Origin: a bacterium
GTDB taxonomy: Bacteria; JAJVIF01
DNA: 64,000 nucleotides
Direction: 5' to 3'
Assembly (NCBI GenBank): GCA_022072165.1
Contig: JAJVIF010000002.1
Span: 302,221 to 366,220 of the forward strand
Shown here piece by piece: positions 1 to 64,000 of this stretch. How positions within the stretch are numbered: the first letter of the stretch is position 1; each line of letters begins with the position of its first letter. The notes beneath the pieces were generated by a model. It was given only the letters and a program-made list of their open reading frames with translations, had not been told where the DNA came from and ran no database searches. A program made the position numbers and the translations under genes.

Positions 1-68
1 ACTCCTTCGGGTTCGGCGGCCAGAACGGGACGTTGATTATCCGGAACACTCGTCGCACGGGACTTTAA
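1..68 (+). CDS. fabF: 3-oxoacyl-ACP synthase II, C-terminal tip (partial)
   Basis: The window opens inside a + strand frame (codons start at base 3) that ends at TAA 66-68. The last residues read SFGFGGQNGTLIIRN, the signature C-terminal strand of FabF/KAS II condensing enzymes (usually NSFGFGGHN or NSFGFGGQN followed by a hydrophobic strand). The enzyme elongates acyl-ACP in type II fatty acid synthesis in the cytoplasm. The two leading bases AC fit an AAC (Asn) codon cut by the window edge. Only about 21 residues are visible, so the call rests on this one motif. Confidence 0.75.
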   Translation, partial: SFGFGGQNGTLIIRNTRRTGL

Positions 69-128
69 TCTCCGGCGGCATCGGCAGCGTCATGCTCTCC
101 CTTTTTTGACCCAGCCTGCAGGCGGGCC

Positions 129-341
129 CTACGGGGTCCGCACCACTTCGGCACCCGGTGGCTGCGCCATCATGTACGGCGGCAGCTGGCCATCGGCCCG
201 CAATTCATGGGCGGAACGCTGGACCGCCCCCCGCATGTCCTGCAATTGCGTGGTTAGCATCGGCAACATCAGGATCAAAATCAGCGCCAGTGCCACCAGC
301 GAGCGCATCAGCCAGCCGGGGAGCTCGTCCTGCGGCTCCAT
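129..341 (-). CDS. Small single-pass membrane protein (70 aa), unknown function
   Basis: The ATG at 339-341 gives a 70-residue protein: a short acidic N-terminus (MEPQDELPGW), one strong transmembrane segment at about residues 11-30 (Leu/Ile/Met-rich), then a polar 40-residue tail ending in a Pro-rich stretch. It lies downstream of pfkA on the same strand with a GGGACCC/GGGTCCC hairpin between them. The same frame stays open upstream to 545 into the pfkA tail, but that extension has no plausible start or composition. There is no clear Shine-Dalgarno sequence. I do not recognise the family. Confidence 0.4.
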   Translation of the reverse strand: MEPQDELPGWLMRSLVALALILILMLPMLTTQLQDMRGAVQRSAHELRADGQLPPYMMAQPPGAEVVRTP

Positions 342-407
342 GCAGCACTGGTAGGCGAAGGATGTCAGTCCGGGGCGCGATGGTCGCACGCAGGCTCCCT
401 TTGCTGC

Positions 408-424
408 GGGACCCTCAGGGTCCC
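408..424 (-). terminator. Perfect hairpin downstream of pfkA
   Basis: GGGACCC (408-414) and GGGTCCC (418-424) form a 7-bp perfect stem with a 3-nt loop, about 70 nt beyond the pfkA stop. There is no following T-tract, so it is a candidate terminator or 3' end stabiliser only. Confidence 0.4.
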
Positions 425-493
425 AGTGTTTGCCTCCGGCTGCTGGCAGCAGGCTTCGGGCCACTCTGTTCCGCCCAGCGGTGAAAGCCGGGG

Positions 494-1465
494 CTACTGG
501 GCCAGAATCCGACTCAGGTCGTACAGTTCCTGGTCGAAAGTCCACTTGCTGGTATTGACGCTTTCCAGGGGCGTCAGGCTGTAATCCCCCTTGTGATAGC
601 CCACCATGACCGCGGTCTGGTCCTGGGAGAGGGCCATCACCGCCCGGTAGCCCATCTCACTGGCGACCAGGATATCGAAGGCGCTGGGGACCCCACCCCG
701 CTGGATGTGTCCCAGCACCGTGACGGTGCTTTTCAGTGCGCCGTCGGTGAGGTCGGACAATTGTTGCGCGATGTCGTAGGCGCGTCCGACCCCTTCCGCC
801 AGCACGACAATGGAAAACTGCTTCCCCCGCTTTTGTCCATCCTGGAGCTGCTGCGCGACCTGCTCGATGGGCATCGGGTGCTCCGGCACCAGGATGACTT
901 CGGCACCGCCAGCGACCCCGGCCCGGAGGGCAATTTCACCGCAATCGCGTCCCATAACCTCCACCAGCACGATCCGCTTGTGGCTTCGCGCGGTGTCGCG
1001 CAGACGGCGGATGGCATCCAGGACCGTGTTGAGCGCGGTATCGAACCCGATGGAATAGGACCCGGGGACATCGTTATCAATAGAGACCGGAATCCCCACC
1101 ACTCTGATTCCGGCGTTGTGGAGCGCCTGGGCACCCCGCAGGGACCCCTCGCCCCCCTGCACGATGATGGCATCCAGATCGTGCATCCGCGCCATCTCGA
1201 CCGCCCGGGCGAAACCTTCGGGGGTCATGAACTCCTTGCTCCGACCCGCCCCCAGGATTGAACCGCCGCTGGAGATGATGTTGCCGACATCCCGGGAGCC
1301 CATTGTCGTGAATCGTCCATCGATGAGTCCCTGGTAGCCATACTCGATGCCCAGGACCCGCCAGCTCAGGGACATCGCGGCCCGGACAATGGCGCGGGTA
1401 CAGGCATTCATGCCGGGGGCATCACCGCCGGAGGTCATGATGCCGATGGTGCGAATGTGTGGCAT
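494..1465 (-). CDS. pfkA: 6-phosphofructokinase, variant nucleotide loop
   Basis: A full-length 323-residue group A phosphofructokinase, catalysing phosphorylation of fructose 6-phosphate to fructose 1,6-bisphosphate in glycolysis. Family motifs are in order: SGGDAPGMN (residues 12-20), the nucleotide loop near 104-108, the catalytic SIDND (128-132, with D130 and D132 matching E. coli D127 and D129), SHKR, VMGRDCG and GHIQRGG. Oddity: the loop is GGEGS, where ATP-dependent enzymes have GGDGS and PPi-dependent ones GGDDS. The Mg-coordinating Asp (E. coli D103) is thus Glu106. A TATACT box lies 8 nt before the ATG, so the message may be leaderless. Divergent from the liv operon. Confidence 0.93.
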   Translation of the reverse strand: MPHIRTIGIMTSGGDAPGMNACTRAIVRAAMSLSWRVLGIEYGYQGLIDGRFTTMGSRDVGNIISSGGSILGAGRSKEFMTPEGFARAVEMARMHDLDAIIVQGGEGSLRGAQALHNAGIRVVGIPVSIDNDVPGSYSIGFDTALNTVLDAIRRLRDTARSHKRIVLVEVMGRDCGEIALRAGVAGGAEVILVPEHPMPIEQVAQQLQDGQKRGKQFSIVVLAEGVGRAYDIAQQLSDLTDGALKSTVTVLGHIQRGGVPSAFDILVASEMGYRAVMALSQDQTAVMVGYHKGDYSLTPLESVNTSKWTFDQELYDLSRILAQ

Positions 1466-1473
1466 AGCCGGGG

Positions 1474-1479
1474 AGTATA
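1474..1479 (-). promoter_or_regulatory. -10-like TATACT 8 nt before pfkA start
   Basis: TATACT on the minus strand is separated by 8 nt from the pfkA ATG at 1465. The same arrangement recurs before several genes here and suggests transcription starting at or next to the start codon. Confidence 0.45.
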
Positions 1480-1548
1480 GGGGGCCGATGCCCCGTACGC
1501 CGGGGCTGCGCGGTCGTCCCGTGCTATAACGACCTGTCAGCGTCGCCC

Positions 1549-3039
1549 ATGGAAGCCTTCATCAAGTACCTCGTCAACGGGATCACCCTGGGGGGCATGT
1601 ATGCCCTCATCGCGTTGGGCTACACGATGGTCTACGGGATCATCAAGCTCATCAACTTTGCCCACGGCGACATTCTCATGGTCGGGGCGTTTCTCGGCTT
1701 CTTTTTCCTCTCTACGCTCGCATTTACGGGCTGGACGCCCCTGGTGCTCCTCCTGCCGACGACTCTCCTCATTGGCTGGTGGGCCAGCTCCGCCAAAGTC
1801 TTCACCGGCCACCCCCACACCTTCGGCACGATCGGGCTGCTGCTTGTCGCGCTGATTGTCGGACTTGCCATCCCACCGGCAGGCAACGCGCAGACCACCT
1901 TGCGGAATGCCAGCCAGCAGCCGGTCGCCCGGGTGCTCCTGCCGGCCCGGGACCTGCCAATGGAGGGGCTGCAACTCGGCATCGCCTTCGGCCCATCGGG
2001 CACCTCCCGCACTATTCATGTCAAGCAAAAGGGGCTGCTGCTGGGACAGATCACCTGGGAGCCAGCGACCATGGCAGAGGCGTCGTTCCCCCTCCCCAGC
2101 GGCGGCACGCTGATGATTACGCGCCTATCCGACGACCTGCCGGATGTGACCGAAGCCTTTCTCTTCCCCACCGGACGCGCTCTTGCGTTGTACCTCCCCT
2201 GGGCGATGCTGCTGGTGCTCCCCCTGGCGATGGCGAGTGGCCTGAAGCGCTTGCCTCTTGTCGCGACCACCTTTATTGGGGGCGGTCTGTTGGGATGGGC
2301 GGTGACCCTCCACCTCCCCTTCGCGCTCCTGGCGGCGATGTCCTACAGCGCGCTGCTGGGCGTCAGCATCGAGCGCTTCGCCTACAAGCCCCTGCGGGCT
2401 GCACCCCGTATCGCGGCACTCATCACGGCCATCGGGGTCTCCCTGTTTCTCGAGAACGCGGGGATCATCATCTGGGGGGACCGGGACAAGTCCTACAGCG
2501 ACATGAATCCGACAGTCGGCTTCCTCATTAGTCCGACACAGGCACCGCTGACCCTGGGTCCGGTCACTATTGGGGTGAAGGAGCTGCTGATCCTCCTTGC
2601 AACTTTCGCCCTGATGGCTGCGCTGCAGTACTTAGTGATGCGCACGCGCATCGGCAAGGCGATGCGGGCGGTGAGCATGGACCGGGATGCGGCTCGCCTC
2701 ATGGGTATCAACGTGGATGGCACTATCAGCGCGACCTTCGCCATCGGCTCGGCTCTTGCTGCTGCTGCGGGGGTCTTCTGGGGCCTCTACTACAACACCC
2801 TCAATCCTGACATGGGGATCTGGCCGGGGGTCAAAGCCTTCGTAGCGGCAGTTCTCGGCGGGATTGGCTCCATTCCCGGCGCGATGGCCGGAGGCCTCGT
2901 GATGGGGATCGCCGAAAATCTGGTCGTGGGCTACCTCGCGTCCAGCTATCGCGATGCCATCGCGTTCACGATTCTCATTGTCATTTTGCTCATCCGCCCC
3001 ACCGGACTCTTTGGCTCCAAAGCGGGGGAAAAGGTATGA
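1549..3039 (+). CDS. livH: Branched-chain amino acid ABC transporter permease, LivH family, with large insertion
   Basis: An inner-membrane permease of the HAAT (Liv) uptake system. The N-terminus (NGITLGGMYALIALGYTMVYG, INFAHGD) and the C-terminal half (GVSIERFAYKPLR at about 272-284, the MRAVSMDRDAARLMGI coupling region at about 375-390, and a final IRPTGLFG) are canonical LivH. At 496 residues it is about 190 longer than usual. The extra block lies between about 60 and 250, splitting TM2 from the IERxAYxPLR region. It holds added hydrophobic segments (about 93-110, 213-230, 238-262) around a Thr/Leu/Pro-rich soluble stretch (about 112-205). The block is in frame with good codon use, so it does not look like a frameshift artefact. 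A TATAAC box at 1525-1530 may be the -10. The stop overlaps the next gene (ATGA). Confidence 0.9.
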   Translation: MEAFIKYLVNGITLGGMYALIALGYTMVYGIIKLINFAHGDILMVGAFLGFFFLSTLAFTGWTPLVLLLPTTLLIGWWASSAKVFTGHPHTFGTIGLLLVALIVGLAIPPAGNAQTTLRNASQQPVARVLLPARDLPMEGLQLGIAFGPSGTSRTIHVKQKGLLLGQITWEPATMAEASFPLPSGGTLMITRLSDDLPDVTEAFLFPTGRALALYLPWAMLLVLPLAMASGLKRLPLVATTFIGGGLLGWAVTLHLPFALLAAMSYSALLGVSIERFAYKPLRAAPRIAALITAIGVSLFLENAGIIIWGDRDKSYSDMNPTVGFLISPTQAPLTLGPVTIGVKELLILLATFALMAALQYLVMRTRIGKAMRAVSMDRDAARLMGINVDGTISATFAIGSALAAAAGVFWGLYYNTLNPDMGIWPGVKAFVAAVLGGIGSIPGAMAGGLVMGIAENLVVGYLASSYRDAIAFTILIVILLIRPTGLFGSKAGEKV

Positions 3040-3818
3040 GCGCGACTCCCCTGAAGCCCCCCGCAAAGTCATCGCCGGTGCAGTTGCCGGGGGGATTGGT
3101 CCTCCCGCCGCTGCCGGACTCTGAAGAAACCACCGGGCTGCTGGCTTCATCTCCTTCGGTGGCGTCAGTCGCCCCCCGATCCGGGCTGCCGGTGGGCTGG
3201 GTCCTGCTCCTGAGTCTGCTGGCGGGTGGTACCGCAGGTGGTGGTGTGGTCTGGTGGTCCAGCCAACAGTCCTCGCCGGTCCTGGAGAACGCCGAAGCCC
3301 GACTGACCCTGCTGGAAGGAACCCAGCGCGACCTGGAAGCACAGCTCCGCTCCTTGCGGGGACAGCAACTCGAACTGGAGCGGCAATTGCAGGAAACCCG
3401 GCAGGTCGTGGCGACTATCACGCTGGAAGCCTCCAAAGAACTGAAGTCAGCGCAACAGTCCGCCACAAAAGCCGAACGCGAGCTGCAGCAACTCAAGCTG
3501 GAGACCGCTCTGAATCGACTCAACCAGGAGTTCGCGGCGGAAGGGGTCCCCATCGGTGTCACCGGCGGGTCACTGGCCGGCAGGCAGGTGAGTCTCACCA
3601 TTGCGTACTGGGGCTTCCGGGTCACGGAGCGGGAAGCCCTCACCTACCTCCAGCGCTTTGCTCTCCCGTTGCGCACTGCATTCCCGGACTCCCGGTTTCC
3701 GGCGGACTTCACGCTGACCTTCCGGGGGGCGCAGAACGGACGCGAGTCGGTCTATCGCCAGGGACTCTGGAATCGCCAGGAGTCGCCTGCGACGGGAGGG
3801 ACCGAGCAATGGAACTGA
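3036..3818 (+). CDS. Membrane-anchored coiled-coil protein inside the liv operon, unknown
   Basis: A 260-residue protein starting at an ATG that overlaps the livH stop (ATGA at 3036-3039) and ending inside the livM start, so it is translationally coupled on both sides. Layout: a Pro/Ser-rich cytoplasmic-type N-terminus (1-50), one transmembrane segment (about 52-72, LLLSLLAGG), a Gln/Glu/Leu heptad-rich coiled coil (about 80-170), and a C-terminal globular part of about 90 residues with TIAYWGF and LTFRGA strands. I do not recognise the family, and standard Liv operons lack such a gene. Position and coupling suggest an accessory subunit of this transporter, perhaps meeting the LivH insertion outside the membrane; that role is inference. 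Confidence 0.8.
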   Translation: MSATPLKPPAKSSPVQLPGGLVLPPLPDSEETTGLLASSPSVASVAPRSGLPVGWVLLLSLLAGGTAGGGVVWWSSQQSSPVLENAEARLTLLEGTQRDLEAQLRSLRGQQLELERQLQETRQVVATITLEASKELKSAQQSATKAERELQQLKLETALNRLNQEFAAEGVPIGVTGGSLAGRQVSLTIAYWGFRVTEREALTYLQRFALPLRTAFPDSRFPADFTLTFRGAQNGRESVYRQGLWNRQESPATGGTEQWN

Positions 3819-5023
3819 GTCCCTATATCGAAGGCCTGATGATCCTCATGGGGATCAACATCATCGCGGCGGTCAGCTACAACCTGATCAACGGGTCGAC
3901 CGGTCAGTTCTCCCTCGGACATGCCGGCTTCATGGCGGTCGGCGGGTTCACGGCGGCGATTCTCACCCGCGACCACCAGTGGGGCCTGGTCCCGGCATTC
4001 CTGGTGGGGGGGATCTCGGCGGGCTTCATCGGGCTGCTGGTCGGCTGGCCGACGCTCCGCCTGAAGGGGGACTACCTCGCGATTGCGACCCTCGGGGTCG
4101 GCGAAATCATCCGGGTTGTCATTACCAATCTGAAGATCACTGGCGCGGCGCAGGGACTCGCTGGTCTCCCTTCCCTGAGGAAGCTGACCGGAGTCACGGC
4201 GATTCAGGAGCAGCATGGCGGGACCCTCCCCGTCTGGGCGCAATTGCTGCCGCTCGTGACGCTGTCGCTCTTCGTCATCGTGACCGTGGTCGTGATCTGG
4301 AATCTGCTCCACTCCGCGCGCGGACGCGCCATTGTGTCGGTTCGGGAAGATGAAATCGCCGCGGAAGCCATGGGAGTCAACACCACCTATCACAAGGTGC
4401 TGGCGTTTGTCATCGGCAGTTTCTTCGCCGGACTCGCCGGGGCCTGGCAGGTGCACAACACCGGAGTCGCTGCCGCAGAGGAGTTCAATCTCTTCCGGAC
4501 AGTCGAGCTGCTCATCTTCATTGTCTTCGGCGGGCTGGGCTCGACCTCCGGCGCCATCATCGCCGCCGCTGGCCTCACCTGGCTCTCAGAGCAGCTGAAG
4601 GACTGGACCAATTCCGAGATGGTGAAATCGGCCGCCGTCTGGGTCGCAGCGCAATGGGAGCTGGTCCGGCTGGGGGCGTATCGCACCCTGGGGGTCTGGA
4701 ACGTCAACAATCTGCCGGCGGGGTCCAACGGACTCCCGGTGGATCCCTATCTGCTGATCCCGGGTCCCCTCTGGAAGGCGATCTTCAGCCTCCTGCTGAT
4801 TGTCATCATGCTCGTGCGTCCGAAGGGGCTCCTGGGGACCTGGGAGTTGCCCTACCTCTTTTGGCGACCCTATCCCGCGCCGCCGGATGCGGGCGGCTGG
4901 CAGAATCTCGAAGAGCCCGCCCTCCATTCCACGCAGGACCCACCCATCACCGTCGACCTGCATCCGAGTAATGAAGAGTCCACCGACGCCCAGCGTCGGC
5001 ACGAAACGGGAGAACACCGCTGA
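3809..5023 (+). CDS. livM: Branched-chain amino acid ABC transporter permease, LivM family
   Basis: The second inner-membrane permease of the Liv system, 404 residues. The ATG at 3809 overlaps the previous gene by 10 nt; the frame is open further upstream, but only this start gives the typical NGSTGQFSLGHAGFMAVGG N-terminus. Other family marks are WPTLRLKGDYLAIATLGVGEI, the coupling helix SVREDEIAAEAMGV, FGGLGSTSGA, and VRPKGLLG near the end. Multiple TM helices fill the body. The C-terminus carries a hydrophilic Pro/Glu-rich tail of about 45 residues. It overlaps livG at TGATG (5021-5025). Confidence 0.93.
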   Translation: MELSPYIEGLMILMGINIIAAVSYNLINGSTGQFSLGHAGFMAVGGFTAAILTRDHQWGLVPAFLVGGISAGFIGLLVGWPTLRLKGDYLAIATLGVGEIIRVVITNLKITGAAQGLAGLPSLRKLTGVTAIQEQHGGTLPVWAQLLPLVTLSLFVIVTVVVIWNLLHSARGRAIVSVREDEIAAEAMGVNTTYHKVLAFVIGSFFAGLAGAWQVHNTGVAAAEEFNLFRTVELLIFIVFGGLGSTSGAIIAAAGLTWLSEQLKDWTNSEMVKSAAVWVAAQWELVRLGAYRTLGVWNVNNLPAGSNGLPVDPYLLIPGPLWKAIFSLLLIVIMLVRPKGLLGTWELPYLFWRPYPAPPDAGGWQNLEEPALHSTQDPPITVDLHPSNEESTDAQRRHETGEHR

Positions 5024-5817
5024 TGAGTACGACCCTCAGCGGAACCCCACTCCTGGAGACCCAGCATCTCGGGATTCGCTTCGGCGGGCTCCAGGCGCTA
5101 AAGGACTTCACCATCTCGTTGCCGACCGGGTCGCTTTGCGCGCTTATTGGTCCCAACGGTGCCGGGAAAACCACGGCGTTCAATCTCATCACTGGCGTCT
5201 ATCAGCCCACTGAGGGCTCGATTCGCTTTGCCGGCGAGAGCATCGCTGGTCTGCCGCAGTATCGCCGGACCGCCCGGGGCATTTGCCGGACCTTCCAGAA
5301 CATCCGGCTCTTCCGGGACCTGACAGTTTTGGACAATGTCCGGATCGCCTGCACCCTCGCGGCTGGCTACAGCGCCTGGGAGGGCGTGTTCCGTACGCCG
5401 CGATTTCGTCGTGCCGAAGGTCGCATCGCCGCCCGGAGCCATGAGTTGCTGCGTCTCTTCGATCTCGATGGTGCAGCGCAACTCACAGCTTCATCGTTGC
5501 CCTATGGGGAGCAGCGACGCCTCGAAATCGCCCGGGCACTGGCGACCCAACCCCGACTGCTGCTGCTGGATGAGCCCGCCGCCGGCATGAATCCGCAGGA
5601 AAGCGCGGAGCTCCTGGCTCTCATCCGACGGGTTCGCGATGAGTTCGGCTGTACCATCCTCCTGATCGAACATGACATGAAAGTGGTGGGCGGGCTCTCG
5701 GAACATGTCTGGGTCCTCGATCATGGAGAGCTCATCTGCTCTGGTCCGTATGCGGAAGTCTGTCGTCATCCGCAGGTGATCGCGGCCTACCTGGGATCCG
5801 ACCTGCACGCCGCCTGA
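5023..5817 (+). CDS. livG: Branched-chain amino acid ABC transporter ATPase, LivG family
   Basis: A 264-residue cytoplasmic ATPase powering the LivH-LivM channel. Walker A is GPNGAGKTTAFN, the signature is PYGEQRRLEIARAL (the LivG-type variant of LSGGQ), Walker B is LLLLDEPAAGMN, and the switch His is in LLIEHDMKVV. The start codon overlaps the livM stop. Neither the partner ATPase livF nor a substrate-binding protein follows; livF is about 11 kb away on the other strand. Confidence 0.94.
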   Translation: MSTTLSGTPLLETQHLGIRFGGLQALKDFTISLPTGSLCALIGPNGAGKTTAFNLITGVYQPTEGSIRFAGESIAGLPQYRRTARGICRTFQNIRLFRDLTVLDNVRIACTLAAGYSAWEGVFRTPRFRRAEGRIAARSHELLRLFDLDGAAQLTASSLPYGEQRRLEIARALATQPRLLLLDEPAAGMNPQESAELLALIRRVRDEFGCTILLIEHDMKVVGGLSEHVWVLDHGELICSGPYAEVCRHPQVIAAYLGSDLHAA

Positions 5818-5834
5818 GCCCGCCATCCCGGCGA

Positions 5835-5840
5835 TATACT
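5835..5840 (+). promoter_or_regulatory. -10-like TATACT 9 nt before phosphatase gene
   Basis: TATACT ends 9 nt upstream of the ATG at 5850 and no Shine-Dalgarno sequence is visible, fitting a leaderless transcript separate from the liv operon. Confidence 0.4.
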
Positions 5841-5849
5841 CAGGCTCGC

Positions 5850-7910
5850 ATGGAGCCCCCCTCGCCCGAGATCAATCCCGACGACTACGCCCAGTTTGTC
5901 GAACATCTGCGGGCGTACTTCGAGGCGGTGCGCGCCTCCGGGGAAGATGGGGGGACCGCTGATGATGAGAATCCCGGGCTTCCGGATGCGATGGAAGCCG
6001 ACCTCTTCCACCTCTTCGCCACCGGGGTCGATCGTCCCCTGGATGCGACTTTCACCGCGTCACTCATGGATGCCCTGCAGGCCCTGACTCCTGGTGAGTC
6101 TCCCCCTGGGGCGATCCCCGGCTGGGCTGAGTTTGTGGCGCGACTCTTCCGCTATGAACAGGACTTTTTGCTGGAGCTGGAAGATGTCGCCCTGCCGGAG
6201 TCGAGCAAGACTCCGCTGCGACGGCAGATGATCGGTTTCTTTCGGAGTCTGGCGCGACAGCTGGCACAGCAGGGCGGGTCCGACCTGCCGGTCCAGGGCA
6301 TAGCGCTCCTTCCCGCTCCCCAGGACGCCCTCCTTGGGGCCATCAGTGACCCCTGCTGCATCGCAGACAGCGAAGGACGGATCCGCTACCTTAATCCGGC
6401 ACTCCGACTCCTCTGTCCCCCCGGAGTCGAGCCCCTCGGGACCCAGGCGGATCTCTGGTGTCGCTGGGATCCCCGAAGCGGTCCGGGCGATCCCATCCGC
6501 CCCGGGCTCCTGACACTCCTCCCGGAGCACCCGCTCCCGGTGCTGGTCCATCGGCTCCCCCTGGAGTCTGCGCAGACCCTCTGGCTCTTTCAGCGCACTG
6601 ATCAGCGTGGCACTGCTCCAGCGCAGGCGTCAGCTGCCACGTCGCCACCACCACTGCAGCCGCTGCAAGAGGAGAATCAGCGCTTGCGGGCGATCTATCG
6701 CGCCTGGCTGGCGCTGGGGATGGCGCAGACCGAAGACGACCTGTTGCCCACTTTCTTGCGTCGTCTCAACGATGTGGTCCCCTGGGGAGTCGCCCATGTC
6801 CTGTTGCTCGATCCGCAGATCGCGACCCTCTGGACCAGTCTGGCTGCGAGCGAGTTGCCGCACTGGCCCGGCCTGGAGAGTCGGCTGCTGGAACAGCACG
6901 AACTTTTCGCCCATCAGCCCGGACCGGGTGCGCCAGTTCGCTGGCGTCCCCTCGGACTCGCAGGGGCCCTCGCCCCTCCCGCTGCCATGCCGCCGGCAGA
7001 AACCCTGACCCTCCCCCTGGTGGCGGGCGATCGGGTCTGGGGATTACTGTCGCTCTATCGCTCCGATGCACAGCCCTATTCCTCCACGGAAGTCCAGGCC
7101 ATTGCGATCCTGACGCATGGGCTCGCCGCCACCTGGCGACAACTCCTCACCAATCGCACCCTGCAGCGGACCCATGAGCATCTGGAGCGGGAGCTGCGCT
7201 TTGCGCGCCGCGTCCAGCGCAATTTCCTCCCCCAGCCACAACCTCATCCGGCCATTCAAATCGCCACCCGCTTTGTCCCGGCCTCGCATCTGTCGGGAGA
7301 CTTCTATCTCTTCGATCAGCCAACCGAGGGACCACACACGATCCTCATCGGCGATGTCGCGGGGCATGGCCTCCCCGCCGCATTGATGATGACGACCATG
7401 ATCGGCATCTTCACGGAACTCATCCCCCAGTGCCGGGCGCGGATCGATGAAATGCTTCCCCTGGCGAATCTCGCCTGCTGTCAGGTGCTGGAGGAAAACT
7501 ACTTCGTCACGGCGCAGACCCTGCAGCTGGATGCCCGGACCCGGACCTGGCGTCTGCTGAACGCCGGCCATCCACCTCCCCTGCTCTGGCGCGCCGCGAC
7601 CGGGACCTGTGAAGTCCTCGATGCGGGGGGCCTGCCGTTGGGGATGTTTCCCGATGCGCGCTATGCCCCCCAGGAGGGGGCGTGGGAACCGGGGGACCGG
7701 CTCCTCCTCTGCACCGATGGGTTGCTGGAAGCGCGGGATGGCAGCGGACGTCTCTTCGGTCGTGACCAACTCATAGCGCATCTGGTCGCCGGGAGTCGGC
7801 TCCCGATGGCCCTGCTCCTCGACAGCCTGCTGGAAGCGGCCCAGGCACATGCTGGCGGACAAACCCTGAGCGATGATGTCGCGCTGATTGGACTGGAGCT
7901 TCAGGCCTGA
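5850..7910 (+). CDS. PAS/GAF sensor with SpoIIE-type PP2C phosphatase domain (RsbU-like)
   Basis: A 686-residue soluble protein. About 1-140: helical, acidic, unassigned. About 155-250: PAS-like (DSEGRIRYLNPALRLL). About 280-430: GAF-like. About 450-686: SpoIIE/RsbU PP2C domain with RVQRNFLPQ, the metal-binding GDFY and GDVAGHGLPAAL, NAGHPPPLL, LPLGMFPD, LCTDGLLEARD and the final LSDDVALI Asp pair. Such enzymes dephosphorylate anti-sigma antagonist proteins (STAS/SpoIIAA type) to release sigma factors or feed other switches; no such partner is in the window. It has no TM segment, so it is a cytoplasmic sensor. The stop overlaps the convergent exonuclease gene by 10 nt. Confidence 0.88.
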   Translation: MEPPSPEINPDDYAQFVEHLRAYFEAVRASGEDGGTADDENPGLPDAMEADLFHLFATGVDRPLDATFTASLMDALQALTPGESPPGAIPGWAEFVARLFRYEQDFLLELEDVALPESSKTPLRRQMIGFFRSLARQLAQQGGSDLPVQGIALLPAPQDALLGAISDPCCIADSEGRIRYLNPALRLLCPPGVEPLGTQADLWCRWDPRSGPGDPIRPGLLTLLPEHPLPVLVHRLPLESAQTLWLFQRTDQRGTAPAQASAATSPPPLQPLQEENQRLRAIYRAWLALGMAQTEDDLLPTFLRRLNDVVPWGVAHVLLLDPQIATLWTSLAASELPHWPGLESRLLEQHELFAHQPGPGAPVRWRPLGLAGALAPPAAMPPAETLTLPLVAGDRVWGLLSLYRSDAQPYSSTEVQAIAILTHGLAATWRQLLTNRTLQRTHEHLERELRFARRVQRNFLPQPQPHPAIQIATRFVPASHLSGDFYLFDQPTEGPHTILIGDVAGHGLPAALMMTTMIGIFTELIPQCRARIDEMLPLANLACCQVLEENYFVTAQTLQLDARTRTWRLLNAGHPPPLLWRAATGTCEVLDAGGLPLGMFPDARYAPQEGAWEPGDRLLLCTDGLLEARDGSGRLFGRDQLIAHLVAGSRLPMALLLDSLLEAAQAHAGGQTLSDDVALIGLELQA

Positions 7911-8863
7911 GTCTGGCCAGTCCGGTGATATGCAACATTGGCGAGCAGGTAGGTCTTCGCCCCAAAGTCAGAGGCCATCGGGTCCGGTAACGCATCGACC
8001 ACCTGCTGGAGGGGCAAGAGAGTATCGAGGTCCTGGTCGTCCGCCCGTTCCCAGTGGATGATCCGGTCGTGTCGAAAGTGGCGCTGCGCCTGCTTCAGAT
8101 GGCAGTACCCCACCAGGACATGCGCGGCATGCTGCATCGACATCCCCTCCGGGTCCACCACCCGCAGGGAGTACTCACTGTTAGCGTTGCGATAGATGAG
8201 GAACAGCCGGGTCCCCAGTTCGCAGTGCCGGTAGAGCTGCTGCAAGTCATCAGAGAGGGGAGGGGGCTGGTGCCGGGATTCCGGCAATGGTTTGCTCAGA
8301 CGCTGCCAAAATTGCTCGGCGGACTGGCCGCTCTGCATCAGCTGGCGATAGCCCATCGTGAAAAGTGTGGCCGCCGCGATGGCGTCGTCCAGAGCCCGGT
8401 GCGCGCTGTCCTCCGGGAGCGCCAGGGCGGTCCGGAGATTCACCAGCTTGTACGAGCGGAGTCCGGGGAAGGCCCAGCGGGCCAGATGGACGGTGTCAAT
8501 GCACCGGAGGAACTGGAGCGGTCGCCCCAGCAGGCGCGACCGATACTGCAGGAATCCGAGGTCGAAACTGATGTTGTGTCCGATCACCAGCGGATGGCTC
8601 CCCAGAAACTCTTCCAGCGCGCTAAAGGCGACCCCGACCCGTGGCGCATCGATCACCATCTCATCCGAAATGCCATGAATCGCCCGGACATTGGCGGGAA
8701 TGGGAGTTCCCGGATTCACCAGCGTCTGAAAACGGTCCAGGACCTCGCCGGTCTCCGGGCGAAAGCGGACCGCTCCAATCTCCACGATTTCCGACAGGTG
8801 CGGGTGGAGGCCGGTGGTCTCCAGGTCCAGTGCGATCAGTTCGGGCAGTGCCTCGATCAGCAT
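7901..8863 (-). CDS. DnaQ-type 3'-5' exonuclease fused to a C-terminal WYL domain
   Basis: A 320-residue protein from the ATG at 8863. Residues 8-170 are a DEDDh exonuclease like the Pol III epsilon proofreading subunit: ALDLETTGL (D13, E15), HNISFDLGFL (D101) and HRALDDA (H155, D160) supply all five catalytic residues. After a Pro-rich linker (about 192-205), residues about 208-272 resemble a WYL domain: LFLIYRNANS, LRVVDPEG, then HVLVGYCHLKQAQRHFRHDRI in place of the usual WYLxAYC...RxFRxDRI. WYL domains are ligand or nucleic-acid sensors found in transcription regulators and in defence proteins. The fusion suggests a regulated nuclease rather than the replicative proofreader. Confidence 0.85.
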   Translation of the reverse strand: MLIEALPELIALDLETTGLHPHLSEIVEIGAVRFRPETGEVLDRFQTLVNPGTPIPANVRAIHGISDEMVIDAPRVGVAFSALEEFLGSHPLVIGHNISFDLGFLQYRSRLLGRPLQFLRCIDTVHLARWAFPGLRSYKLVNLRTALALPEDSAHRALDDAIAAATLFTMGYRQLMQSGQSAEQFWQRLSKPLPESRHQPPPLSDDLQQLYRHCELGTRLFLIYRNANSEYSLRVVDPEGMSMQHAAHVLVGYCHLKQAQRHFRHDRIIHWERADDQDLDTLLPLQQVVDALPDPMASDFGAKTYLLANVAYHRTGQTQA

Positions 8864-8940
8864 TCCTGAAGCGCATCCTACCACCCGAGCAGCGACCTGC
8901 GGGAGGCTGCGCGGAGCCCCGGCCACCTAACAAGTGCAAA

Positions 8941-8967
8941 CCGCCCCATCGACCAGCGACAGGGCGG
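8941..8967 (-). terminator. Hairpin between zinc-ribbon gene and exonuclease gene
   Basis: CCGCCC (8941-8946) pairs with GGGCGG (8962-8967) across a 15-nt loop, followed on the minus strand by only a short TTT. It lies just after the zinc-ribbon stop. Weak candidate terminator. Confidence 0.3.
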
Positions 8968-8993
8968 CAGTGGTGAGGTGTGGTCCCGTCGCT

Positions 8994-9200
8994 TTAATTC
9001 GGCGGCGGGTTATCGGTGACGCTGCCGCAGTCATGGCAGAGGGTGAGACGTCGGTCTTCCACCACCAGAGTCTTGATATGCAGCGACGCACAACGCGGGC
9101 AACCAATCAGCAGCGCGATCTCCTCCAGGTGCAGAAAATCATCCACCACACTTTCGGGGGTAAGGTACTGCTGCGGGTCCGCGAACAGACTATGGATCAT
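8994..9200 (-). CDS. Small zinc-ribbon protein (68 aa), unknown
   Basis: The chosen ATG at 9198-9200 has AAAGGAG five nt upstream; an in-frame GTG two codons earlier would bury that Shine-Dalgarno sequence. The protein has an acidic helical N-terminus (FADPQQYLTPESVVDDFLHLEEIA) and two knuckles, CPRC and CHDC, 21 residues apart, a four-Cys zinc-ribbon pattern. It looks cytoplasmic. Same strand as the exonuclease-WYL gene downstream, with a hairpin between. I do not recognise the family. Confidence 0.6.
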   Translation of the reverse strand: MIHSLFADPQQYLTPESVVDDFLHLEEIALLIGCPRCASLHIKTLVVEDRRLTLCHDCGSVTDNPPPN

Positions 9201-9271
9201 GGCCACTCCTTTGCGCGATGCCGCGTACGGGGCGGACCCCCTCCTTGCGGTGTTCGCATTGTGCCACAGCG

Positions 9272-10258
9272 TCAGAACTTCAACGAGGGGTCTGCGGCTT
9301 TCGTTCCACTTTTTTGCCCTCCGGGGTTAACCGGAACCTGGGCAACCACATCAGACACAATCTGCCTGAAGAGGCTGTAGGTGGCATCGTCATACGTCTC
9401 GCGATGCACTGCCCGCATCACGCCGGTATGGTCGATGAGAATCAGGTACGGATGCTGGTCGACCTGCAGCGCGTGATGCCACACCGACTTGTCATCCATC
9501 ACCACCGGCACCATCATCTTGTTGTCGGCGAGGTACTTCTCCATCCGCTCCTTCGAGTGCTCGGAGATGTTCATGACATAGATCGGTTTGCCCTTGAGTT
9601 CCTCGTACCACTTCTTCACCGCTTTCATGTGCCGCAGGTTGTCGTCCCGGAACATGTTCTGCACCTGGTCATCGAACGAGAGCAGGACCGCATGCTCTTT
9701 GCTCAGCGCAAACTCCATGGAGAAAGAGCGTCCGCTCATAGTGGCACCCTTGAGACGGTTGTCTGTGATCTTGTCCCCGACCGTCACCCAGTTCGCACTC
9801 GCCATGTCGTACCGATGCGCCTGCACCAGAAACCACTGGTCGCCGATCTTCTCGAAAATGCAGAGGAGGGAAATCACGGTGGGGAGCTTGCCGAACTGGC
9901 CCGTCACCTGCGGATAGATCGCCTTGTAGAAGGAGTCGCCGTTGAACATCCCTTCCCCAAAGCGATAGGTCACCTTGGTCTGCTTCAGGATCTTCGTCAG
10001 CTCCGGATACGACCCCAGAAACTGATCCCGGGTCTTGAGAAACCGGGAGTCAATCACGCCCCGTCGGGGATGGATCCATTTCCCCATTTTGGCCGTATCC
10101 CCGGCCATGTAGTCGGCGATGAACTGTTTGGCGAAGTCATCCGGCACCTCAATCTGCCCCGGTGCCAGGGTCGGCAACTGCGCTGACGCCGGGACCAGCA
10201 GGCAGCCGAGCAGGATCAGAACCAGGGACCAGAGGGTGCCGAAGCGATGCAGAGCCAT
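9272..10258 (-). CDS. Secreted protein with thioredoxin-like C-terminus lacking CXXC
   Basis: 328 residues from the ATG at 10256-10258, which gives a classic signal peptide (MALHRFGTLWSLVLILLGCLLVPASAQ, cleavage after ASA). The middle (about 35-200) is unassigned. The C-terminal ~130 residues follow a thioredoxin/TlpA order: helix with MKAVKKWYEELKG, strand YVMNIS, MVPVVMDD, then HPYLILIDHTGVMRAV, the usual cis-Pro and fliD-x-x-G strand. The place where CXXC would be reads FDDQVQNMFRDDN, so no redox-active Cys remains. It may be a binding or structural relative. The frame is open to 10411, but only this start gives the signal peptide. Confidence 0.72.
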   Translation of the reverse strand: MALHRFGTLWSLVLILLGCLLVPASAQLPTLAPGQIEVPDDFAKQFIADYMAGDTAKMGKWIHPRRGVIDSRFLKTRDQFLGSYPELTKILKQTKVTYRFGEGMFNGDSFYKAIYPQVTGQFGKLPTVISLLCIFEKIGDQWFLVQAHRYDMASANWVTVGDKITDNRLKGATMSGRSFSMEFALSKEHAVLLSFDDQVQNMFRDDNLRHMKAVKKWYEELKGKPIYVMNISEHSKERMEKYLADNKMMVPVVMDDKSVWHHALQVDQHPYLILIDHTGVMRAVHRETYDDATYSLFRQIVSDVVAQVPVNPGGQKSGTKAADPSLKF

Positions 10259-10416
10259 AAACCGATTATGGCTGCCACATCCGGGACCGGCAAGATAACC
10301 ACCCCTGTGATTGCCGGATTCCCCTGAAACTGCGCCCTGTGAGGCACATCCCGACGTCCCGGCTCCGATAGTAAGTAGCCACACGCTGTAAAGCGGAGGA
10401 GGAAGCGGCATTCTGC

Positions 10417-11535
10417 ATGGCTGATGAACGACGCGCTCAGGTCCTGGCCCGGCTCGCCGCCCGCGAATCCCTCGCAGGCTGGGATCTGCGTGGCATCAAT
10501 CTGGCCGGTGCGAAGTGCTATACGGTCGCTGCCGATGGTCAGCTCATCAAAGCCGCCGACTTCCGGGGGGCGAACCTCGCCGGAGCGGACCTCTCGGGAG
10601 CCGACTGCCTCGATGCCGACTTCACCGGCGCGGTCCTCGCCGGCGCGACCCTCGCGGGCACCTACCTGTTTGGCGCGACTCTCAATGAAGCGGACTGCCG
10701 TGGCATCCGGGCCCAGCATCTGCACTGCTACAGCACGACCGCCGAGGGTGCGACCTTCGATGAAGCGGACCTCACCGATGCCCAGCTGACCGCATCGGTG
10801 TTCGCCCAGAGTTCCTTTATGGGCGCGCTGATTAACAACGGCAATCTCTCAGGGACTGATTTTCGGGGAGCCGACTTCCGGGGGGTCCAGGCCCGGGGCT
10901 GCGACTGCGCCGGCGCGAAGTTCATCGGGGCGAAGCTCGCCGACAGCCGTTGGCCCCACTCCCGCTTCACCGCCTGCGATTTAACCGATGTCCATGCCGC
11001 CCGGGTCGACTTCCAGGGGGCGATCTTCGGGACCCCCCGCGACAAGGCTGCCCGCTGTACCGGCGCGGACCTTGCCGATGCCGACCTGCGTCATGCCCAC
11101 GCCTGTGGTGTCTCCTTCGCTGGTGCGGTCTGCACCGGCACCGCCTGCGATGGCGCGGTCCTGAGCCTGGCTGACTTCTCGGATGCCCTGGTGGACTGCA
11201 ACACGCGGCTGCGAAACGCCACGCTCCATGAAGCGAACTTTGCCCGGGTTGCGCTGGAGACGCTGTCCCTGCAGGGGGCCCGGCTCTTTAAGACGCAACT
11301 CAGCCAGACCCAGCTCGGCGAGCGGCTGGTCGAGGAATGCCTGGGCGACTATGAAGCCGCCCGCCTGATCTATATCAGTCTGGCCGAAAACTTCAAGGAA
11401 CTCGGCCATCAGCAGGAAGCCGCCTGGGCCCGACGCAAAGCGGAGCAGATGCGTCGACGCGCTGCGGGTCCCGACCCGGCGGCCGCGGTCCTGGGGCCGA
11501 TGCGGGAATTCTTCGCCCGCAAAGTCGGCGGCTAA
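10417..11535 (+). CDS. Cysteine-rich pentapeptide-repeat protein
   Basis: 372 residues, ATG preceded by GGAGGAGGAAG. From about residue 20 to 300 there are tandem A(D/N)LxG-type pentapeptides (ANLAGADLSGADCLDADFTG and similar), predicted to fold as a right-handed quadrilateral beta-helix. The last ~65 residues are a charged helical tail (EECLGDYEAARLIYISLAENFKELG, ARRKAEQMRRR), also common in this family. About a dozen Cys fall at repeat positions, which is unusual. There is no signal peptide, so it is cytoplasmic. Pentapeptide proteins include gyrase-protecting Qnr/MfpA types, but nothing here shows that role. Confidence 0.85.
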   Translation: MADERRAQVLARLAARESLAGWDLRGINLAGAKCYTVAADGQLIKAADFRGANLAGADLSGADCLDADFTGAVLAGATLAGTYLFGATLNEADCRGIRAQHLHCYSTTAEGATFDEADLTDAQLTASVFAQSSFMGALINNGNLSGTDFRGADFRGVQARGCDCAGAKFIGAKLADSRWPHSRFTACDLTDVHAARVDFQGAIFGTPRDKAARCTGADLADADLRHAHACGVSFAGAVCTGTACDGAVLSLADFSDALVDCNTRLRNATLHEANFARVALETLSLQGARLFKTQLSQTQLGERLVEECLGDYEAARLIYISLAENFKELGHQQEAAWARRKAEQMRRRAAGPDPAAAVLGPMREFFARKVGG

Positions 11536-11586
11536 CCCCGCAGCCGAGCACGGGACCTCCGATTCGTTCGCGGTCGTCCCGAGTCT

Positions 11587-12582
11587 TTAGAACTGGAACG
11601 TCGCCAGGGTCCGCCAGCCTTCTGTACTGTAATGGTAGTCGTCGGTTAACCGCTCAATTTTCGGTCCTTGCGGACCGATCGGATCCGGCACGAAGTTTTC
11701 ATTCAGGCCGATACCATCGATCCAGCGAGGGCGCCCGTCCGCCAGGATCACCCGCCAACGGATGTCCTGCGTTGAGTCGTTAGCCTCCAACAGCACCCCT
11801 CCTGGGCCAGGCCACGCCTGATGGGGGAGCGGCATCCCCTCCCCCCTCGGTACGCAGTCCACCATGGTCCAGAGTTCCTCAATCGTCTCAGGAAAGCGCC
11901 CCCGATCGGTCGAGAATTTAAAGAGGAGCTGGGAGTATGTTTCTGCAAGATGTTTTTGTCGAATGCGCAATGGGGTGTCTGGTGGACGTCGCGTCCCGGC
12001 GAGGAATTGCCGGGCCTGCTCGTAGCTCCGCACATAGAAGCCGACATTCACCACATCCACCGTGTGCTTGTCTACCGGCATCTGGCGGGAACCATGGATT
12101 TCAATCCGGAGTTGTTCCGGTGCAAAGTCGAGCCATACTCCTGGGGACTCCGGGGGCACCGAAGCGCTGGCCGTGTGCAGTGTCAGCGGTTGCCCTTGAC
12201 TGTTTGCCGGTGCCAGGAGCCAGAGCCCGGCGGCCTCCAGGGCTGCGGCATCCGGAGGCAACCCGCCTGTGAGTTTCAGATAGCTGCGAACACATTTGGT
12301 CAGAGAGTGCTGCACGAAACTGGCCTGCAGCCCAGTAATGTGCACCTGGTGATCGGCCATCCAGCCCTGGTAGTACCCGGTGCTGAACTCGTTTGCGCTG
12401 AATCGCGCAGTTGCAGGAACGGTAGCCGAGGGCCGTTGCTGGGGAGACGCCGGAGGAAGAAACTGGCGCTGCAGTGCTCCCAGCTGTGACAACCCGGACT
12501 GACTGCATCCGGGCGTTACGACTCCACCCAGTAACAGCAGGACCCCGATGATCCAACGCTGACTTTGCATGACGACTGACAT
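11587..12582 (-). CDS. Cassette A lipoprotein with pseudopilin-like GxxP motifs, unknown family
   Basis: 331 residues. The chosen ATG (12580-12582) has GGAGG eight nt upstream; an in-frame GTG at 12591 is an alternative. The N-terminus is a signal sequence (WIIGVLLLLGGVVTPGC) with a Cys in a lipobox-like setting, although TPGC is a weak match. Two motifs of the form aromatic/Leu-x-Y...G-x-(L/F)-P...E-x-L are seen: SYLKLTGGLPPDAAALEAAGL and FSTDRGRFPETIEEL, resembling the helix-to-loop part of type II pseudopilins. It lies 42 nt downstream of the Cys-rich gene and is probably co-transcribed. The lipoprotein at 36651 shares this layout. It ends convergent with the pentapeptide gene. Confidence 0.7.
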   Translation of the reverse strand: MSVVMQSQRWIIGVLLLLGGVVTPGCSQSGLSQLGALQRQFLPPASPQQRPSATVPATARFSANEFSTGYYQGWMADHQVHITGLQASFVQHSLTKCVRSYLKLTGGLPPDAAALEAAGLWLLAPANSQGQPLTLHTASASVPPESPGVWLDFAPEQLRIEIHGSRQMPVDKHTVDVVNVGFYVRSYEQARQFLAGTRRPPDTPLRIRQKHLAETYSQLLFKFSTDRGRFPETIEELWTMVDCVPRGEGMPLPHQAWPGPGGVLLEANDSTQDIRWRVILADGRPRWIDGIGLNENFVPDPIGPQGPKIERLTDDYHYSTEGWRTLATFQF

Positions 12583-12624
12583 CCTCTGCACCTCCGTCCA
12601 CTTCCCCTCGCGTTTGTACTCTGA

Positions 12625-13209
12625 TCAGACTTCCGTCGGACAGCAGTCCGACTCCGCACAGTTCAGACAGATCTCGGGTGGATACCCGGCTGCGGAGCAA
12701 GGCCCGGGAAATCCGGGGGGCACGAAGCAATTCTGGCCTTCCATCGGCGTCGGTGGACACAACTCATGTGATGAGCGCTCAGGGTCATTACTCCAAATCT
12801 CGAAATAGCTCAGATTGCCATAACAGAGATTGAATTTATCGCAGCCTACAGACGACCCAGTGATCTCATGGCGACCGCCTGCGGCATCGAAAAGCAGCGC
12901 CGGGATTGTTTCGCAGGCCTCTGCCCCTAACCATTCGCCACTCTCTTCTTCCCGATGGAAACAAGCCAGATCTGCCCACGGGCCGACGGTTTTCACCTGG
13001 TAATTGCAAACCATGAGCGTATGCGTAACCGGGTCCTCACAAACATAGGTAACAGGCTTGCTGCAATGAACAAATTCTTCCACGTAGTAGACGCAGCAGC
13101 CGAAATCCACGGGCTCTTCCGAATGCCCCACTTGGGGAGCTAAAAGCACCACCACCGCCAGGGCCAGCAACCCGGCTTTACGGACTAACGTGAAAGATCT
13201 GAAGCGCAT
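12625..13209 (-). CDS. Cassette A secreted cysteine-rich protein, unknown family
   Basis: 194 residues from the ATG at 13207-13209, with GAGGAGG nine nt upstream; a longer open frame to 13299 runs through the promoter and is rejected. A signal peptide (KAGLLALAVVVLLAPQVGHSEE) is followed by a mature part of about 165 residues carrying 16 Cys, including two CC pairs (GCC near the start, DCCPTEV at the end). The even number and export suggest a disulfide-knotted extracytoplasmic protein. No known fold is recognised. Its promoter contains a 17-nt CT repeat, so expression may be phase-variable. The lipoprotein gene follows by 42 nt. Its counterpart is at 37739-38152. Confidence 0.72.
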   Translation of the reverse strand: MRFRSFTLVRKAGLLALAVVVLLAPQVGHSEEPVDFGCCVYYVEEFVHCSKPVTYVCEDPVTHTLMVCNYQVKTVGPWADLACFHREEESGEWLGAEACETIPALLFDAAGGRHEITGSSVGCDKFNLCYGNLSYFEIWSNDPERSSHELCPPTPMEGQNCFVPPGFPGPCSAAGYPPEICLNCAESDCCPTEV

Positions 13210-13248
13210 GATGCGGCACCTCCTCACGGTCATGTTTACTGTTATCTG

Positions 13249-13277
13249 ATTATAGAGAGAGAGAGAGAGAGAGTCAA
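13249..13277 (-). promoter_or_regulatory. Sigma70-like promoter of cassette A with CT-repeat spacer
   Basis: On the minus strand -35 is TTGACT (13277-13272) and -10 is a perfect TATAAT (13254-13249), exactly 17 nt apart. The whole spacer is the alternating sequence (CT)8C. The -10 box ends 39 nt before the ATG at 13209. Gain or loss of one CT unit would change the spacing to 19 or 15, far from optimum. Confidence 0.8.
13255..13271 (-). repeat. CT/GA dinucleotide microsatellite, 8.5 units
   Basis: Read on the + strand this is GAGAG... from 13255 to 13271, and the CT that ends the -35 box continues it. It is the only long dinucleotide run I noticed in the window. It forms the entire spacer of the cassette A promoter. 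Confidence 0.95.
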
Positions 13278-13307
13278 GCGTCCTCAATGAAATTGTCACG
13301 ACACAAA

Positions 13308-13331
13308 CATCCCCCGGTTGCCCGGGGGATG
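13308..13331 (-). terminator. Hairpin terminator between murC and cassette A
   Basis: CATCCCCCGG (13308-13317) and CCGGGGGATG (13322-13331) form a perfect 10-bp stem with a 4-nt loop, followed on the minus strand by TTTGTGT. It lies 30 nt before the -35 of cassette A, insulating it from murC. An equivalent hairpin is at 38249-38271. Confidence 0.65.
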
Positions 13332-13375
13332 CCTGTTCACACGCTCTCGCTCGCTTACCTCACAGGAGGTCGCTC

Positions 13376-13471
13376 ATGCGACAAAAGAAGCTGTGGGGGT
13401 CCGGGCTGGCAGGCCGTGGAACCCTGATGGGTGTCGCGACGAATGCTGGAGGTCCTGCAGAAAGGCGCTAG
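13376..13471 (+). CDS. Candidate 31-aa small ORF antisense to the murC end
   Basis: A + strand ORF begins at ATG 13376 with a perfect AGGAGG seven nt upstream (13364-13369) and ends at TAG 13469-13471, overlapping the murC stop by 4 nt. The product is basic and Gly-rich (MRQKKLWGSGLAGRG...). No promoter is evident and the upstream DNA is the terminator hairpin. The strong ribosome site is the only support, so this may be chance. Confidence 0.25.
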   Translation: MRQKKLWGSGLAGRGTLMGVATNAGGPAERR

Positions 13472-14859
13472 TGGGCGCTGGCAGCGAGTTCTTCTGCCAC
13501 AAGCCGGACATCGCCGGCTCCCAGGGTGATCACCAGATCATGCGGCCGCTGCCGGGAGCGGACATAGGCCGGGATATCCGCCAGCAGGGGGATGTACCGG
13601 ACCGGAGGCTGACCAGGGCAGCTGGTCAGGCTGTTGAGAATCAGGGCGGCATCGACTCCCTCCACCGGCGACTCGCCAGCAGAGTAGATGTCGGTGACGA
13701 TGACCTCGTCCACCCCGGCGAAGCTCTGCCCGAAGTCCGCATGGAGCTGCTGGACCCGGGAATACCGGTGGGGCTGGAAGATGCCAATGATGCGATCCGG
13801 ATGATTGGCCCGGGCGGCACTCAGGGTGGCCCGGATCTCGCTCGGATGGTGGGCATAGTCATCCACCACGATCATGTCATCAGAGGCATGCAGGATGTCG
13901 AAGCGACGTCGCACGCCCTCGAACGCCGGGAGCGACTCGCGGATCGACTCCAGCGGGACCCCGGCATGGCGCGCCACCGCGATGGCGGCCAGGGCATTGG
14001 TGATATTGAAGCGACCAGGGCGGTTCAGCCGGAAGCGGCCGAGGCTGCTTCCCCGATGCAGCAGGGTGAATTCGGTAGCAAAGGAGCCCTCGAAGAGGTC
14101 CACCGCCATGTAGTCGGCGGGCTGCTCCAGCCCAAAGGTCACCACCTGACGGGCAAAGAACTGGCTCAGTCGCAGGCAATTGGGGTCATCGACCGCCAGG
14201 AAGATCGCGCCATCCTGCGGCACCTTGCTCAGGAACTGCGAGAAAGTCCGGACCAGCGCATCCAGGGAGCCGTAGTGATCCATGTGGTCGGTGTCGATAT
14301 TCGTGACGACCACCAGCTCCGGATTCAGTTCCACCAGCGATCCATCAGATTCATCGGCTTCCGCGACAAAGTATTCGCCGAGGCCCAGACGGGCATTCCC
14401 GTCGAGTTCCCGGACCTCGCCCCCCACAATGGCGGTGGGGTCAATGCCGGCCCGCACCAGGAGGCTGGCGATCATGGCGGTGGTGGTGGTTTTGCCGTGG
14501 GTCCCGGCGACCGCGATCCCCCGGCTCGAATTCATCACACAACCGAGCATCCGCGCCCGGGAGACCACCGGGAGGCCCTGCCGACGCGCTTCCATCAGTT
14601 CGGGGTTGTCCTGGCGGATGGCCGAGGAGGTCACCACGACATCGGCCCCCCGGAGATACTCCGGATGATGCCCCACATGGCATTGAATCCCCTGGTGCGC
14701 CAGACACTCCAGCATCCGGGACGCCTTGCTGTCGGACCCCGACACCACATAGCCCAGCCCGTTCAGAAGCTGGGCGATGCCCGACATCCCAATACCGCCA
14801 ATACCCACGAAATGGACGTGGCGGGCGGCGGATGGCGATGCGAGGTAGTTGTGGTGCAT
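13468..14859 (-). CDS. murC: UDP-N-acetylmuramate-L-alanine ligase
   Basis: 463 residues, ATP-dependent addition of L-Ala to UDP-MurNAc in cytoplasmic peptidoglycan precursor synthesis. The N-terminal Rossmann domain has FVGIGGIGMSGIA, the central Mur ligase domain has the P-loop GTHGKTTTT and EADESDGS, and the C-terminal domain has VDDYAHHPSEI and GAGD. The ATG at 14859 gives the normal N-terminus (MHHNYL... then HVHFVGIGG); upstream in-frame starts only add an unlikely extension. Oddity: it stands alone and not in a dcw cell-wall cluster. Confidence 0.95.
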   Translation of the reverse strand: MHHNYLASPSAARHVHFVGIGGIGMSGIAQLLNGLGYVVSGSDSKASRMLECLAHQGIQCHVGHHPEYLRGADVVVTSSAIRQDNPELMEARRQGLPVVSRARMLGCVMNSSRGIAVAGTHGKTTTTAMIASLLVRAGIDPTAIVGGEVRELDGNARLGLGEYFVAEADESDGSLVELNPELVVVTNIDTDHMDHYGSLDALVRTFSQFLSKVPQDGAIFLAVDDPNCLRLSQFFARQVVTFGLEQPADYMAVDLFEGSFATEFTLLHRGSSLGRFRLNRPGRFNITNALAAIAVARHAGVPLESIRESLPAFEGVRRRFDILHASDDMIVVDDYAHHPSEIRATLSAARANHPDRIIGIFQPHRYSRVQQLHADFGQSFAGVDEVIVTDIYSAGESPVEGVDAALILNSLTSCPGQPPVRYIPLLADIPAYVRSRQRPHDLVITLGAGDVRLVAEELAASAH

Positions 14860-15141
14860 GGTTGGTCCGGTCCTTGGGCCGTCCACGGAACAGGGAGTAT
14901 GCCAAAAGGGACCCGCGCTGTGCCAGCGGCATCCCCCGGCAACCAATCGGCGCTAAACCGATACAGGCGTCCCGGCGCGGCTTAATTGGCCTATATTGGC
15001 CAGCAAGCGCGATGGGAGCGATGTAAACGCCCGTTACCGGGTCTGACACCATCCGCCGCCACTCTAATATCGTGTCTTCTCCGTGTCCCCAGCACCACAC
15101 ACCACTCCCAACAAGCCAGACCACCGCGCATCCCGGATCCG

Positions 15142-16569
15142 CTAGCCCCCCTCGAAATAGATGTCCCGCCCGGCCCCCGCCACCACCTCTCCGAAGGTGG
15201 TGTATCGCTTCTGGAAACGCATCTCGATGTCCCGGGTCTGGCCGTTGCGATGCTTCGCCACCACCAGACTGATCTCGGCCTCCGCCCGCATGTCATCCAG
15301 ATTGGCCCGGGGCGGGGCATACCCCGCGCCGGGGGCCGCCGGTCCAGCCGGGGCCTGGTCTTTGCGCCAGAGGAACATCACGATGTCGGCATCCTGCTCG
15401 ATAGATCCGGACTCCCGGAGGTCGCTGAGCTGCGGACGTTTGTCCGGGCGATTCTCGATGGCCCGGGACAACTGCGACAGCGCCACGACCGGCACATTGA
15501 TTTCCCGTGCGATCCCCTTGAGGGTCCGGCTGATTTCTGAAATCTCCTGCGCCCGGTTATCCGATCGCTTCAGGCTCGGCCCCTGCATGAGCTGGAGGTA
15601 GTCCACGATCACCAGGTCCAGGGGCTGATCGCCCTGGCGCTGCAACATACGGAGTTGCGCCCGCAGTTCGAGTGGTGTGAGCGCTGGCGTATCGAAGATG
15701 GTGATGTCGCACCGCTGCAGCCGGTTCGTGGCGTTCAGCAGTTCCCGGACACCCACGGTCCCCCGCTTCAGTTCCATGGAGTCGACCATCCCCGCAATCG
15801 ACACCAGGCGATACGCCAGCTGCTTCGCGCTCATTTCCAGCGAGAAGATCGCCACCCGGGAACCATTGTGCGCGGCGTTGAACGCCATGTTCAGTGCCAT
15901 GGCGGTCTTCCCGACACTGGGACGCGCCGCCAGAATGATCAGGTCGCTCCGCTGAAGCCCCAGAGTGAGGTGGTCGAGGTTGGTGAAGCCCGTCCGGGTC
16001 CCGGTGAAGGGATCGGTTTGATTCTGACGATCCTGCAGCTCCCGGATGATGGGGGCCAGCAGGTCCCGGACATTCACCGATGAGGAGTCATGCCGCACCT
16101 GAACAATCGCGTTGAACTGACGAGTGGCATCGTCGAGGAGGTCCGTGAGCGAGGACTGGTCATCCGACGCCCGCTCCATGAGCTGTCGTCCGAACGACCG
16201 CAACTGCCGCAGGACCGCCTTGTCTTTGATGATCTCGCCGTAGGTCTGCACATGTCCCGGGTCCGCCACCCGGTCGAAGAGACTCGCGAGGCGGGGATAG
16301 CCCCCGACCCCTTCCAGCTGATGATGCGACGTGAGCCAGTCCGCCAGGGTCACCAGGTCGATGGGGCGACCCTGGTCGTGCATGGTCTTGAGGGCGGCAT
16401 AGAGCCGGGCATTGGCCTCGCTAAAAAAGTGCTGCTCATGCAGCGACACCGGCGGCGAAATCACTTCATTCAGGCAACTCGGCTGCAACAGAATCGCGCT
16501 CAGCAACGCCTCCTCGGCATCGAGGTTGCTGGGCAGGGCGGACTCGGGACGTACGACACGAACTGACAC
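15142..16569 (-). CDS. dnaB: Replicative DNA helicase
   Basis: 475 residues from a GTG at 16569-16567 (VSVRVVRPESALPSNLDAEEALL), with AAGGA about 10 nt upstream; this start matches the normal DnaB length and N-terminal domain opening. Seen: the primase-binding N-domain (PSNLDAEEALLSAIL), linker, RecA-like domain with Walker A ARPSVGKTAMALN, Walker B LVIVDYLQLM, LSQLSRAIENRPDKRPQLSDLRESG, AKHRNGQT and the closing FQKRYTTFGE. A Pro/Ala/Gly-rich stretch (about 415-430) is inserted before the last motif. It unwinds DNA ahead of the replisome as a hexamer. Confidence 0.95.
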   Translation of the reverse strand: MSVRVVRPESALPSNLDAEEALLSAILLQPSCLNEVISPPVSLHEQHFFSEANARLYAALKTMHDQGRPIDLVTLADWLTSHHQLEGVGGYPRLASLFDRVADPGHVQTYGEIIKDKAVLRQLRSFGRQLMERASDDQSSLTDLLDDATRQFNAIVQVRHDSSSVNVRDLLAPIIRELQDRQNQTDPFTGTRTGFTNLDHLTLGLQRSDLIILAARPSVGKTAMALNMAFNAAHNGSRVAIFSLEMSAKQLAYRLVSIAGMVDSMELKRGTVGVRELLNATNRLQRCDITIFDTPALTPLELRAQLRMLQRQGDQPLDLVIVDYLQLMQGPSLKRSDNRAQEISEISRTLKGIAREINVPVVALSQLSRAIENRPDKRPQLSDLRESGSIEQDADIVMFLWRKDQAPAGPAAPGAGYAPPRANLDDMRAEAEISLVVAKHRNGQTRDIEMRFQKRYTTFGEVVAGAGRDIYFEGG

Positions 16570-16915
16570 GCGGGACCATCCTTGGATGCGAGGACCAGCA
16601 CGTTGGGCTGGTCCGGTACTGCGCCGGCCGGACTCTGGTGAGCAGAGCCCGATGGGGGGAGGAGCGTACGCCCCTTTTCGGTCGCTGTACCCCCCGGGGG
16701 AAGCAATACGGAGGAGATGTGACGGGGCTGGGGAGAACTCCTGCTTGACCGACTCGGGGTCTTGCGTACTCCCGCCTACCATGCGGATGCTTCGGGTGCG
16801 GATGATCGGTGCCACACGGAAGTTTCCGAAAAGAGTCTCCCGCGGATACCTCCAAACTGGTGGCCACATACAGGCCGGGACCAGACGTCAAGCACCGAAT
16901 TCTGGACACCCGGCG
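16570..16915. other. 346-bp gap between dnaB start and livF end
   Basis: No supported gene is seen. Open frames here lack start signals and family resemblance. It should hold the dnaB promoter (minus strand) and the end of the livF transcript. I could not pick a convincing -35/-10 pair or terminator. Confidence 0.5.
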
Positions 16916-17641
<726 letters not shown>

Positions 17642-17650
17642 CGCGGGGCG

Positions 17651-17688
17651 AGTATAGGACGCGACGGGCCACTACGGGTCGGTACAAT
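17651..17688. promoter_or_regulatory. Divergent short-leader promoters for livF and the M14 peptidase
   Basis: Only 53 bp separate the two start codons. On the minus strand TATACT (17656-17651) ends 9 nt before the livF ATG; on the plus strand TACAAT (17683-17688) ends 6 nt before the peptidase ATG. Neither gene has a ribosome binding site, so both look leaderless. Confidence 0.45.
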
Positions 17689-17694
17689 CGCCCT

Positions 17695-18996
17695 ATGTCG
17701 CGTCTGTGGTGCCCCCTGATCGCCGGGCTCCTGCTGCTGCTCCCCATACCTGCCATCGCGGTCGGCAGCGGGTCCCCGCACTTTGTGCCACCCGTGACCT
17801 TCCACGCCGGAGCGCACCTGGATCCCGGTCTCGCCAATCCTGGCCACTTGCGACATCCCCAGAGCACGGCCCTGCTGCGGGGCTGGCCTGCGACGTTTGA
17901 CATCGAGGCACTCACCTTCGGTGCCCCGGAAGGGGCCAGCCGTCGCATCCTGCTCATCGGGGGGATTCACGGCGATGAGGCCGTGAGCTTTCTGTTCGCG
18001 GAGCTGTTGCGACGGCAGCTGGAGGCCGAAGAGCGGGCGGGAGCGGTCGATGGACTGCTCTCCACACTTCGCGCCGCCGATACTCAACTGGTCATCATCC
18101 CCTGCCTGAATCCCTACGGCACCCTGGCCGGCCTCCGCCCAAATTTTCGCCGGGAGCTGCCGGCAGAAGCGCAACTGAGTGAACTGGGCGACGACTGGCT
18201 GACTCGTCCCCCGTGGTGGGATCGCCGTCGGGGCGTGGACCTCAATCGCAACTTTCCCGTCAATCTCTCCTGCAGCGACCCCGCCCTGCAGCGCGTCGAT
18301 GGCGAGGGGACCCATCAGTGGGATGCTCTCGGGGGCTGCCATCAGCAGGAGTACTACTACGGTGGCCTGCTGGACTGGACCGACTGCGCCCCGGAGCCCG
18401 CCAATCAGTTTTTGCTGCGGGTGATACGCCAGCTTCGCCCGGATGTCGTCATTGCGCTCCATCAGGAGGCCCGGGTGATGTATGTCGATGTCGCAGAGTC
18501 GCTGATCACAGCAGCTCCGCGCTGGGCTCCGTTTATCGATGCGATGCACGAGGCGTTTAACGCCTCACTCCTGCCCCGGCAGCGGGGAGCCGGGAGTGGT
18601 CCGGTGACCTTCGGCCGGCGGGTGAACGGGAGTGTTATCGCCCCGGAAGCGCTTGTGAATGATTTCTCACCGGGGGGCTATGGGGCCGCGCTGTCGCTCT
18701 ACAGTGGAGTGGTCCTCACGCTGGAACTGACCCACGATCAGTCCGATGCTGAGACGGATGCCTGCTGGTTCCCGGAAGGGATGCTCCTCACCTACACTGA
18801 TGATCTCTCCATCCGGCAGCTACGGGAAGTCGACCGGCTCGATACCCTGCTGAGTCGCTTTCGGGGTCCGCTGTTGCAATGGATCCTGACCCTTGACCCG
18901 GAGTGTCCGGATCATTTTGAACTCCCATCAGACCATGTCGTCACTGGGGCTCGGCTCCTGGTCCCCCGGACGATGCTGGATCAACTGGCGCCGTGA
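17695..18996 (+). CDS. Secreted M14-family zinc carboxypeptidase-like protein
   Basis: 433 residues from ATG 17695. A signal peptide (LWCPLIAGLLLLLPIPAIAVG) is followed by a metallocarboxypeptidase domain: GGIHGDEAVSF gives the HxxE zinc pair (H92, E95), GVDLNRNFPVN carries the Asn-Arg substrate site, VIALHQE the third ligand His, and LTLELTHD the catalytic Glu region. The family removes C-terminal residues or trims peptidoglycan peptides or related amides. Export suggests an envelope role. Which substrate it cuts cannot be read from the sequence. Confidence 0.82.
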   Translation: MSRLWCPLIAGLLLLLPIPAIAVGSGSPHFVPPVTFHAGAHLDPGLANPGHLRHPQSTALLRGWPATFDIEALTFGAPEGASRRILLIGGIHGDEAVSFLFAELLRRQLEAEERAGAVDGLLSTLRAADTQLVIIPCLNPYGTLAGLRPNFRRELPAEAQLSELGDDWLTRPPWWDRRRGVDLNRNFPVNLSCSDPALQRVDGEGTHQWDALGGCHQQEYYYGGLLDWTDCAPEPANQFLLRVIRQLRPDVVIALHQEARVMYVDVAESLITAAPRWAPFIDAMHEAFNASLLPRQRGAGSGPVTFGRRVNGSVIAPEALVNDFSPGGYGAALSLYSGVVLTLELTHDQSDAETDACWFPEGMLLTYTDDLSIRQLREVDRLDTLLSRFRGPLLQWILTLDPECPDHFELPSDHVVTGARLLVPRTMLDQLAP

Positions 18997-19018
18997 AACG
19001 GCGTGAACGTACGGCCTG

Positions 19019-20122
19019 CTAGCCGCCAGTGGAGCGAATCCACGATGCCACCTGCTCCCCTCCCTGCCAGTCTTCTTCCGCTTTGAGTCCATGCCCCTCG
19101 GGCTTGTTCATGACCGCCTGGTGATAGGCCCAGATCAGTTCTTCATCTGAACGTTCATTCAGGAGGAGGGGCCGGAAATCGACCCCGATGGGACTGAAGA
19201 GGCAGGGACGCAGGATTCCGGTGGCGGTAAAGCGGAGCCGACTGCAGCTGCCGCAGAAGTTCGCTGACAGGCTCGCGATGAACCCCACTTTGCCGGGGGA
19301 ATCGACATGCTGCCAGACCGTGGCGACTCCGCCATCAGCCGGCAGTGGCCGGAGGGCATAGCGCTCCTGCAGGGCCTCGTTCAGCCCGGTCAGGGGCCTG
19401 AAGGCTTCCTGCCGCCACCCGGTGCCGCACAGGGGCATGAACTCGATGAAGCGCAGTTCCAGATCCCGCTGGCGTCCAAACTCCACCAATCGCTCCGCTT
19501 CCTCCAGGGTCAGATCATTGAGGGCCACCGTATTGAGCTTCACCTCGAGCCCGGCATCCAGGGCCGCCTCGATGCCATCCAGGACCGGCGCGAGTTGCCC
19601 CCCCCGGGTAATGACCGCGAAGCGATGGGGGTCAAGGCTGTCGATGCTGATGTTGATGGTCCGCAGACCCGCCTGGGCTAACGGACGGGCCAGGTCGGCC
19701 AGCAGGACCCCATTTGTGGTGAGTCCAACGCTCGTGATCCCTGGCAGCTGACTGAGTCGCCGGATGAAGGTCGTGAGCCCGGGGCGAATCGTCGGCTCGC
19801 CACCGGTGACCCGGATTTTGGTGATCCCAAGTCGCGCCCCGATTTCTGCGAGCCGCTCCAGATGCGCGAAGGTCAGGAAGTCCTCCCGCTGCGCCAGTGG
19901 TACGCCTTCCTCGGGGACACAGTAGGTGCAGGAGAGATTGCAGCGATCAGTCACCGACAGCCGCAAGTAGGACTTGGGGCGGCCGAAGCGATCCACGAGG
20001 CGGGTCGGCAATCGGTCATCAGCGGGTTGCGCCAGATCGGGGGTGGTGCGGCTCACATGCTTATGGGGCGAAAAGGCCTCTGCCAGGGGTGGCCACTGGT
20101 CCTGGAGGGTGTCGATGCTCAT
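19019..20122 (-). CDS. moaA: GTP 3',8-cyclase (molybdenum cofactor synthesis)
   Basis: 367 residues. A radical SAM enzyme converting GTP to 3',8-cyclo-H2GTP, the first step to pterin for molybdenum cofactor. The N-terminal cluster is CNLSCTYC, the C-terminal GTP-binding cluster is CGSCSRLRFTATGILRPC (CxxC then 13 residues and C), and the protein ends STGG with the conserved double Gly. It carries about 45 extra residues before the radical SAM core (VDRFGRPKSYLRLSVTDRC). Divergent from xdhC, which fits a molybdoenzyme context, but no other moa/mob genes lie here. Confidence 0.95.
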   Translation of the reverse strand: MSIDTLQDQWPPLAEAFSPHKHVSRTTPDLAQPADDRLPTRLVDRFGRPKSYLRLSVTDRCNLSCTYCVPEEGVPLAQREDFLTFAHLERLAEIGARLGITKIRVTGGEPTIRPGLTTFIRRLSQLPGITSVGLTTNGVLLADLARPLAQAGLRTINISIDSLDPHRFAVITRGGQLAPVLDGIEAALDAGLEVKLNTVALNDLTLEEAERLVEFGRQRDLELRFIEFMPLCGTGWRQEAFRPLTGLNEALQERYALRPLPADGGVATVWQHVDSPGKVGFIASLSANFCGSCSRLRFTATGILRPCLFSPIGVDFRPLLLNERSDEELIWAYHQAVMNKPEGHGLKAEEDWQGGEQVASWIRSTGG

Positions 20123-20214
20123 CGGTCTGGCGTTCCCCCTTGCGCTCGCTGCGCTGTATCGTACCCGGCCCTGCGGGCAAAAAATGTGAGGTATGCTAAT
20201 TAATTGAAGGCCGG

Positions 20215-20220
20215 TACACT
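20215..20220 (+). promoter_or_regulatory. -10-like TACACT 6 nt before xdhC
   Basis: TACACT ends 6 nt before the ATG at 20227 and no ribosome binding site is visible. It follows an AT-rich stretch (GCTAATTAATTGAAG) in the 104-bp divergent moaA-xdhC spacer. Confidence 0.35.
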
Positions 20221-20226
20221 CCCCCC

Positions 20227-21048
20227 ATGGCCCTGGTGCAGCCCGACATCTATGCCGCAGTCGTTCGGCTGCTGGATGGCGCTCAGCGGGGAGCCTTGTG
20301 TGTCGTGGTGCGGGCCACCGGGTCGGTGCCGGGCAAGCTCGGCGCGAAGATGCTCCTGTACGCTGATGGGTCGCAACTCGGGACCATCGGCGGCGCCGGG
20401 CTGGAAGAGCAGGTCAAAGCTCGTGCCCGGGAGGCCATGGCTACCGGACAGAGCGGCTGCTTCCGATTCGACCTGAGCAAATGGAAGCCCGGGGGCCTCA
20501 ACAGCCTCTGCGGCGGGACCGTGGAGGTCTACGTGGAAGCCCTCATCCCCCTCCCTCATCTGCTTCTCTGCGGTGGCGGCCATGTCGCACAAGCCCTGGC
20601 GCGCCAGTGCGACCTGCTGGGCTATCGCTACGCCGTCCTGGATGACCGTCAGGACTTCCTGGACTCCGCCATCTTCCCAGCGGCGACCGGGCGGTATCTC
20701 TCGACTCCGGCCCAGCTCCTCCCGCCAGAACTGGATCTGGCGGCCTACTCGCATATCTATCTGCTGGGGTATAGCTGGGAGCTCGATGCCCGGTGGCTGG
20801 CGGCAATCCTGCCGCAGACGGCGCACTATGTCGGTGCCATCGGCAGCAAAACCAAGGCGACTTCGTTGCGCCGGGAACTGGCGGAACAGGGGCTGGAAGC
20901 CGGGACCATCGACCGGCTAGTCTGTCCCATCGGACTCGCCATTGGCGCTGAGAGTCCCGCAGAAATCGCCGTCGCGGTGGTAGCCGACCTGATTCAGCAG
21001 ACCAAGCCTGCGGCGGCGGCGGGTTCGACCACCAGCCCTCCGGCATAA
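20227..21048 (+). CDS. xdhC: XdhC/CoxI family protein, molybdenum cofactor insertion factor
   Basis: 273 residues. The N-terminal XdhC domain (RATGSVPGKLGAKMLLYADGS, GTIGGAGLEEQV, LCGGTVEVYVE) and the C-terminal Rossmann domain (LLLCGGGHVAQALA, ...YVGAIGSKTKA, CPIGLAIGAESPAEIAVAVVADL) are both complete. Family members receive, sulfurate or deliver molybdenum cofactor to xanthine dehydrogenase-type enzymes. No such enzyme is in the window. The neighbouring moaA supports the role. The last ~15 residues are an Ala/Thr/Pro-rich tail. Confidence 0.9.
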   Translation: MALVQPDIYAAVVRLLDGAQRGALCVVVRATGSVPGKLGAKMLLYADGSQLGTIGGAGLEEQVKARAREAMATGQSGCFRFDLSKWKPGGLNSLCGGTVEVYVEALIPLPHLLLCGGGHVAQALARQCDLLGYRYAVLDDRQDFLDSAIFPAATGRYLSTPAQLLPPELDLAAYSHIYLLGYSWELDARWLAAILPQTAHYVGAIGSKTKATSLRRELAEQGLEAGTIDRLVCPIGLAIGAESPAEIAVAVVADLIQQTKPAAAAGSTTSPPA

Positions 21049-21055
21049 TCATCCC

Positions 21056-21469
21056 GTGTCCCGTGCCACTGACCGGCTCTGGAATGCTGCCGGTTCCGAA
21101 CCGGACCCACCGGTGGAACCGACTCCCGGTCCTCCTGAATTGCAACATTTGATGCGCCGCCTGCACGATCAGGAGCCCGACGACTCCGGGGAACCATCCC
21201 CGGCCCCGCCGACACCGGAGCGGGATCCGCGTCTGCTGTACACCACGACCTTTCTGCAACTGATCCTCATTCCCGCTATTCTCTTTGGGCCGATGCTCTC
21301 GTATCCGAGCAATGCCCTGGCGATGGGCTCTTCCGGGGGACTGGCGCTAATTCTGGCGTATCTGGAACTCCAGAATCGGCAGAAGTGGTTTGCCCTGATT
21401 TCGTTGGTGGTGGGGCTGATGCTGTTGGCCAACGCGCTGGCGATCCTGAGTCAGGGGGCATCAGGCTGA
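21056..21469 (+). CDS. Small two-helix membrane protein, unknown
   Basis: 137 residues from a GTG at 21056, 7 nt after the xdhC stop, so probably co-transcribed. The first ~60 residues are hydrophilic and Pro/Glu-rich; two or three hydrophobic segments follow (about 62-80 LQLILIPAILFGPML, 85-101 and 108-130). I do not recognise the family. An internal ATG at 21150 is a possible alternative start that would drop most of the Pro-rich part. Confidence 0.55.
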   Translation: MSRATDRLWNAAGSEPDPPVEPTPGPPELQHLMRRLHDQEPDDSGEPSPAPPTPERDPRLLYTTTFLQLILIPAILFGPMLSYPSNALAMGSSGGLALILAYLELQNRQKWFALISLVVGLMLLANALAILSQGASG

Positions 21470-21490
21470 CACAATTTTGATGTGAGTCAC

Positions 21491-21518
21491 TTGACGGGCG
21501 GAGCGAAATGGGTAGGAT
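21491..21518 (+). promoter_or_regulatory. Promoter of the ferric-iron transporter operon
   Basis: TTGACG (21491-21496) and TAGGAT (21513-21518) are 16 nt apart, 60 nt upstream of the solute-binding protein start. A palindromic element overlaps the expected transcription start. Confidence 0.5.
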
Positions 21519-21523
21519 GCTCC

Positions 21524-21544
21524 TGCAATTGCAACGCAGTTGCA
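21524..21544 (+). promoter_or_regulatory. Nested palindromes, candidate Fur-family operator
   Basis: TGCAACGCAGTTGCA (21530-21544) is a 15-bp inverted repeat of the form TGCAA-N5-TTGCA, overlapped by the perfect palindrome TGCAATTGCA (21524-21533). The 15-bp spaced form resembles boxes bound by Fur-family metal regulators (for example the Nur box of actinomycetes). It sits just downstream of the -10 of an iron-transport operon, an ideal place for a repressor. Confidence 0.5.
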
Positions 21545-21577
21545 GTTACACATCAGCATCCCGCCAAGGATCACCAC

Positions 21578-22588
21578 ATGTCCCGCACCGCCCCCCTCGC
21601 TCTCCTGGCACTCGCCGCACTCCTCCTGGCCCCGGCGCAGCCGGCCGTTGCCGACTCCCCCTCGCTGGTCCTCTACTCCGGACGCTCCAAGAGCCTCGTG
21701 GATCCGCTGATCCAGGCGTTCACCAAAGAAACTGGCATTCGGGTCCAGGTCAACTATGGCGGCAGCACTGAGCTCGCCCTGACCCTCCTCACCGAAGGGA
21801 AGCAGAGCCCCTGCGATGTCTTCTGGTCGCAGGAAGCTGGAGCCCTCGGACAGCTTTCAGCGAATGGCAGTCTCAGGGGCCTTCCCCAGGGCATCCTGGG
21901 TCAGGTGCCGTCGCGGTATCGCAGCGAAAAGGGGCACTGGATCGCCACCAGCGGACGTGCCCGGGTGCTCGATTACTCCACGGAGCGCGTCAAGCCCGAA
22001 GAGCTCCCCGCAAGCGTGATGGATCTGACCCAGCCGCAATTCGCGGGTCGAGTCGGCTGGGCACCAACCAACGCTTCCTTCCAGGCGTTTGTCACTGCTA
22101 TGCGTGGGGAATACGGTGAAGAGCAGACCCGGACCTGGCTGAAGCAGATGGATGCCAACGGGGCGAAGCGTTTTGCCAACAACTCCGCCATTGTCGAAGC
22201 GATTGCGGCGGGACAGGTCGATTTCGGCCTCACCAATCACTACTACCTCCTGCGCTACAAGAAGGCAAACGCCAACTACCCCGTGACTGCCGGTCGCTTC
22301 CAGCCCGGAGACCTGGGGAATCTGGTGAATGTCGCTGGCGTGGGCATCATGAGCACCTCAAAGAACCAGGCAGCCGCTGAGACGTTCATCAAGTACCTGC
22401 TGACCCCGATGGCCCAGCAGTATGTGACCTCAGACATCTTCGAGTATCCCGTCACGGCCACGGCGATTCCCCCCAGTGCCCTGCTGCCAACCGAAGAGCT
22501 CCTGCAGCTGGCACCGGCAGTCGACCTCGACAGCATGGCGGACCTGGATGGCACGCTGGCACTGCTTCAGGAGGCGGGGCTGCTATAG
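21578..22588 (+). CDS. Ferric-iron ABC transporter substrate-binding protein
   Basis: 336 residues from ATG 21578 with AAGGA ahead; an upstream extension to 21482 would cover the promoter. A signal peptide (TAPLALLALAALLLAPAQPAVA) precedes an FbpA/FutA-like fold: LVLYSGRSKSLVDPLIQAF, VQVNYGGSTEL, DVFWSQEAGAL, and the Tyr pair in LTNHYYLLRYK that binds Fe3+ in this family. It catches ferric iron outside the inner membrane and hands it to the permease encoded 23 nt downstream. Close relatives also bind other substrates, but the Tyr pair favours iron. Confidence 0.88.
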   Translation: MSRTAPLALLALAALLLAPAQPAVADSPSLVLYSGRSKSLVDPLIQAFTKETGIRVQVNYGGSTELALTLLTEGKQSPCDVFWSQEAGALGQLSANGSLRGLPQGILGQVPSRYRSEKGHWIATSGRARVLDYSTERVKPEELPASVMDLTQPQFAGRVGWAPTNASFQAFVTAMRGEYGEEQTRTWLKQMDANGAKRFANNSAIVEAIAAGQVDFGLTNHYYLLRYKKANANYPVTAGRFQPGDLGNLVNVAGVGIMSTSKNQAAAETFIKYLLTPMAQQYVTSDIFEYPVTATAIPPSALLPTEELLQLAPAVDLDSMADLDGTLALLQEAGLL

Positions 22589-22611
22589 CCACCAGCGCGA
22601 TTCCGGTCACG

Positions 22612-24201
22612 ATGCAGCAATCCCGCAGGGCCGGCACCACAGCGCCGGTCCTGCTGCTGTCTGGCGCGATCCTGCTGATCCTCCTGCTGGTGCTGCCGCT
22701 TTGCTTTTTGTTCGTGCAGGCAGTGCAGGCGGACCCGCAGCAACTCCGTGACTGGGTGCTCCGCCCGCGAACCCTGCGGCTGCTCGGCAATACGCTGTTA
22801 CTCAGCGCTGGTGTCGGAGTTCTCACCACGCTGATGGCCGCGCCGCTAGCCTGGCTGACAACTCACGCGGACCTGCCGGGACGTCGCTGGTGGACTCTCG
22901 CCGGAGTTTTGCCCCTCGCGATCCCTGGGTACCTGATGGCGTACACCCTGTTGGGACTGGGAGGCTACACGGGTCTGATCGCCGAATTGACACCCTTTGA
23001 TCAGGTCCAGCGTCTGGCGGGCTACCCCGGAGCGCTTCTGGCGCTTTCCCTCGCGAATTTTCCCTATCTCTATCTGCCACTCCGCACCGGTCTGCTGCGG
23101 CTGGACCCCGCACTGGAAGAGACCGCCCGTTCCCTGGGGGCAACTCCTGCAGAAGTATTTGGGCGCATTACGCTTCCGCAGCTGGTCCCCGCCTATGCGG
23201 GAGGACTTTTACTGGTGCTGCTGCATGTGATCGGCGACTTCGGGGTCGTGAGTCTGATGCGGTACGAGACCCTCTCGTATTCGCTCTACGCCTCGCTCTT
23301 CAGCCGCGGGTATGCCGCAGTAATGGGGTTGCTGCTGGTGGCCCTCGCCTGTCTGTTGCTGCTCGCGGATGCCCGTCTCATTGCGGTCCTGCGGCTGGAT
23401 CGAACAGGATCCGGCGCGGGGCGACTCCGTCAGCCGGTGCCGCTGGGGCGACTCCGCTTCCCCGCACTCTGCTGGTTGGGGATCATCTCGCTGCTGAGCC
23501 TGGGGCTGCCGTTGTTGTCGCTGGCGTTTTGGAGCCTCAAAGCCTCCTGGTGGTCGTTGCTGGTGGATCTGTTCCGCGCATTGGGAGCTTCGTTGTCCGG
23601 CAGTCTGCCGGCGGCACTGCTGACACCACTCCTCGCGCTCCTCCTCGCCTGGCTGGCGCGACGCCATCCATCGGGGGCCAGTCGCTGGCTCGAGCGCGGG
23701 GCGTTCCTCGGCTATGCCACTCCGCCGCTGGCCTTCGCGCTGGGGTGGGCCATTCTGGCGCTCCGTGTCCCAGCCCTGGGGCTTTATCAGTCGCTCCCTC
23801 TGCTGGTACTTGCCTACAGCCTCCACTTTCTGGCTGAGGCGATCGGCCCCTTGCGGACCAGTCTGCAGTTGGCGAGTCCCCGCCTTGAGGAAGCCTCGCG
23901 GGCCCTGGGCTGGGGTCCAGTCCCGACCTTTCGCCGTGTGACCCTGCCGCTGCTCAGCGGCGGACTCATCGCCAGCGCTGCGCTGGTCTTTTTATCGTGC
24001 ATGAAGGAACTCCCGCTCACGATGGTGCTGGCACCGTTGGGACATCACACGCTGGCGTATAACCTGTACGATCGGACCTCCGAGGCGGACTTCGCTGCCG
24101 GAGCGCCCTATGCGCTGGCGATACTGCTCTTCGCCGCCGCGTTCGTGGGGCTGCTGCTGCAGCAGGAGCGAGCCTCCACCACAGCTCCCAAGTCCAGCTA
24201 G
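22612..24201 (+). CDS. Ferric-iron ABC transporter permease, fused two-domain (FbpB-like)
   Basis: 529 residues with about 12 hydrophobic helices forming two tandem permease halves. Each half has an EAA loop: EETARSLGATPAEVFGRITLP (about 168-188) and EEASRALGWGPVPTFRRVTLP (about 425-445), where the ATPase docks. This double arrangement is typical of FbpB/SfuB ferric transporters and ThiP. The gene lies between the binding protein and the ATPase in one operon. Confidence 0.9.
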   Translation: MQQSRRAGTTAPVLLLSGAILLILLLVLPLCFLFVQAVQADPQQLRDWVLRPRTLRLLGNTLLLSAGVGVLTTLMAAPLAWLTTHADLPGRRWWTLAGVLPLAIPGYLMAYTLLGLGGYTGLIAELTPFDQVQRLAGYPGALLALSLANFPYLYLPLRTGLLRLDPALEETARSLGATPAEVFGRITLPQLVPAYAGGLLLVLLHVIGDFGVVSLMRYETLSYSLYASLFSRGYAAVMGLLLVALACLLLLADARLIAVLRLDRTGSGAGRLRQPVPLGRLRFPALCWLGIISLLSLGLPLLSLAFWSLKASWWSLLVDLFRALGASLSGSLPAALLTPLLALLLAWLARRHPSGASRWLERGAFLGYATPPLAFALGWAILALRVPALGLYQSLPLLVLAYSLHFLAEAIGPLRTSLQLASPRLEEASRALGWGPVPTFRRVTLPLLSGGLIASAALVFLSCMKELPLTMVLAPLGHHTLAYNLYDRTSEADFAAGAPYALAILLFAAAFVGLLLQQERASTTAPKSS

Positions 24202-24219
24202 TCCCCGCCAGGAGCGACA

Positions 24220-25260
24220 GTGCCCCCCCTCCTCGAAGCCAGCAACCTGGTGAAGCGGTTTCCTGGCGCGACCGACGCCGCGGTTGATGATGTCAGCCTG
24301 CGGGCGGAGACGGGGGAAATCGGGGTCCTCGTAGGGCCCTCCGGCTGCGGCAAGACCACGACGCTGCGACTGATCGCGGGCTTCGAGCATCCCGATGCCG
24401 GCAGTGTGAGATGTGATGGGAAGCTTCTGGATGGAGCCGGAGTCCATCTGCCGCCGGAGCAGCGGGGCATTGGGATCGTCTTTCAGGACTATGCCCTCTT
24501 TCCGCATCTGGATGTCCTTGGGAATGTGGCCTTCGGATTACGGCACGGATCCCGTCAGGAACGGGAGCAACGCGCCTTCGATGCGCTGCAGCAGGTGGGA
24601 CTCGGCGATGTCGCCCGACGTCGCCCCCATGATCTTTCCGGCGGACAGCAACAGCGAGTCGCCCTCGCCCGGGCTCTGGCTCCGGCCCCCCGAGTCCTGC
24701 TCATGGATGAGCCCTACTCCAATCTCGACACCGGCCTGCGTCAGCAGCTCCGGAGCCAACTCCGGCAGCTTGTGCAGGAGCGGGGGCTCGCGATTCTGCT
24801 TGTCACCCACGATCAGGAAGAAGCCCTGAGTCTCGCCGACTGGCTGGCGGTCATGGACCAGGGACGCATCCTGCAGATGGGGTCACCCCGGGAGGTCTAC
24901 ACCACCGCCGCGTCCCGCTTTGTCGCCCAGTTTCTGGGGGGAACCAATCTGCTGGAGGTCACCGCTGCAGGCACGGCGGCCGAGTCGGTGCTGGGGCCCC
25001 TCGCTCTGGCTAACCCCGCCACTGGTCGCTGCTGGGTCTCGGTTCGTCCGGAAGCCCTACGGCTAATGAGTCCGACAGGCTGCGTCGGGGAAGCCGTAGG
25101 GCAGGTACTGGACTCCACGTATCTCGGGTCGCATCAGTTGCTGGAAGTCCAGGTAGGTGAAACTCGGATCCTTGTCCGGCAGGAGTCCGCGGAAGTCTGG
25201 GCTCCGGGTGCGAGAGTCGCTATCGCTGCCCGGGGGGCCTGCACGGTGCTGCCGGATTAA
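24220..25260 (+). CDS. Ferric-iron ABC transporter ATPase (FbpC-like)
   Basis: 346 residues from a GTG with AGGAG six nt upstream (CCAGGAGCGACA). The CUT1/Fbp-type ATPase has Walker A GPSGCGKTTTLRLIAGFE, signature LSGGQQQRVALARAL, Walker B VLLMDEPYSNLD and switch LLVTHDQEEAL. The C-terminal ~110 residues form a TOBE-like regulatory domain (SVRPEALRLM, VGEAVGQVLDSTYLGSHQLLEV). It closes the three-gene iron-uptake operon with 18 nt between genes. Confidence 0.9.
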   Translation: MPPLLEASNLVKRFPGATDAAVDDVSLRAETGEIGVLVGPSGCGKTTTLRLIAGFEHPDAGSVRCDGKLLDGAGVHLPPEQRGIGIVFQDYALFPHLDVLGNVAFGLRHGSRQEREQRAFDALQQVGLGDVARRRPHDLSGGQQQRVALARALAPAPRVLLMDEPYSNLDTGLRQQLRSQLRQLVQERGLAILLVTHDQEEALSLADWLAVMDQGRILQMGSPREVYTTAASRFVAQFLGGTNLLEVTAAGTAAESVLGPLALANPATGRCWVSVRPEALRLMSPTGCVGEAVGQVLDSTYLGSHQLLEVQVGETRILVRQESAEVWAPGARVAIAARGACTVLPD

Positions 25261-25353
25261 CGATTGGGGCAATTGTTACGCCGTCGTTGACGCCTGTTAC
25301 ATTGCTGCAATCTGTTCGTAATCACCGTTCGGTATCTCTGATGGCGTTGTGGG

Positions 25354-25372
25354 TCTGTGCCGGTGGCACAGA
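25354..25372 (+). promoter_or_regulatory. Perfect hairpin in the leader of the prepilin-like gene
   Basis: TCTGTGCC (25354-25361) and GGCACAGA (25365-25372) pair perfectly around a 3-nt loop, about 34 nt before the ATG and ahead of AGGAG. It could act in RNA stability, or end the upstream iron operon transcript. No riboswitch class is recognised. Confidence 0.3.
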
Positions 25373-25405
25373 TCAGTGCCTGCCTGTCACAGGAGACCGT
25401 GCCCC

Positions 25406-26521
25406 ATGCCCGGACGCCCCCGGCCCGCCTTCACCCTGATCGAACTGCTGGTCGTGATCACCATCATCGGCATCCTCGCTGCCATCGCCCTCCCGAACTA
25501 TATCCGGGCGAAGGACAAGGCGAAGGAAGTACAAACCAAGAGTGCCATCAAGTCGCTCCAGGTCGCCATCGAGCGCTACCAGGTCGATCAGGAGGAGTAC
25601 CCCCTGTGGCTGCTGGGGGGCGATGTCGAGGGCTGGCGCTACTGGCATCAGCGCTTCGATGAAGCGACTCCGGTACGAGGTGTGCCCCAGAACGCCTGGG
25701 TCGATGATCCGCTGATCGTGGGGGGGTACATCGACTCCTATCCGGTTAATCCCTTTGTCGACAGTGGCTATGCCCTCATCGCTCAGACGGGGCGTCCCAC
25801 CGGACCGGGCGGCGACTACCAGGCCGGTGATGGGGATCCCCGCTTCGGCTTTCGGGGAACTACCATCGGGAATGGTGTCGAGTACCCGATGGTCTTCAGG
25901 AATTGGGACAGCAATCCGGCGCAGGGGATTGAAACCGAGCGGACCGTCCTCACGGTGACCAACAACAATCCGGGGAGCAAGGGCTTCGGGGTCCCGACCG
26001 ATGATCCCCGGGGGATGCACTACGCCATGGGGGGCCGCAAGGGTCGCAGCGGCGACAAGAGCGAGACCCTCACCACCCACTGGCCGGGGAACTTCTTCTA
26101 TCGCGGCTTCTCCGACCGGCCCTACCAGAACAAGGGCTGGGAGCGCCTCTATCCGACTACGTTTGCAGGCATGGAAGTGAACCGGTACATGCTTGGCGGC
26201 TACGGGGCCTACACCTCCCTGGGCGAAGATGTGATGCGCCTCGCGACCAAAGACGACAACGGCAACCAGATGTACTACCGCTCCCCGCCCCCCTGGAGCC
26301 CCTCGGATCGGGCATTGCGCCTCAACTACGATGTTGATCCCTCGGAATGGAAAGGGGGCCTGCCCGAGATGGCGGGCGGGGGGAGCCAGACCGAAGGGCC
26401 GATGTTCCCCTACGACCGGGATCCGGGGTTCCCCAATCAGTTCATCTATGGCGCGCCTGATGGCCACGAGGATGGCGTCATCATCGTGCTCACACCTGGC
26501 GAGGACGTGAAGGGGTACTAA
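25406..26521 (+). CDS. Prepilin-like protein with type IV N-terminal methylation motif
   Basis: 371 residues from ATG 25406 with AGGAGA upstream; an earlier in-frame start adds 19 residues that would displace the leader. The leader MPGRPRPA is followed by FTLIELLVVITIIGILAAIALP, the prepilin helix with Glu5. The -1 residue is Ala, not the usual Gly. A GspG-like stretch follows (AIKSLQVAIERYQVDQEEYP). The remaining 250 residues are a Gly/Asp/Pro-rich domain much longer than in GspG. No assembly ATPase, peptidase or secretin gene is nearby, so it is an orphan substrate of a pilus or type II secretion machine encoded elsewhere. Confidence 0.88.
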   Translation: MPGRPRPAFTLIELLVVITIIGILAAIALPNYIRAKDKAKEVQTKSAIKSLQVAIERYQVDQEEYPLWLLGGDVEGWRYWHQRFDEATPVRGVPQNAWVDDPLIVGGYIDSYPVNPFVDSGYALIAQTGRPTGPGGDYQAGDGDPRFGFRGTTIGNGVEYPMVFRNWDSNPAQGIETERTVLTVTNNNPGSKGFGVPTDDPRGMHYAMGGRKGRSGDKSETLTTHWPGNFFYRGFSDRPYQNKGWERLYPTTFAGMEVNRYMLGGYGAYTSLGEDVMRLATKDDNGNQMYYRSPPPWSPSDRALRLNYDVDPSEWKGGLPEMAGGGSQTEGPMFPYDRDPGFPNQFIYGAPDGHEDGVIIVLTPGEDVKGY

Positions 26522-26606
26522 GCTGGTTCAGCCGGGGTCAGCGGGTCCGCTTCCGAGCGCTCCCCTGTACAATCCTGCTGTTCGCACGTTACGCAAGGAG
26601 CCCGGC

Positions 26607-27119
26607 ATGTCCACCACCATTTCCCAGACCAAGCAGGCCGACCAGACCAAGGGCAAGGTCATCATCGATGGCTCCATGTGGCGGCCCCTGAAGCAGATCC
26701 CCGATGAGCGCGGACGCCTCATGGAGATCATGCGTCGCGACTGGGAGGGCTTCTTCACGGAGTTCGGCCAGTGCTACCTGACCACAGGCTACCCCGGCGT
26801 GGTGAAAGCCTGGCACTACCACCGGCATCAGGATGACCACTTCTGTGTGGTCCACGGCATGATGAAAGTGGTGCTCTATGACGACCGGGAAGGATCGCCC
26901 ACCCGGGGCGTCATCAATGAGTGGATCATGGGTCCCCTGAATCCGGGGGTCCTCAAGATTCCCCGCCTCGTCTTCCACGGTTTCAAGACCGTCAGCGAGC
27001 ACGAAGCCCTGCTGATCAACCTGCCGACCAACACCTACAACTACGCTGACCCCGACGAGTACCGGACCCACCCCCACACCGGCGAAGTCCCCTACGACTG
27101 GTCGCGCAAAGACGGGTAA
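26607..27119 (+). CDS. dTDP-4-dehydrorhamnose 3,5-epimerase-like cupin
   Basis: 170 residues, ATG with AAGGAG eight nt upstream. The RmlC-like pattern is clear: IPDERGRLMEIMRRD, YPGVVKAWHYHRHQDDHFCVVHG (the His is in the position of the catalytic His of RmlC), MKVVLYDDRE, then IPRLVFHGFKTVSE. RmlC epimerises a dTDP-4-keto sugar on the way to dTDP-rhamnose or other deoxysugars. It is shorter than typical RmlC (about 180), and no rmlABD genes are adjacent, so the exact sugar is unknown. A GC hairpin follows. Confidence 0.82.
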   Translation: MSTTISQTKQADQTKGKVIIDGSMWRPLKQIPDERGRLMEIMRRDWEGFFTEFGQCYLTTGYPGVVKAWHYHRHQDDHFCVVHGMMKVVLYDDREGSPTRGVINEWIMGPLNPGVLKIPRLVFHGFKTVSEHEALLINLPTNTYNYADPDEYRTHPHTGEVPYDWSRKDG

Positions 27120-27142
27120 CCCCGCTCCTGACGCTGACGTTT

Positions 27143-27167
27143 CGCCCCCTGAAATGGCGGGGGGGCG
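27143..27167 (+). terminator. GC-rich hairpin after the epimerase gene
   Basis: CGCCCCC (27143-27149) pairs with GGGGGCG (27161-27167) around an 11-nt loop, 23 nt after the stop. It has no T-tract. It belongs to a set of similar intergenic hairpins in this window. Confidence 0.4.
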
Positions 27168-27284
27168 TGGTATCCTCCGTGGCAGGCGTGCCGGACTCCC
27201 GCGTTTGCCGCAGGCTCCTGCCAGAGTCGCATGCGGGATCACATACTGCCTGTCCATCAGTAGTGCAGGGAAGGACCACCACCG

Positions 27285-28232
27285 ATGAGTGACAACCGCT
27301 TCACCTGGGTGAACGGACGGATGATGCCCAAGGACCAGGCGGCGATCTCGCCGTTTGATCACGGTTTTCTTTATGGTGATGGCTGCTTCGAGGGGATCCG
27401 GATCTACAACCACCGGATTTTCAAATTCGACGAGCACATCGACCGGCTCTATGACTCCGCGAAGGTCATGCTCATCGACATTGACTCCCGCATTTCCCGG
27501 GCGGACCTCGAGACCGCGATTTTCGAAAGCATCCACGCGAATGAGATCTACGACCGGGGCTACATCCGCCTGGTCGCGACCCGCGGAGCGGGCGACCTCG
27601 GTATCAATCCCCGTAAATGCACCGAACCCCCGACCGTGGTGATCATCGTCGACACCCTGAGCATCTATCCCCAGGAAGACTACGACAAGGGGATTCGGGT
27701 CATCATCTGCTCGACCCGCAAACTGAGCCGCAATGGCTACAAGGCCCGGGTGAAGAGCCTCAACTACCTGAACAACATCTACGGCATCATCGAGGCAAAC
27801 CGGGTCGGCGCCAAAGAAGGGATCATGCTCACCGACGAGGGCTATGTCGCCGAAGCCACGGTGGACAATGTCTTCATCCTTCGCAAAGGGGTGCTGAAGA
27901 CCCCGCCCTGCGTGGTCGGTGCCCTCGATGGCATCACCCGCCAGACTGTCATCGAACTGGCACGGCAGCACGGCGTGGATGTGCGCGAAGAAATGATGAC
28001 GCCCTACGATCTTTACACCGCCGATGAGATGTTTCTCACCGGCACCGGGGCCGAACTGATCCCGGTGACGATGGTCGACGATGTCACCATCGGTCACGGC
28101 CGTCCAGGAGCCAAAACCCAGGAAATCCTCGGCTGGTTCCGGGAATACGCCAACGCCAACGGTCGGGACATCCCCTCCAAAGAGGCGCTGCAGAACGGCA
28201 CCATGATGTCCGCGACGGCGCAGCGGACGTAA
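27285..28232 (+). CDS. ilvE: Branched-chain amino acid aminotransferase
   Basis: 315 residues, a fold-type IV PLP aminotransferase moving the amino group between Leu/Ile/Val and 2-oxoglutarate. Motifs: YGDGCFEGIRIYNHRIFKFDEH, the PLP Lys in RVKSLNYLNN (K157), EGIMLTDEGYVAEATVDNVF, GITRQTVIELA and LTGTGAELIPV. The ATG at 27285 has GGAAGGA about ten nt upstream. D-amino-acid transaminases share the fold, but the GxxxFEGIR and GTGAEL signatures favour the branched-chain enzyme. Confidence 0.92.
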   Translation: MSDNRFTWVNGRMMPKDQAAISPFDHGFLYGDGCFEGIRIYNHRIFKFDEHIDRLYDSAKVMLIDIDSRISRADLETAIFESIHANEIYDRGYIRLVATRGAGDLGINPRKCTEPPTVVIIVDTLSIYPQEDYDKGIRVIICSTRKLSRNGYKARVKSLNYLNNIYGIIEANRVGAKEGIMLTDEGYVAEATVDNVFILRKGVLKTPPCVVGALDGITRQTVIELARQHGVDVREEMMTPYDLYTADEMFLTGTGAELIPVTMVDDVTIGHGRPGAKTQEILGWFREYANANGRDIPSKEALQNGTMMSATAQRT

Positions 28233-28412
28233 ACGACTGACCCACACCCGCCCCCGGACTCCCGGGAGCATTGACGGAGCACCCGTGCGGGGGCCGCTCC
28301 GATGAAGCAGGGCCGGATCGCCCCGCTTCGTGACACGAGCAGGTCCAGGCTGGACAAATACGGACTTGACAACCACGGACCTGCGCCAGGGGTCCGTCCG
28401 GAGGTAGCTGCC

Positions 28413-29387
28413 ATGTGGGAAAAGTTCACGCCCGGAGCCCTCGACATCATCCGGACCGCCACCCGCGAAGCCCGCCTTTCCGGCCAGCCCGCCGTCGATA
28501 CCAGCCATCTTCTCTTTTCCATGATGCGCCAGAAGGGCGATGCGGTCCGGGCCGCCCAGGTGCTGCGGGACTTTGATCTCCGCCCCGAAGAGGTCTACTC
28601 AGAGCTCATCGCCGCCCATCTGCAGTCACCGACTGATGGCAAACTGCCACTCGCGCCCGAAGCAGAAAGTGTCCTGCGTAACGCGCTGCAGACCGCCAAA
28701 GAAGAACAGTTCCCCCGCATCGGTGGCGACCAGCTTCTGCTGGGACTGCTGCGGACTCCCGAAGCGGTCGCGACCCGCTATCTCTCGACCCGGGGTATCA
28801 CCCCCGAGACCGCCCAGCTCAAGCTGATCGAACTGGCCCTTCTGGAAGACATCGATTTCCATCTGGGGCAAACCCGGGATCAGTACACCCCGCTGGCGCG
28901 TCGCGCCACCCGGTCCCTGCGTCGTAGCATTCTGCAGGGGGTGAAGCAGGCGCTGGAATCAAAAGCCGGTGTCATGCTGCCATCCCATGTCCTCTCTGGG
29001 GCCCTGTTAGGGGATAACGAACTCACTGCGCAGTTGCGGACTCTCGATTTCCCCAATGAAATCCTGTATCGCAATCTCACCATCAACCCACCGGAAGATT
29101 GCACACCTGCCGCCCCCTCCCCGGCGACGCTTCCCCCAGCGCCAGCACTGATCGCTCTCATCCAGGAGATGGAACAGGAAGCCCAGAGCCTCGGCGATCC
29201 ACAGTTGTCCACCATCCATCTGCTCCTGGCGATTCTCCACCGATCAAAAGACCCGCTGCACGATGCCATGATGGCGCTGAGTCAGTCTGGGGATGTCAAC
29301 ATGCACAGCATGGGGTATCTCCAGAGCCTGTGCTACGACCGGATCCGGGAACGGATCATTGAGCAGCGGAGTAGTCGCGCCGAATAG
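28413..29387 (+). CDS. Tandem Clp-N-domain protein without ATPase domains
   Basis: 324 residues from ATG 28413, with GGAGGT seven nt upstream. It begins MWEKFTPGALDIIRTATREA, nearly like ClpC ([20 protein letters not shown], encoded at 35313). Four Clp-N-like repeats can be seen at about 1-70, 78-145, 160-230 and 245-305, each with an [ST]xHLLxxLL-type core (DTSHLLFSMM, GGDQLLLGLL, PSHVLSGALL, STIHLLLAIL). No Walker motif is present. Such ATPase-free N-domain proteins could act as adaptors, substrate holders or competitors for the ClpC N-domain, as ClpT does in plastids; that is inference. The last 32 nt overlap the convergent wzz-like gene. Confidence 0.85.
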   Translation: MWEKFTPGALDIIRTATREARLSGQPAVDTSHLLFSMMRQKGDAVRAAQVLRDFDLRPEEVYSELIAAHLQSPTDGKLPLAPEAESVLRNALQTAKEEQFPRIGGDQLLLGLLRTPEAVATRYLSTRGITPETAQLKLIELALLEDIDFHLGQTRDQYTPLARRATRSLRRSILQGVKQALESKAGVMLPSHVLSGALLGDNELTAQLRTLDFPNEILYRNLTINPPEDCTPAAPSPATLPPAPALIALIQEMEQEAQSLGDPQLSTIHLLLAILHRSKDPLHDAMMALSQSGDVNMHSMGYLQSLCYDRIRERIIEQRSSRAE

Positions 29388-30840
29388 CACCCGTGGGGAC
29401 TTCGGGGGCCAGGAGGCGATCACGGAAGGCGAGCCAGCCTCCCGCCGCCAGTGTCCCCAGGAAGTACAGCGCCAGTCCGAGCACCACCAGATTAGGCTCG
29501 GTCGGTTTGCCTGACGCCAGGGCATCCTCGAACGGAATCAATGACTGTTCCTTCTTCGCGACCATGCTGCGCGCCATATCCTCCAGGTCTCGCATCCGCC
29601 CCAAGAGCGCGCTGTTGATGCGCCGTTGCCGTAGCAGCGTCAGCAAATCCAGTTCCCACCGGGGATAGTTCCCAAGCGTGGCTTCCAGCGCTGCCGCTGC
29701 TTCCGCATAGACTTCACTCCGTGCGTGTGCAGCCACTGATTCAAGCAGATACTTCCCCGCCTCGACCTGGTTGTTCTGCACCAATAAATCGACAATCGCC
29801 TGCCGGACCTGTCGGATTTCTTCCGACCGCCCCGCCACCGCCGGATGCGCCTCGGTGTAGCGCAGCAGGTCCCGCTCCTGGGCCATGTACAACGTCGCCA
29901 GGTCTTCCCGCAGCCGTGAGAGCGTGGGATCGCGATAGATGAGATCGCTCGCCGCCGGACGATCCAGCGCCGGATCGGCCCCCAGGTCCATCAACGACAA
30001 CTGTCGGCGCATCTCCAGGGCGGCATCGGCCCGGTCGACCAGGAGCGCGACGTAGGTGTCCGCCGCCTGCGCGAGGGCCTCCTGACGCGCCTGGCGTTCC
30101 CGGAGTCCCAGCAGTTCGGTGTACTTCGCCGGCAGGTACTTCGTTGGCGCGATGAGGGATTCCTCGGCCTGATACGCCGCGATGCGCGCATCAAGCTGCG
30201 CCAACTCCTGCTCCAGGTCCTGCACCCGACTGGTTAGCCGCCCGAGGGTCACCGTGTCTTTCTCATCCAGCATGGCATCTACCGACTCCCGCAACAGGTC
30301 GCGGTAAGCCAGCGCCATACGCTCAGCGACCCTGGGATCGGAAGCCGTGAAGGCGATGGTGAGGAGTTGTGAGTCCTCATCGACATCCACTTTCAGGTCC
30401 TCCATGACCCTGGCGGCCAGGAGGTCCGGCGGCTCGGCTGCTACCCCCAGTGCCTCAGCAGCACTGGCGCGTGCGACTGCTTCCAGCTGCGTGGAGCGCG
30501 AGTACAAAAACGGACGAAAGTCGTAGGCATCGAAGGCGAGCTGGTCGAGGAGAAAGTAGAACGTGGTTTCCCGCCAGAGGCTCAGCGATGCTCCCTGGCC
30601 GCCAGCCAGTTCCTTCGCCAGTTCGTTCCAGTCGTCGCTCCCCGCCTTCGCTTCCCAGGTCGGGAGCTTGCTGGTCTTGAACCCCGCCCAGGGGAGTCGA
30701 TCTTTTTTGATGAGGAGCGTAGTGGTGGCGGTGTACCGCTTTGGCGCGACGAGAGCAACCATCACCAACGACGCCGCCAGCACCAGCCACCAGCGGAGGA
30801 GCGCAGGCCACCAGGAGTGGGTTGTCAGGGCAGTCACCAC
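29356..30840 (-). CDS. Wzz/GumC-type polysaccharide chain-length protein
   Basis: 494 residues from a GTG at 30838-30840. A TM helix near residues 14-32 (WWLVLAASLVMVALVAP) leads into the Wzz strand (KRYTATTTLLIKKDR); a long periplasmic coiled-coil region follows (about 190-420), then a second TM near 455-475 after the Pro-rich PTEPN, the usual Wzz ending. It lacks a fused C-terminal tyrosine kinase. These proteins set length and export of O-antigen, capsule or exopolysaccharide. No glycosyltransferase or polymerase is adjacent. The upstream YkgJ-type gene ends 18 nt away. Confidence 0.82.
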   Translation of the reverse strand: MVTALTTHSWWPALLRWWLVLAASLVMVALVAPKRYTATTTLLIKKDRLPWAGFKTSKLPTWEAKAGSDDWNELAKELAGGQGASLSLWRETTFYFLLDQLAFDAYDFRPFLYSRSTQLEAVARASAAEALGVAAEPPDLLAARVMEDLKVDVDEDSQLLTIAFTASDPRVAERMALAYRDLLRESVDAMLDEKDTVTLGRLTSRVQDLEQELAQLDARIAAYQAEESLIAPTKYLPAKYTELLGLRERQARQEALAQAADTYVALLVDRADAALEMRRQLSLMDLGADPALDRPAASDLIYRDPTLSRLREDLATLYMAQERDLLRYTEAHPAVAGRSEEIRQVRQAIVDLLVQNNQVEAGKYLLESVAAHARSEVYAEAAAALEATLGNYPRWELDLLTLLRQRRINSALLGRMRDLEDMARSMVAKKEQSLIPFEDALASGKPTEPNLVVLGLALYFLGTLAAGGWLAFRDRLLAPEVPTGAIRRDYSAAQ

Positions 30841-30858
30841 CCGGAGGATAGCAAGCCG

Positions 30859-31293
30859 CTACACCTGATCAGACCAGTCGCGCTCACGGGCCTTCCAGGC
30901 GGCATCCACCAGTCGCCAGGCCGCCCGGACCCGGGTCCGCAGCCACTGCAGAGGCGGCATCTTGCGGGGATCGATCCCCTCCTCCACTGCGGTCATTCCC
31001 AGTCGGAACGCATCCTCCCGACTCAGGCAGCCCCAGGTCCGGCAGACATAAGGCCGTCGCGCATAGATGGAGCAGCGATCGGTCGCCTCATCCAGATATT
31101 GACAACTCCCCGACGCCTGCCGGGCGATCACTGGTGAGGGCTGACCATCGATGGCTGCGAGGGTCGCGTCGCCGGCGGCGATGATCGACCGGTCCCAGGC
31201 GTAGCGCGGGTCCAGCGGAATCACCGACACCCGGCAACAAAGCGCCCGACAGGCAGCACACTCCGGGACTCGCAGGGTCGGGACGTTGGTCAT
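30859..31293 (-). CDS. YkgJ-family Cys-cluster protein (zinc/iron chelating)
   Basis: 144 residues. The family signature CAACRALCC (CxxCxxxCC) opens the protein, followed by CQYLDEATDRCSIYARRPYVCRTWGC. These Cys are thought to hold a zinc ion or an Fe-S cluster; the biochemical role is unknown. It is transcribed towards the Wzz-type gene with 18 nt between, so probably in one operon. Confidence 0.85.
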   Translation of the reverse strand: MTNVPTLRVPECAACRALCCRVSVIPLDPRYAWDRSIIAAGDATLAAIDGQPSPVIARQASGSCQYLDEATDRCSIYARRPYVCRTWGCLSREDAFRLGMTAVEEGIDPRKMPPLQWLRTRVRAAWRLVDAAWKARERDWSDQV

Positions 31294-31355
31294 AGCGGCA
31301 GTGTAAGTAGAATGCCGACGTTCTTCATCTCGCTCGCATCGTGCAGGAGCTGCCC

Positions 31356-31757
31356 ATGTCCTCGTCTTCCCGGGATGTCATCACCGCCCTCTATACCGCG
31401 TTTGCTGCCCAGGACCTCCCCGGCATTCTGGCGCTGCTCCATCCCGAGGTGGAGTGGGTGTTTCATGTAGCAAATCCGCCTGCTGGACCAGGGGGTGTGC
31501 GTCGGGGGCATGTGGGCGCGACCGAGTTCTTCCAGGAAGTTGGCATGGCCGAAGAGATCCACGAGTTTGTCATTGATCTGATGGCCGTCGATGGGGAAGA
31601 GGTGGCGGTGCGTGGGCATGAGCGAGTGACTCATCGGGGGACTGGCAAGAGCTGGGGATGCCCCTGGGTCCACTGGTGGACGGTCCGCGATGGCCTGGTG
31701 GTGAAGTACGAAGGCTTCATCGACTCGGCGAAAGTCGAAGCGGCATACACCCCCTAG
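31356..31757 (+). CDS. SnoaL/NTF2-like protein
   Basis: 133 residues from ATG 31356, with AGGAG seven nt upstream (the in-frame GTG at 31341 overlaps that site). Pattern: DVITALYTAFAAQDLPGILALLHPEVEWVF at the start, RRGHVGATEFFQEVG, then alternating strands ending WVHWWTVRDGLVVKYEGFID. This is the cone-shaped NTF2 fold of SnoaL-like ketosteroid isomerase relatives. Catalytic assignment is not possible. It lies 18 nt before the Nmad3-like gene. Confidence 0.82.
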   Translation: MSSSSRDVITALYTAFAAQDLPGILALLHPEVEWVFHVANPPAGPGGVRRGHVGATEFFQEVGMAEEIHEFVIDLMAVDGEEVAVRGHERVTHRGTGKSWGCPWVHWWTVRDGLVVKYEGFIDSAKVEAAYTP

Positions 31758-31775
31758 CCACCAGCCCGTACCCTG

Positions 31776-32615
31776 ATGCGCATCAGCTTTTCCCGGAAGG
31801 GCTTCGACTCCGCTGCAGGTGGGGTGCCGAGCCCCATGTTGGATGGCCGTCCGGTCTCGTTGCCGATCCCGGCCAACGGGACTCCCAGCGTCACGCGCTA
31901 TGGTGACCTGCAGGGCGACTACGCGACACTGGTCACCGACCTGACACGCGGCAGACTCACCGGGGCAGACTATTGCCACTGCGATCCGGACCTCATCGCC
32001 GGGCTCCTGCCGCGTCAGGCAGACTGGCGCGGCGCGCTGGGAACTGACAAGATCGCCCTGAGCCATCTGCGGAATCAGCAGTTCGGTCCCGGCGACCTCT
32101 TTCTCTTCTTCGGGCTTTTTCAGCCAGTCATGCGTAGCAGGGATGGTTATGTCTTCGCTGGTCCCCGGGAGCATCGGTTGTGGGGCTGGCTCCAGGTCGG
32201 CGAGGACATCGATCTGGGTCCCGATGGGTCGCACGCAGTCCGGCAGTACCCCTGGCTGGAGACTCATCCCCACACCCGCGCTGGCTGGCAGCATCCCAAT
32301 GGCATCTTTCTCGCGACTCCACGGCTCACCCTCCCTGGCCTGACTCATCTCCCCGGATGGGGGACCTTCGCCATGGGACTCCCACTTACGGCCCCCGACG
32401 CGCAGGTTTCGACCTGGCAGGTCCCCGCCTGGCTGCATCCTGGCCAGGGCGGCACGGGGCTTACGTATCACGACCAGGCAAGCCGCTGGCTGGAGCCCGG
32501 ACGACTCCGTGTCGCAGGGCGAGGACAGGAGTTTGTGGCCGATGTCGGGGATCGGAGCGATTTCCTCGACTGGCTGCACTGGCTCTTCGCGACCGCGGTT
32601 CCTGAGATCCCCTGA
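31776..32615 (+). CDS. Nmad3-like protein (nucleotide modification associated domain 3)
   Basis: 279 residues beginning MRISFSRKGFDSAAGGVPSP, then LPIP, which I recognise as the opening of the Nmad3 family, proposed from comparative genomics to take part in DNA base hypermodification. Other marks: DYCHCDPDL, GDLFLFFGLF and HPHTRAGWQHPNGIFLATPRLTL with several His and Trp. It is the size of a single domain. It follows an NTF2-like gene by 18 nt; no thymidylate synthase-like or other modification gene is adjacent. A strong hairpin lies 7 nt after the stop. The family call is from memory of the N-terminal motif. Confidence 0.6.
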   Translation: MRISFSRKGFDSAAGGVPSPMLDGRPVSLPIPANGTPSVTRYGDLQGDYATLVTDLTRGRLTGADYCHCDPDLIAGLLPRQADWRGALGTDKIALSHLRNQQFGPGDLFLFFGLFQPVMRSRDGYVFAGPREHRLWGWLQVGEDIDLGPDGSHAVRQYPWLETHPHTRAGWQHPNGIFLATPRLTLPGLTHLPGWGTFAMGLPLTAPDAQVSTWQVPAWLHPGQGGTGLTYHDQASRWLEPGRLRVAGRGQEFVADVGDRSDFLDWLHWLFATAVPEIP

Positions 32616-32622
32616 AACAACT

Positions 32623-32652
32623 CACCCCCCGGACCATTGGATCCGGGGGGTG
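32623..32652. terminator. 11-bp hairpin between convergent Nmad3-like gene and clpC
   Basis: CACCCCCCGGA (32623-32633) and TCCGGGGGGTG (32642-32652) form a perfect 11-bp stem with an 8-nt loop. It lies 7 nt beyond the + strand stop; clpC ends at 32827 on the other strand. Neither side has a clear T-tract. Confidence 0.55.
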
Positions 32653-32826
32653 CAGCGAAGCTGATGAAACCGATCGGCGCACCAGGCGCTCGTGTCACAT
32701 CATGCGGTCGCTGGCGCCTCCAGGGACGGGAGCTTGCCCCGTCGAAACTGCTGGAGGTGCATCCGACCTCGTTCGCGGCGATCCAGCCGAGCGTACCGGC
32801 GACCGTGCGAACACGTCGGGGGAGCT

Positions 32827-35313
32827 TTACGTCGAGGCGACGGCCACATCGCGCTCGGAGCGCTCGAAGCCGAACTCGCCGTTGCGATACGACACCCGGA
32901 TGACATCCCCGGTCTCGAACTCCCGCCGCAGCAGGTACTCCGAGAGGGGATCCTCGATCCGGCGCTGGACCGTCCGGCGCAGGGGACGAGCGCCCTGCGT
33001 CCGGGAGAAGCCTTCGGAGACCAGCTGGTCCTTGGCTTCCGGTGAGAGTTCGAGGGTAATCCCGAACTGGGTGATGGACTCCTCGATCCGTAGCAGGAAC
33101 TTGTCGAGGATCTTCACGATCTGGTCGTAGCTCAGGGGCTTGAAGATCACGACCTCGTCGAGGCGGTTGAGGAACTCCGGCCGGAAGTTCTTCTTGAGGG
33201 CATCGTGCACCTTGGGGGTGTACTGCCGGGCGATTTTCTCCGGGTCAAAGCTTTTATCCCCTTCCAAAGATTCCTTGGAGCGAAAGCCCATGCCATGCTC
33301 CAGACCGATCTCACCCGTTCCCAGGTTGGAAGTGAGGATGAGGATGATGTTCTTCAGATCGACCGTGCGGCCCTGGGAGTCGGTGATGATGCCGTCTTCC
33401 ATGACCTGGAGCAGGATGTTGAAGACCTCGGGGTGGGCCTTCTCGATTTCGTCCATGAGGACGATCGAATAGGGCCGTCGCTTCACCGCCTCGGTGAGCT
33501 GTCCCCCTTCGTCGTAGCCGACATATCCCGGAGGCGCACCGACCAGCCGCGACACAGAGAACTTCTCCATGTACTCCGACATGTCGAAGCGAATCAGGGC
33601 TGACTCATCGCCGAAGAGAAACTCAGCGAGGGCCTTTGCCAGTTCGGTCTTGCCCACACCGGTGGGTCCTGCGAAGAGGAACGAACCGGTGGGGCGTTTG
33701 GGGTCCTTGAGTCCGACCCGGCTGCGACGTAGTGCCCGGGCGATGGCGTTGATGGCTTCGTTCTGCCCGATGAGCCGCTTGTGGAGGTAATCCTCCACCC
33801 GCAGCAGTTTCTCGGTCTCTTCTTCAGCGATGGCAGTCACCGGGATACCGGTCCAGGCATGGACCACTTCCGCAATGTCCTCTTCGGTGACCCGCTGGAC
33901 TTTCAGTTCCGTCGGGGCCGTCCCGGCTCCTTCCAGGTCGCGCTTCATCGCCTCCGAGAGGTCGGGCTCTTCCAGGCCGTTGTCATCTTCGGTCTCGCCG
34001 AAGTCTTCCAGCGGCAGGGGGAGATCGTCCTCTTCCTCCGCGAGGGCGGAGCCGCCCCGGGCGAGGCGTCCGCCAGCCTCCAGGTCGGCGGGCGTCAGCT
34101 GCTTGAAGGTGAGGCCGACATGGACCTTGGCTGCTGCCTCATCCATGAGGTCGATGGCTTTGTCCGGCAGGGACCGGAGGGTTACGAAGCGATGCGAGAA
34201 CCGGGCCGCCGACTCCAGCGCTTCATCGGTGATCTCCACCATGTGATGCTGCTCGTAGCGCTTCCGCAGACCCCGCAGAATCTCGATGGTCTGCTCCACG
34301 GTGGGCTCGTTGACCATCACCGGCTGGAAGCGTCGCTCCAGCGCGCCGTTCTTCTCAACATGCTTCTTGAACTCGCCGGTGGTGGTGGCACCAATGGCCC
34401 GCAGCTTGCCCCGGGCGAGGGCGGGCTTGAGGATATTAGAGGCATCGATGGCCCCTTCGGCCGCGCCGGCACCAATGATGGTGTGGAGTTCATCGATGAA
34501 GAGAATGATGATCTGGTCGCTGGTCATGATTTCGCGCATGACCCGCTTGAGGCGATCCTCGAACTCCCCGCGGAACTTGGTCCCGGCCACGAGGCCCGCC
34601 AGGTCGAGGGAGATCAGGCGCGCGCCCCGCAGATGCTGGGGCACTTCGCCCTTGGCGATGAGCTGCGCCAGGCCTTCCACAATGGCGGTCTTGCCGACCC
34701 CCGGGTCCCCGATCAGGACCGGGTTGTTCTTGGTCCGCTTGCTCAGGATCTGGATGATCCGGTTGATTTCCATCTGGCGGCCGATGACCGGGTCGAGGTT
34801 GCCATCCCGGGCTTCCCGGGTGAGGTCGTGGCCGAATTCATCGAGGGTCGGGGTCTTGGTCTTCTGCTTCGACCCCTTGGTCTGCTGACTGATGATGGTC
34901 TGGACGGTATTCCGGGCGGACTGATAGGTCACGCCGAAATCCTTCAGATGCCGCGATGCCTTCCCCCCGGTCGTCTTGATCAGGCCCAGCAGGAGATGCT
35001 CGGTCCCGATGTGGGAGTGCTTGAGCTGTCGGGCTTCCTTGAACGCCGCCTCCAGGACATCTTTGGAGAGGTCGCTGAAAGTGATGTTCTCGTAGTCAAA
35101 GTTCCCCAGCTTGATGTCGTGCTGCACCACCAGGCGCAGCTTCTCGATGGGCACCTCCAGCTGCTGGAGGATCTTCATGGCGAAGGCCTTTTCATCCTTC
35201 AGGAGCCCCAGCAGGAGATGCTCGGTATCGACCGCATCGGAGCGGAAGTGCCGTGCCTCCTCCGTGGCGTACTTGATCGCCTTCTTCGAGGACTGGGTGA
35301 ATTTCTCCCACAT
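32827..35313 (-). CDS. clpC: ClpC-type AAA+ protease ATPase with atypical middle region
   Basis: 828 residues from the ATG at 35313 ([13 protein letters not shown], identical start pattern to other ClpC). N-domain with two Clp-N repeats ([22 protein letters not shown]), AAA1 with [18 protein letters not shown]2 with [17 protein letters not shown], the [20 protein letters not shown] loop, and a ClpP-docking loop reading MGF (GMGFRSKES) where LGF/VGF is usual. Oddity: the middle (about 405-460), where ClpC has a coiled-coil M domain, is an acidic low-complexity linker ([20 protein letters not shown]). It should unfold substrates for ClpP. No ctsR, mcsA or mcsB genes are nearby. Confidence 0.93.
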
Positions 35314-35675
35314 GGTTCGGTCGCTTTCCCGGTGCGGCAGGATGTCGGGACCGGACGGCATCCCGAACAGCCTGCTGGCACCTGCCAGAAGTCGCTCCCG
35401 CTGGCCTGAAGCGGCTCGAGAGCGTCAGACGGGCCACAGATCCCTGCATCAGGGGGTGTGGCAGGCGGTACAGGGGGGGCTCAGTACCGGCCAGCCTGGA
35501 CCGTACACCGGGAGTGCCAAGAAATGCCGCACCCCGTCGGGACGGTCGCCCGTACCCTAGTATCCCACCTCCTTAAGGAATGTTGATTAGTTTGTACGGC
35601 GACTTTAGGGTGCCAAATGGATACTGTCACCCCGCTATCCCGCTTCCCATGCGGTCAACCTGCTACGCTGCCGGT
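35314..35675. other. 362-bp divergent regulatory gap, clpC and CoA-binding gene
   Basis: No gene is supported. It should contain the clpC promoter. An AT-richer patch at about 35570-35610 contains TTGATT (35583-35588) 17 nt before TAGGGT (35606-35611), a weak + strand promoter. TACGCT (35664-35669) lies 6 nt before the next ATG. I looked for HrcA (CIRCE) and CtsR operators and saw only a lone GGCACTC half on the minus strand. Confidence 0.4.
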
Positions 35676-36128
35676 ATGACAGGACGCGATTTGTCGCAGA
35701 TTGACAGCGCTCTGCGGGCAGCGCTGGAGGCGACCCAGACGATCGCCATTGTGGGCGCTTCGCCACATCCCTGGCGGGCGGCCCACGGCATCATGCGCTA
35801 CTGCCAAAAGCAGGGGTATCGCTGCTTCCCGGTCAATCCCAACCACGACGGGGTGCTGGGCGAGCCGTGCTACCCACGCCTGTCAGAACTGCCGGAGCCG
35901 GTCCAACTGATCAATGTCTTTCGGCAGCTGGACGCCATTCCATCCCTGGTAGACGAGATACTGGCTCTCCCCTGGCGGCCAGTCTGGGTCTGGCTGCAGG
36001 AAGGGCTCCGGGACGCGCCCAACATGCAGCGCCTGATGGATGTCGGGATCGATGTCGTGCAGGACCGCTGTCTGTACAAGGAACACTGGCGACTGATCGG
36101 CATCGCCCGGGAACTGGAGCGGCAGTGA
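35676..36128 (+). CDS. CoA-binding domain protein (YccU type)
   Basis: 150 residues from ATG 35676, which is preceded by TACGCT and no ribosome site. Pattern: TIAIVGASPHPWRAAHGIMRYCQKQGYRCFPVNPNHDGVLGEPCYPRLSEL, then LINVFRQ...VWLQEG and VVQDRCLYKEH, the single Rossmann domain that binds CoA in succinyl-CoA synthetase alpha and stands alone in this family. The role is unknown. The open frame continues upstream to 35580, but only this start gives the normal N-terminus. Confidence 0.88.
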   Translation: MTGRDLSQIDSALRAALEATQTIAIVGASPHPWRAAHGIMRYCQKQGYRCFPVNPNHDGVLGEPCYPRLSELPEPVQLINVFRQLDAIPSLVDEILALPWRPVWVWLQEGLRDAPNMQRLMDVGIDVVQDRCLYKEHWRLIGIARELERQ

Positions 36129-36155
36129 CCGCTTGTCACAACGCCCCGGCCTTCA

Positions 36156-36551
36156 CTACGGGGTATCGGACACCACTTCGACCTCGACCCGAATGCCCCG
36201 GGCACGCAGGCCGGCCAGCTGCGACTCCAGCGGCGCGGCTGCCGCACCTGTCACCCGCAGCTTCAGGACTTCCAGGGAGACCGCCGCTTCCAGGCCGGTG
36301 AGGTCCCGGATTTGCGTCTTGTGCGTGAGATCCAGGTAGGTGACCCGCGCCAGGTCCCCTTTGCGGAAGGGACGATCGACGGGTTGGCGCAGGACTTCAT
36401 GGAGGGCGGCCCGCAGGACCGGGTCGGGGATGGCAATGGTCGCCTGCTGCTGCCAGAGCGGGACCATGAAAGCGATGGCCGCTATCAGGATCAGCAGCAA
36501 CGTCACCCGGGGGACAGGGAACCGTTGCCGACCGGTGGCTGTCGTGCTCAC
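36156..36551 (-). CDS. Membrane-anchored protein with LRR-cap-like domain
   Basis: 131 residues from a GTG at 36549-36551. One TM anchor (about 16-33, VTLLLILIAAIAFMVPLW) is followed by IPDPVLRAALHEVL, like the N-terminal cap of internalin-type leucine-rich repeats, then LARVTYLDLTHKTQIRDLTGLEAAVSLEVLKLRV with about two LRR-spaced strands. It is too short for a full LRR solenoid. It lies downstream of cassette B on the same strand (99 nt gap). Function unknown. Confidence 0.6.
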   Translation of the reverse strand: MSTTATGRQRFPVPRVTLLLILIAAIAFMVPLWQQQATIAIPDPVLRAALHEVLRQPVDRPFRKGDLARVTYLDLTHKTQIRDLTGLEAAVSLEVLKLRVTGAAAAPLESQLAGLRARGIRVEVEVVSDTP

Positions 36552-36650
36552 AGCAGGGGATTATGCGTTGTCGTGACCAGTTGCCAGCCACATCCTGTCC
36601 CCTCGAATGGTGGACCCGTCAGCGGCATAGTCCCCATCGGAGAGGCTAAT

Positions 36651-37703
36651 TTATGGCAAGCGATGGTGACCAGTGGACTGAGACTGCGCCAGATTGGCGG
36701 GATCAGCGGGTCGTGGAGCATCGATGCGTGGCACGGTCTGCAAGGTACTCCAGTCCGCCCAGAATTCCACACCCCGCAGCCAGGAGTCGATGCTCTGCTG
36801 GACTCGCGGGTTCGTGGGATATCCCACCGGGAGTACCGAGGTGTTGCGACCATCTGCACTCTCATGTTTCAACAGCAGGCGCGGCTCGGTCGATGAGCCC
36901 TCAAGAAGCAGCCCAAAAGACTGTCCATCTCCTGAACGGAAAAAGGTCCGTTGTGGATATGCCGCTTCCAGCGCACCGACTGATTCGCGAATCAGCGCGA
37001 GTTCGTACATTTGGAACGCTTCCAGTGGAGTCACTGGATAGCTTCCAAGCTGCGCACGATAGGTAGAGATCACGAGACAGAGATTTGAGGCGTACATCCC
37101 GAGGCTGGGATCGACACCCCGGAAATCCTGCTGGCGCAAGCGTGCACCGGTTTCGGTCTCCCATGAAGGCGCAAAGAAGCTCGTAAAGGGCCGCAAAGGA
37201 GCCCCATCGAATGCCGTCGACTCGATCACCAGATCGAACGGCTGGAGAGTAGATCGCGGATCAAGCCACATCTGAGGGTACTGCGCCGTAGGTCCAGCTG
37301 CCCACAGCGGCCAGGGTACACCATCCGGCGTAAGGGGCCAGGCGACAGTCCCTGGTAGCAGATTTTCGACGCGCGAGGGAAGCTGTCCGTTAACGCCATA
37401 GTGCAGGTTAAGAGCATTGTTTAGCAGCGGCAGCATCAGAAGACGCTGCGCAATCGCGATACTGTGCACATCGCCCTGCTCCAGCCCGGAACGCAGATCA
37501 AAGGAACGTAACTGCGCCTCAGTCCAGTCAGCGCCAGGCTGGGTGGCGACTCTCGCGGATGCCGGAGGTGTCGGGTCCAAGGTTTCCAAGGGACGGGAAC
37601 TTTGTTCCCGGCCCCCCACCTGACAGCCATTGAGGACGACAACCGCCCACAGCAGAATGCCGCTCAGGCTAAGAACTGCGTACCGTTGAGTTGTAGCTAT
37701 CAT
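36651..37703 (-). CDS. Cassette B lipoprotein with pseudopilin-like GxxP motifs, unknown family
   Basis: 350 residues from ATG 37703 with GAGGAG seven nt upstream. The signal sequence ends in a good lipobox (VVVLNGC). As in cassette A there are two Y-x-x-x-x-G-x-(L/Y)-P...E-x motifs: LHYGVNGQLPSRVENLL and YRAQLGSYPVTPLEAF, separated by an extracytoplasmic stretch with MWLDPRSTLQPFDLVIES (compare VWLDFAPEQLRIEIHG in A). The two are likely distant paralogues. It lies 35 nt after the Cys-rich gene and is probably co-transcribed. The C-terminus is Pro/Gln-rich. Confidence 0.7.
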   Translation of the reverse strand: MIATTQRYAVLSLSGILLWAVVVLNGCQVGGREQSSRPLETLDPTPPASARVATQPGADWTEAQLRSFDLRSGLEQGDVHSIAIAQRLLMLPLLNNALNLHYGVNGQLPSRVENLLPGTVAWPLTPDGVPWPLWAAGPTAQYPQMWLDPRSTLQPFDLVIESTAFDGAPLRPFTSFFAPSWETETGARLRQQDFRGVDPSLGMYASNLCLVISTYRAQLGSYPVTPLEAFQMYELALIRESVGALEAAYPQRTFFRSGDGQSFGLLLEGSSTEPRLLLKHESADGRNTSVLPVGYPTNPRVQQSIDSWLRGVEFWADWSTLQTVPRIDAPRPADPANLAQSQSTGHHRLP

Positions 37704-37738
37704 CGTTCGCTCCTCGCGTTCCGTAAGACGGAAAAAGA

Positions 37739-38152
37739 TTAAGGACACTGTACTTCCCGTATGACCACTGTACCCGGACCCGAAAGTGGCGGGCAATCGT
37801 TCGTGCACCAGAAGTATCCTGGTTGTACGCAGGGATTGGAGGCTGTCGCTGTATAGCTCCCGGTGCATTCGATTCTTGACGCATACTGACCAGACTCCAC
37901 CAGTTCACAGGGCTCTTCGCACGGCTCCTCTGCTCCCAGCACATAAAGGTCATAACCCTGTTCTGTGCCGCCGGAAAAAGTAATAGTCACCGGAATCATC
38001 CCGACAATGAGGCAGTCACAGAAACACTGGACTTGCAGGCTTGTACAAGCGTTCAGGGAAGGGAGTGGGCAGTGACAGCAATCAGCATACGCTTGCCCTC
38101 CCACAAGGCTCCCTCCAATGGCGACGATCAGGGCCAGTTGCAGTCGTTTCAT
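37739..38152 (-). CDS. Cassette B secreted cysteine-rich protein, unknown family
   Basis: 137 residues from ATG 38152 with AAAAGG ahead; the longer open frame to 38227 runs into the promoter. A signal peptide (LQLALIVAIGGSLVGGQAYA) precedes a mature part of about 115 residues with 14 Cys, starting CCHC and including CFCDC. It differs in sequence from the cassette A protein but matches in export, even Cys count, promoter layout and the following lipoprotein gene. A disulfide-rich extracytoplasmic protein is likely; no known fold is recognised. Confidence 0.72.
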   Translation of the reverse strand: MKRLQLALIVAIGGSLVGGQAYADCCHCPLPSLNACTSLQVQCFCDCLIVGMIPVTITFSGGTEQGYDLYVLGAEEPCEEPCELVESGQYASRIECTGSYTATASNPCVQPGYFWCTNDCPPLSGPGTVVIREVQCP

Positions 38153-38191
38153 GTTTTGGACCTTTTCTCTTGCTCCGTGCCAACCCTGAGT

Positions 38192-38220
38192 ATTCTCTCT
38201 CCCTCTCGCGCGCCTGTCAA
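38192..38220 (-). promoter_or_regulatory. Promoter of cassette B
   Basis: On the minus strand a perfect -35 TTGACA (38220-38215) is 17 nt from GAGAAT (38197-38192), which matches TATAAT at 4 of 6 positions. The box ends 39 nt before the ATG, the same as in cassette A. The spacer is GC then GA-rich but not a clean repeat. An alternative -10, AATACT, would need a 20-nt spacer. Confidence 0.5.
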
Positions 38221-38248
38221 CCATCAAGATAGGAAAACATCTAAACAG

Positions 38249-38271
38249 ATGCCCCGGTGGTCCCGGGGCAT
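38249..38271 (-). terminator. Hairpin terminator between yacL and cassette B
   Basis: ATGCCCCGG (38249-38257) pairs with CCGGGGCAT (38263-38271) around a 5-nt loop, followed on the minus strand by a T-rich run (CTGTTTAGATGTTTTCC). It lies 37 nt after the yacL stop and 28 nt before the cassette B -35. Confidence 0.65.
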
Positions 38272-38308
38272 GGAGTCAAGTCGCGTTCACGATGCCCAGC
38301 CTGGATGC

Positions 38309-39370
38309 CTATCCCAACGGGCGGGCAAAGATCAGGCGACCAGCGGCTGTCTGCATCAGACTCGTCACGCTGACCCCGATTTCCTTGCCGATGTGGCGGT
38401 CGCCCCCCTCCACCACGATCATGGTGCCGTCATCCAGGTACCCCACGCCCTGCCCCTGTTCCTTGCCATGCTTCATGATCTGGACCCGGAGTTCCTCGCC
38501 GGGAAGCACCACCGGCTTCAGGGCGTTGGCGAGTTCATTGATGTTCATGACATCGACCCCCTGCAGGACCGCGACTTTCTGCAGGTTGTAGTCATTGGTG
38601 ACCACTTTCGCGCCCAGCTTCTGGGCCAGGACCACCAGCTGGGAGTCGACATCGAGAATCTCGGTGGCGTTCTCGTCGTAATCGTCATAAATCTCGATGG
38701 GGAGCCCCATCTGGCCGCGCATTTTTTCGAGGTTGTCGAGGCCGAGTTTGCCGCGATTGCGCTTGAGCAGGTCCGGGGAGTCCGCGATTTTCTGCAGCTC
38801 CCGCAGGACCGACTGCGACACGATGACTGGCCCCTCGATGAACTTCGCCTTGAAGATGTCGGCTATCCGGCCATCGATGATGATGTTGGTGTCGAGGATC
38901 TTCGGCTGGGCAGCATAGCTCCCCCCACCGCCGAGGGCCCCGAAATTGAGATTGCTAAAGAGGAACGCAAAGATGTAGACCATGAAGATGCCGATGATGA
39001 CCATGAAAGCCAGGCCAATCGCGCTGGCGGTCATCGGTTCCATGGTGTAGAGCGACGGCCGGATGATCAGGACATTAATCAGGAACGCCAGGACGAAGCC
39101 GAAGAGGGCACCGAAGGCCCCTCCCAGAATTTTGTGGCCCGACGCGTGGGCCAACTGTTCGATGAACCAGGCGTTGAACTTCAGCAGGTAGCGATACGCC
39201 AGGGTGGCGAGCATGAAGCCGATCAGGGCGAAGGCGAATGCCAGCCCTGGGCCGTTGGGGATCAGGTCCTGCTGGCTCGGGGGAACGGAGGCCGAGAAGA
39301 CACTCCAGATGGCGTAGCCAAGCACGCCCCCGATGGCAAAGCAGACGACCCGCATGAGATTGAGGCCCAT
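38309..39370 (-). CDS. Membrane PIN-TRAM domain protein (YacL type)
   Basis: 353 residues from ATG 39370 with AGGAGG upstream. The first ~150 residues hold four TM helices; then a PIN nuclease domain with the acidic residues of KILDTNIIIDGRIADI, SVLRELQ and DSQLVVLAQKLGAKVVTNDYNL; then a TRAM RNA-binding domain (LPGEELRVQIMKHGKEQGQGVGYLDDGTMIVVE). Homologues are widespread in Gram-positive-type and cyanobacterial lineages; the RNA target is unknown. Divergent from the restriction-modification operon. Confidence 0.92.
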   Translation of the reverse strand: MGLNLMRVVCFAIGGVLGYAIWSVFSASVPPSQQDLIPNGPGLAFAFALIGFMLATLAYRYLLKFNAWFIEQLAHASGHKILGGAFGALFGFVLAFLINVLIIRPSLYTMEPMTASAIGLAFMVIIGIFMVYIFAFLFSNLNFGALGGGGSYAAQPKILDTNIIIDGRIADIFKAKFIEGPVIVSQSVLRELQKIADSPDLLKRNRGKLGLDNLEKMRGQMGLPIEIYDDYDENATEILDVDSQLVVLAQKLGAKVVTNDYNLQKVAVLQGVDVMNINELANALKPVVLPGEELRVQIMKHGKEQGQGVGYLDDGTMIVVEGGDRHIGKEIGVSVTSLMQTAAGRLIFARPLG

Positions 39371-39588
39371 GTGTGAGGCCCTCCTCTGCGGCGATAATAG
39401 GGTATGACCGGCCGCCGCGGATAACCCGCCGCGCCTCTCCAGTATATCAGTCAAACCGATTCACCATGACCCCGCTGCTAGAATCATCGGTGCCCAGTCA
39501 CCTTCCAGACAACGGATTCCAAGGGCACGGCAGATTCTCCCAGATGGCACAACACGGCATCGGGTACGCGGTAAGCCGGAGGAGCAAA

Positions 39589-42500
39589 GTGACTGAACAT
39601 CTGGACCGGCTAAAAGATCTCCTCGCGGAACTCTTCCAATTCGATCATGCCGACCTGGACTTTGGCCTCTACCGCATCCTCAACGCCAAGCGGGAGGAAG
39701 TGACGCGCTTCCTCAACGAGACCCTGCTCGGACAAGTCGCCGATGCGTTCGCGAGCTACGAGTCGCAGGATCGCGCCGCGCTAGAGCACGAGCTAGAGGC
39801 GGCGCGGAAGCAAGCCGAAGAGCTGGGCGTTGATCCCGACACGACGCCACGCGTCAAGGAACTCCGCGCGAAGATGGCCGACGTGCCTGACCGTGCTGCG
39901 CTGGAGTCGGCGGTGTACTCGCACCTCTACACCTTCTTTCGGCGCTACTACCACGAGGGGGATTTCCTCACGCTGCGGCGCTACAAGGAAGGGGTCTATG
40001 CCATCCCCTACGCGGGCGAGGAAGTGAAGCTCCACTGGGCGAACCACGACCAGTACTACATCAAGACCAGCGAGCACTTCCGCGACTACTGCTTCACCGT
40101 GGCGGACGGACGGCGCGTCCATTTCAAGCTGGTCAGCGGCGATACCGAGCGCGACAATAACCGTGCGCAGAACGGCAAGGACCGGCGCTTTGTCTTTGTG
40201 GGACAGGGCGAGTCCGGCGACAGCGCGTTGGTCTTGCAGTTCGCGTACCGGCAACCCGACGGAAAGAAATCGAAGCAGGCGGAGCTGAATGCCGAGGCTG
40301 CCCAGCGCGTCCTGGCGCTTCCGGGCATTTCGGCATGGGTGGCTGAACTGACTGAACCACGCCCGACCGACAAGTCGCCGAGCCGCACGCTGCTGGAGAA
40401 GCACCTCGCTGAGTACACCGCGCGGAACACGTTTGACTACTTCATCCACAAGGACCTGGCAGGCTTCCTCAAGCGCGAGCTGGACTTCTTCATCAAAGCC
40501 GAGGTCATGCACCTCGATGACATCGAGCACGACACCGCGCCGCGTGTGGAACAGTACCTCGCGCAAATCAAGGTGCTGCGGGCGCTCGCGCACCAGATCA
40601 TCGCATTCCTCGCCCAGATCGAAGACTTCCAGAAGAAGCTCTGGCTGAAGAAGAAGTTTGTGGTGGACACGCAGTGGTGCGTGACGCTGGACCGGCTGCT
40701 GCGAATCGAGGACGCCGCCGAACGCGATTGGCTCCTCGCCGAGATCATCGCCAACGACGCGCAGCGCGAGGAGTGGGTCCGCCTGTTTGCCATCGACAAC
40801 CTGGCGGGCGATTTAACGACGCCCGGCTACGCCGCGCCGCTCACGGCGGATTTCCTCCGCTCCCATCCGACGCTGGTGGTCGATACGCGGCACTATGCCA
40901 TCGAGTTCCGTGACCGGCTGCTGGCGACGTTCGCGGACATTGACGCTGAGACGGACGGCGTACTGCTCCACAGCGAGAACTTCCAGGCGCTGCGATTGTT
41001 GCAGGCGCGGTACGAGGGTGCGTTAGCGTGCATCCACATCGATCCCCCTTACAACACACAGACCAGCGGGTTTCTGTACCGAAATGATTATCAGCACTCG
41101 AACTGGCTGGGAATGATGGGGGATCGGCTTCAACTTGGCTGGCAGTTACTAGCTCCAGAAGGAAACTTACTGTGCCATATTGATGAAAATGAGAACGAGC
41201 GCCTGCACCTCCTTTGTGACTACTTGGGACTGTCCAATGCGGGAACCGTTATCTGGGACAAGCGGAACCCCATGTTGGGGCGAGCTGGCATCGCTACCCA
41301 ACATGAGTATGTTCTCTGGCGCACACCGAATGACGACCCCGTGTACCTACGAAACGTGAACCAACGCATGATTTTGGAAAAGGCCGCTGAGATTATCCAG
41401 CAGTCGAACGGGGTTTCTGAGGAAGCTAGGCGAAAATTTGCATCATGGGTTGGCTCATGCCTCGATCTCTCTGGGGGCGAGAAAGCCTATCGGTTCCTTG
41501 AGCACGATGGTCGAGTCTACCGTGGCGTTGCGATGGGAGCGCCAGAGCCTCGTACTGACCCCAAGTTTCATGAGCCGCTAATCCATCCCATGACTGGACA
41601 GCCGTGCCCGGTTCCTCCAAACGGCTGGTCACGTACACCCCAGTCCTTACGGGAACTGCTTGCCCACGATGAACTCATGTTCGGCCCTGACCACACATCA
41701 CAACCGCAACGCAAGGTGTATCTAACTAAAGACTCCCAACGTCAGGTCCCTTCCTTAGTGCAAGAGGCAGGGAGCGGAAAAGCTGACCTCGACAAGCTGG
41801 GCCTGGACTTTCCTTACTGTCATCCAGTCGGTCTCTACATACACCTCATGGGAGCAGCCTGCCCAAAGAAAGCTGTTGCCTTAGACTACTTTGCTGGAAG
41901 CGGAACGAACGGCCACGCGGTTATTTCCCTGAATCGCGAAGACGGAGGGTCCCGTAAGTTTGTCTTGGTGGAGGTCGGAGAGCAGTTTCGCACTGTCCTC
42001 TTGGAGCGCATCAAGAAGGTGACCTACACGCCGGAATGGAAAGACGGTAAACCGAAACGTCTCCCCACGGCAGAGGAGATTGAACGCAGCCCCCACTTCA
42101 TCAAGGTCCTCCGCCTCGAATCCTACGAGGACACGCTCAATAACCTCGCGCTGCACCGTTCGCCCGCGCAACAAACGCTGCTCGACCGCAACGACGCGCT
42201 GGCCCACGAGTACAGGCTCCACTACCTCCTCGATGTCGAAACGCGCGACAGTGCGTCATTGCTCAACATCGCGCAATTCGCCACGCCCTTCGACTACCGG
42301 CTGGACATCGCCACGGACAGCGTAGGCGAAACAGTCCCGACCGTCGTGGATTTGGTGGAGACCTTCAACTACCTCCTGGGCCTGCGCGTCCAGACGATGC
42401 GGACGGTTGAAGGCGTCCGGGTCGTCACGGGCTCGACGCTGGACGGCCAACGGGTCTGCGTCCTGTGGCGCACAGTCGCGGAGGTCGATAACGCTAAGCT

Positions 42501-42665
42501 GCGAGGGTGGTTTACGCGTCATCTTCTTGACCGGGCTGATGACTTCGACCTGATCTACGTGAACGGGGACAACACTTTGGCCTCATTGCGGCTGCCCAAC
42601 TGCCAATGGACCGTGCAGCTCACAGAGGAGGCCTTCCACCGGCTAATGTTCGAGGGGGTAGAGTA

Positions 42666-42666
<1 letters not shown>
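39589..42666 (+). CDS. Type III-like adenine-specific DNA methyltransferase (Mod)
   Basis: 1025 residues from a GTG at 39589 with GGAGGAG four nt upstream; the frame is open from 39373, but the family N-terminus EHLDRLKDLLAELFQFDHADLDFGLYRIL begins here. A large helical N-terminal region (about 1-460) precedes a beta-class N6-adenine methyltransferase: motif IV DPPYN at 485-489, then the target-recognition region, then the SAM motif DYFAGSGTNG at 766-775. It would mark the host DNA against the helicase-nuclease encoded next, which overlaps by one base (TAATG). Codons between about 41085 and 42010 are visibly richer in A/T at third positions than the rest. Confidence 0.9.
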
Positions 42667-45863
<3,197 letters not shown>

Positions 45864-45929
45864 CCATGTGGAATTAGGCGGGAGACCGCTTCCACTAGAA
45901 TCGCCCTGCCTAGGGAGGGTTCCGCCCCG

Positions 45930-48467
<2,538 letters not shown>

Positions 48468-48479
<12 letters not shown>

Positions 48480-48495
48480 TCGGCATGTCTATAAT
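48468..48495 (+). promoter_or_regulatory. Promoter of the DUF262 gene, at the mutS 3' end
   Basis: TTGTTC (48468-48473) and a perfect TATAAT (48490-48495) are 16 nt apart, straddling the mutS stop. The DUF262 gene starts 39 nt further on, so it can be expressed apart from mutS. Confidence 0.6.
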
Positions 48496-48534
48496 GCGGT
48501 TCTCGCATCATTCACGTTGCATCGGAGCTTCACT

Positions 48535-50328
48535 GTGGCAAACGACGGCATGCTATTTAGGGATACGGGCCATCCACTGGAGTGGCTGCTGGCAAACATC
48601 GCACAGGGCGATCTTGCGCTGCCAGACATCCAGCGACCCTTTGTGTGGAGCAGCACCAAGGTGCGGGATCTGTTTGATTCCATGTTTCGTGGTTTTCCCG
48701 TAGGGTTCCTTCTCCTCTGGGAGAGTCCGCATGATATTGACTCGCGACAGGTAGGTGTGGAACAGAAATCCCGCCAACGGCCGAAGTGGCTGATCATCGA
48801 TGGACAACAACGCCTGACGTCGCTGTACGCCGTCATGCGCGGCATCCCCATTCTGGACAAGGAGTACCGGGAAAAGCACATACATATTGCTTTCTGCCCG
48901 CTGGAGGGCAAGTTTGAAGTCACGGATGCAGCCATCCGAAAAGACCCGATGTGGCTACCGGACATCACTGAAGTCTGGGCTCCAGGCTCCAGCCAGAGCA
49001 AACTGCGCAAGGACTTCATCCAACGGCTGGCGAAGGCCCGAGAGGAAAAGGGGTTACAACTGACGGAGGCAGAAGAAGAGCAGATCGAGCAGATGCTCAA
49101 TCGCCTGTTCGCCCTCAAAGATTTCCGTTTCACGGCCCTCGAAGTCGACAGCGGCGTAGCAGAGGATCAGGTGGCCGAGATTTTCGTACGCATTAACAGT
49201 CAGGGAGTTGCACTAAAGCAAGCAGACTTCATCCTGACGCTGATGTCGGTGAACTGGCCAGAGGGGCGGGTTCAACTGGAAGAGTTTTGTACATCCGGTG
49301 TACGGCCCTCACCGAACAAAGCAGCCAGTAGCTACAACTATGTGCAGGAGCCAGATCCCGCAGGTTTTCTGAGGGCTTCATCAGCCCTGGCATTCAATCG
49401 TGCCCGGCTGCGATTCGTGTATCAGATTTTGCGGGGTCGCAATCCGGAGACCCAGGAGGTCACTGAGGAACTGCGAGAATCACGGTTCAGGCAACTGGAA
49501 ACTGCCCAGCAGGCAGCACTAAATCTGAATAACTGGCATGGGTTCATTGATTCCCTGCGGGGGGCGGGCTTTCTGAGCAAAGACCTGATCTCCTCCGAGC
49601 TGGCGGTCTGGTACAGCTACGCCATTTACCTCATTGGCCGGGAACGATACCAGGTCTCCAGTGTCACGCTGGATTGGCTCATTCCTCAGTGGTTTGTGCT
49701 GTCCCTGCTGACTTCACGGTATACCGGCTCTTCCGAAACCCAGGCGGAAGAGGACCTGCAGGCGCTGCATGTACCGCAATCCGCTGATGAGTTTATCCAG
49801 ACTTTGCGACGCCTTATGGATCTGGTTGCCACAGATGCTTACTGGAAGGAAGAGTTGGTAAAACAACTCGACAGTTCGGGTGCCCGCAATACAGCCTTCA
49901 TGACCTTCCTTGCCAGTCAAAATGCCCGAAAAGCCCCAGTCCTATTTTCTCAAAAGCTGGTGCGTGACCTGATGGACCCGCAGATTCGTCGCAAACGAAC
50001 TGCCATCGAAAAGCACCACCTCTTCCCTAAGGCATTCCTGAAGCGCTCTGGGATCACAGACCAGAAGCAAGTCAATCAGGTGGCCAATCTGGCGATTCTG
50101 GAGTGGCCGCAAAACCTGAAAATTTCAGATGAAGCTCCCCAGGACTACGCGCCACGCCTCCTGATGATGGCTTCATCCGAAGACGCGAAGGCGTGGTCAG
50201 AAGCCCACGCATTACCAGAGAACTGGTACCTCATGGAGTATGACGAGTTCCTGCTGGAGCGCCGAAAGCTCATGGCCCAACTGATACGCCAACACTTCGA
50301 ATCCCTCTGCCCTGTCACAGTTTCATGA
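48535..50328 (+). CDS. DUF262 and HNH-type nuclease (GmrSD-like)
   Basis: 597 residues from a GTG at 48535 with GGAG seven nt upstream; the frame is open back into mutS but those residues are mutS shadow. The N-terminus has the DUF262/ParB-like marks LPDIQRPFVWSSTKVRDLFDSMFRGFPVG and LIIDGQQRLTSLYA (DGQQR) and VRINSQGVALKQADFILTLM. Near the C-terminus IEKHHLFPKAFLK...QVANLAILEWPQNLKIS resembles the His-His-Asn core of an HNH (DUF1524-like) nuclease. GmrSD members restrict modified phage DNA. Its lower GC than its neighbours and its place beside a restriction-modification pair suggest a defence gene acquired by transfer. Confidence 0.85.
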   Translation: MANDGMLFRDTGHPLEWLLANIAQGDLALPDIQRPFVWSSTKVRDLFDSMFRGFPVGFLLLWESPHDIDSRQVGVEQKSRQRPKWLIIDGQQRLTSLYAVMRGIPILDKEYREKHIHIAFCPLEGKFEVTDAAIRKDPMWLPDITEVWAPGSSQSKLRKDFIQRLAKAREEKGLQLTEAEEEQIEQMLNRLFALKDFRFTALEVDSGVAEDQVAEIFVRINSQGVALKQADFILTLMSVNWPEGRVQLEEFCTSGVRPSPNKAASSYNYVQEPDPAGFLRASSALAFNRARLRFVYQILRGRNPETQEVTEELRESRFRQLETAQQAALNLNNWHGFIDSLRGAGFLSKDLISSELAVWYSYAIYLIGRERYQVSSVTLDWLIPQWFVLSLLTSRYTGSSETQAEEDLQALHVPQSADEFIQTLRRLMDLVATDAYWKEELVKQLDSSGARNTAFMTFLASQNARKAPVLFSQKLVRDLMDPQIRRKRTAIEKHHLFPKAFLKRSGITDQKQVNQVANLAILEWPQNLKISDEAPQDYAPRLLMMASSEDAKAWSEAHALPENWYLMEYDEFLLERRKLMAQLIRQHFESLCPVTVS

Positions 50329-50436
50329 ACGTCACCCAAAAACATCCGACCGCTGGCCTGGGGGGTGTATAACGCAGGTACAGCATCGACCGGGGCGGTC
50401 AGTTTCACAGTCGCCCCTGTTAGGAGGGTTCCGCTC

Positions 50437-51048
50437 ATGACATCACTCGTACGGCTCCTGCCGGTACTGCTCCTCGCTGTTGGCCTCCTCACGCCCGCCG
50501 CCGCCAGCGCGGCTCCTGGCGATGGCACAGGCCTGCCGCAGAAGCGACGTCCCGATACGCCCCTGGCCCCCGGCACAGACTGCTCCGCCAACCCCCTGAA
50601 TCTGGATGGGGTAGAAGCGCGGCTCGGGGATCACATGGGTGAAGAGGGCCTGATCCTGATTCAGCTCACCGAAGACCCCACCAAATGGAACTGGGCAGCG
50701 CTGCAGCGCTTCGCCTCAAAGGAGTACCAGCCGCTGCTGGAGGGCGTGATGGTGATCGCGGTCTATCCCGACACGCCGTATACCCGCTATGCCGCCGAGG
50801 ATCTCGACCACCTGCGGGAGTTCCTGCCGGTGGGGATCATCGATGACGCCACACGTCGCTGGCTCCCGGCGGTCCAGGACCAGATCCACTATGCCGTGTT
50901 TGATTTCCCGGGGTCCTACAGCGCTGGTCGCTTCGATGGGACCGACAATAGCACCAAGGCGCTGGATAGTTTCATTAACGCCACCACGTCGGCTATTAAG
51001 AAGAAGGCGGCCCCCAAAAAAGGCAAAGGCGGCGACCAAAAGGGGTAA
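50437..51048 (+). CDS. Secreted protein, possibly thioredoxin-like, unknown
   Basis: 203 residues from ATG 50437, with AGGAGG eight nt upstream. The signal peptide is LLPVLLLAVGLLTPAAASAAP. The mature part has an order of strands and helices reminiscent of TlpA-type domains (EEGLILIQLT, YQPLLEGVMVIAVYP, LPVGIIDDATRRW) but no CXXC. The C-terminus is a Lys/Gly-rich tail. It may be a degenerate thioredoxin-fold protein like that at 9272, or something else. It lies 68 nt before the aminopeptidase gene. Confidence 0.65.
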   Translation: MTSLVRLLPVLLLAVGLLTPAAASAAPGDGTGLPQKRRPDTPLAPGTDCSANPLNLDGVEARLGDHMGEEGLILIQLTEDPTKWNWAALQRFASKEYQPLLEGVMVIAVYPDTPYTRYAAEDLDHLREFLPVGIIDDATRRWLPAVQDQIHYAVFDFPGSYSAGRFDGTDNSTKALDSFINATTSAIKKKAAPKKGKGGDQKG

Positions 51049-51116
51049 CTTGCGGCAACCGGGCACCAGTCGCCTCCCCTGGCGGCTGCCGTATGCTTCA
51101 CGGCAGGAGGCCGCAT

Positions 51117-52502
51117 ATGTCTTTTCCTGCCACGACTTACCAGCAGCGTCGTCAGACCCTGCGATCGCAGGTCCCTGGCGGCGCTTTGCTGTTGCTCGGC
51201 GCGCCGGAAGTCCCCCGGAACTACGCTGCGAATACCTATCCGTTTCGGCAGGATTCGACCTTCCTCTACTACACCGGACTGCAGCAGCCGGACCTGGGGC
51301 TCTGGGTCTTTCCCGATGGCCGGGAGTGCCTGATCGCCGATCCCGGATCGCTGGAGAGCGTGGTCTGGACCGGACCGGTCCCCTCCCCGGCTGATCTGGC
51401 GGCCCAGGCGGGCATCGCCTCCGCCATCACCTGGGTGCAACTGGCGGACCTGGTGCAGGACGCCGACCACGGGCGGGTGGTGGTGCATCACCTGTTGCCG
51501 GTCCAGGCAGCGAAGCAACTTGCCCTCGCCGCGCTCTGCAACGTGTCGGTCGCCCAACTCGCAGCGCGCTGCTCCACGGTGCTGCGGGATGCGGTGATCC
51601 AGCAGCGTCTCGTGAAATCCGCTGAGGAAATCGCGGAAATCGAGGGAGCCCTGGCGGTCACCGACCGGATGCACCGGGCGGTGATGGCGGGCTGTCGCCC
51701 CGGCGCGACCGAGCAGGCACTAGTGGCGGAACTGGAGCAGATCGCCCTCGCGGCGGGCTGCCAGCAGTCGTACCACCCGATCCTGACGGTCCGCGGGGAG
51801 ATCCTGCACAACCACGGGTATCAGCACACCCTGCAACCGGGCCAGCTGCTGCTCAACGATTCCGGCGCGGAGAGTCCGATGGGATATGCCTCGGACATCA
51901 CCCGGTCCCTCCCGGTGAGTGGCCAATTCACGGACCAGCAGCGACTGATCTATACGCTGGTCCTGGACGCGCAATTGTTGGCGATTGAGCAGATCCGTCC
52001 GGGGATCCCCTATCAGGCGGTCCACGAGGCGGTCTGCCTCCATTTCGCAACGGGCCTCTGCGACATTGGACTCATGCAGGGGGATCCGGCGGAAGCGGTC
52101 GCGGCCGGCGCACACGCCGCCTTCTTTGTGCATGGGCTGGGACATGCCCTCGGGCTCGATGTCCATGACATGGAGGACCTGGGGGAGGACGCGGTCGGCT
52201 ACGGGCTCTCGTATCAGCGCTCGTCCCATTTCGGCACGCAATTCCTGCGCTTCGCCCGGGAAGTCCAGCCGGGATATGTCCTGACAGTCGAGCCGGGACT
52301 CTATTTCATCGATGCCCTCTTCGATCAGTGGGCCGCCGAGGGGCGCCATCGGGATTTCCTCCGGTACGACCAGCTCGCGCAGTGGCGGGGCTTCGGGGGC
52401 ATCCGGATCGAAGACGATGTCCTGGTCACCGACACCGGTGCCCGGGTCCTGGGACCGGGGATTCCGAAGGGGATCGCCGAGGTCGAGGCCGCGATGGCCT
52501 GA
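51117..52502 (+). CDS. Xaa-Pro aminopeptidase (M24B)
   Basis: 461 residues from ATG 51117 with AGGAGG six nt upstream. N-terminal PepP-type domain (NTYPFRQDSTFLYYTGLQQPDLGLWV), then the pita-bread metallopeptidase with five dinuclear metal ligands: Asp in LNDSGAES, Asp in YASDITRSLP, His in HGLGHALGLDVHD, Glu in TVEPGLYF and Glu in GGIRIEDDVLVT. It cleaves an N-terminal residue ahead of Pro. It has no signal peptide, so it is cytoplasmic. Confidence 0.92.
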   Translation: MSFPATTYQQRRQTLRSQVPGGALLLLGAPEVPRNYAANTYPFRQDSTFLYYTGLQQPDLGLWVFPDGRECLIADPGSLESVVWTGPVPSPADLAAQAGIASAITWVQLADLVQDADHGRVVVHHLLPVQAAKQLALAALCNVSVAQLAARCSTVLRDAVIQQRLVKSAEEIAEIEGALAVTDRMHRAVMAGCRPGATEQALVAELEQIALAAGCQQSYHPILTVRGEILHNHGYQHTLQPGQLLLNDSGAESPMGYASDITRSLPVSGQFTDQQRLIYTLVLDAQLLAIEQIRPGIPYQAVHEAVCLHFATGLCDIGLMQGDPAEAVAAGAHAAFFVHGLGHALGLDVHDMEDLGEDAVGYGLSYQRSSHFGTQFLRFAREVQPGYVLTVEPGLYFIDALFDQWAAEGRHRDFLRYDQLAQWRGFGGIRIEDDVLVTDTGARVLGPGIPKGIAEVEAAMA

Positions 52503-52600
52503 GTTGCGGGGGCTTCTCCGGCAACCGGACCCCGCCATCAGGGGTCCTATCCGGGTATCCTTAGCCGGTAACGCGGCGCCGTGTGCGCCAGGAGGCTACA

Positions 52601-54859
52601 GTGACCCTCGATACCCGTCAACTTCGCACCCTGATTGGACGCTTCCGGGCGCAACATGCCCTGGAAGTCGGGGCGCGTGGCCTCTTCTATGGCGGTCTGG
52701 GATCAGCAGTTGTCATTCTGGCTGACAAGATCCGGCCGTTTCCCACCTCCTGGGACCCGGGCTTTCTCGCACTGGGCGTTGGTGTCGGCCTCGGAGTGCT
52801 GGCGGGGGCCTGTGCGCTGCTGAAGCGCTATCAACTCGAGGATGCCGCCCGGGCGATTGACGCGCACTATGGGCTCCAGGAGTTGCTCGGGTCGGCGCAT
52901 GAACTCGCGCCGGTCGCCGCGGGCGAGTTCGAAGCGGCGGTCGCGACGGCGGCTGACCGGCTGGTGAAGTCGCAGAACTTCACCCGCGATTTCCGGCTTC
53001 GCCCACCCGCGTATACCCGTCAGGCGACCGCCAGCATCGCGGTGGCTGGTCTCCTCATTTTTGTGCCGCCGCTGCAAACCCTGAATCCGGCGAAACGGGC
53101 AGAACTCGCGGAACTCAAAGCCCGGGAAGCGGCGCTGCAGGAACTCGCCCGCGACCTGAAGGAAATCCGCAAAGACGATGCCGCCCTGGAGGAACTCGCC
53201 CGGGAGGTGGAGGACCTGGCGGTCCGCTCCCAGAAGCAGCGACTGACCAAAGAGGACTTCCTGCGCGAACTGGATGAGATTCAGAAAGAACTCGAATCCC
53301 GGATGGCGGACCTCGACAAAGAGGGGACCGCGAAAGCGCTGGAGTCGCTGAAGGAATCGATGTCGGATCTCGCGATCCCCGAGGTGGGTGAAGCGAAGGA
53401 CCTCGCGGCGCAGATGGATGCCCTCCAGAAGCGTCTGGAAAAGAAGGACCTGAAGTTCGATCAGCTCGACCAGCTGGAAAAGACCCTCAAAGCCCAGCAG
53501 GAAAATCTGAAAGACCACAAAGAACTCAACAGCCTGAACAAAGAGCTGGGGCGTATGCGCGAGGAAGCGCTGAAGCAGCAGCAGGAGAAGCTGGGCGGCG
53601 AGGTGAATCGCCTGCTGGATGAGATGTCCAAAGAGGCGAAAGAGGGCGCGCAGAAGACCCCCGAGCAGCTCAAACAGCAGTTACAGCAGCAGGTCCAGCA
53701 GATGCAGCAGGAGGCCCGACAGGGGCAGCTCGGGCAGGAAGACACCAACAGCCTGCAGCAGAAAATCGATCAGCAGCGCCAGTCGGACCCCGCATCCGCC
53801 ACCCGGATGCAGGAGCTCAACGACCGCCTCAACCAGGCCCTCAGCAAAGAACAGCAGCTGGGCAACGAGGTCCAGCAGCAGCAGTCCCAGAATCAGCAAC
53901 CGTCACAACAATCCCAGCAAGGCCAGCAGGGCGAACAGCAACAGGGGCAACAGTCCCAGCAGGGGCAGCAGGGCGAACAGGCCCAGCAAGGCCAGCAGTC
54001 CCAACAGGGACAGCAGGGGGAGTCAGGACAACAGCCGGGCCAGCAGTCCCAGCAGGGACAGAGCGCAGGCCAGCAGCAGTCCGGCCAGGGGCAACAAGGA
54101 CAGTCCGGCCAGTCACCCAGCCAGCAGCCCTCCCAGAATCCTGATGGCCAGGGGCAGGGACAGGGCCAGATGACGGTCGAGCAGTGGATGCAGCAACAGC
54201 AGCAGTCGCAGCAGGGGAACTCCCAGGGTCAGGGCGGTCAGCCGATGGAAGGCTCTCCGCAACTCGGACCCCAGGGTCAGAATCCCGGTCAGGGGCAGGG
54301 TCAGGGGAGTGGCCAGGGGTCCCAGGGCTTCTCCTCCATGTCCCCGGAAGAAATGCGCAACTGGGCTGACATGCTCAAGGAGTACCAGGGTCTCTCTTCC
54401 ACCAATCGCAAGCTGGGACAGACTCGTAGCGGCGGATCTGGCAAGCCCGGTGAGGGGAGCGGCGCCGGAGGCGGCAACGGCTGGGGCCTCGGGCATAACC
54501 CCGGAGGGACTCCCTCGAATCAGGGGAGCGGGCAAGCCCAGAACCAGCCGGGGATGAAAACACAACAGAGCAAGCTGACCCTGGACCAGATGCTCGACTT
54601 CCAGGCGCTCTACGATCCCCATCTCATAGATGCCCGGATCCGCGACGAGCACAAAGTCCAGGGCTACCTCCAGGAAGGCGAGTCCGGCGGCTTTACGATG
54701 GTTAAAGCCCCCAACGTGGAAGAGGGGGATGCGCTGACGCCGTACTTTTCCGTGGACCCCAAGACCGCCGATGCGGAGGTCCAGGCCCTGGAAAATCAGG
54801 AAATCCCGGCGAATCTCAAGGACCTGGTGCGGCAGTACTTCGACAGCCTGAAGCAATAG
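52601..54859 (+). CDS. Large membrane coiled-coil protein with Gln-rich low-complexity region (DUF4175-like?)
   Basis: 752 residues from a GTG with AGGAGG five nt upstream (in-frame GTG at 52583 would overlap that site). Two TM helices at about 30-75 and a third at about 142-158 are followed by a long charged coiled coil (about 165-380), a Gln/Gly/Ser low-complexity block (about 420-600) built from QQGQQGEQ/QQSQQGQ units, a Gly-rich linker, and a conserved-looking last ~95 residues (LDQMLDFQALYDPHLIDARIRDEHKVQGYLQ). The overall plan resembles DUF4175-type membrane proteins, but I am not certain. The low-complexity part has prion-like composition. Function unknown. Confidence 0.8.
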   Translation: MTLDTRQLRTLIGRFRAQHALEVGARGLFYGGLGSAVVILADKIRPFPTSWDPGFLALGVGVGLGVLAGACALLKRYQLEDAARAIDAHYGLQELLGSAHELAPVAAGEFEAAVATAADRLVKSQNFTRDFRLRPPAYTRQATASIAVAGLLIFVPPLQTLNPAKRAELAELKAREAALQELARDLKEIRKDDAALEELAREVEDLAVRSQKQRLTKEDFLRELDEIQKELESRMADLDKEGTAKALESLKESMSDLAIPEVGEAKDLAAQMDALQKRLEKKDLKFDQLDQLEKTLKAQQENLKDHKELNSLNKELGRMREEALKQQQEKLGGEVNRLLDEMSKEAKEGAQKTPEQLKQQLQQQVQQMQQEARQGQLGQEDTNSLQQKIDQQRQSDPASATRMQELNDRLNQALSKEQQLGNEVQQQQSQNQQPSQQSQQGQQGEQQQGQQSQQGQQGEQAQQGQQSQQGQQGESGQQPGQQSQQGQSAGQQQSGQGQQGQSGQSPSQQPSQNPDGQGQGQGQMTVEQWMQQQQQSQQGNSQGQGGQPMEGSPQLGPQGQNPGQGQGQGSGQGSQGFSSMSPEEMRNWADMLKEYQGLSSTNRKLGQTRSGGSGKPGEGSGAGGGNGWGLGHNPGGTPSNQGSGQAQNQPGMKTQQSKLTLDQMLDFQALYDPHLIDARIRDEHKVQGYLQEGESGGFTMVKAPNVEEGDALTPYFSVDPKTADAEVQALENQEIPANLKDLVRQYFDSLKQ
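53870..54330 (+). repeat. Imperfect CAG/CAGGG-rich coding repeat
   Basis: DNA encoding the Gln/Gly/Ser block is a degenerate tandem repeat of CAGCAGGGNCAGCA-like units on the + strand. Codon variation between units argues for selection on the protein, not recent expansion. Confidence 0.8.
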
Positions 54860-54890
54860 GTCGCGCCGCGCCATGAGGTGAATCGTCGCG

Positions 54891-54896
54891 TATCCT
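54891..54896 (+). promoter_or_regulatory. -10-like TATCCT 10 nt before the outer-membrane protein gene
   Basis: TATCCT ends 10 nt before the ATG at 54907, with no ribosome binding site in between. Confidence 0.3.
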
Positions 54897-54906
54897 CCAG
54901 TCCCAC

Positions 54907-55926
54907 ATGACGCGACTTCGACTCCCGGTCCTGCTCGGGCTTCTCTGGTGTACTGCGTCCCAGGCCGCACCTATCGTCGATGTCACTCCGGCCGACTTCA
55001 CGCACCTGGGGACTCGTCCGGTCGGCATGGGCGGAGCCTGGGTCGCCTATGGGCCAGATGAGCAGGGACTCTTCCACAACCCCGCGACCCTGGCGCGTCA
55101 CAAACTCCCCCGCTTTGGCACCTCGCACTCCGCGCGACATTTTCCTGGTCCCCGCGAACGGGACCACCTCGATGCCGACCCCACTGCGCTGATCTGGCCC
55201 CTCACGCCATGCTTCACCATCGGCCAGGGATGGGTCACGCAAGGGGAACTGGGCTATGCCCACCACGACCTCTCAGACCCGGCGTTCCCGCCACAACACC
55301 TCTGGGGGACCGAGCGGAGCGAAGCCCTCGCCTGGGACCTGTTGCTGCTGCAGCTCGGTGTCAGTCACCGGACCCAGACTTATCGCTACGCCGATCCTGA
55401 AGCGTGTCGCCGGACCCCCGAGTCCCCGGCGCTGGATGGTCCCAGCCTGACGATGGCTGGCGAGGGACTCACCTGGGGACTCCTGGCGCAGGTCGCGCCG
55501 GGGGTGCGCTATGGCTATAGCGAATCGAAGCTGGAGCAGGATTACTTCCCCGCTGGAGCTCCGACTTACGGTGTCTCCAAGGTCCAGACGAGTCAGGGCT
55601 GGGCGGTGCATCCCACCGGCTGGCTGACGCTCACCCGGCAGACTGATCAGGTCCGTTACCGGACACTGATCGATGGCGTGAAAGCGAAGCAGAGCGAGTC
55701 GCCGGTGGCCTGCTGGGGGGTGGAGTGCTGGCTCGGTCCCTGGCTGGCGGTCCGGACCGGGGGCAGCGACATCGGTCGCACCTGGGGTGTCACCCTCGAT
55801 CTGCCGTTGCTGCCAGCGCTCCACTATGGGGAAGCCGAAGCCCTGATGCAGCGGATCAGCCTCGCTCCCTGGCCTGCAGGCAAGTACGAGAACACCCATC
55901 ACTATTCCTGGTCGCTGGGCCTCTAG
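54907..55926 (+). CDS. PorV/FadL-like outer membrane beta-barrel protein
   Basis: 339 residues with a signal peptide (RLPVLLGLLWCTASQAAP). The mature N-terminus, FTHLGTRPVGMGGAWVAYGPDEQGLFHNPATLA, is the hallmark of the PorV/PorQ/UPF0164 barrel group (lGxRxxgMGGAxvA...NPA). Alternating-residue strands and a final aromatic strand (HHYSWSLGL) fit a barrel inserted in an outer membrane. Its presence is the clearest sign here that the cell is diderm. The cargo or partner is unknown. It lies 47 nt after the Gln-rich protein gene. Confidence 0.78.
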   Translation: MTRLRLPVLLGLLWCTASQAAPIVDVTPADFTHLGTRPVGMGGAWVAYGPDEQGLFHNPATLARHKLPRFGTSHSARHFPGPRERDHLDADPTALIWPLTPCFTIGQGWVTQGELGYAHHDLSDPAFPPQHLWGTERSEALAWDLLLLQLGVSHRTQTYRYADPEACRRTPESPALDGPSLTMAGEGLTWGLLAQVAPGVRYGYSESKLEQDYFPAGAPTYGVSKVQTSQGWAVHPTGWLTLTRQTDQVRYRTLIDGVKAKQSESPVACWGVECWLGPWLAVRTGGSDIGRTWGVTLDLPLLPALHYGEAEALMQRISLAPWPAGKYENTHHYSWSLGL

Positions 55927-55956
55927 CCCGGGCGAACTGTGGTAAGCCTGTCGCAT

Positions 55957-56757
55957 ATGGCCATCGCCCTGTCGGTCCGAAACCTCACCAAGCGATATGA
56001 CCGCTTCACTGCTGTCGAAGGAATCGACTTTGAGGTGCATGGGGGCGAGATTCTCGGACTCCTCGGCCCCAACGGGGCGGGCAAGACCACGACGCTGAAA
56101 ATGCTGGCGGGGGTCATGGCTCCAACTGCCGGCGAAATTCGCCTCGGTGAGATTGATGTCGTGCGGGCCCCCCAGGAAGCAAAGCGCTGGCTCGGGTACC
56201 TTCCGCAGGAGCCCTATGCCTATGAAAAGCTCACGGGTCGGGAGTTCCTCCATTTCATTGCCGAGGTCCGGAGCATCCCGGTGGCGCGACGTGCCACCCT
56301 CTTCGAGCACTGGCTGACCGCATTTGATCTCACCAAAGATGCCGACAAACTGCTGGAGAGCTACTCCGGCGGGATGCTCAAGAAGCTGCTGCTGATCGCC
56401 ACCCTTATGCACGAGCCTCCAGTCCTGCTGCTGGATGAGCCGACCATCTCGCTGGACCCCCTGACTGTCCGGAAGGTGCGTCAGCAACTGGAGCTGCGAG
56501 CTGCCGCCGGCAGCGCCATCATCCTGAGCACCCATGTGCTGGAGATTGCAGAAAAACTCTGCGACCGAATCGCCATCATCTATGGCGGACAGCTCTGCGC
56601 CCTGGGGACCATGCCCGAGCTACAGGCCGCCTGGCTCGGTGATGTCCCGGGCACCCTGGAAGACATCTTTCTCCGGGCCACCGGCGCCGAGCTGGACGAG
56701 GGCGCGTTGCCGGAAGGCGACAGCGCGTCGGTCGCCGGGAGCAGCCTCGAGGCATGA
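55957..56757 (+). CDS. ABC exporter ATPase
   Basis: 266 residues from ATG 55957 (an in-frame GTG at 55939 is an alternative). Walker A GPNGAGKTTTLKMLAG, YLPQEPYAYEKLTGREFL, signature YSGGMLKKLLLIATLM, Walker B LLLDEPTISLD, and STHVLEIAEKLCDRIAII. This is the single-domain ATPase of drug or ABC-2 type exporters. Its stop overlaps the start of the permease gene (ATGA at 56754-56757). Confidence 0.92.
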   Translation: MAIALSVRNLTKRYDRFTAVEGIDFEVHGGEILGLLGPNGAGKTTTLKMLAGVMAPTAGEIRLGEIDVVRAPQEAKRWLGYLPQEPYAYEKLTGREFLHFIAEVRSIPVARRATLFEHWLTAFDLTKDADKLLESYSGGMLKKLLLIATLMHEPPVLLLDEPTISLDPLTVRKVRQQLELRAAAGSAIILSTHVLEIAEKLCDRIAIIYGGQLCALGTMPELQAAWLGDVPGTLEDIFLRATGAELDEGALPEGDSASVAGSSLEA

Positions 56758-58436
56758 CCCCGCAGACGCCCACCCCCGCCCTCTCCTGGCTCCGCGCTGC
56801 CTGGATCATCGAGCGGACACGGCAGCAACAGGGCTGGAACCTGGTCCGCTACGCCAAACCGGGGGAACGGATCCGCCGCTGGGGCGGCCTCGCGTTCCGC
56901 ATCCTCTGGCCCCTGGGGGGGACACTCTTTGGGGCGTATGTCTTTCGGGGCCTGCGGCACGCGTCGCTCTTTGGCGATGCCTCCGCGAATTTTCTCCTCG
57001 CGATGCTGGCCCTCTTTACAGCGCTCCTGCTTTTTGTGTCCGCGATCAAGTTCGCCTACCAAACCTTCTTCGGCGCTCCCGACCTCCCACTCTTGCAGTC
57101 GCTCCCCCTGCCGACTCGCGGGATCTTTGTCGGGAAGTACCTCGACAACCTCGCTTTCTCCAATCAGCTGGTCTCGATCTTCGCCCTGGGTCCGTTTCTG
57201 GCGTACGGGCTGGCCTTCGACTGGCCCTGGTCCCGTCTGCTCGTGGCGGTCCTGGGGCTCCTCTACCTCCCGGTCTACACCACGGCCCTCGGGATCCTGA
57301 TCAGTGTCCCTATCAGTCGCTTTGTCTCCCGGAGCCGGATGCGGGAGACCCTGATGCTGGGGAGTATGGCGGCAAGTGTGGCGTGTTACGCCCTCATGCG
57401 GCAGGCGATCCGGATTGAGATGAGTGGCGGCCCGCCGGATGTCCATGCGCTCCTTTGGGACTGGCTGCCAGTCTCCTGGCTCGCGTCCTGGGCTATCGCC
57501 CCGACCGACCCCGCAAGTCAGACCCTTCTCGCGCAGTACTTCTGGCTCGGTACAACCCTTTTTGTGGCCTCGGCCTGGCTCGGCGATATGGCGTATCAGT
57601 ACGGTATCTCGCATCTGGAGCTGGAAGCGGAAGGAAGCGGGTCCTCGGCGACTCCCTGGCTGTTGCGGATCGACCGGGGGAGCCCCTCCCCGGCCCGGGC
57701 GTTCTGGTTCAAGGACCTGCTGACCTTCAGCCGGGATCCGCGGCAGTGGTACTACCTGGTTTTCTTCGGGGTCCTCTTTTTCCTGCCTGTCGACCCCACC
57801 GGCACGATGACTGGCGCACATGGGATGGGGCGTCTGCTGGTGAACACTATCTCCAATGCGTTCATCGTGGTCATCATGGCGACCATGGCGCTGCAGGAAC
57901 TCTCCGTGCTGGGGTATAGCCGGGAGGGGTCGCGACGCTGGCTCCTGCACGCGCTCCCCTTGCGTCCGATGCAGCTGCTGCTGGGGAAGTTCCAGGTCAT
58001 TCTCTTTTGCACGGTGATCCTGGCGACCTTCGGCGTCCTCTGCCTACTCGGCGTGGGACAGCTGGCCCCGGCGGATGTCCTGCCGACCCTGGCGGGGTCG
58101 TTGCTGATGGCGGGGACCCTCAACTTTGCCTTTTTGTCCCTGGGAGCCCGGTGGCCCGACTTCGAGGGCTACGCCCAGCGGCAGCGGGTGAGTCCGACCC
58201 TGGCGCTGGCGATCGCTATGGTGGATGGCGTAGTAATCGGCGTATTCCTGCTGCTCGCGACCCTGCTGGCGAGTTATACCGAATGGGCTCCCTGGATTCC
58301 GGCGCTGTCGGGGATTTCGTTCAGCGTCCTGCTGGGGGTAGCGGTCGGCATCATGGGACTGACATTGCTGGGGCTGATCGTGATGAGTCTCTGGAACGGC
58401 TTCGTGGCCTCAAAGCGGGTGCTGCAGGAGCGGTAG
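56754..58436 (+). CDS. ABC exporter membrane protein
   Basis: 560 residues with about 10-12 hydrophobic helices; the start overlaps the ATPase stop by 4 nt. Hydrophilic parts include LPLLQSLPLPTRGIFVGKYLDNL and FWFKDLLTFSRDPRQWYYLVFFG, typical of the large ABC-2-like permeases called putative ABC exporters. With the ATPase it forms an exporter of unknown substrate. Confidence 0.85.
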   Translation: MTPQTPTPALSWLRAAWIIERTRQQQGWNLVRYAKPGERIRRWGGLAFRILWPLGGTLFGAYVFRGLRHASLFGDASANFLLAMLALFTALLLFVSAIKFAYQTFFGAPDLPLLQSLPLPTRGIFVGKYLDNLAFSNQLVSIFALGPFLAYGLAFDWPWSRLLVAVLGLLYLPVYTTALGILISVPISRFVSRSRMRETLMLGSMAASVACYALMRQAIRIEMSGGPPDVHALLWDWLPVSWLASWAIAPTDPASQTLLAQYFWLGTTLFVASAWLGDMAYQYGISHLELEAEGSGSSATPWLLRIDRGSPSPARAFWFKDLLTFSRDPRQWYYLVFFGVLFFLPVDPTGTMTGAHGMGRLLVNTISNAFIVVIMATMALQELSVLGYSREGSRRWLLHALPLRPMQLLLGKFQVILFCTVILATFGVLCLLGVGQLAPADVLPTLAGSLLMAGTLNFAFLSLGARWPDFEGYAQRQRVSPTLALAIAMVDGVVIGVFLLLATLLASYTEWAPWIPALSGISFSVLLGVAVGIMGLTLLGLIVMSLWNGFVASKRVLQER

Positions 58437-58501
58437 AGGTCAGCGAAGGTGAAGTGTGATTCAGTTCTGCATCTACTCGGCCAGGTTCTGTGGCTGTCTG
58501 C

Positions 58502-58507
58502 TATGCT
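58502..58507 (+). promoter_or_regulatory. -10-like TATGCT before the TPR gene
   Basis: TATGCT ends 7 nt before the ATG at 58515, again the short-leader arrangement. Confidence 0.3.
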
Positions 58508-58514
58508 AAGCAGC

Positions 58515-59582
58515 ATGAATATCATACGACTGGCAGAACAGGCCCTGAAGGCAGCAGGCGACGCGGTAGATCGCTGGGCTGCGCAGGAACCACCGCTTGC
58601 GAATCCGGCGGAGGCTGAGGCAAGTCGCCTTCGTGGGGATGCCTGCTTTGAACAGGGGGATATGGATCAGGCCATCGCTCATTACACCGAGGCAATCCGG
58701 CTAAATCCAGCAAGTGCGCTCTGTCATGGCTTGCGGGGTACCGCCTTTCAGCTTCAGGGTGACTTGCATCACGCCATCGCAGACTACACCGAAGCGAAGC
58801 GCCTGAATCCGGCAGAAGCAAACTACAGCTATCTGTGCGGGCGGGCATACAGTTTGCTGGGAGAGTTGAAGCCCGCGATCGATCATTACTCGGAAGCCAT
58901 TCGGCTGAATCCTGCTGGCGCGAAGGCCCATGCCCATCGCGGTTCAGCTCACCTGGCGCTGGGTTCTGCAGAGCAGGCGATCGCGGACTTCACTGAAGCC
59001 ATCAGACTGAATCCGTCAGATACAGACAGTCTCCACGCCCGCGCCCTGGCTTATCAACGGTTGGACAAGGCTGACCTGGCGATAGCGGACTTCACTGAGC
59101 TCATCCGGCAGAGCCCGGCCGATGACAGCGCTTATGCGAATCGGGGGTTTCTCCAGTTTGCTCTGGGACAAACTGCTGCAGCGATCGCTGACTACTCGGA
59201 GGCGATCCGGCTGGATCCGACGGACGCCGAGAGCTTTTGCCTGCGAGGACGTGTGTTTCAGCAGACGGGAAATCTTTCGCAGGCGATCGCTGACTATTCG
59301 GAGGCCATTCGCCTGTCCCCTGCCAACTCCCCCTACTTTGTGTTCCGCGGGTCCGCGCTTGAGCACCAGGGCGAACTGGAGCAGGCTGTCGCCGACTTCT
59401 CAGAGGCAATTCGACTGGATCCGGAGGACCCTGTTATCCACTGTGCCCGTGGGAAAGCGTTTTCAGCACTGGGGAATCTGGACCTGGCCATCGCGGACTA
59501 TCAGGCGGCACTCAGGCTCGCTCCGGACGACGACGTTGTGGCAGAGGCGTTGGCTGATGCAAAAGCCCGTCGCGGGAACTAA
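58515..59582 (+). CDS. TPR protein with nine repeats
   Basis: 355 residues from ATG 58515 (alternatives: ATG 58503, or a GTG at 58449 that adds 22 residues). A short helical lead is followed by nine consecutive 34-residue TPR units from about residue 35 to the end, each with the pattern G-A-x(7-9)-G-x-x-x-x-A-I-A-D-Y-(S/T)-E-A-I-R-L-x-P. No other domain or clear signal peptide is present. It is a protein-protein scaffold; the partner is unknown. Confidence 0.85.
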   Translation: MNIIRLAEQALKAAGDAVDRWAAQEPPLANPAEAEASRLRGDACFEQGDMDQAIAHYTEAIRLNPASALCHGLRGTAFQLQGDLHHAIADYTEAKRLNPAEANYSYLCGRAYSLLGELKPAIDHYSEAIRLNPAGAKAHAHRGSAHLALGSAEQAIADFTEAIRLNPSDTDSLHARALAYQRLDKADLAIADFTELIRQSPADDSAYANRGFLQFALGQTAAAIADYSEAIRLDPTDAESFCLRGRVFQQTGNLSQAIADYSEAIRLSPANSPYFVFRGSALEHQGELEQAVADFSEAIRLDPEDPVIHCARGKAFSALGNLDLAIADYQAALRLAPDDDVVAEALADAKARRGN

Positions 59583-59745
59583 CCAGCTTCCTCAGTTTTT
59601 CGTGTGTTGCGTCCGTTTCCCTTTGAACATCCTTGCGGGAACCGCCGGATGCAACCGGAACCGCGGCTGCAGCGTCTAAGATACGACCAGGTGTTCCAGC
59701 CGGACGCGGGCGTCGGGCTGTCAGCAGCAGAGGGAGGACCCGTCG

Positions 59746-60453
59746 GTGAACTACAGCAACCAGATGATGAATCAGGCGCAGGAGTACTTCGGGCGTCCGG
59801 CCATCATGGAGTCAGCCGATGTCCGCTCCCAGTTTCTGGGGAAGGTCTATGCCCTCCTGGGGACCGGCCTGGTGCTGGCTGGAGGGGCCTGTGTCGCGAC
59901 CCTGAACTCCAAGCCGCTGCTTGGGGCAGTGATGGGGCTCATGCAGAACCCACTGTTCTACATCCTGGCCATTGTCGGGCTCACCTTCGGGGTGCAGGCG
60001 GTCGCCAGAATCCCCGTGCTGAATGTGGTGGGGTACGGCGTCTTTACGCTCTTCTTCGGTGCCATCACCGCGCCGCTGGTGATGATGGCTGTCATGGCCA
60101 CCGGATCCGGCGATGTGGTGGTGCAGGCCCTGGGACTCACCGCCATCCTCTTTGTCGGCCTGAGCGCCTGGGCGCTGACGACCAAGGAAGACCTCAGCCG
60201 GTGGGGGACCTACCTCTTCATTGGGGCGCTGATCCTCTTTGGTATCGGGGTCGTCGGGATGTTCACCAGCTTCAATGTCGGCCTCTGGTGGAGCGCCCTC
60301 TGGGTCGCGCTGCTGGCGGGGTATGTCATGTACGACACCCAGATGATCCAGCGCCGTTATGCCGTCACCGATGTCGTCCCGGCGAGCATCGCCCTCTTCA
60401 CGGACTTCATCGTCATGTTCTGGCACATCCTGCGACTGCTGTCGCGTCGCTAA
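59746..60453 (+). CDS. Bax inhibitor-1 family membrane protein (YccA/YbhL type)
   Basis: 235 residues from a GTG with AGGGAGGA eight nt upstream. Seven hydrophobic helices; family marks are FLGKVYALLGTGLVLAG at the start, VLNVVGYGVFTLFFGAI, LTTKEDLSRWGTYLFIGAL and the YVMYDTQMI motif with the Asp of the pH-sensing pair. Bacterial relatives act as pH-dependent calcium leak channels or interact with the FtsH protease. Confidence 0.9.
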   Translation: MNYSNQMMNQAQEYFGRPAIMESADVRSQFLGKVYALLGTGLVLAGGACVATLNSKPLLGAVMGLMQNPLFYILAIVGLTFGVQAVARIPVLNVVGYGVFTLFFGAITAPLVMMAVMATGSGDVVVQALGLTAILFVGLSAWALTTKEDLSRWGTYLFIGALILFGIGVVGMFTSFNVGLWWSALWVALLAGYVMYDTQMIQRRYAVTDVVPASIALFTDFIVMFWHILRLLSRR

Positions 60454-60483
60454 CGCCACACCAGTTCCTGCCAGGGATTGCGG

Positions 60484-60489
60484 TACGCT
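60484..60489 (+). promoter_or_regulatory. -10-like TACGCT 7 nt before the SPOUT methyltransferase gene
   Basis: TACGCT ends 7 nt before the GTG at 60497. The same TACGCT at the same kind of distance precedes the CoA-binding gene at 35676. Confidence 0.35.
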
Positions 60490-60496
60490 GCCGGTC

Positions 60497-61345
60497 GTGC
60501 CCATACGTCCGCCCCTGGTCCTGACCGCTGCCACGAATCCCCGACTGAAGGCCGCTGCCCTCCTCCGCAATCCTGCGGACCGACGGGCCAGCGGTCTTTT
60601 TCTGTGTGAGGGGCGACGGGCCATCGGACGCGCCCTGGCAGCCGGACTGGAGGCGGTGGAACTGTTCCATGCTCCGGAGCTGACCGGCCAGTCGACTGCC
60701 GACCTGCCCCACTGGCTTCCAGAGCTGGCGCAGATTCCGACGCACTGCGGCGTGTACGAAGTCCCCGGAACACTGCTGGGGAAGCTCGCTTATCGACAGG
60801 AGCCCGAGGGACTCGTGGTCGTGATGCGGCAGCCGGCGTGGACCCTCGAGGCGATCCGCGACCGGGCGGGCGACTCGCCGCTGCTCCTTCTCATCTGCGC
60901 CGGCATCGAAAAGCCAGGGAATCTGGGGGCGATGGTCCGGAGTGTCGCTGCCGCCGGCGCGCACGGGCTGATCCTCACCGGCGGCCCCATCGATGCCTGT
61001 AATCCCAATGTCATCCGGGCCAGCACCGGCGCGATTTTCGAGTTGCCGGTCCTGTCGTCCACTGAGCAGGCCCTCGCAGACTGGCTCACAGCGCACCAGG
61101 TGCAGGTGCTGGTCGCGACTCCTTCGGCCACTTTGCCGTATACGCGTGCCAATCTGACCCAGCCGACCGCGTTGCTCATCGGTGCGGAAGCGACCGGCGT
61201 ACCGGCGTTCTGGCTCCAGCACGCCTCGCAGCAGGGAGCGCAGATCCATATCCCGATGGCTCCGGGGAGTGTCGTGGACTCGCTGAACGCAGCGGTGACC
61301 GCCGGGATCCTGCTCTTCGAGGCGGCACGGCAACGACAACGTTAA
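60497..61345 (+). CDS. TrmH/SpoU-family RNA 2'-O-methyltransferase
   Basis: 282 residues from a GTG at 60497. N-terminal substrate-binding domain (NPRLKAAALLRNPADRRASGLFLCEGRRAIGRAL), then the SPOUT knot: GIEKPGNLGAMVRSVAAAGAHGLILT, RASTGAIFELPV, LLIGAEATGVPAFW and IPMAPGSVVDSLNAAVTAGILLFEA. These dimeric enzymes methylate ribose 2'-OH in rRNA or tRNA using SAM. The target nucleotide is not deducible. Confidence 0.92.
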   Translation: MPIRPPLVLTAATNPRLKAAALLRNPADRRASGLFLCEGRRAIGRALAAGLEAVELFHAPELTGQSTADLPHWLPELAQIPTHCGVYEVPGTLLGKLAYRQEPEGLVVVMRQPAWTLEAIRDRAGDSPLLLLICAGIEKPGNLGAMVRSVAAAGAHGLILTGGPIDACNPNVIRASTGAIFELPVLSSTEQALADWLTAHQVQVLVATPSATLPYTRANLTQPTALLIGAEATGVPAFWLQHASQQGAQIHIPMAPGSVVDSLNAAVTAGILLFEAARQRQR

Positions 61346-61413
61346 GCAGCGTTGGTGGTCGTTACAATGTCGTGTTGGCTGCCCGCATTCCTCATCGTCT
61401 GAAGGTGTCGCCC

Positions 61414-62973
61414 ATGCGTCCTGTCACTGCACACTGTTACCTGACCCTTGCATTGCTGCTAATCGGCATCCTCCCTGCGATTGCCGCTGACCCGCTCCCC
61501 GACATGCTGGCGACGATCGATGGCGGGGAAGCCCGGGCACTGGCGCAGGAACTGGCGGGCGTGGAGTACCGGGGGCGTATGACCGGAGAGCCGGAGTTGT
61601 ATCAGGCTGCGAGCCGCATTACGGACCTCTGGCGGGAATGGGGCATCACCCCGGTCGGAGACACAGGCTTTCAGCAGCCCTTTACAGTCCTCTCATCGCG
61701 GGTGACCGACATCGCACACTGCACCCTTCAGGTACCGGATGCCGAAGCGATCGCGTTCAGCGACATCGAGGATTTTCATCCATTCCCCTACGGTGGATCA
61801 TCCCCAGTGACAGGCGACGTGGTGTTCGCGGGGTATGGCATCCACGCGCCGGACCTGGACTACGACGACTACGCCGACATCGATGTGACGAACAAGATTG
61901 TCTTCGCCATGCGGCATTGCCCGCAGCACGACATGACCCGGTTCGATGCCCATGCGACGTTTGTGAAAAAGGCGCAGACCGCGAAGGAGCAGGGAGCGAT
62001 TGGGCTGGTCCTGGTCACCGACCCCAATGGGCACGATGCGTTCGCGCCGCTGGACTTTCCCAACGCGTCCATCAATCTGGGAGAGGGCTTCGCGGCGATC
62101 TTTCTGCATACTCGTCATGCCCAGACCTGGTTTAACCCCTCAGGGCAACTGTTGACCGCGATCCAGGCTGCCATCGATGAGACGGCGACGCCCCTGAGCT
62201 TTCCGCTGGGCGTCCAGGCGACCCTGGAGGTCCCAACGACATTCCAGCCTGAACAGCCGACCGTGAATGTGGTGGGCTATCTGGAAGGCCAGGACCCGCT
62301 CCTGAAGCGGGAGATCGTGGTCATTGGTGCTCACCTGGACCATCTGGGCTATCGGGGGGACCGCATCTACCCCGGCGCTGACGACAATTGCTCCGGCACG
62401 GTGGCGCTCCTGAGTGTCGCCCGGGCATTTGCCACAGCGTCTGTACGGCCGGCCAGGTCGCTGCTGTTTGTCCACTTTTCAGGCGAAGAGATGGGGTTGC
62501 TGGGGTCCGAGCACTTCGTGAAATCGCCATTGATCCCGGCGGGAAGTCGGATGGTGGCAATGCTGAACATGGACATGGTGGGCCTCGGCAACGGCGGCAT
62601 CACGACCCTGGTCCCGCCGGAGGGAGGCAGTGACCGCCTCCGGGGGCTGGTGGAGCTGCAACGCGGACGCTATCTCGCGTCGGAGCTTCCGGTCGACAAG
62701 CTGGGGTATGGGGTCGCGCAAAACAACAGCGACCATGCGCCTTTCGCAAAGTCCGGGATCCCGGCCCTCTTCTTTGTCTCGTCGGGCGACCATCCGGACT
62801 ATCACCAGCCGGGGGATACCCCGGACAAACTCGACGCGTCGATCCTGCAGCGGGCAGCGCGCCTCTGTACGGCGGTGGCGTGGCGGATCGCCCAGGAAGG
62901 GGTCCCGACCCAAGCGCTGGCCTGGGAGGTCACGGACCACCGGGTCTATCACGCCCACGATGATGAAAGCTAG
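61414..62973 (+). CDS. Secreted M28-family zinc aminopeptidase with PA domain
   Basis: 519 residues from ATG 61414. The signal peptide YLTLALLLIGILPAIAA is followed by a cap region, a PA-like insert (about 115-225, GDVVFAGYGIHAPDLDYDDYADIDVTNKIV), and the M28 core with dinuclear zinc ligands in GAHLDHLG, GADDNCSGT, FSGEEMGLLGS, MLNMDMVG and DYHQPGDTPDKLD. It removes N-terminal residues from peptides outside the cytoplasm. Confidence 0.9.
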   Translation: MRPVTAHCYLTLALLLIGILPAIAADPLPDMLATIDGGEARALAQELAGVEYRGRMTGEPELYQAASRITDLWREWGITPVGDTGFQQPFTVLSSRVTDIAHCTLQVPDAEAIAFSDIEDFHPFPYGGSSPVTGDVVFAGYGIHAPDLDYDDYADIDVTNKIVFAMRHCPQHDMTRFDAHATFVKKAQTAKEQGAIGLVLVTDPNGHDAFAPLDFPNASINLGEGFAAIFLHTRHAQTWFNPSGQLLTAIQAAIDETATPLSFPLGVQATLEVPTTFQPEQPTVNVVGYLEGQDPLLKREIVVIGAHLDHLGYRGDRIYPGADDNCSGTVALLSVARAFATASVRPARSLLFVHFSGEEMGLLGSEHFVKSPLIPAGSRMVAMLNMDMVGLGNGGITTLVPPEGGSDRLRGLVELQRGRYLASELPVDKLGYGVAQNNSDHAPFAKSGIPALFFVSSGDHPDYHQPGDTPDKLDASILQRAARLCTAVAWRIAQEGVPTQALAWEVTDHRVYHAHDDES

Positions 62974-63046
62974 CCACAAGTCCCCTGGCAGCCCCGCAAA
63001 TCGGGTCTGGGACTGGAAAATCGGGCCTTCTGCCTGGGTGGTCTCC

Positions 63047-63075
63047 TTGACACCATCGGTCTGGCGGCGTAACTT
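63047..63075 (+). promoter_or_regulatory. Promoter of the TolB-like gene
   Basis: A perfect -35 TTGACA (63047-63052) is followed 17 nt later by TAACTT (63070-63075), a weak -10. The start codon is 46 nt further on. Confidence 0.45.
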
Positions 63076-63121
63076 GACCCACAATTAGGAACCTGCCCCG
63101 CAACCCCCAAAGGAGCCACCC

Positions 63122-64000
63122 ATGCGCTCAGCCGTGGTGCTGTCCGGACTTTGCACCCTTTGCCTGCTGCCTGCCGGAACCGCCATCAGCGCCCCAGCCC
63201 CTGCCTCCGCCAAGGCCCCCGCGGTGCTGAGCAGTGGCCAGCGCGTGGTGTACGAGTCGGACGTCAACAAAGATGGGCAGCCGCTGATCTACACCTTCAC
63301 CCTGGAAAACACGACCCCGGTGCAGGTGACCGACGAACCAGCGAGCCATCCCGGCATCTCCCGGAGCGGCGACATCTACTACAACCGGGTCATTACGCCC
63401 GTGTGGGGGATCATCACCAAGATCTACCACCGGCAGTGGCCCAACGGGACCGAGCAGGGTGTCACCGCCAACGAACTTGGCGATGAGTATCAGCCGGCCA
63501 TCAGCCGGGACAACCAGATTCTGGCCTTTACGGCGAAGCGCTACTTCACCCCGAAGGTGGGTCGTCCCCAGGACGTCATCGACCTCATGGCCTACAAGCG
63601 TCCGTTTGTCGAGCAGCGGCAGCTCACGCAGTCGGTGGCGGTGGAGTCCAACCCGGCGGTCGATGCGACCGGGCAGTACATTTATGCCACCCAGACCAAC
63701 GGCGAGCACACCGAAGTCTGGCGCTATGCCTACGCGGATGCCAAGGCGGAGCGGATCGCCGGGATTGAAGATGGGGTCCGCACGAACTGCCACGAGCCCG
63801 CTGTCGATGGTCAGAATCGCTGGTGTGTGTACTCCTCCACCCGCGATGGCAACAGCGAGATTTACATCCGCGACCTGAAAACCATGGTCGAGACCCGGCT
63901 CACGACCAACGAGTCTTACGACGGGCAGCCGTCGATCACGGAAGATGGCAGTCGCATCGTCTTTGTCAGCGATCGCGATGGGGACAAGGAGTTGTTCGCC
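63122..64000 (+). CDS. Secreted TolB/PD40-like beta-propeller protein (partial)
   Basis: ATG 63122 with AAAGGAG six nt upstream opens a frame that runs without a stop to the window end (293 codons). A signal peptide (SAVVLSGLCTLCLLPAGTAISA) is followed by PD40/TolB-type propeller blades: VVYESDVNKDGQPLIYTF, WCVYSSTRDGNSEIYIRDL, and SITEDGSRIVFVSDRDGDKELF at the edge. It is probably a periplasmic or surface propeller; whether it is TolB of the Tol-Pal system cannot be told, since no tol or pal genes lie here. The 3' end is cut by the window. Confidence 0.82.
   Translation, partial: MRSAVVLSGLCTLCLLPAGTAISAPAPASAKAPAVLSSGQRVVYESDVNKDGQPLIYTFTLENTTPVQVTDEPASHPGISRSGDIYYNRVITPVWGIITKIYHRQWPNGTEQGVTANELGDEYQPAISRDNQILAFTAKRYFTPKVGRPQDVIDLMAYKRPFVEQRQLTQSVAVESNPAVDATGQYIYATQTNGEHTEVWRYAYADAKAERIAGIEDGVRTNCHEPAVDGQNRWCVYSSTRDGNSEIYIRDLKTMVETRLTTNESYDGQPSITEDGSRIVFVSDRDGDKELFA

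Follow-up and report, generated by a model that had tools for sequence, protein, structure and literature searches.

Repeats in at least nine promoters of cysteine-rich secreted proteins and lipoproteins suggest a built-in system for random surface variation

The window promoter and its cassette

A promoter whose whole spacer is a dinucleotide repeat raises a question: does its output change when the repeat changes length? In the window, by which we mean the entire 64,000-nucleotide stretch of DNA analyzed, the initial annotation had predicted a phase-variation switch of this kind. Read from the minus strand, the promoter is cgcTTGACTctctctctctctctctcTATAATcag (13277-13249). A consensus scan placed the -35 hexamer TTGACT at 13272..13277 (5/6 of consensus) and the -10 hexamer TATAAT at 13249..13254 (6/6 of consensus), and the 17 nt between them (13255..13271) are pure (CT)8C, exactly as had been annotated. 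Among the five sigma70-like sites found by the scan in 12 kb, this promoter ranked first, with 11/12 matches and a 17-bp spacer. A repeat search returned a perfect CT tract of 20 nt, or 10 units (13273-13254), which overlaps both hexamers, taking in the CT of the -35 box, with which it had been described as continuous, and the T that opens the -10 box. Since each hexamer shares letters with the repeat, adding or removing a unit alters only the distance between them and leaves the hexamers themselves intact. The same search bore out the statement that the window holds no other long dinucleotide run; in the rest of the 64 kb none exceeds 9 nt.

The genes assigned to this promoter, a secreted cysteine-rich protein and a lipoprotein, are indeed those that follow it, both on the minus strand. 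The first (12625..13209) encodes a 194-aa secreted protein with 16 cysteines, in which a signal peptide is followed by a CC motif; it has a ribosome-binding site, GAGGAGGTG, 7 nt 5' of its ATG, and an alternative in-frame ATG at 13233. Its protein had no match in Pfam, no significant match in the PDB, and matched only itself in a search across 40 genomes. The second gene (11587..12582) encodes a 331-aa lipoprotein with the lipobox VTPGC. Co-transcription of the two is plausible, given that they are about 40 nt apart, that no terminator was seen between them, and that their order recurs elsewhere in the genome. Upstream of the promoter, behind murC, a hairpin with a T-rich tail (CATCCCCCGG...CCGGGGGATG; 13308..13331, minus strand) looks like a terminator by eye and is absent from the list returned by a terminator scan. 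A MutS gene, an 871-aa open frame, lies on the plus strand of the window at about 45975-46310.

This gene pair belongs to a recurring two-gene cassette, consisting of a cysteine-rich protein and a lipoprotein of about 330 aa. The window lipoprotein is homologous to four cassette partners (C1:1545.6k, C1:1543.9k, C2:37.9k and C3:105.5k; phmmer E 1e-8 to 3e-4), and many cysteine-rich genes are followed by a lipoprotein of 310-420 aa that overlaps them or begins within about 70 nt. The window itself carries a second cassette on the minus strand, encoding a 137-aa secreted protein with 14 cysteines and a CC motif (37739..38152) and a 350-aa lipoprotein partner with the lipobox LNGC (36651..37703). 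Its promoter, TTGACA - GGCGCGCGAGAGGGAGA (17) - GAGAAT (38192..38220, minus strand), is of the same type but degenerate, with an interrupted AG tract as spacer, and is probably a fixed relative.

Repeat tracts and gene class across the genome

We searched the whole genome to which the window belongs (3.26 Mb in four contigs, 99% complete) for AG/CT, GT/AC, AT or RT-mixed tracts of at least 13 nt. Eleven were found, and nine of them directly follow TTGAC. All seven CT/AG tracts do so (on the coding strand, two CT and five AG), as do two of the four further tracts from the GT/AC and AT search. With 0.00044 occurrences of TTGAC per position on each strand (once per ~2,250), and allowing both orientations and three offsets, the chance probability of at least nine of eleven tracts standing behind TTGAC is about 3.7e-22. 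The initial annotation had treated the window promoter as a single site; the site is real, and the genome contains at least eight more of its kind. The window tract has 10 units and the others 7-13, with 8 or more in eight of the nine; PhasomeIt takes 8 or more units as its cut-off for dinucleotide tracts (PMC5953494). Like a contingency locus, the window promoter carries a tract long enough by this measure to slip, and that tract lies in the core promoter, where its length sets the -35/-10 spacing.

There are two exceptions among the long tracts. At C4:114752-114773, a (GT)10 tract without a good -35 box leads directly into TAAGAT and precedes an 88-aa lipoprotein gene. At C2:574788-574800, a 13-nt CA tract lies about 20 nt before a lipoprotein gene (376-aa frame).

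Microsatellites expand by themselves once seeded, and such neutral repeats might happen to fall in intergenic DNA. The placement of nine of eleven tracts directly behind TTGAC, with a single gene class downstream, contradicts this explanation, as does a comparison with shorter tracts: of five 10-11-nt tracts in 1.24 Mb sampled, four are not behind TTGAC. The one that is, at C3:238709, is a (GT)5 that takes up the 3' portion of the spacer in TTGACA-N20-TAAACT. We regard a neutral origin as scarcely credible.

The class of gene downstream is uniform. In all nine cases the next gene lies within about 12-71 nt and encodes a protein of 150-195 aa with 11-19 cysteines, and all nine proteins have a signal peptide or a lipobox, as judged by eye and by a crude hydrophobicity filter. 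The tract genes encode exported or surface products, and these may be exposed at the cell surface. In a census of cysteine-rich cassettes that covered 1.28 Mb together with partner-homology matches, the crude filter returned about two dozen cysteine-rich proteins of this type in the 1.28-Mb sample, with a few false hits, so the class makes up a small share of all genes. Three tract lipoproteins form a related group (C2:54.0k, C2:552k and C3:163.5k; blastp E 7e-31 to 1e-4), and the two GT-tract genes are likewise related (blastp E 3e-28); the remaining tract proteins have only a layout in common, with a signal peptide, a few residues and a CC motif. The cassette proteins searched had no match in Pfam, NCBIfam (curated cut-off) or the PDB. 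AlphaFold models were poor (pLDDT 36 for the cysteine-rich protein and 56 for the partner lipoprotein, whose two helix-plus-sheet repeats reached about 70-78 at best), and Foldseek found no match to them. A pseudopilin-like fold for the partner lipoprotein was considered and dropped in view of the poor model and the empty Foldseek search.

A change in repeat length could act on translation, by shifting either the gene's own frame or that of a leader, and not on transcription. In the window, the gene's frame stays open back across the tract as far as a GTG at 13299, and three other loci likewise have open frames. At six of ten loci, by contrast, a stop codon lies in frame between tract and start codon, which excludes a frameshift switch there, and in the window the GTG and TTG starts ahead of the tract lack a ribosome-binding site, which makes such a switch unlikely. 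Translational phase variation places the tract inside the reading frame, and it would leave the constant abutment on TTGAC unexplained; we consider it very improbable.

The nine tracts are not mere copies of one another. Their flanks, compared over 120 nt on the upstream and 60 nt on the downstream side, showed no similarity beyond chance words, and copying was rejected for want of shared flanks. As AG, CT and GT on the coding strand cannot be interconverted by slippage, these dissimilar flanks point to at least three origins. Other cassette promoters carry longer units. The 10-bp tandem repeat CTGTTACYCG (3.5-6 copies), whose length is close to one helical turn, occurs at exactly three sites in the genome (C2:39355-39392, C3:75421-75478 and C4:59468-59505; stretches L223, L226 and L231), each time 5' of a cysteine-rich secreted-protein gene and just after a TTGAC-N17-(-10) promoter. 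Three more cassette promoters have tandem arrays of TCTCCCTA (8 bp, 4.9 copies), CGAAGTACG (9 bp, 5.1 copies) and AGTTCCTGC (9 bp, 2.6 copies), at L247:940-978, L258:2644-2689 and L250:1268-1290. These 8-, 9- and 10-bp arrays stand just after the -10 box or in its region, in place of a dinucleotide tract. The different tract units with unrelated flanks, together with the arrays behind the -10 box, suggest that unstable repeats have been recruited to cassette promoters several times.

Promoter spacing and the effect of repeat length

Ten related cassette promoters without a dinucleotide tract served as a reference for spacing. A -10 box with A2 and T6 stands at 17 bp in eight of them, at 16 in one and at 14 in one. 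Throughout the sampled sequence, counts of TTGACN-Nx-TAnnnT also peak at 16-18 bp (6, 11 and 7, against 0-5 at other distances). From these two results we take 17 bp to be the organism's usual spacing, and the related promoters suggest that it is the optimum for the tract promoters as well. The spacers of the nine tract promoters, measured to the best -10 box, range from 15 to 25 bp: 17 (TATAAT, the window), 21 (TACAAT), 19 (GAGAAT; or 21, GAATAT), 19 (TAACCT), 17 (GAGAAT), 16 (TATTGT), 15 or 17 (GAGAAT/GAATAT), 25 (TACTTT) and 17 (TAGCGT), with several of the -10 boxes being weak (3-4 of 6) and their spacings uncertain by one unit. In three tract loci the -10 box stands 6-8 nt 5' of the ATG, the geometry of leaderless mRNAs, which supports its assignment.

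In a rival reading, the spacers would be a fixed feature. Several spacers of 19-21 bp recall MerR-activated promoters (PMC8113463), and all tracts serve one gene class, as would be expected if a MerR-like or GA/CT-binding regulator co-regulated that class through a pliable or overlong spacer of invariant length. MerR-type promoters have a 19-20-bp spacer with a dyad operator, whereas here the spacers are pure dinucleotide repeats; AG, CT and GT units offer no common binding sequence, the tracts are perfect, spacer lengths are scattered from 15 to 25 bp, and related promoters have 17 bp without a tract. We consider such a regulator unlikely.

We think it highly likely, instead, that slippage makes the window promoter a switch or dimmer of transcription. 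Its CT tract would serve as the spacer of a sigma70-type promoter, and replication slippage would add or remove 2-bp units without touching either hexamer, so that the -35/-10 distance would step through 15, 17, 19 and 21 bp. The changed spacing would then alter transcription of the two-gene cassette. The assembled window allele, at the 17-bp optimum, is probably ON. At least eight further promoters, built likewise with spacers of various lengths, would cause cells to differ in the secreted or surface proteins they make.

How sharp such a switch would be is less certain. Promoters in E. coli stay fairly active with spacers from 15 to 19 bp, perform best at 17 and yield less outside that range (PMC8695583), so a change of one unit may dim the promoter rather than silence it. 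The annotated claim that 17 bp is the optimum agrees with E. coli and with eight of the ten related promoters, and a step of one unit from it, to 15 or 19 bp, may bring a graded response in place of strict silence. In a version of the slippage mechanism that is compatible with it, the tracts would vary and fine-tune expression as a rheostat, with no ON/OFF states. The high activity of E. coli spacer libraries from 15 to 19 bp (PMC8695583) and the repeat rheostat described for H. pylori sabA (PMC4081817) favor this version, to which we give tentative credence. Against it, some alleles combine a weak -10 box with a spacer of 21 or 25 bp, for which near-silence is likely.

Several points count against a slippage switch: the weakness of some -10 boxes, the tolerance of E. 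coli for 15-19 bp, the lack of such promoters in three class relatives, and the presence of an encoded MutS. Mismatch repair restrains dinucleotide slippage in other bacteria, and slippage rates here may therefore be modest. The prediction of phase variation is thus supported in part: the promoter anatomy and its recurrence at nine promoters of one gene class, with spacers of 15-25 bp against mostly 17 in related promoters, speak strongly for it. Taking the family as a whole, we lean, with less confidence than for the window promoter, towards a dedicated contingency system, in which dispersed, lineage-specific cysteine-rich and lipoprotein cassettes independently recruited CT, AG and GT spacers and 8-, 9- and 10-bp arrays to their core promoters, and through which a clonal population would display many protein combinations, possibly to its benefit.

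Comparison with other genomes and known systems

Most known cases of phase variation by repeat length come from host-adapted pathogens and commensals. The lineage studied here is poorly known, and it appears to have introduced the mechanism several times into core promoters of a single, uncharacterized gene class. If the lengths vary, the cysteine-rich proteins would be where the species varies in its contacts with phage, predators, kin or a host, and the promoters would provide both a ready list of loci for metagenome reads and a natural promoter series with spacers of about 15 to 25 bp.

A survey of 384 other genomes from ~258 families turned up no more than one or two clean dinucleotide tracts abutting TTGAC in any genome (G016, G019, G219 and G376), compared with eight clean ones here, and the same promoters were not found in three class relatives. 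In G016, which belongs to another phylum, TTGACA-(AG)14-TATAAA (L219) precedes the nearest long reading frame by ~300 nt; in the unrelated G019, TTGAC(AC)n (L195) lies directly upstream of a lipoprotein-like gene of 313 aa or longer. Our search of the literature on repeats in uncultured or environmental bacteria found no precedent.

Of the two precedents named in the initial annotation, Haemophilus stands and Neisseria does not. In H. influenzae, the divergent fimbrial promoters of hifA/hifB contain (TA)9-11, a dinucleotide tract proposed to change the -35/-10 spacing of surface-protein genes (PMC2651432, citing van Ham 1993). In Neisseria, homopolymers occupy the region between -35 and -10, and dinucleotide tracts reportedly stay constant (PMC5953494, PMC5320596). 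The likeness that does hold for porA and fetA/frpB is slippage within the -35/-10 spacer of outer-membrane protein genes (PMC5320596). Their homopolymers change in 1-bp steps, whereas the tracts here are dinucleotides. The sabA tract of Helicobacter pylori, for its part, is not known to be the -35/-10 spacer of its promoter. It is similar in that the length of a promoter-region repeat sets how strongly a surface protein is expressed, and its effect is graded (PMC4081817). In Mycoplasma gallisepticum, the promoters of an entire family of lipoprotein genes, vlhA, carry a variable repeat (PMC6258824), although there a single unit, GAA, lies upstream of the core promoter, while here several units lie inside it or just after the -10 box. 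The hifA/hifB system differs in having a TA unit at divergent promoters of one fimbrial locus, as opposed to the CT, AG and GT units found here, where nine or more promoters scattered over the genome serve novel cysteine-rich proteins. By analogy, the mechanism proposed here resembles that of the Haemophilus hif promoters, and its family-wide deployment with multiple repeats would be the new part.

Follow-up and report, generated by a model that had tools for sequence, protein, structure and literature searches.

A probable genome-wide repertoire of repeat-driven, phase-variable two-gene operons represented by cassettes A and B of an uncultured bacterium

Cassettes A and B, two gene pairs on the minus strand of the 64-kb stretch of DNA analysed here (hereafter the window), very probably belong to a genome-wide repertoire of two-gene operons that would be phase-variable, driven by simple sequence repeats (SSRs), and that would encode secreted or surface products. 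Simple sequence repeats in promoter spacers and 5' leaders are enriched at these cassettes over the genome background, and a spacer or leader that consists of such a repeat points to phase variation. The original prediction, which had compared the two cassettes, was partly supported, and had missed the (CT)10 spacer of promoter A.

Re-reading of cassette B on the minus strand bore out the predicted layout, i.e., a hairpin (38271-38249), 28 nt, TTGACA, 17 nt, GAGAAT, 39 nt and the ATG at 38152, followed by two open reading frames (ORFs) separated by 35 nt. The hairpin, ATGCCCCGG-GACCA-CCGGGGCAT, is the terminator of the upstream yacL-like gene (38249-38271, minus strand) and lies outside the cassette proper. 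Promoter B (38192-38220, minus strand) has a 17-nt spacer formed by a degenerate (GC)/(GA) repeat, ggcgcgcgagagggaga, and its GAGAAT -10 box was also identified in L018b, L109 and L133, with spacers of 19, 15 and 17 nt, respectively (15, 17, 17 and 19 nt for the GAGAAT promoters, promoter B included). The first gene (37739-38152, minus strand) encodes a predicted secreted protein of 137 aa in which an AxA signal-peptide site is followed by DCC, with 14 Cys among the about 116 residues of the mature chain. The second gene (36651-37703, minus strand; ATG 37703, stop 36651) encodes a putative lipoprotein of 350 aa with the lipobox LNGC, assigned to the type-1 'B' subfamily and having homologous copies elsewhere in the genome. 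Two Y-x4-G-x-(L/Y)-P motifs had been attributed to this protein; the second (YRAQLGSYP) has the Y-x4-G form, whereas the first (YGVNGQLP) reads Y-x3-G-x-L-P. Since its repeat is degenerate and its spacer stands at the optimal 17 nt, cassette B is probably a fixed-ON member of the repertoire, and may thus be locked on. Adjoining yacL and cassette B, a divergent two-gene system like type III restriction-modification was observed at window positions 39373-45863 of the plus strand (Mod, 1097 aa; Res, 1085 aa). The mod genes of type III restriction-modification systems are often phase-variable; no strict SSR was found at this Mod/Res pair.

Cassette A spans positions 13277-11587, and its spacer of 17 nt and leader of exactly 39 nt match those of cassette B, as had been predicted. 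In promoter A (13249-13277, minus strand), TTGACT and TATAAT are separated by CT repeats, and a perfect (CT)10 microsatellite, recognised by sequence reading at 13254-13273, fills the spacer and is the only strong SSR in the window by the strict criterion. The ATG at 13209, preceded by GAGGAGG, opens the gene of a Cys-rich, predicted secreted protein of 194 aa (12625-13209, minus strand), with GCC behind the signal peptide and 16 Cys. Downstream, the lipoprotein gene of the type-1 'A' subfamily (11587-12591, minus strand) has its first start at 12591 and its likely start at the ATG at 12570. The terminator hairpin of the upstream murC gene (13308-13331, minus strand) lies outside the cassette proper. 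Elsewhere in the window, the principal region of tandem repeats is coding, and consists of long Q/G-rich repeats (53894-54319) within a membrane-anchored coiled-coil protein of 758 aa (plus-strand ORF 52583-54859).

Judged by their sequence profiles, lipoproteins A and B are homologous, and their likeness is not a coincidence, because disjoint A-type and B-type profiles aligned in hhalign with 97.8% probability (E 1.3e-12, 206 columns) while reversed controls reached 0.1%. A search of the window's own genome (G000; 3.26 Mb, four contigs) recovered further cassettes, and the dispersed family that had been suggested turned out to be larger than claimed, with about 20 further copies, most of them adjoining a Cys-rich ORF. 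Lipoprotein B as a query matched five other places in the genome, lipoprotein A two, and the profiles about 20. By iterated profile and pattern searches and from single stretches of genome, we counted about 23 type-1 lipoprotein genes, of which six have no Cys-rich ORF of their own and 17 are directly preceded by a Cys-rich secreted ORF (A, B, L014a, L016, L017a, L017b, L018a, L018b, L019, L041, L042, L043, L044a, L044b, L080b, L082, and L086). Among the latter, L086 and L017b are weaker assignments, which match the other profiles poorly and were made mainly from gene order and the xCC partner.

Comparison of the lipoproteins with Pfam, NCBIfam and PDB sequences yielded no relative at threshold, and among the cassette proteins one member gave an isolated weak match to MzaB in PADLOC (E 0.0036). 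Membership in pilin, immunity or defence families was considered and rejected, with no match at threshold. Type II/IV pseudopilins (GspG-like) presumably carry a similar motif, namely a helix with Y-x4-G-x-(Y/L)-P followed by a W/N-P..G turn; unlike them, the lipoproteins described here have a lipobox and no prepilin leader, and no T2SSG or pilin match was obtained in Pfam. An internal duplication of two Y-G-P modules was also rejected, since no match was obtained between the halves of the A-type and B-type profiles, and the 'two modules' therefore remain a remark on motifs.

The products had been described as fast-evolving, which is right as to the extent of divergence, with identities of 30-50% between paralogues and synonymous change near saturation. 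It does not hold as to selection, since dN/dS was below 1 in the paralogue pairs where dS could be estimated, denoting divergence under constraint, and positive selection on the whole gene was rejected. Nor does it hold throughout the tandem pairs L044 and L080, where nucleotide identity rises from about 37-41% at the 5' end to 95-96% at the 3' end; this mosaic suggests that the copies have recombined (3' homogenisation). In the L044 tandem cassette (5922-6845 and 3784-4896), the two copies hardly differ in their 3' parts, and the upstream copy, L044b, has lost its middle by an in-frame deletion, so that a Cys-rich N-terminus is fused to a lipoprotein body.

Regarding the Cys-rich partner, CC stands directly after the predicted signal-peptide site in 15/15 type-1 proteins analysed, which contain 13-18 Cys per 110-180 residues; the L019 protein starts with xCC as well. 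A CC...C-x3-C pattern was observed in nine of ten partners of A-type lipoproteins, whereas C-x3-C was found in 0/5 partners of B-type lipoproteins (Fisher p 0.002). The Cys-pattern subtype thus tracks the lipoprotein subtype, which indicates that the two genes evolve as a unit. In L019 (4517-5065), the Cys-rich ORF becomes Cys-poor midway, while another frame stays Cys-rich up to a stop just before the lipoprotein, which seems to be a frameshift or an assembly error. For the Cys-rich proteins as well, neither Pfam and NCBIfam nor PDB sequences gave a match at threshold.

In this context, the pairs could alternatively be secreted toxin/immunity pairs, in which the Cys-rich product would act as a toxin, either bacteriocin-like or used in predation, and the lipoprotein as its immunity or receptor-blocking partner, and phase variation might apply even then. 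The two-gene order, the small disulfide-rich secreted product, the joint segregation of subtypes and the many diverged copies would all be in keeping with such pairs, and analogous lipoproteins protect lantibiotic producers; moreover, lipoprotein A showed a match to Imm72 below the cut-off (E 0.024). However, matches to known toxin or immunity families remained sub-threshold, with none at curated thresholds, the orphan lipoproteins are few and do not stand in immunity arrays, and the in-frame fusion at L044 fits a shared assembly of the two products better. We therefore regard toxin/immunity pairs as an unlikely explanation.

Turning to the repeats on which the phase-variable repertoire would depend, most other cassettes have a simple sequence repeat either in the -35/-10 spacer or in the 5' leader, usually with a different unit. 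Because the units differ among cassettes, it is the presence and place of the repeat that are kept, and not its sequence. The spacer class comprises A, L016, L017a, L018b, L108, L109 and L133, with spacers standing at 15-21 nt, for instance (CT)10 at 17 nt in A, (AG)10 at 19 nt in L016, (TC)10 at 21 nt in L017a, and (AG)11 at 19 nt in L018b. Borderline spacer repeats occur in L019 (A8) and L079 ((TG)5), and that of B is decayed at 17 nt. The leader class, with tandem repeats of 8-17 bp between promoter and start codon, comprises L014a (12 bp x 6), L041 (10 bp x 3.8), L042 (17 bp x 4), L043 (8 bp x 4.9), L044 (9 bp x 3.7 in L044a), L082 (10 bp x 4.1), L086 (12 bp x 5.3), and L143. Copy number differs between paralogues, with six copies in L014a vs two in L014b, and 3.7 perfect copies in L044a vs two in L044b; these differences were observed between paralogues, one genome per species being compared. 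In L042, the 17-bp leader repeat (5873-5942, x4) holds AGGAG and ATG at ribosome-binding distance, a spacing at which translation could begin from each repeat unit, in a different frame each time.

Enrichment was assessed under a strict SSR definition across 270 kb of the genome, made up of the loci found by homology and some control stretches. Thirteen of the 15 strong SSRs lie within 200 bp upstream of 23 homology-found units, a target of 4.6 kb (1.7%; p about 1e-21), and an earlier count that included loci selected for their SSRs gave the same picture. Counted by unit, 13/23 have a strict SSR upstream, and it is absent in the other ten (B, L018a, L019, L080, several orphans, and L141). Over the whole genome, all six (GA)7.5 tracts directly follow TTGAC[A/T] ahead of such genes. 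Furthermore, TTGACN0-2(AG)6 occurs at five places here vs three across 114 other genomes, with no occurrence of the reversed control pattern.

A second operon type shares the layout of type 1 and is represented by six lipoproteins. The pair consists of a secreted protein or lipoprotein ORF with about 11 Cys and a larger, unrelated-looking lipoprotein, and is driven by promoters with two of the (GA)n tracts (L108 and L109) and a TTGACN0-2(AG)6 match (L133). Profile A7, built from these three loci, recovered three more copies in the genome, of which two have a strong repeat: in L142, (TG)10 stands directly before TAAGAT, and in L143, (CTGCATCCTC)4 stands after a TTGACA...GATAAT promoter. Since L142 and L143 were found by homology alone and yet bear repeats, they are an independent confirmation of the link between these operons and SSRs.

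Three other genomes of the class (G001, G002, and G003) were compared. G002 (MAG isolate AUK107, JAGGVT01), which represents a different family, encodes a dozen or more type-1 lipoproteins, several of them with Cys-rich partners, while G001 and G003 gave marginal matches only. The contig prefix of G002 is that of MAGs from the Auka vent (PMC9213671). Its promoter tracts include (GT)n before TATAAT (L089), G8 in the spacer (L116), T12 in the spacer (L122), and T12 after TTGACA (L090); many G002 members have no strict SSR.

The repeats might instead be inert, either as slippage-prone tracts of relaxed intergenic DNA or as fixed promoter or leader elements with no role in switching, and indeed cassette B and several other copies manage without a strict repeat. 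Nevertheless, within the 270 kb sampled SSRs hardly occur outside these promoters and leaders, and for (GA)n this holds genome-wide; the unit varies among cassettes while the position stays, the spacer tracts lie exactly between -35 and -10, and G002 places other repeat types at the same site. On these grounds, we consider inert repeats quite improbable.

Two features of A and B that had been taken as marks of the family are not general. Leaders measure 38-42 nt for many promoters and 50-170 nt for others, so that equal spacings are not a family signature, the key feature being the SSR in spacer or leader. The hairpin, thought to be a shared part of the cassettes, was found at only 6/25 upstream regions, A and B included, and is therefore the terminator of the preceding gene. 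That the likeness of A and B reflects coincidence or a mobile hairpin-promoter-ORF element, as their identical 17- and 39-nt spacings and the hairpin in both might suggest, can practically be dismissed, since the lipoproteins are homologous by profile, further cassettes exist, most of these lack a hairpin, the leaders vary from 38 to 170 nt, and, against a mobile element, reading of the listed neighbouring ORFs by eye revealed no transposase.

Under phase variation of a dispersed repertoire, each operon would supply a disulfide-rich protein that is exported by Sec and begins, once mature, with xCC, and then a lipoprotein encoded downstream; export and lipid anchoring are predicted from signal-sequence patterns. 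In the spacer class, slipped-strand mispairing in the population would shift the -35/-10 distance by whole repeat units, turning transcription up or down around the optimum of 17 nt, and the homopolymer or (GT)n tracts of G002 would be its equivalents. In the leader class, the repeat probably tunes mRNA stability or translation, the route being a guess. Single cells would then display a random subset of the secreted and surface proteins, most plausibly as an escape from recognition of the surface by phage, predator or host, which is the usual reason given for such repertoires (PMC11868660). An apparent MutS homologue is encoded at window positions 45930-48479 of the plus strand; mismatch repair is thus probably present and would lower the slippage rates of dinucleotide repeats, which counts against phase variation.

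Several known systems resemble this arrangement in part. In Mycoplasma mycoides SC, the surface protein Vmm is switched by insertion or deletion of dinucleotides in a repeat within the promoter spacer of vmm (PMC10502178). The promoter-spacer dinucleotide architecture is like that of A, L016, L017a, L018b, L108, and L109; however, no common sequence family was found, the operons described here add a Cys-rich secreted protein and are found in an uncultured bacterium, the nearest named relative of which originates from vent sediment. The vlp genes of M. hyorhinis are a multigene lipoprotein family with a poly-A tract in each vlp promoter (PMC10502178). Each gene having its own homopolymer promoter tract, they resemble the G002 members with T12 or G8 spacers. 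The vlp genes are clustered and have one tract type in common, whereas the copies described here are dispersed and vary in their repeat unit. Nor did comparison with Pfam, NCBIfam and PDB sequences link the lipoproteins, at threshold, to a described family such as Vlp or Vmm. In the SSR contingency loci of Neisseria and Haemophilus, genes of surface determinants are likewise under SSRs, in the promoter or in the transcribed region (PMC5953494, PMC2651432, PMC11868660); those sets of genes are mixed, whereas most of the strong SSRs observed here belong to one or two families of paralogous operons. In Helicobacter pylori, a repeat in the promoter region of sabA tunes expression in a rheostat-like manner (PMC4081817), but sabA is a single adhesin gene, in contrast to a dispersed operon family.

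The mechanism is thus already known from SSR contingency loci, while the operon families are new, lack annotation, and are unusually many in an uncultured lineage. On a wider reading, which we hold as possible but tentative, about 23 type-1 and six type-2 lipoprotein genes would belong to an SSR-switched, undescribed two-component surface system, made of an exported disulfide-rich protein and its dedicated lipoprotein, that extends across families of this barely sampled class, in which the repeat re-evolved with each cassette and the products formed a combinatorial coat against phage or predators in a possibly non-host-associated bacterium. The phase-variation literature that we found concerns almost entirely animal-dwelling bacteria, with immune escape as the usual reason, and a repertoire of such size in an uncultured lineage, with a MAG from vent sediment as its nearest named relative, would allow a test of whether pressure from phage or predation alone selects for it. 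Moreover, unannotated protein families are defined here, repeats between -35 and -10 offer a cheap search handle for more of them, and metagenomes give direct access to the repeat counts.

Outside the class, two similar arrangements were observed. In G019, a genome of another phylum-level lineage, TTGACC(AG)7 immediately precedes the gene of a secreted protein that contains the motif YYDRTGEMPEQF (L129, 1500-2271), and is perhaps a distant case of an SSR promoter joined to a Y-G-P protein. In the unrelated genome G016, (CT)14 lies inside a TTGACA...TATAAA promoter (L130, 1485-1512) upstream of a predicted exported protein, and looks like another phase-variable promoter.
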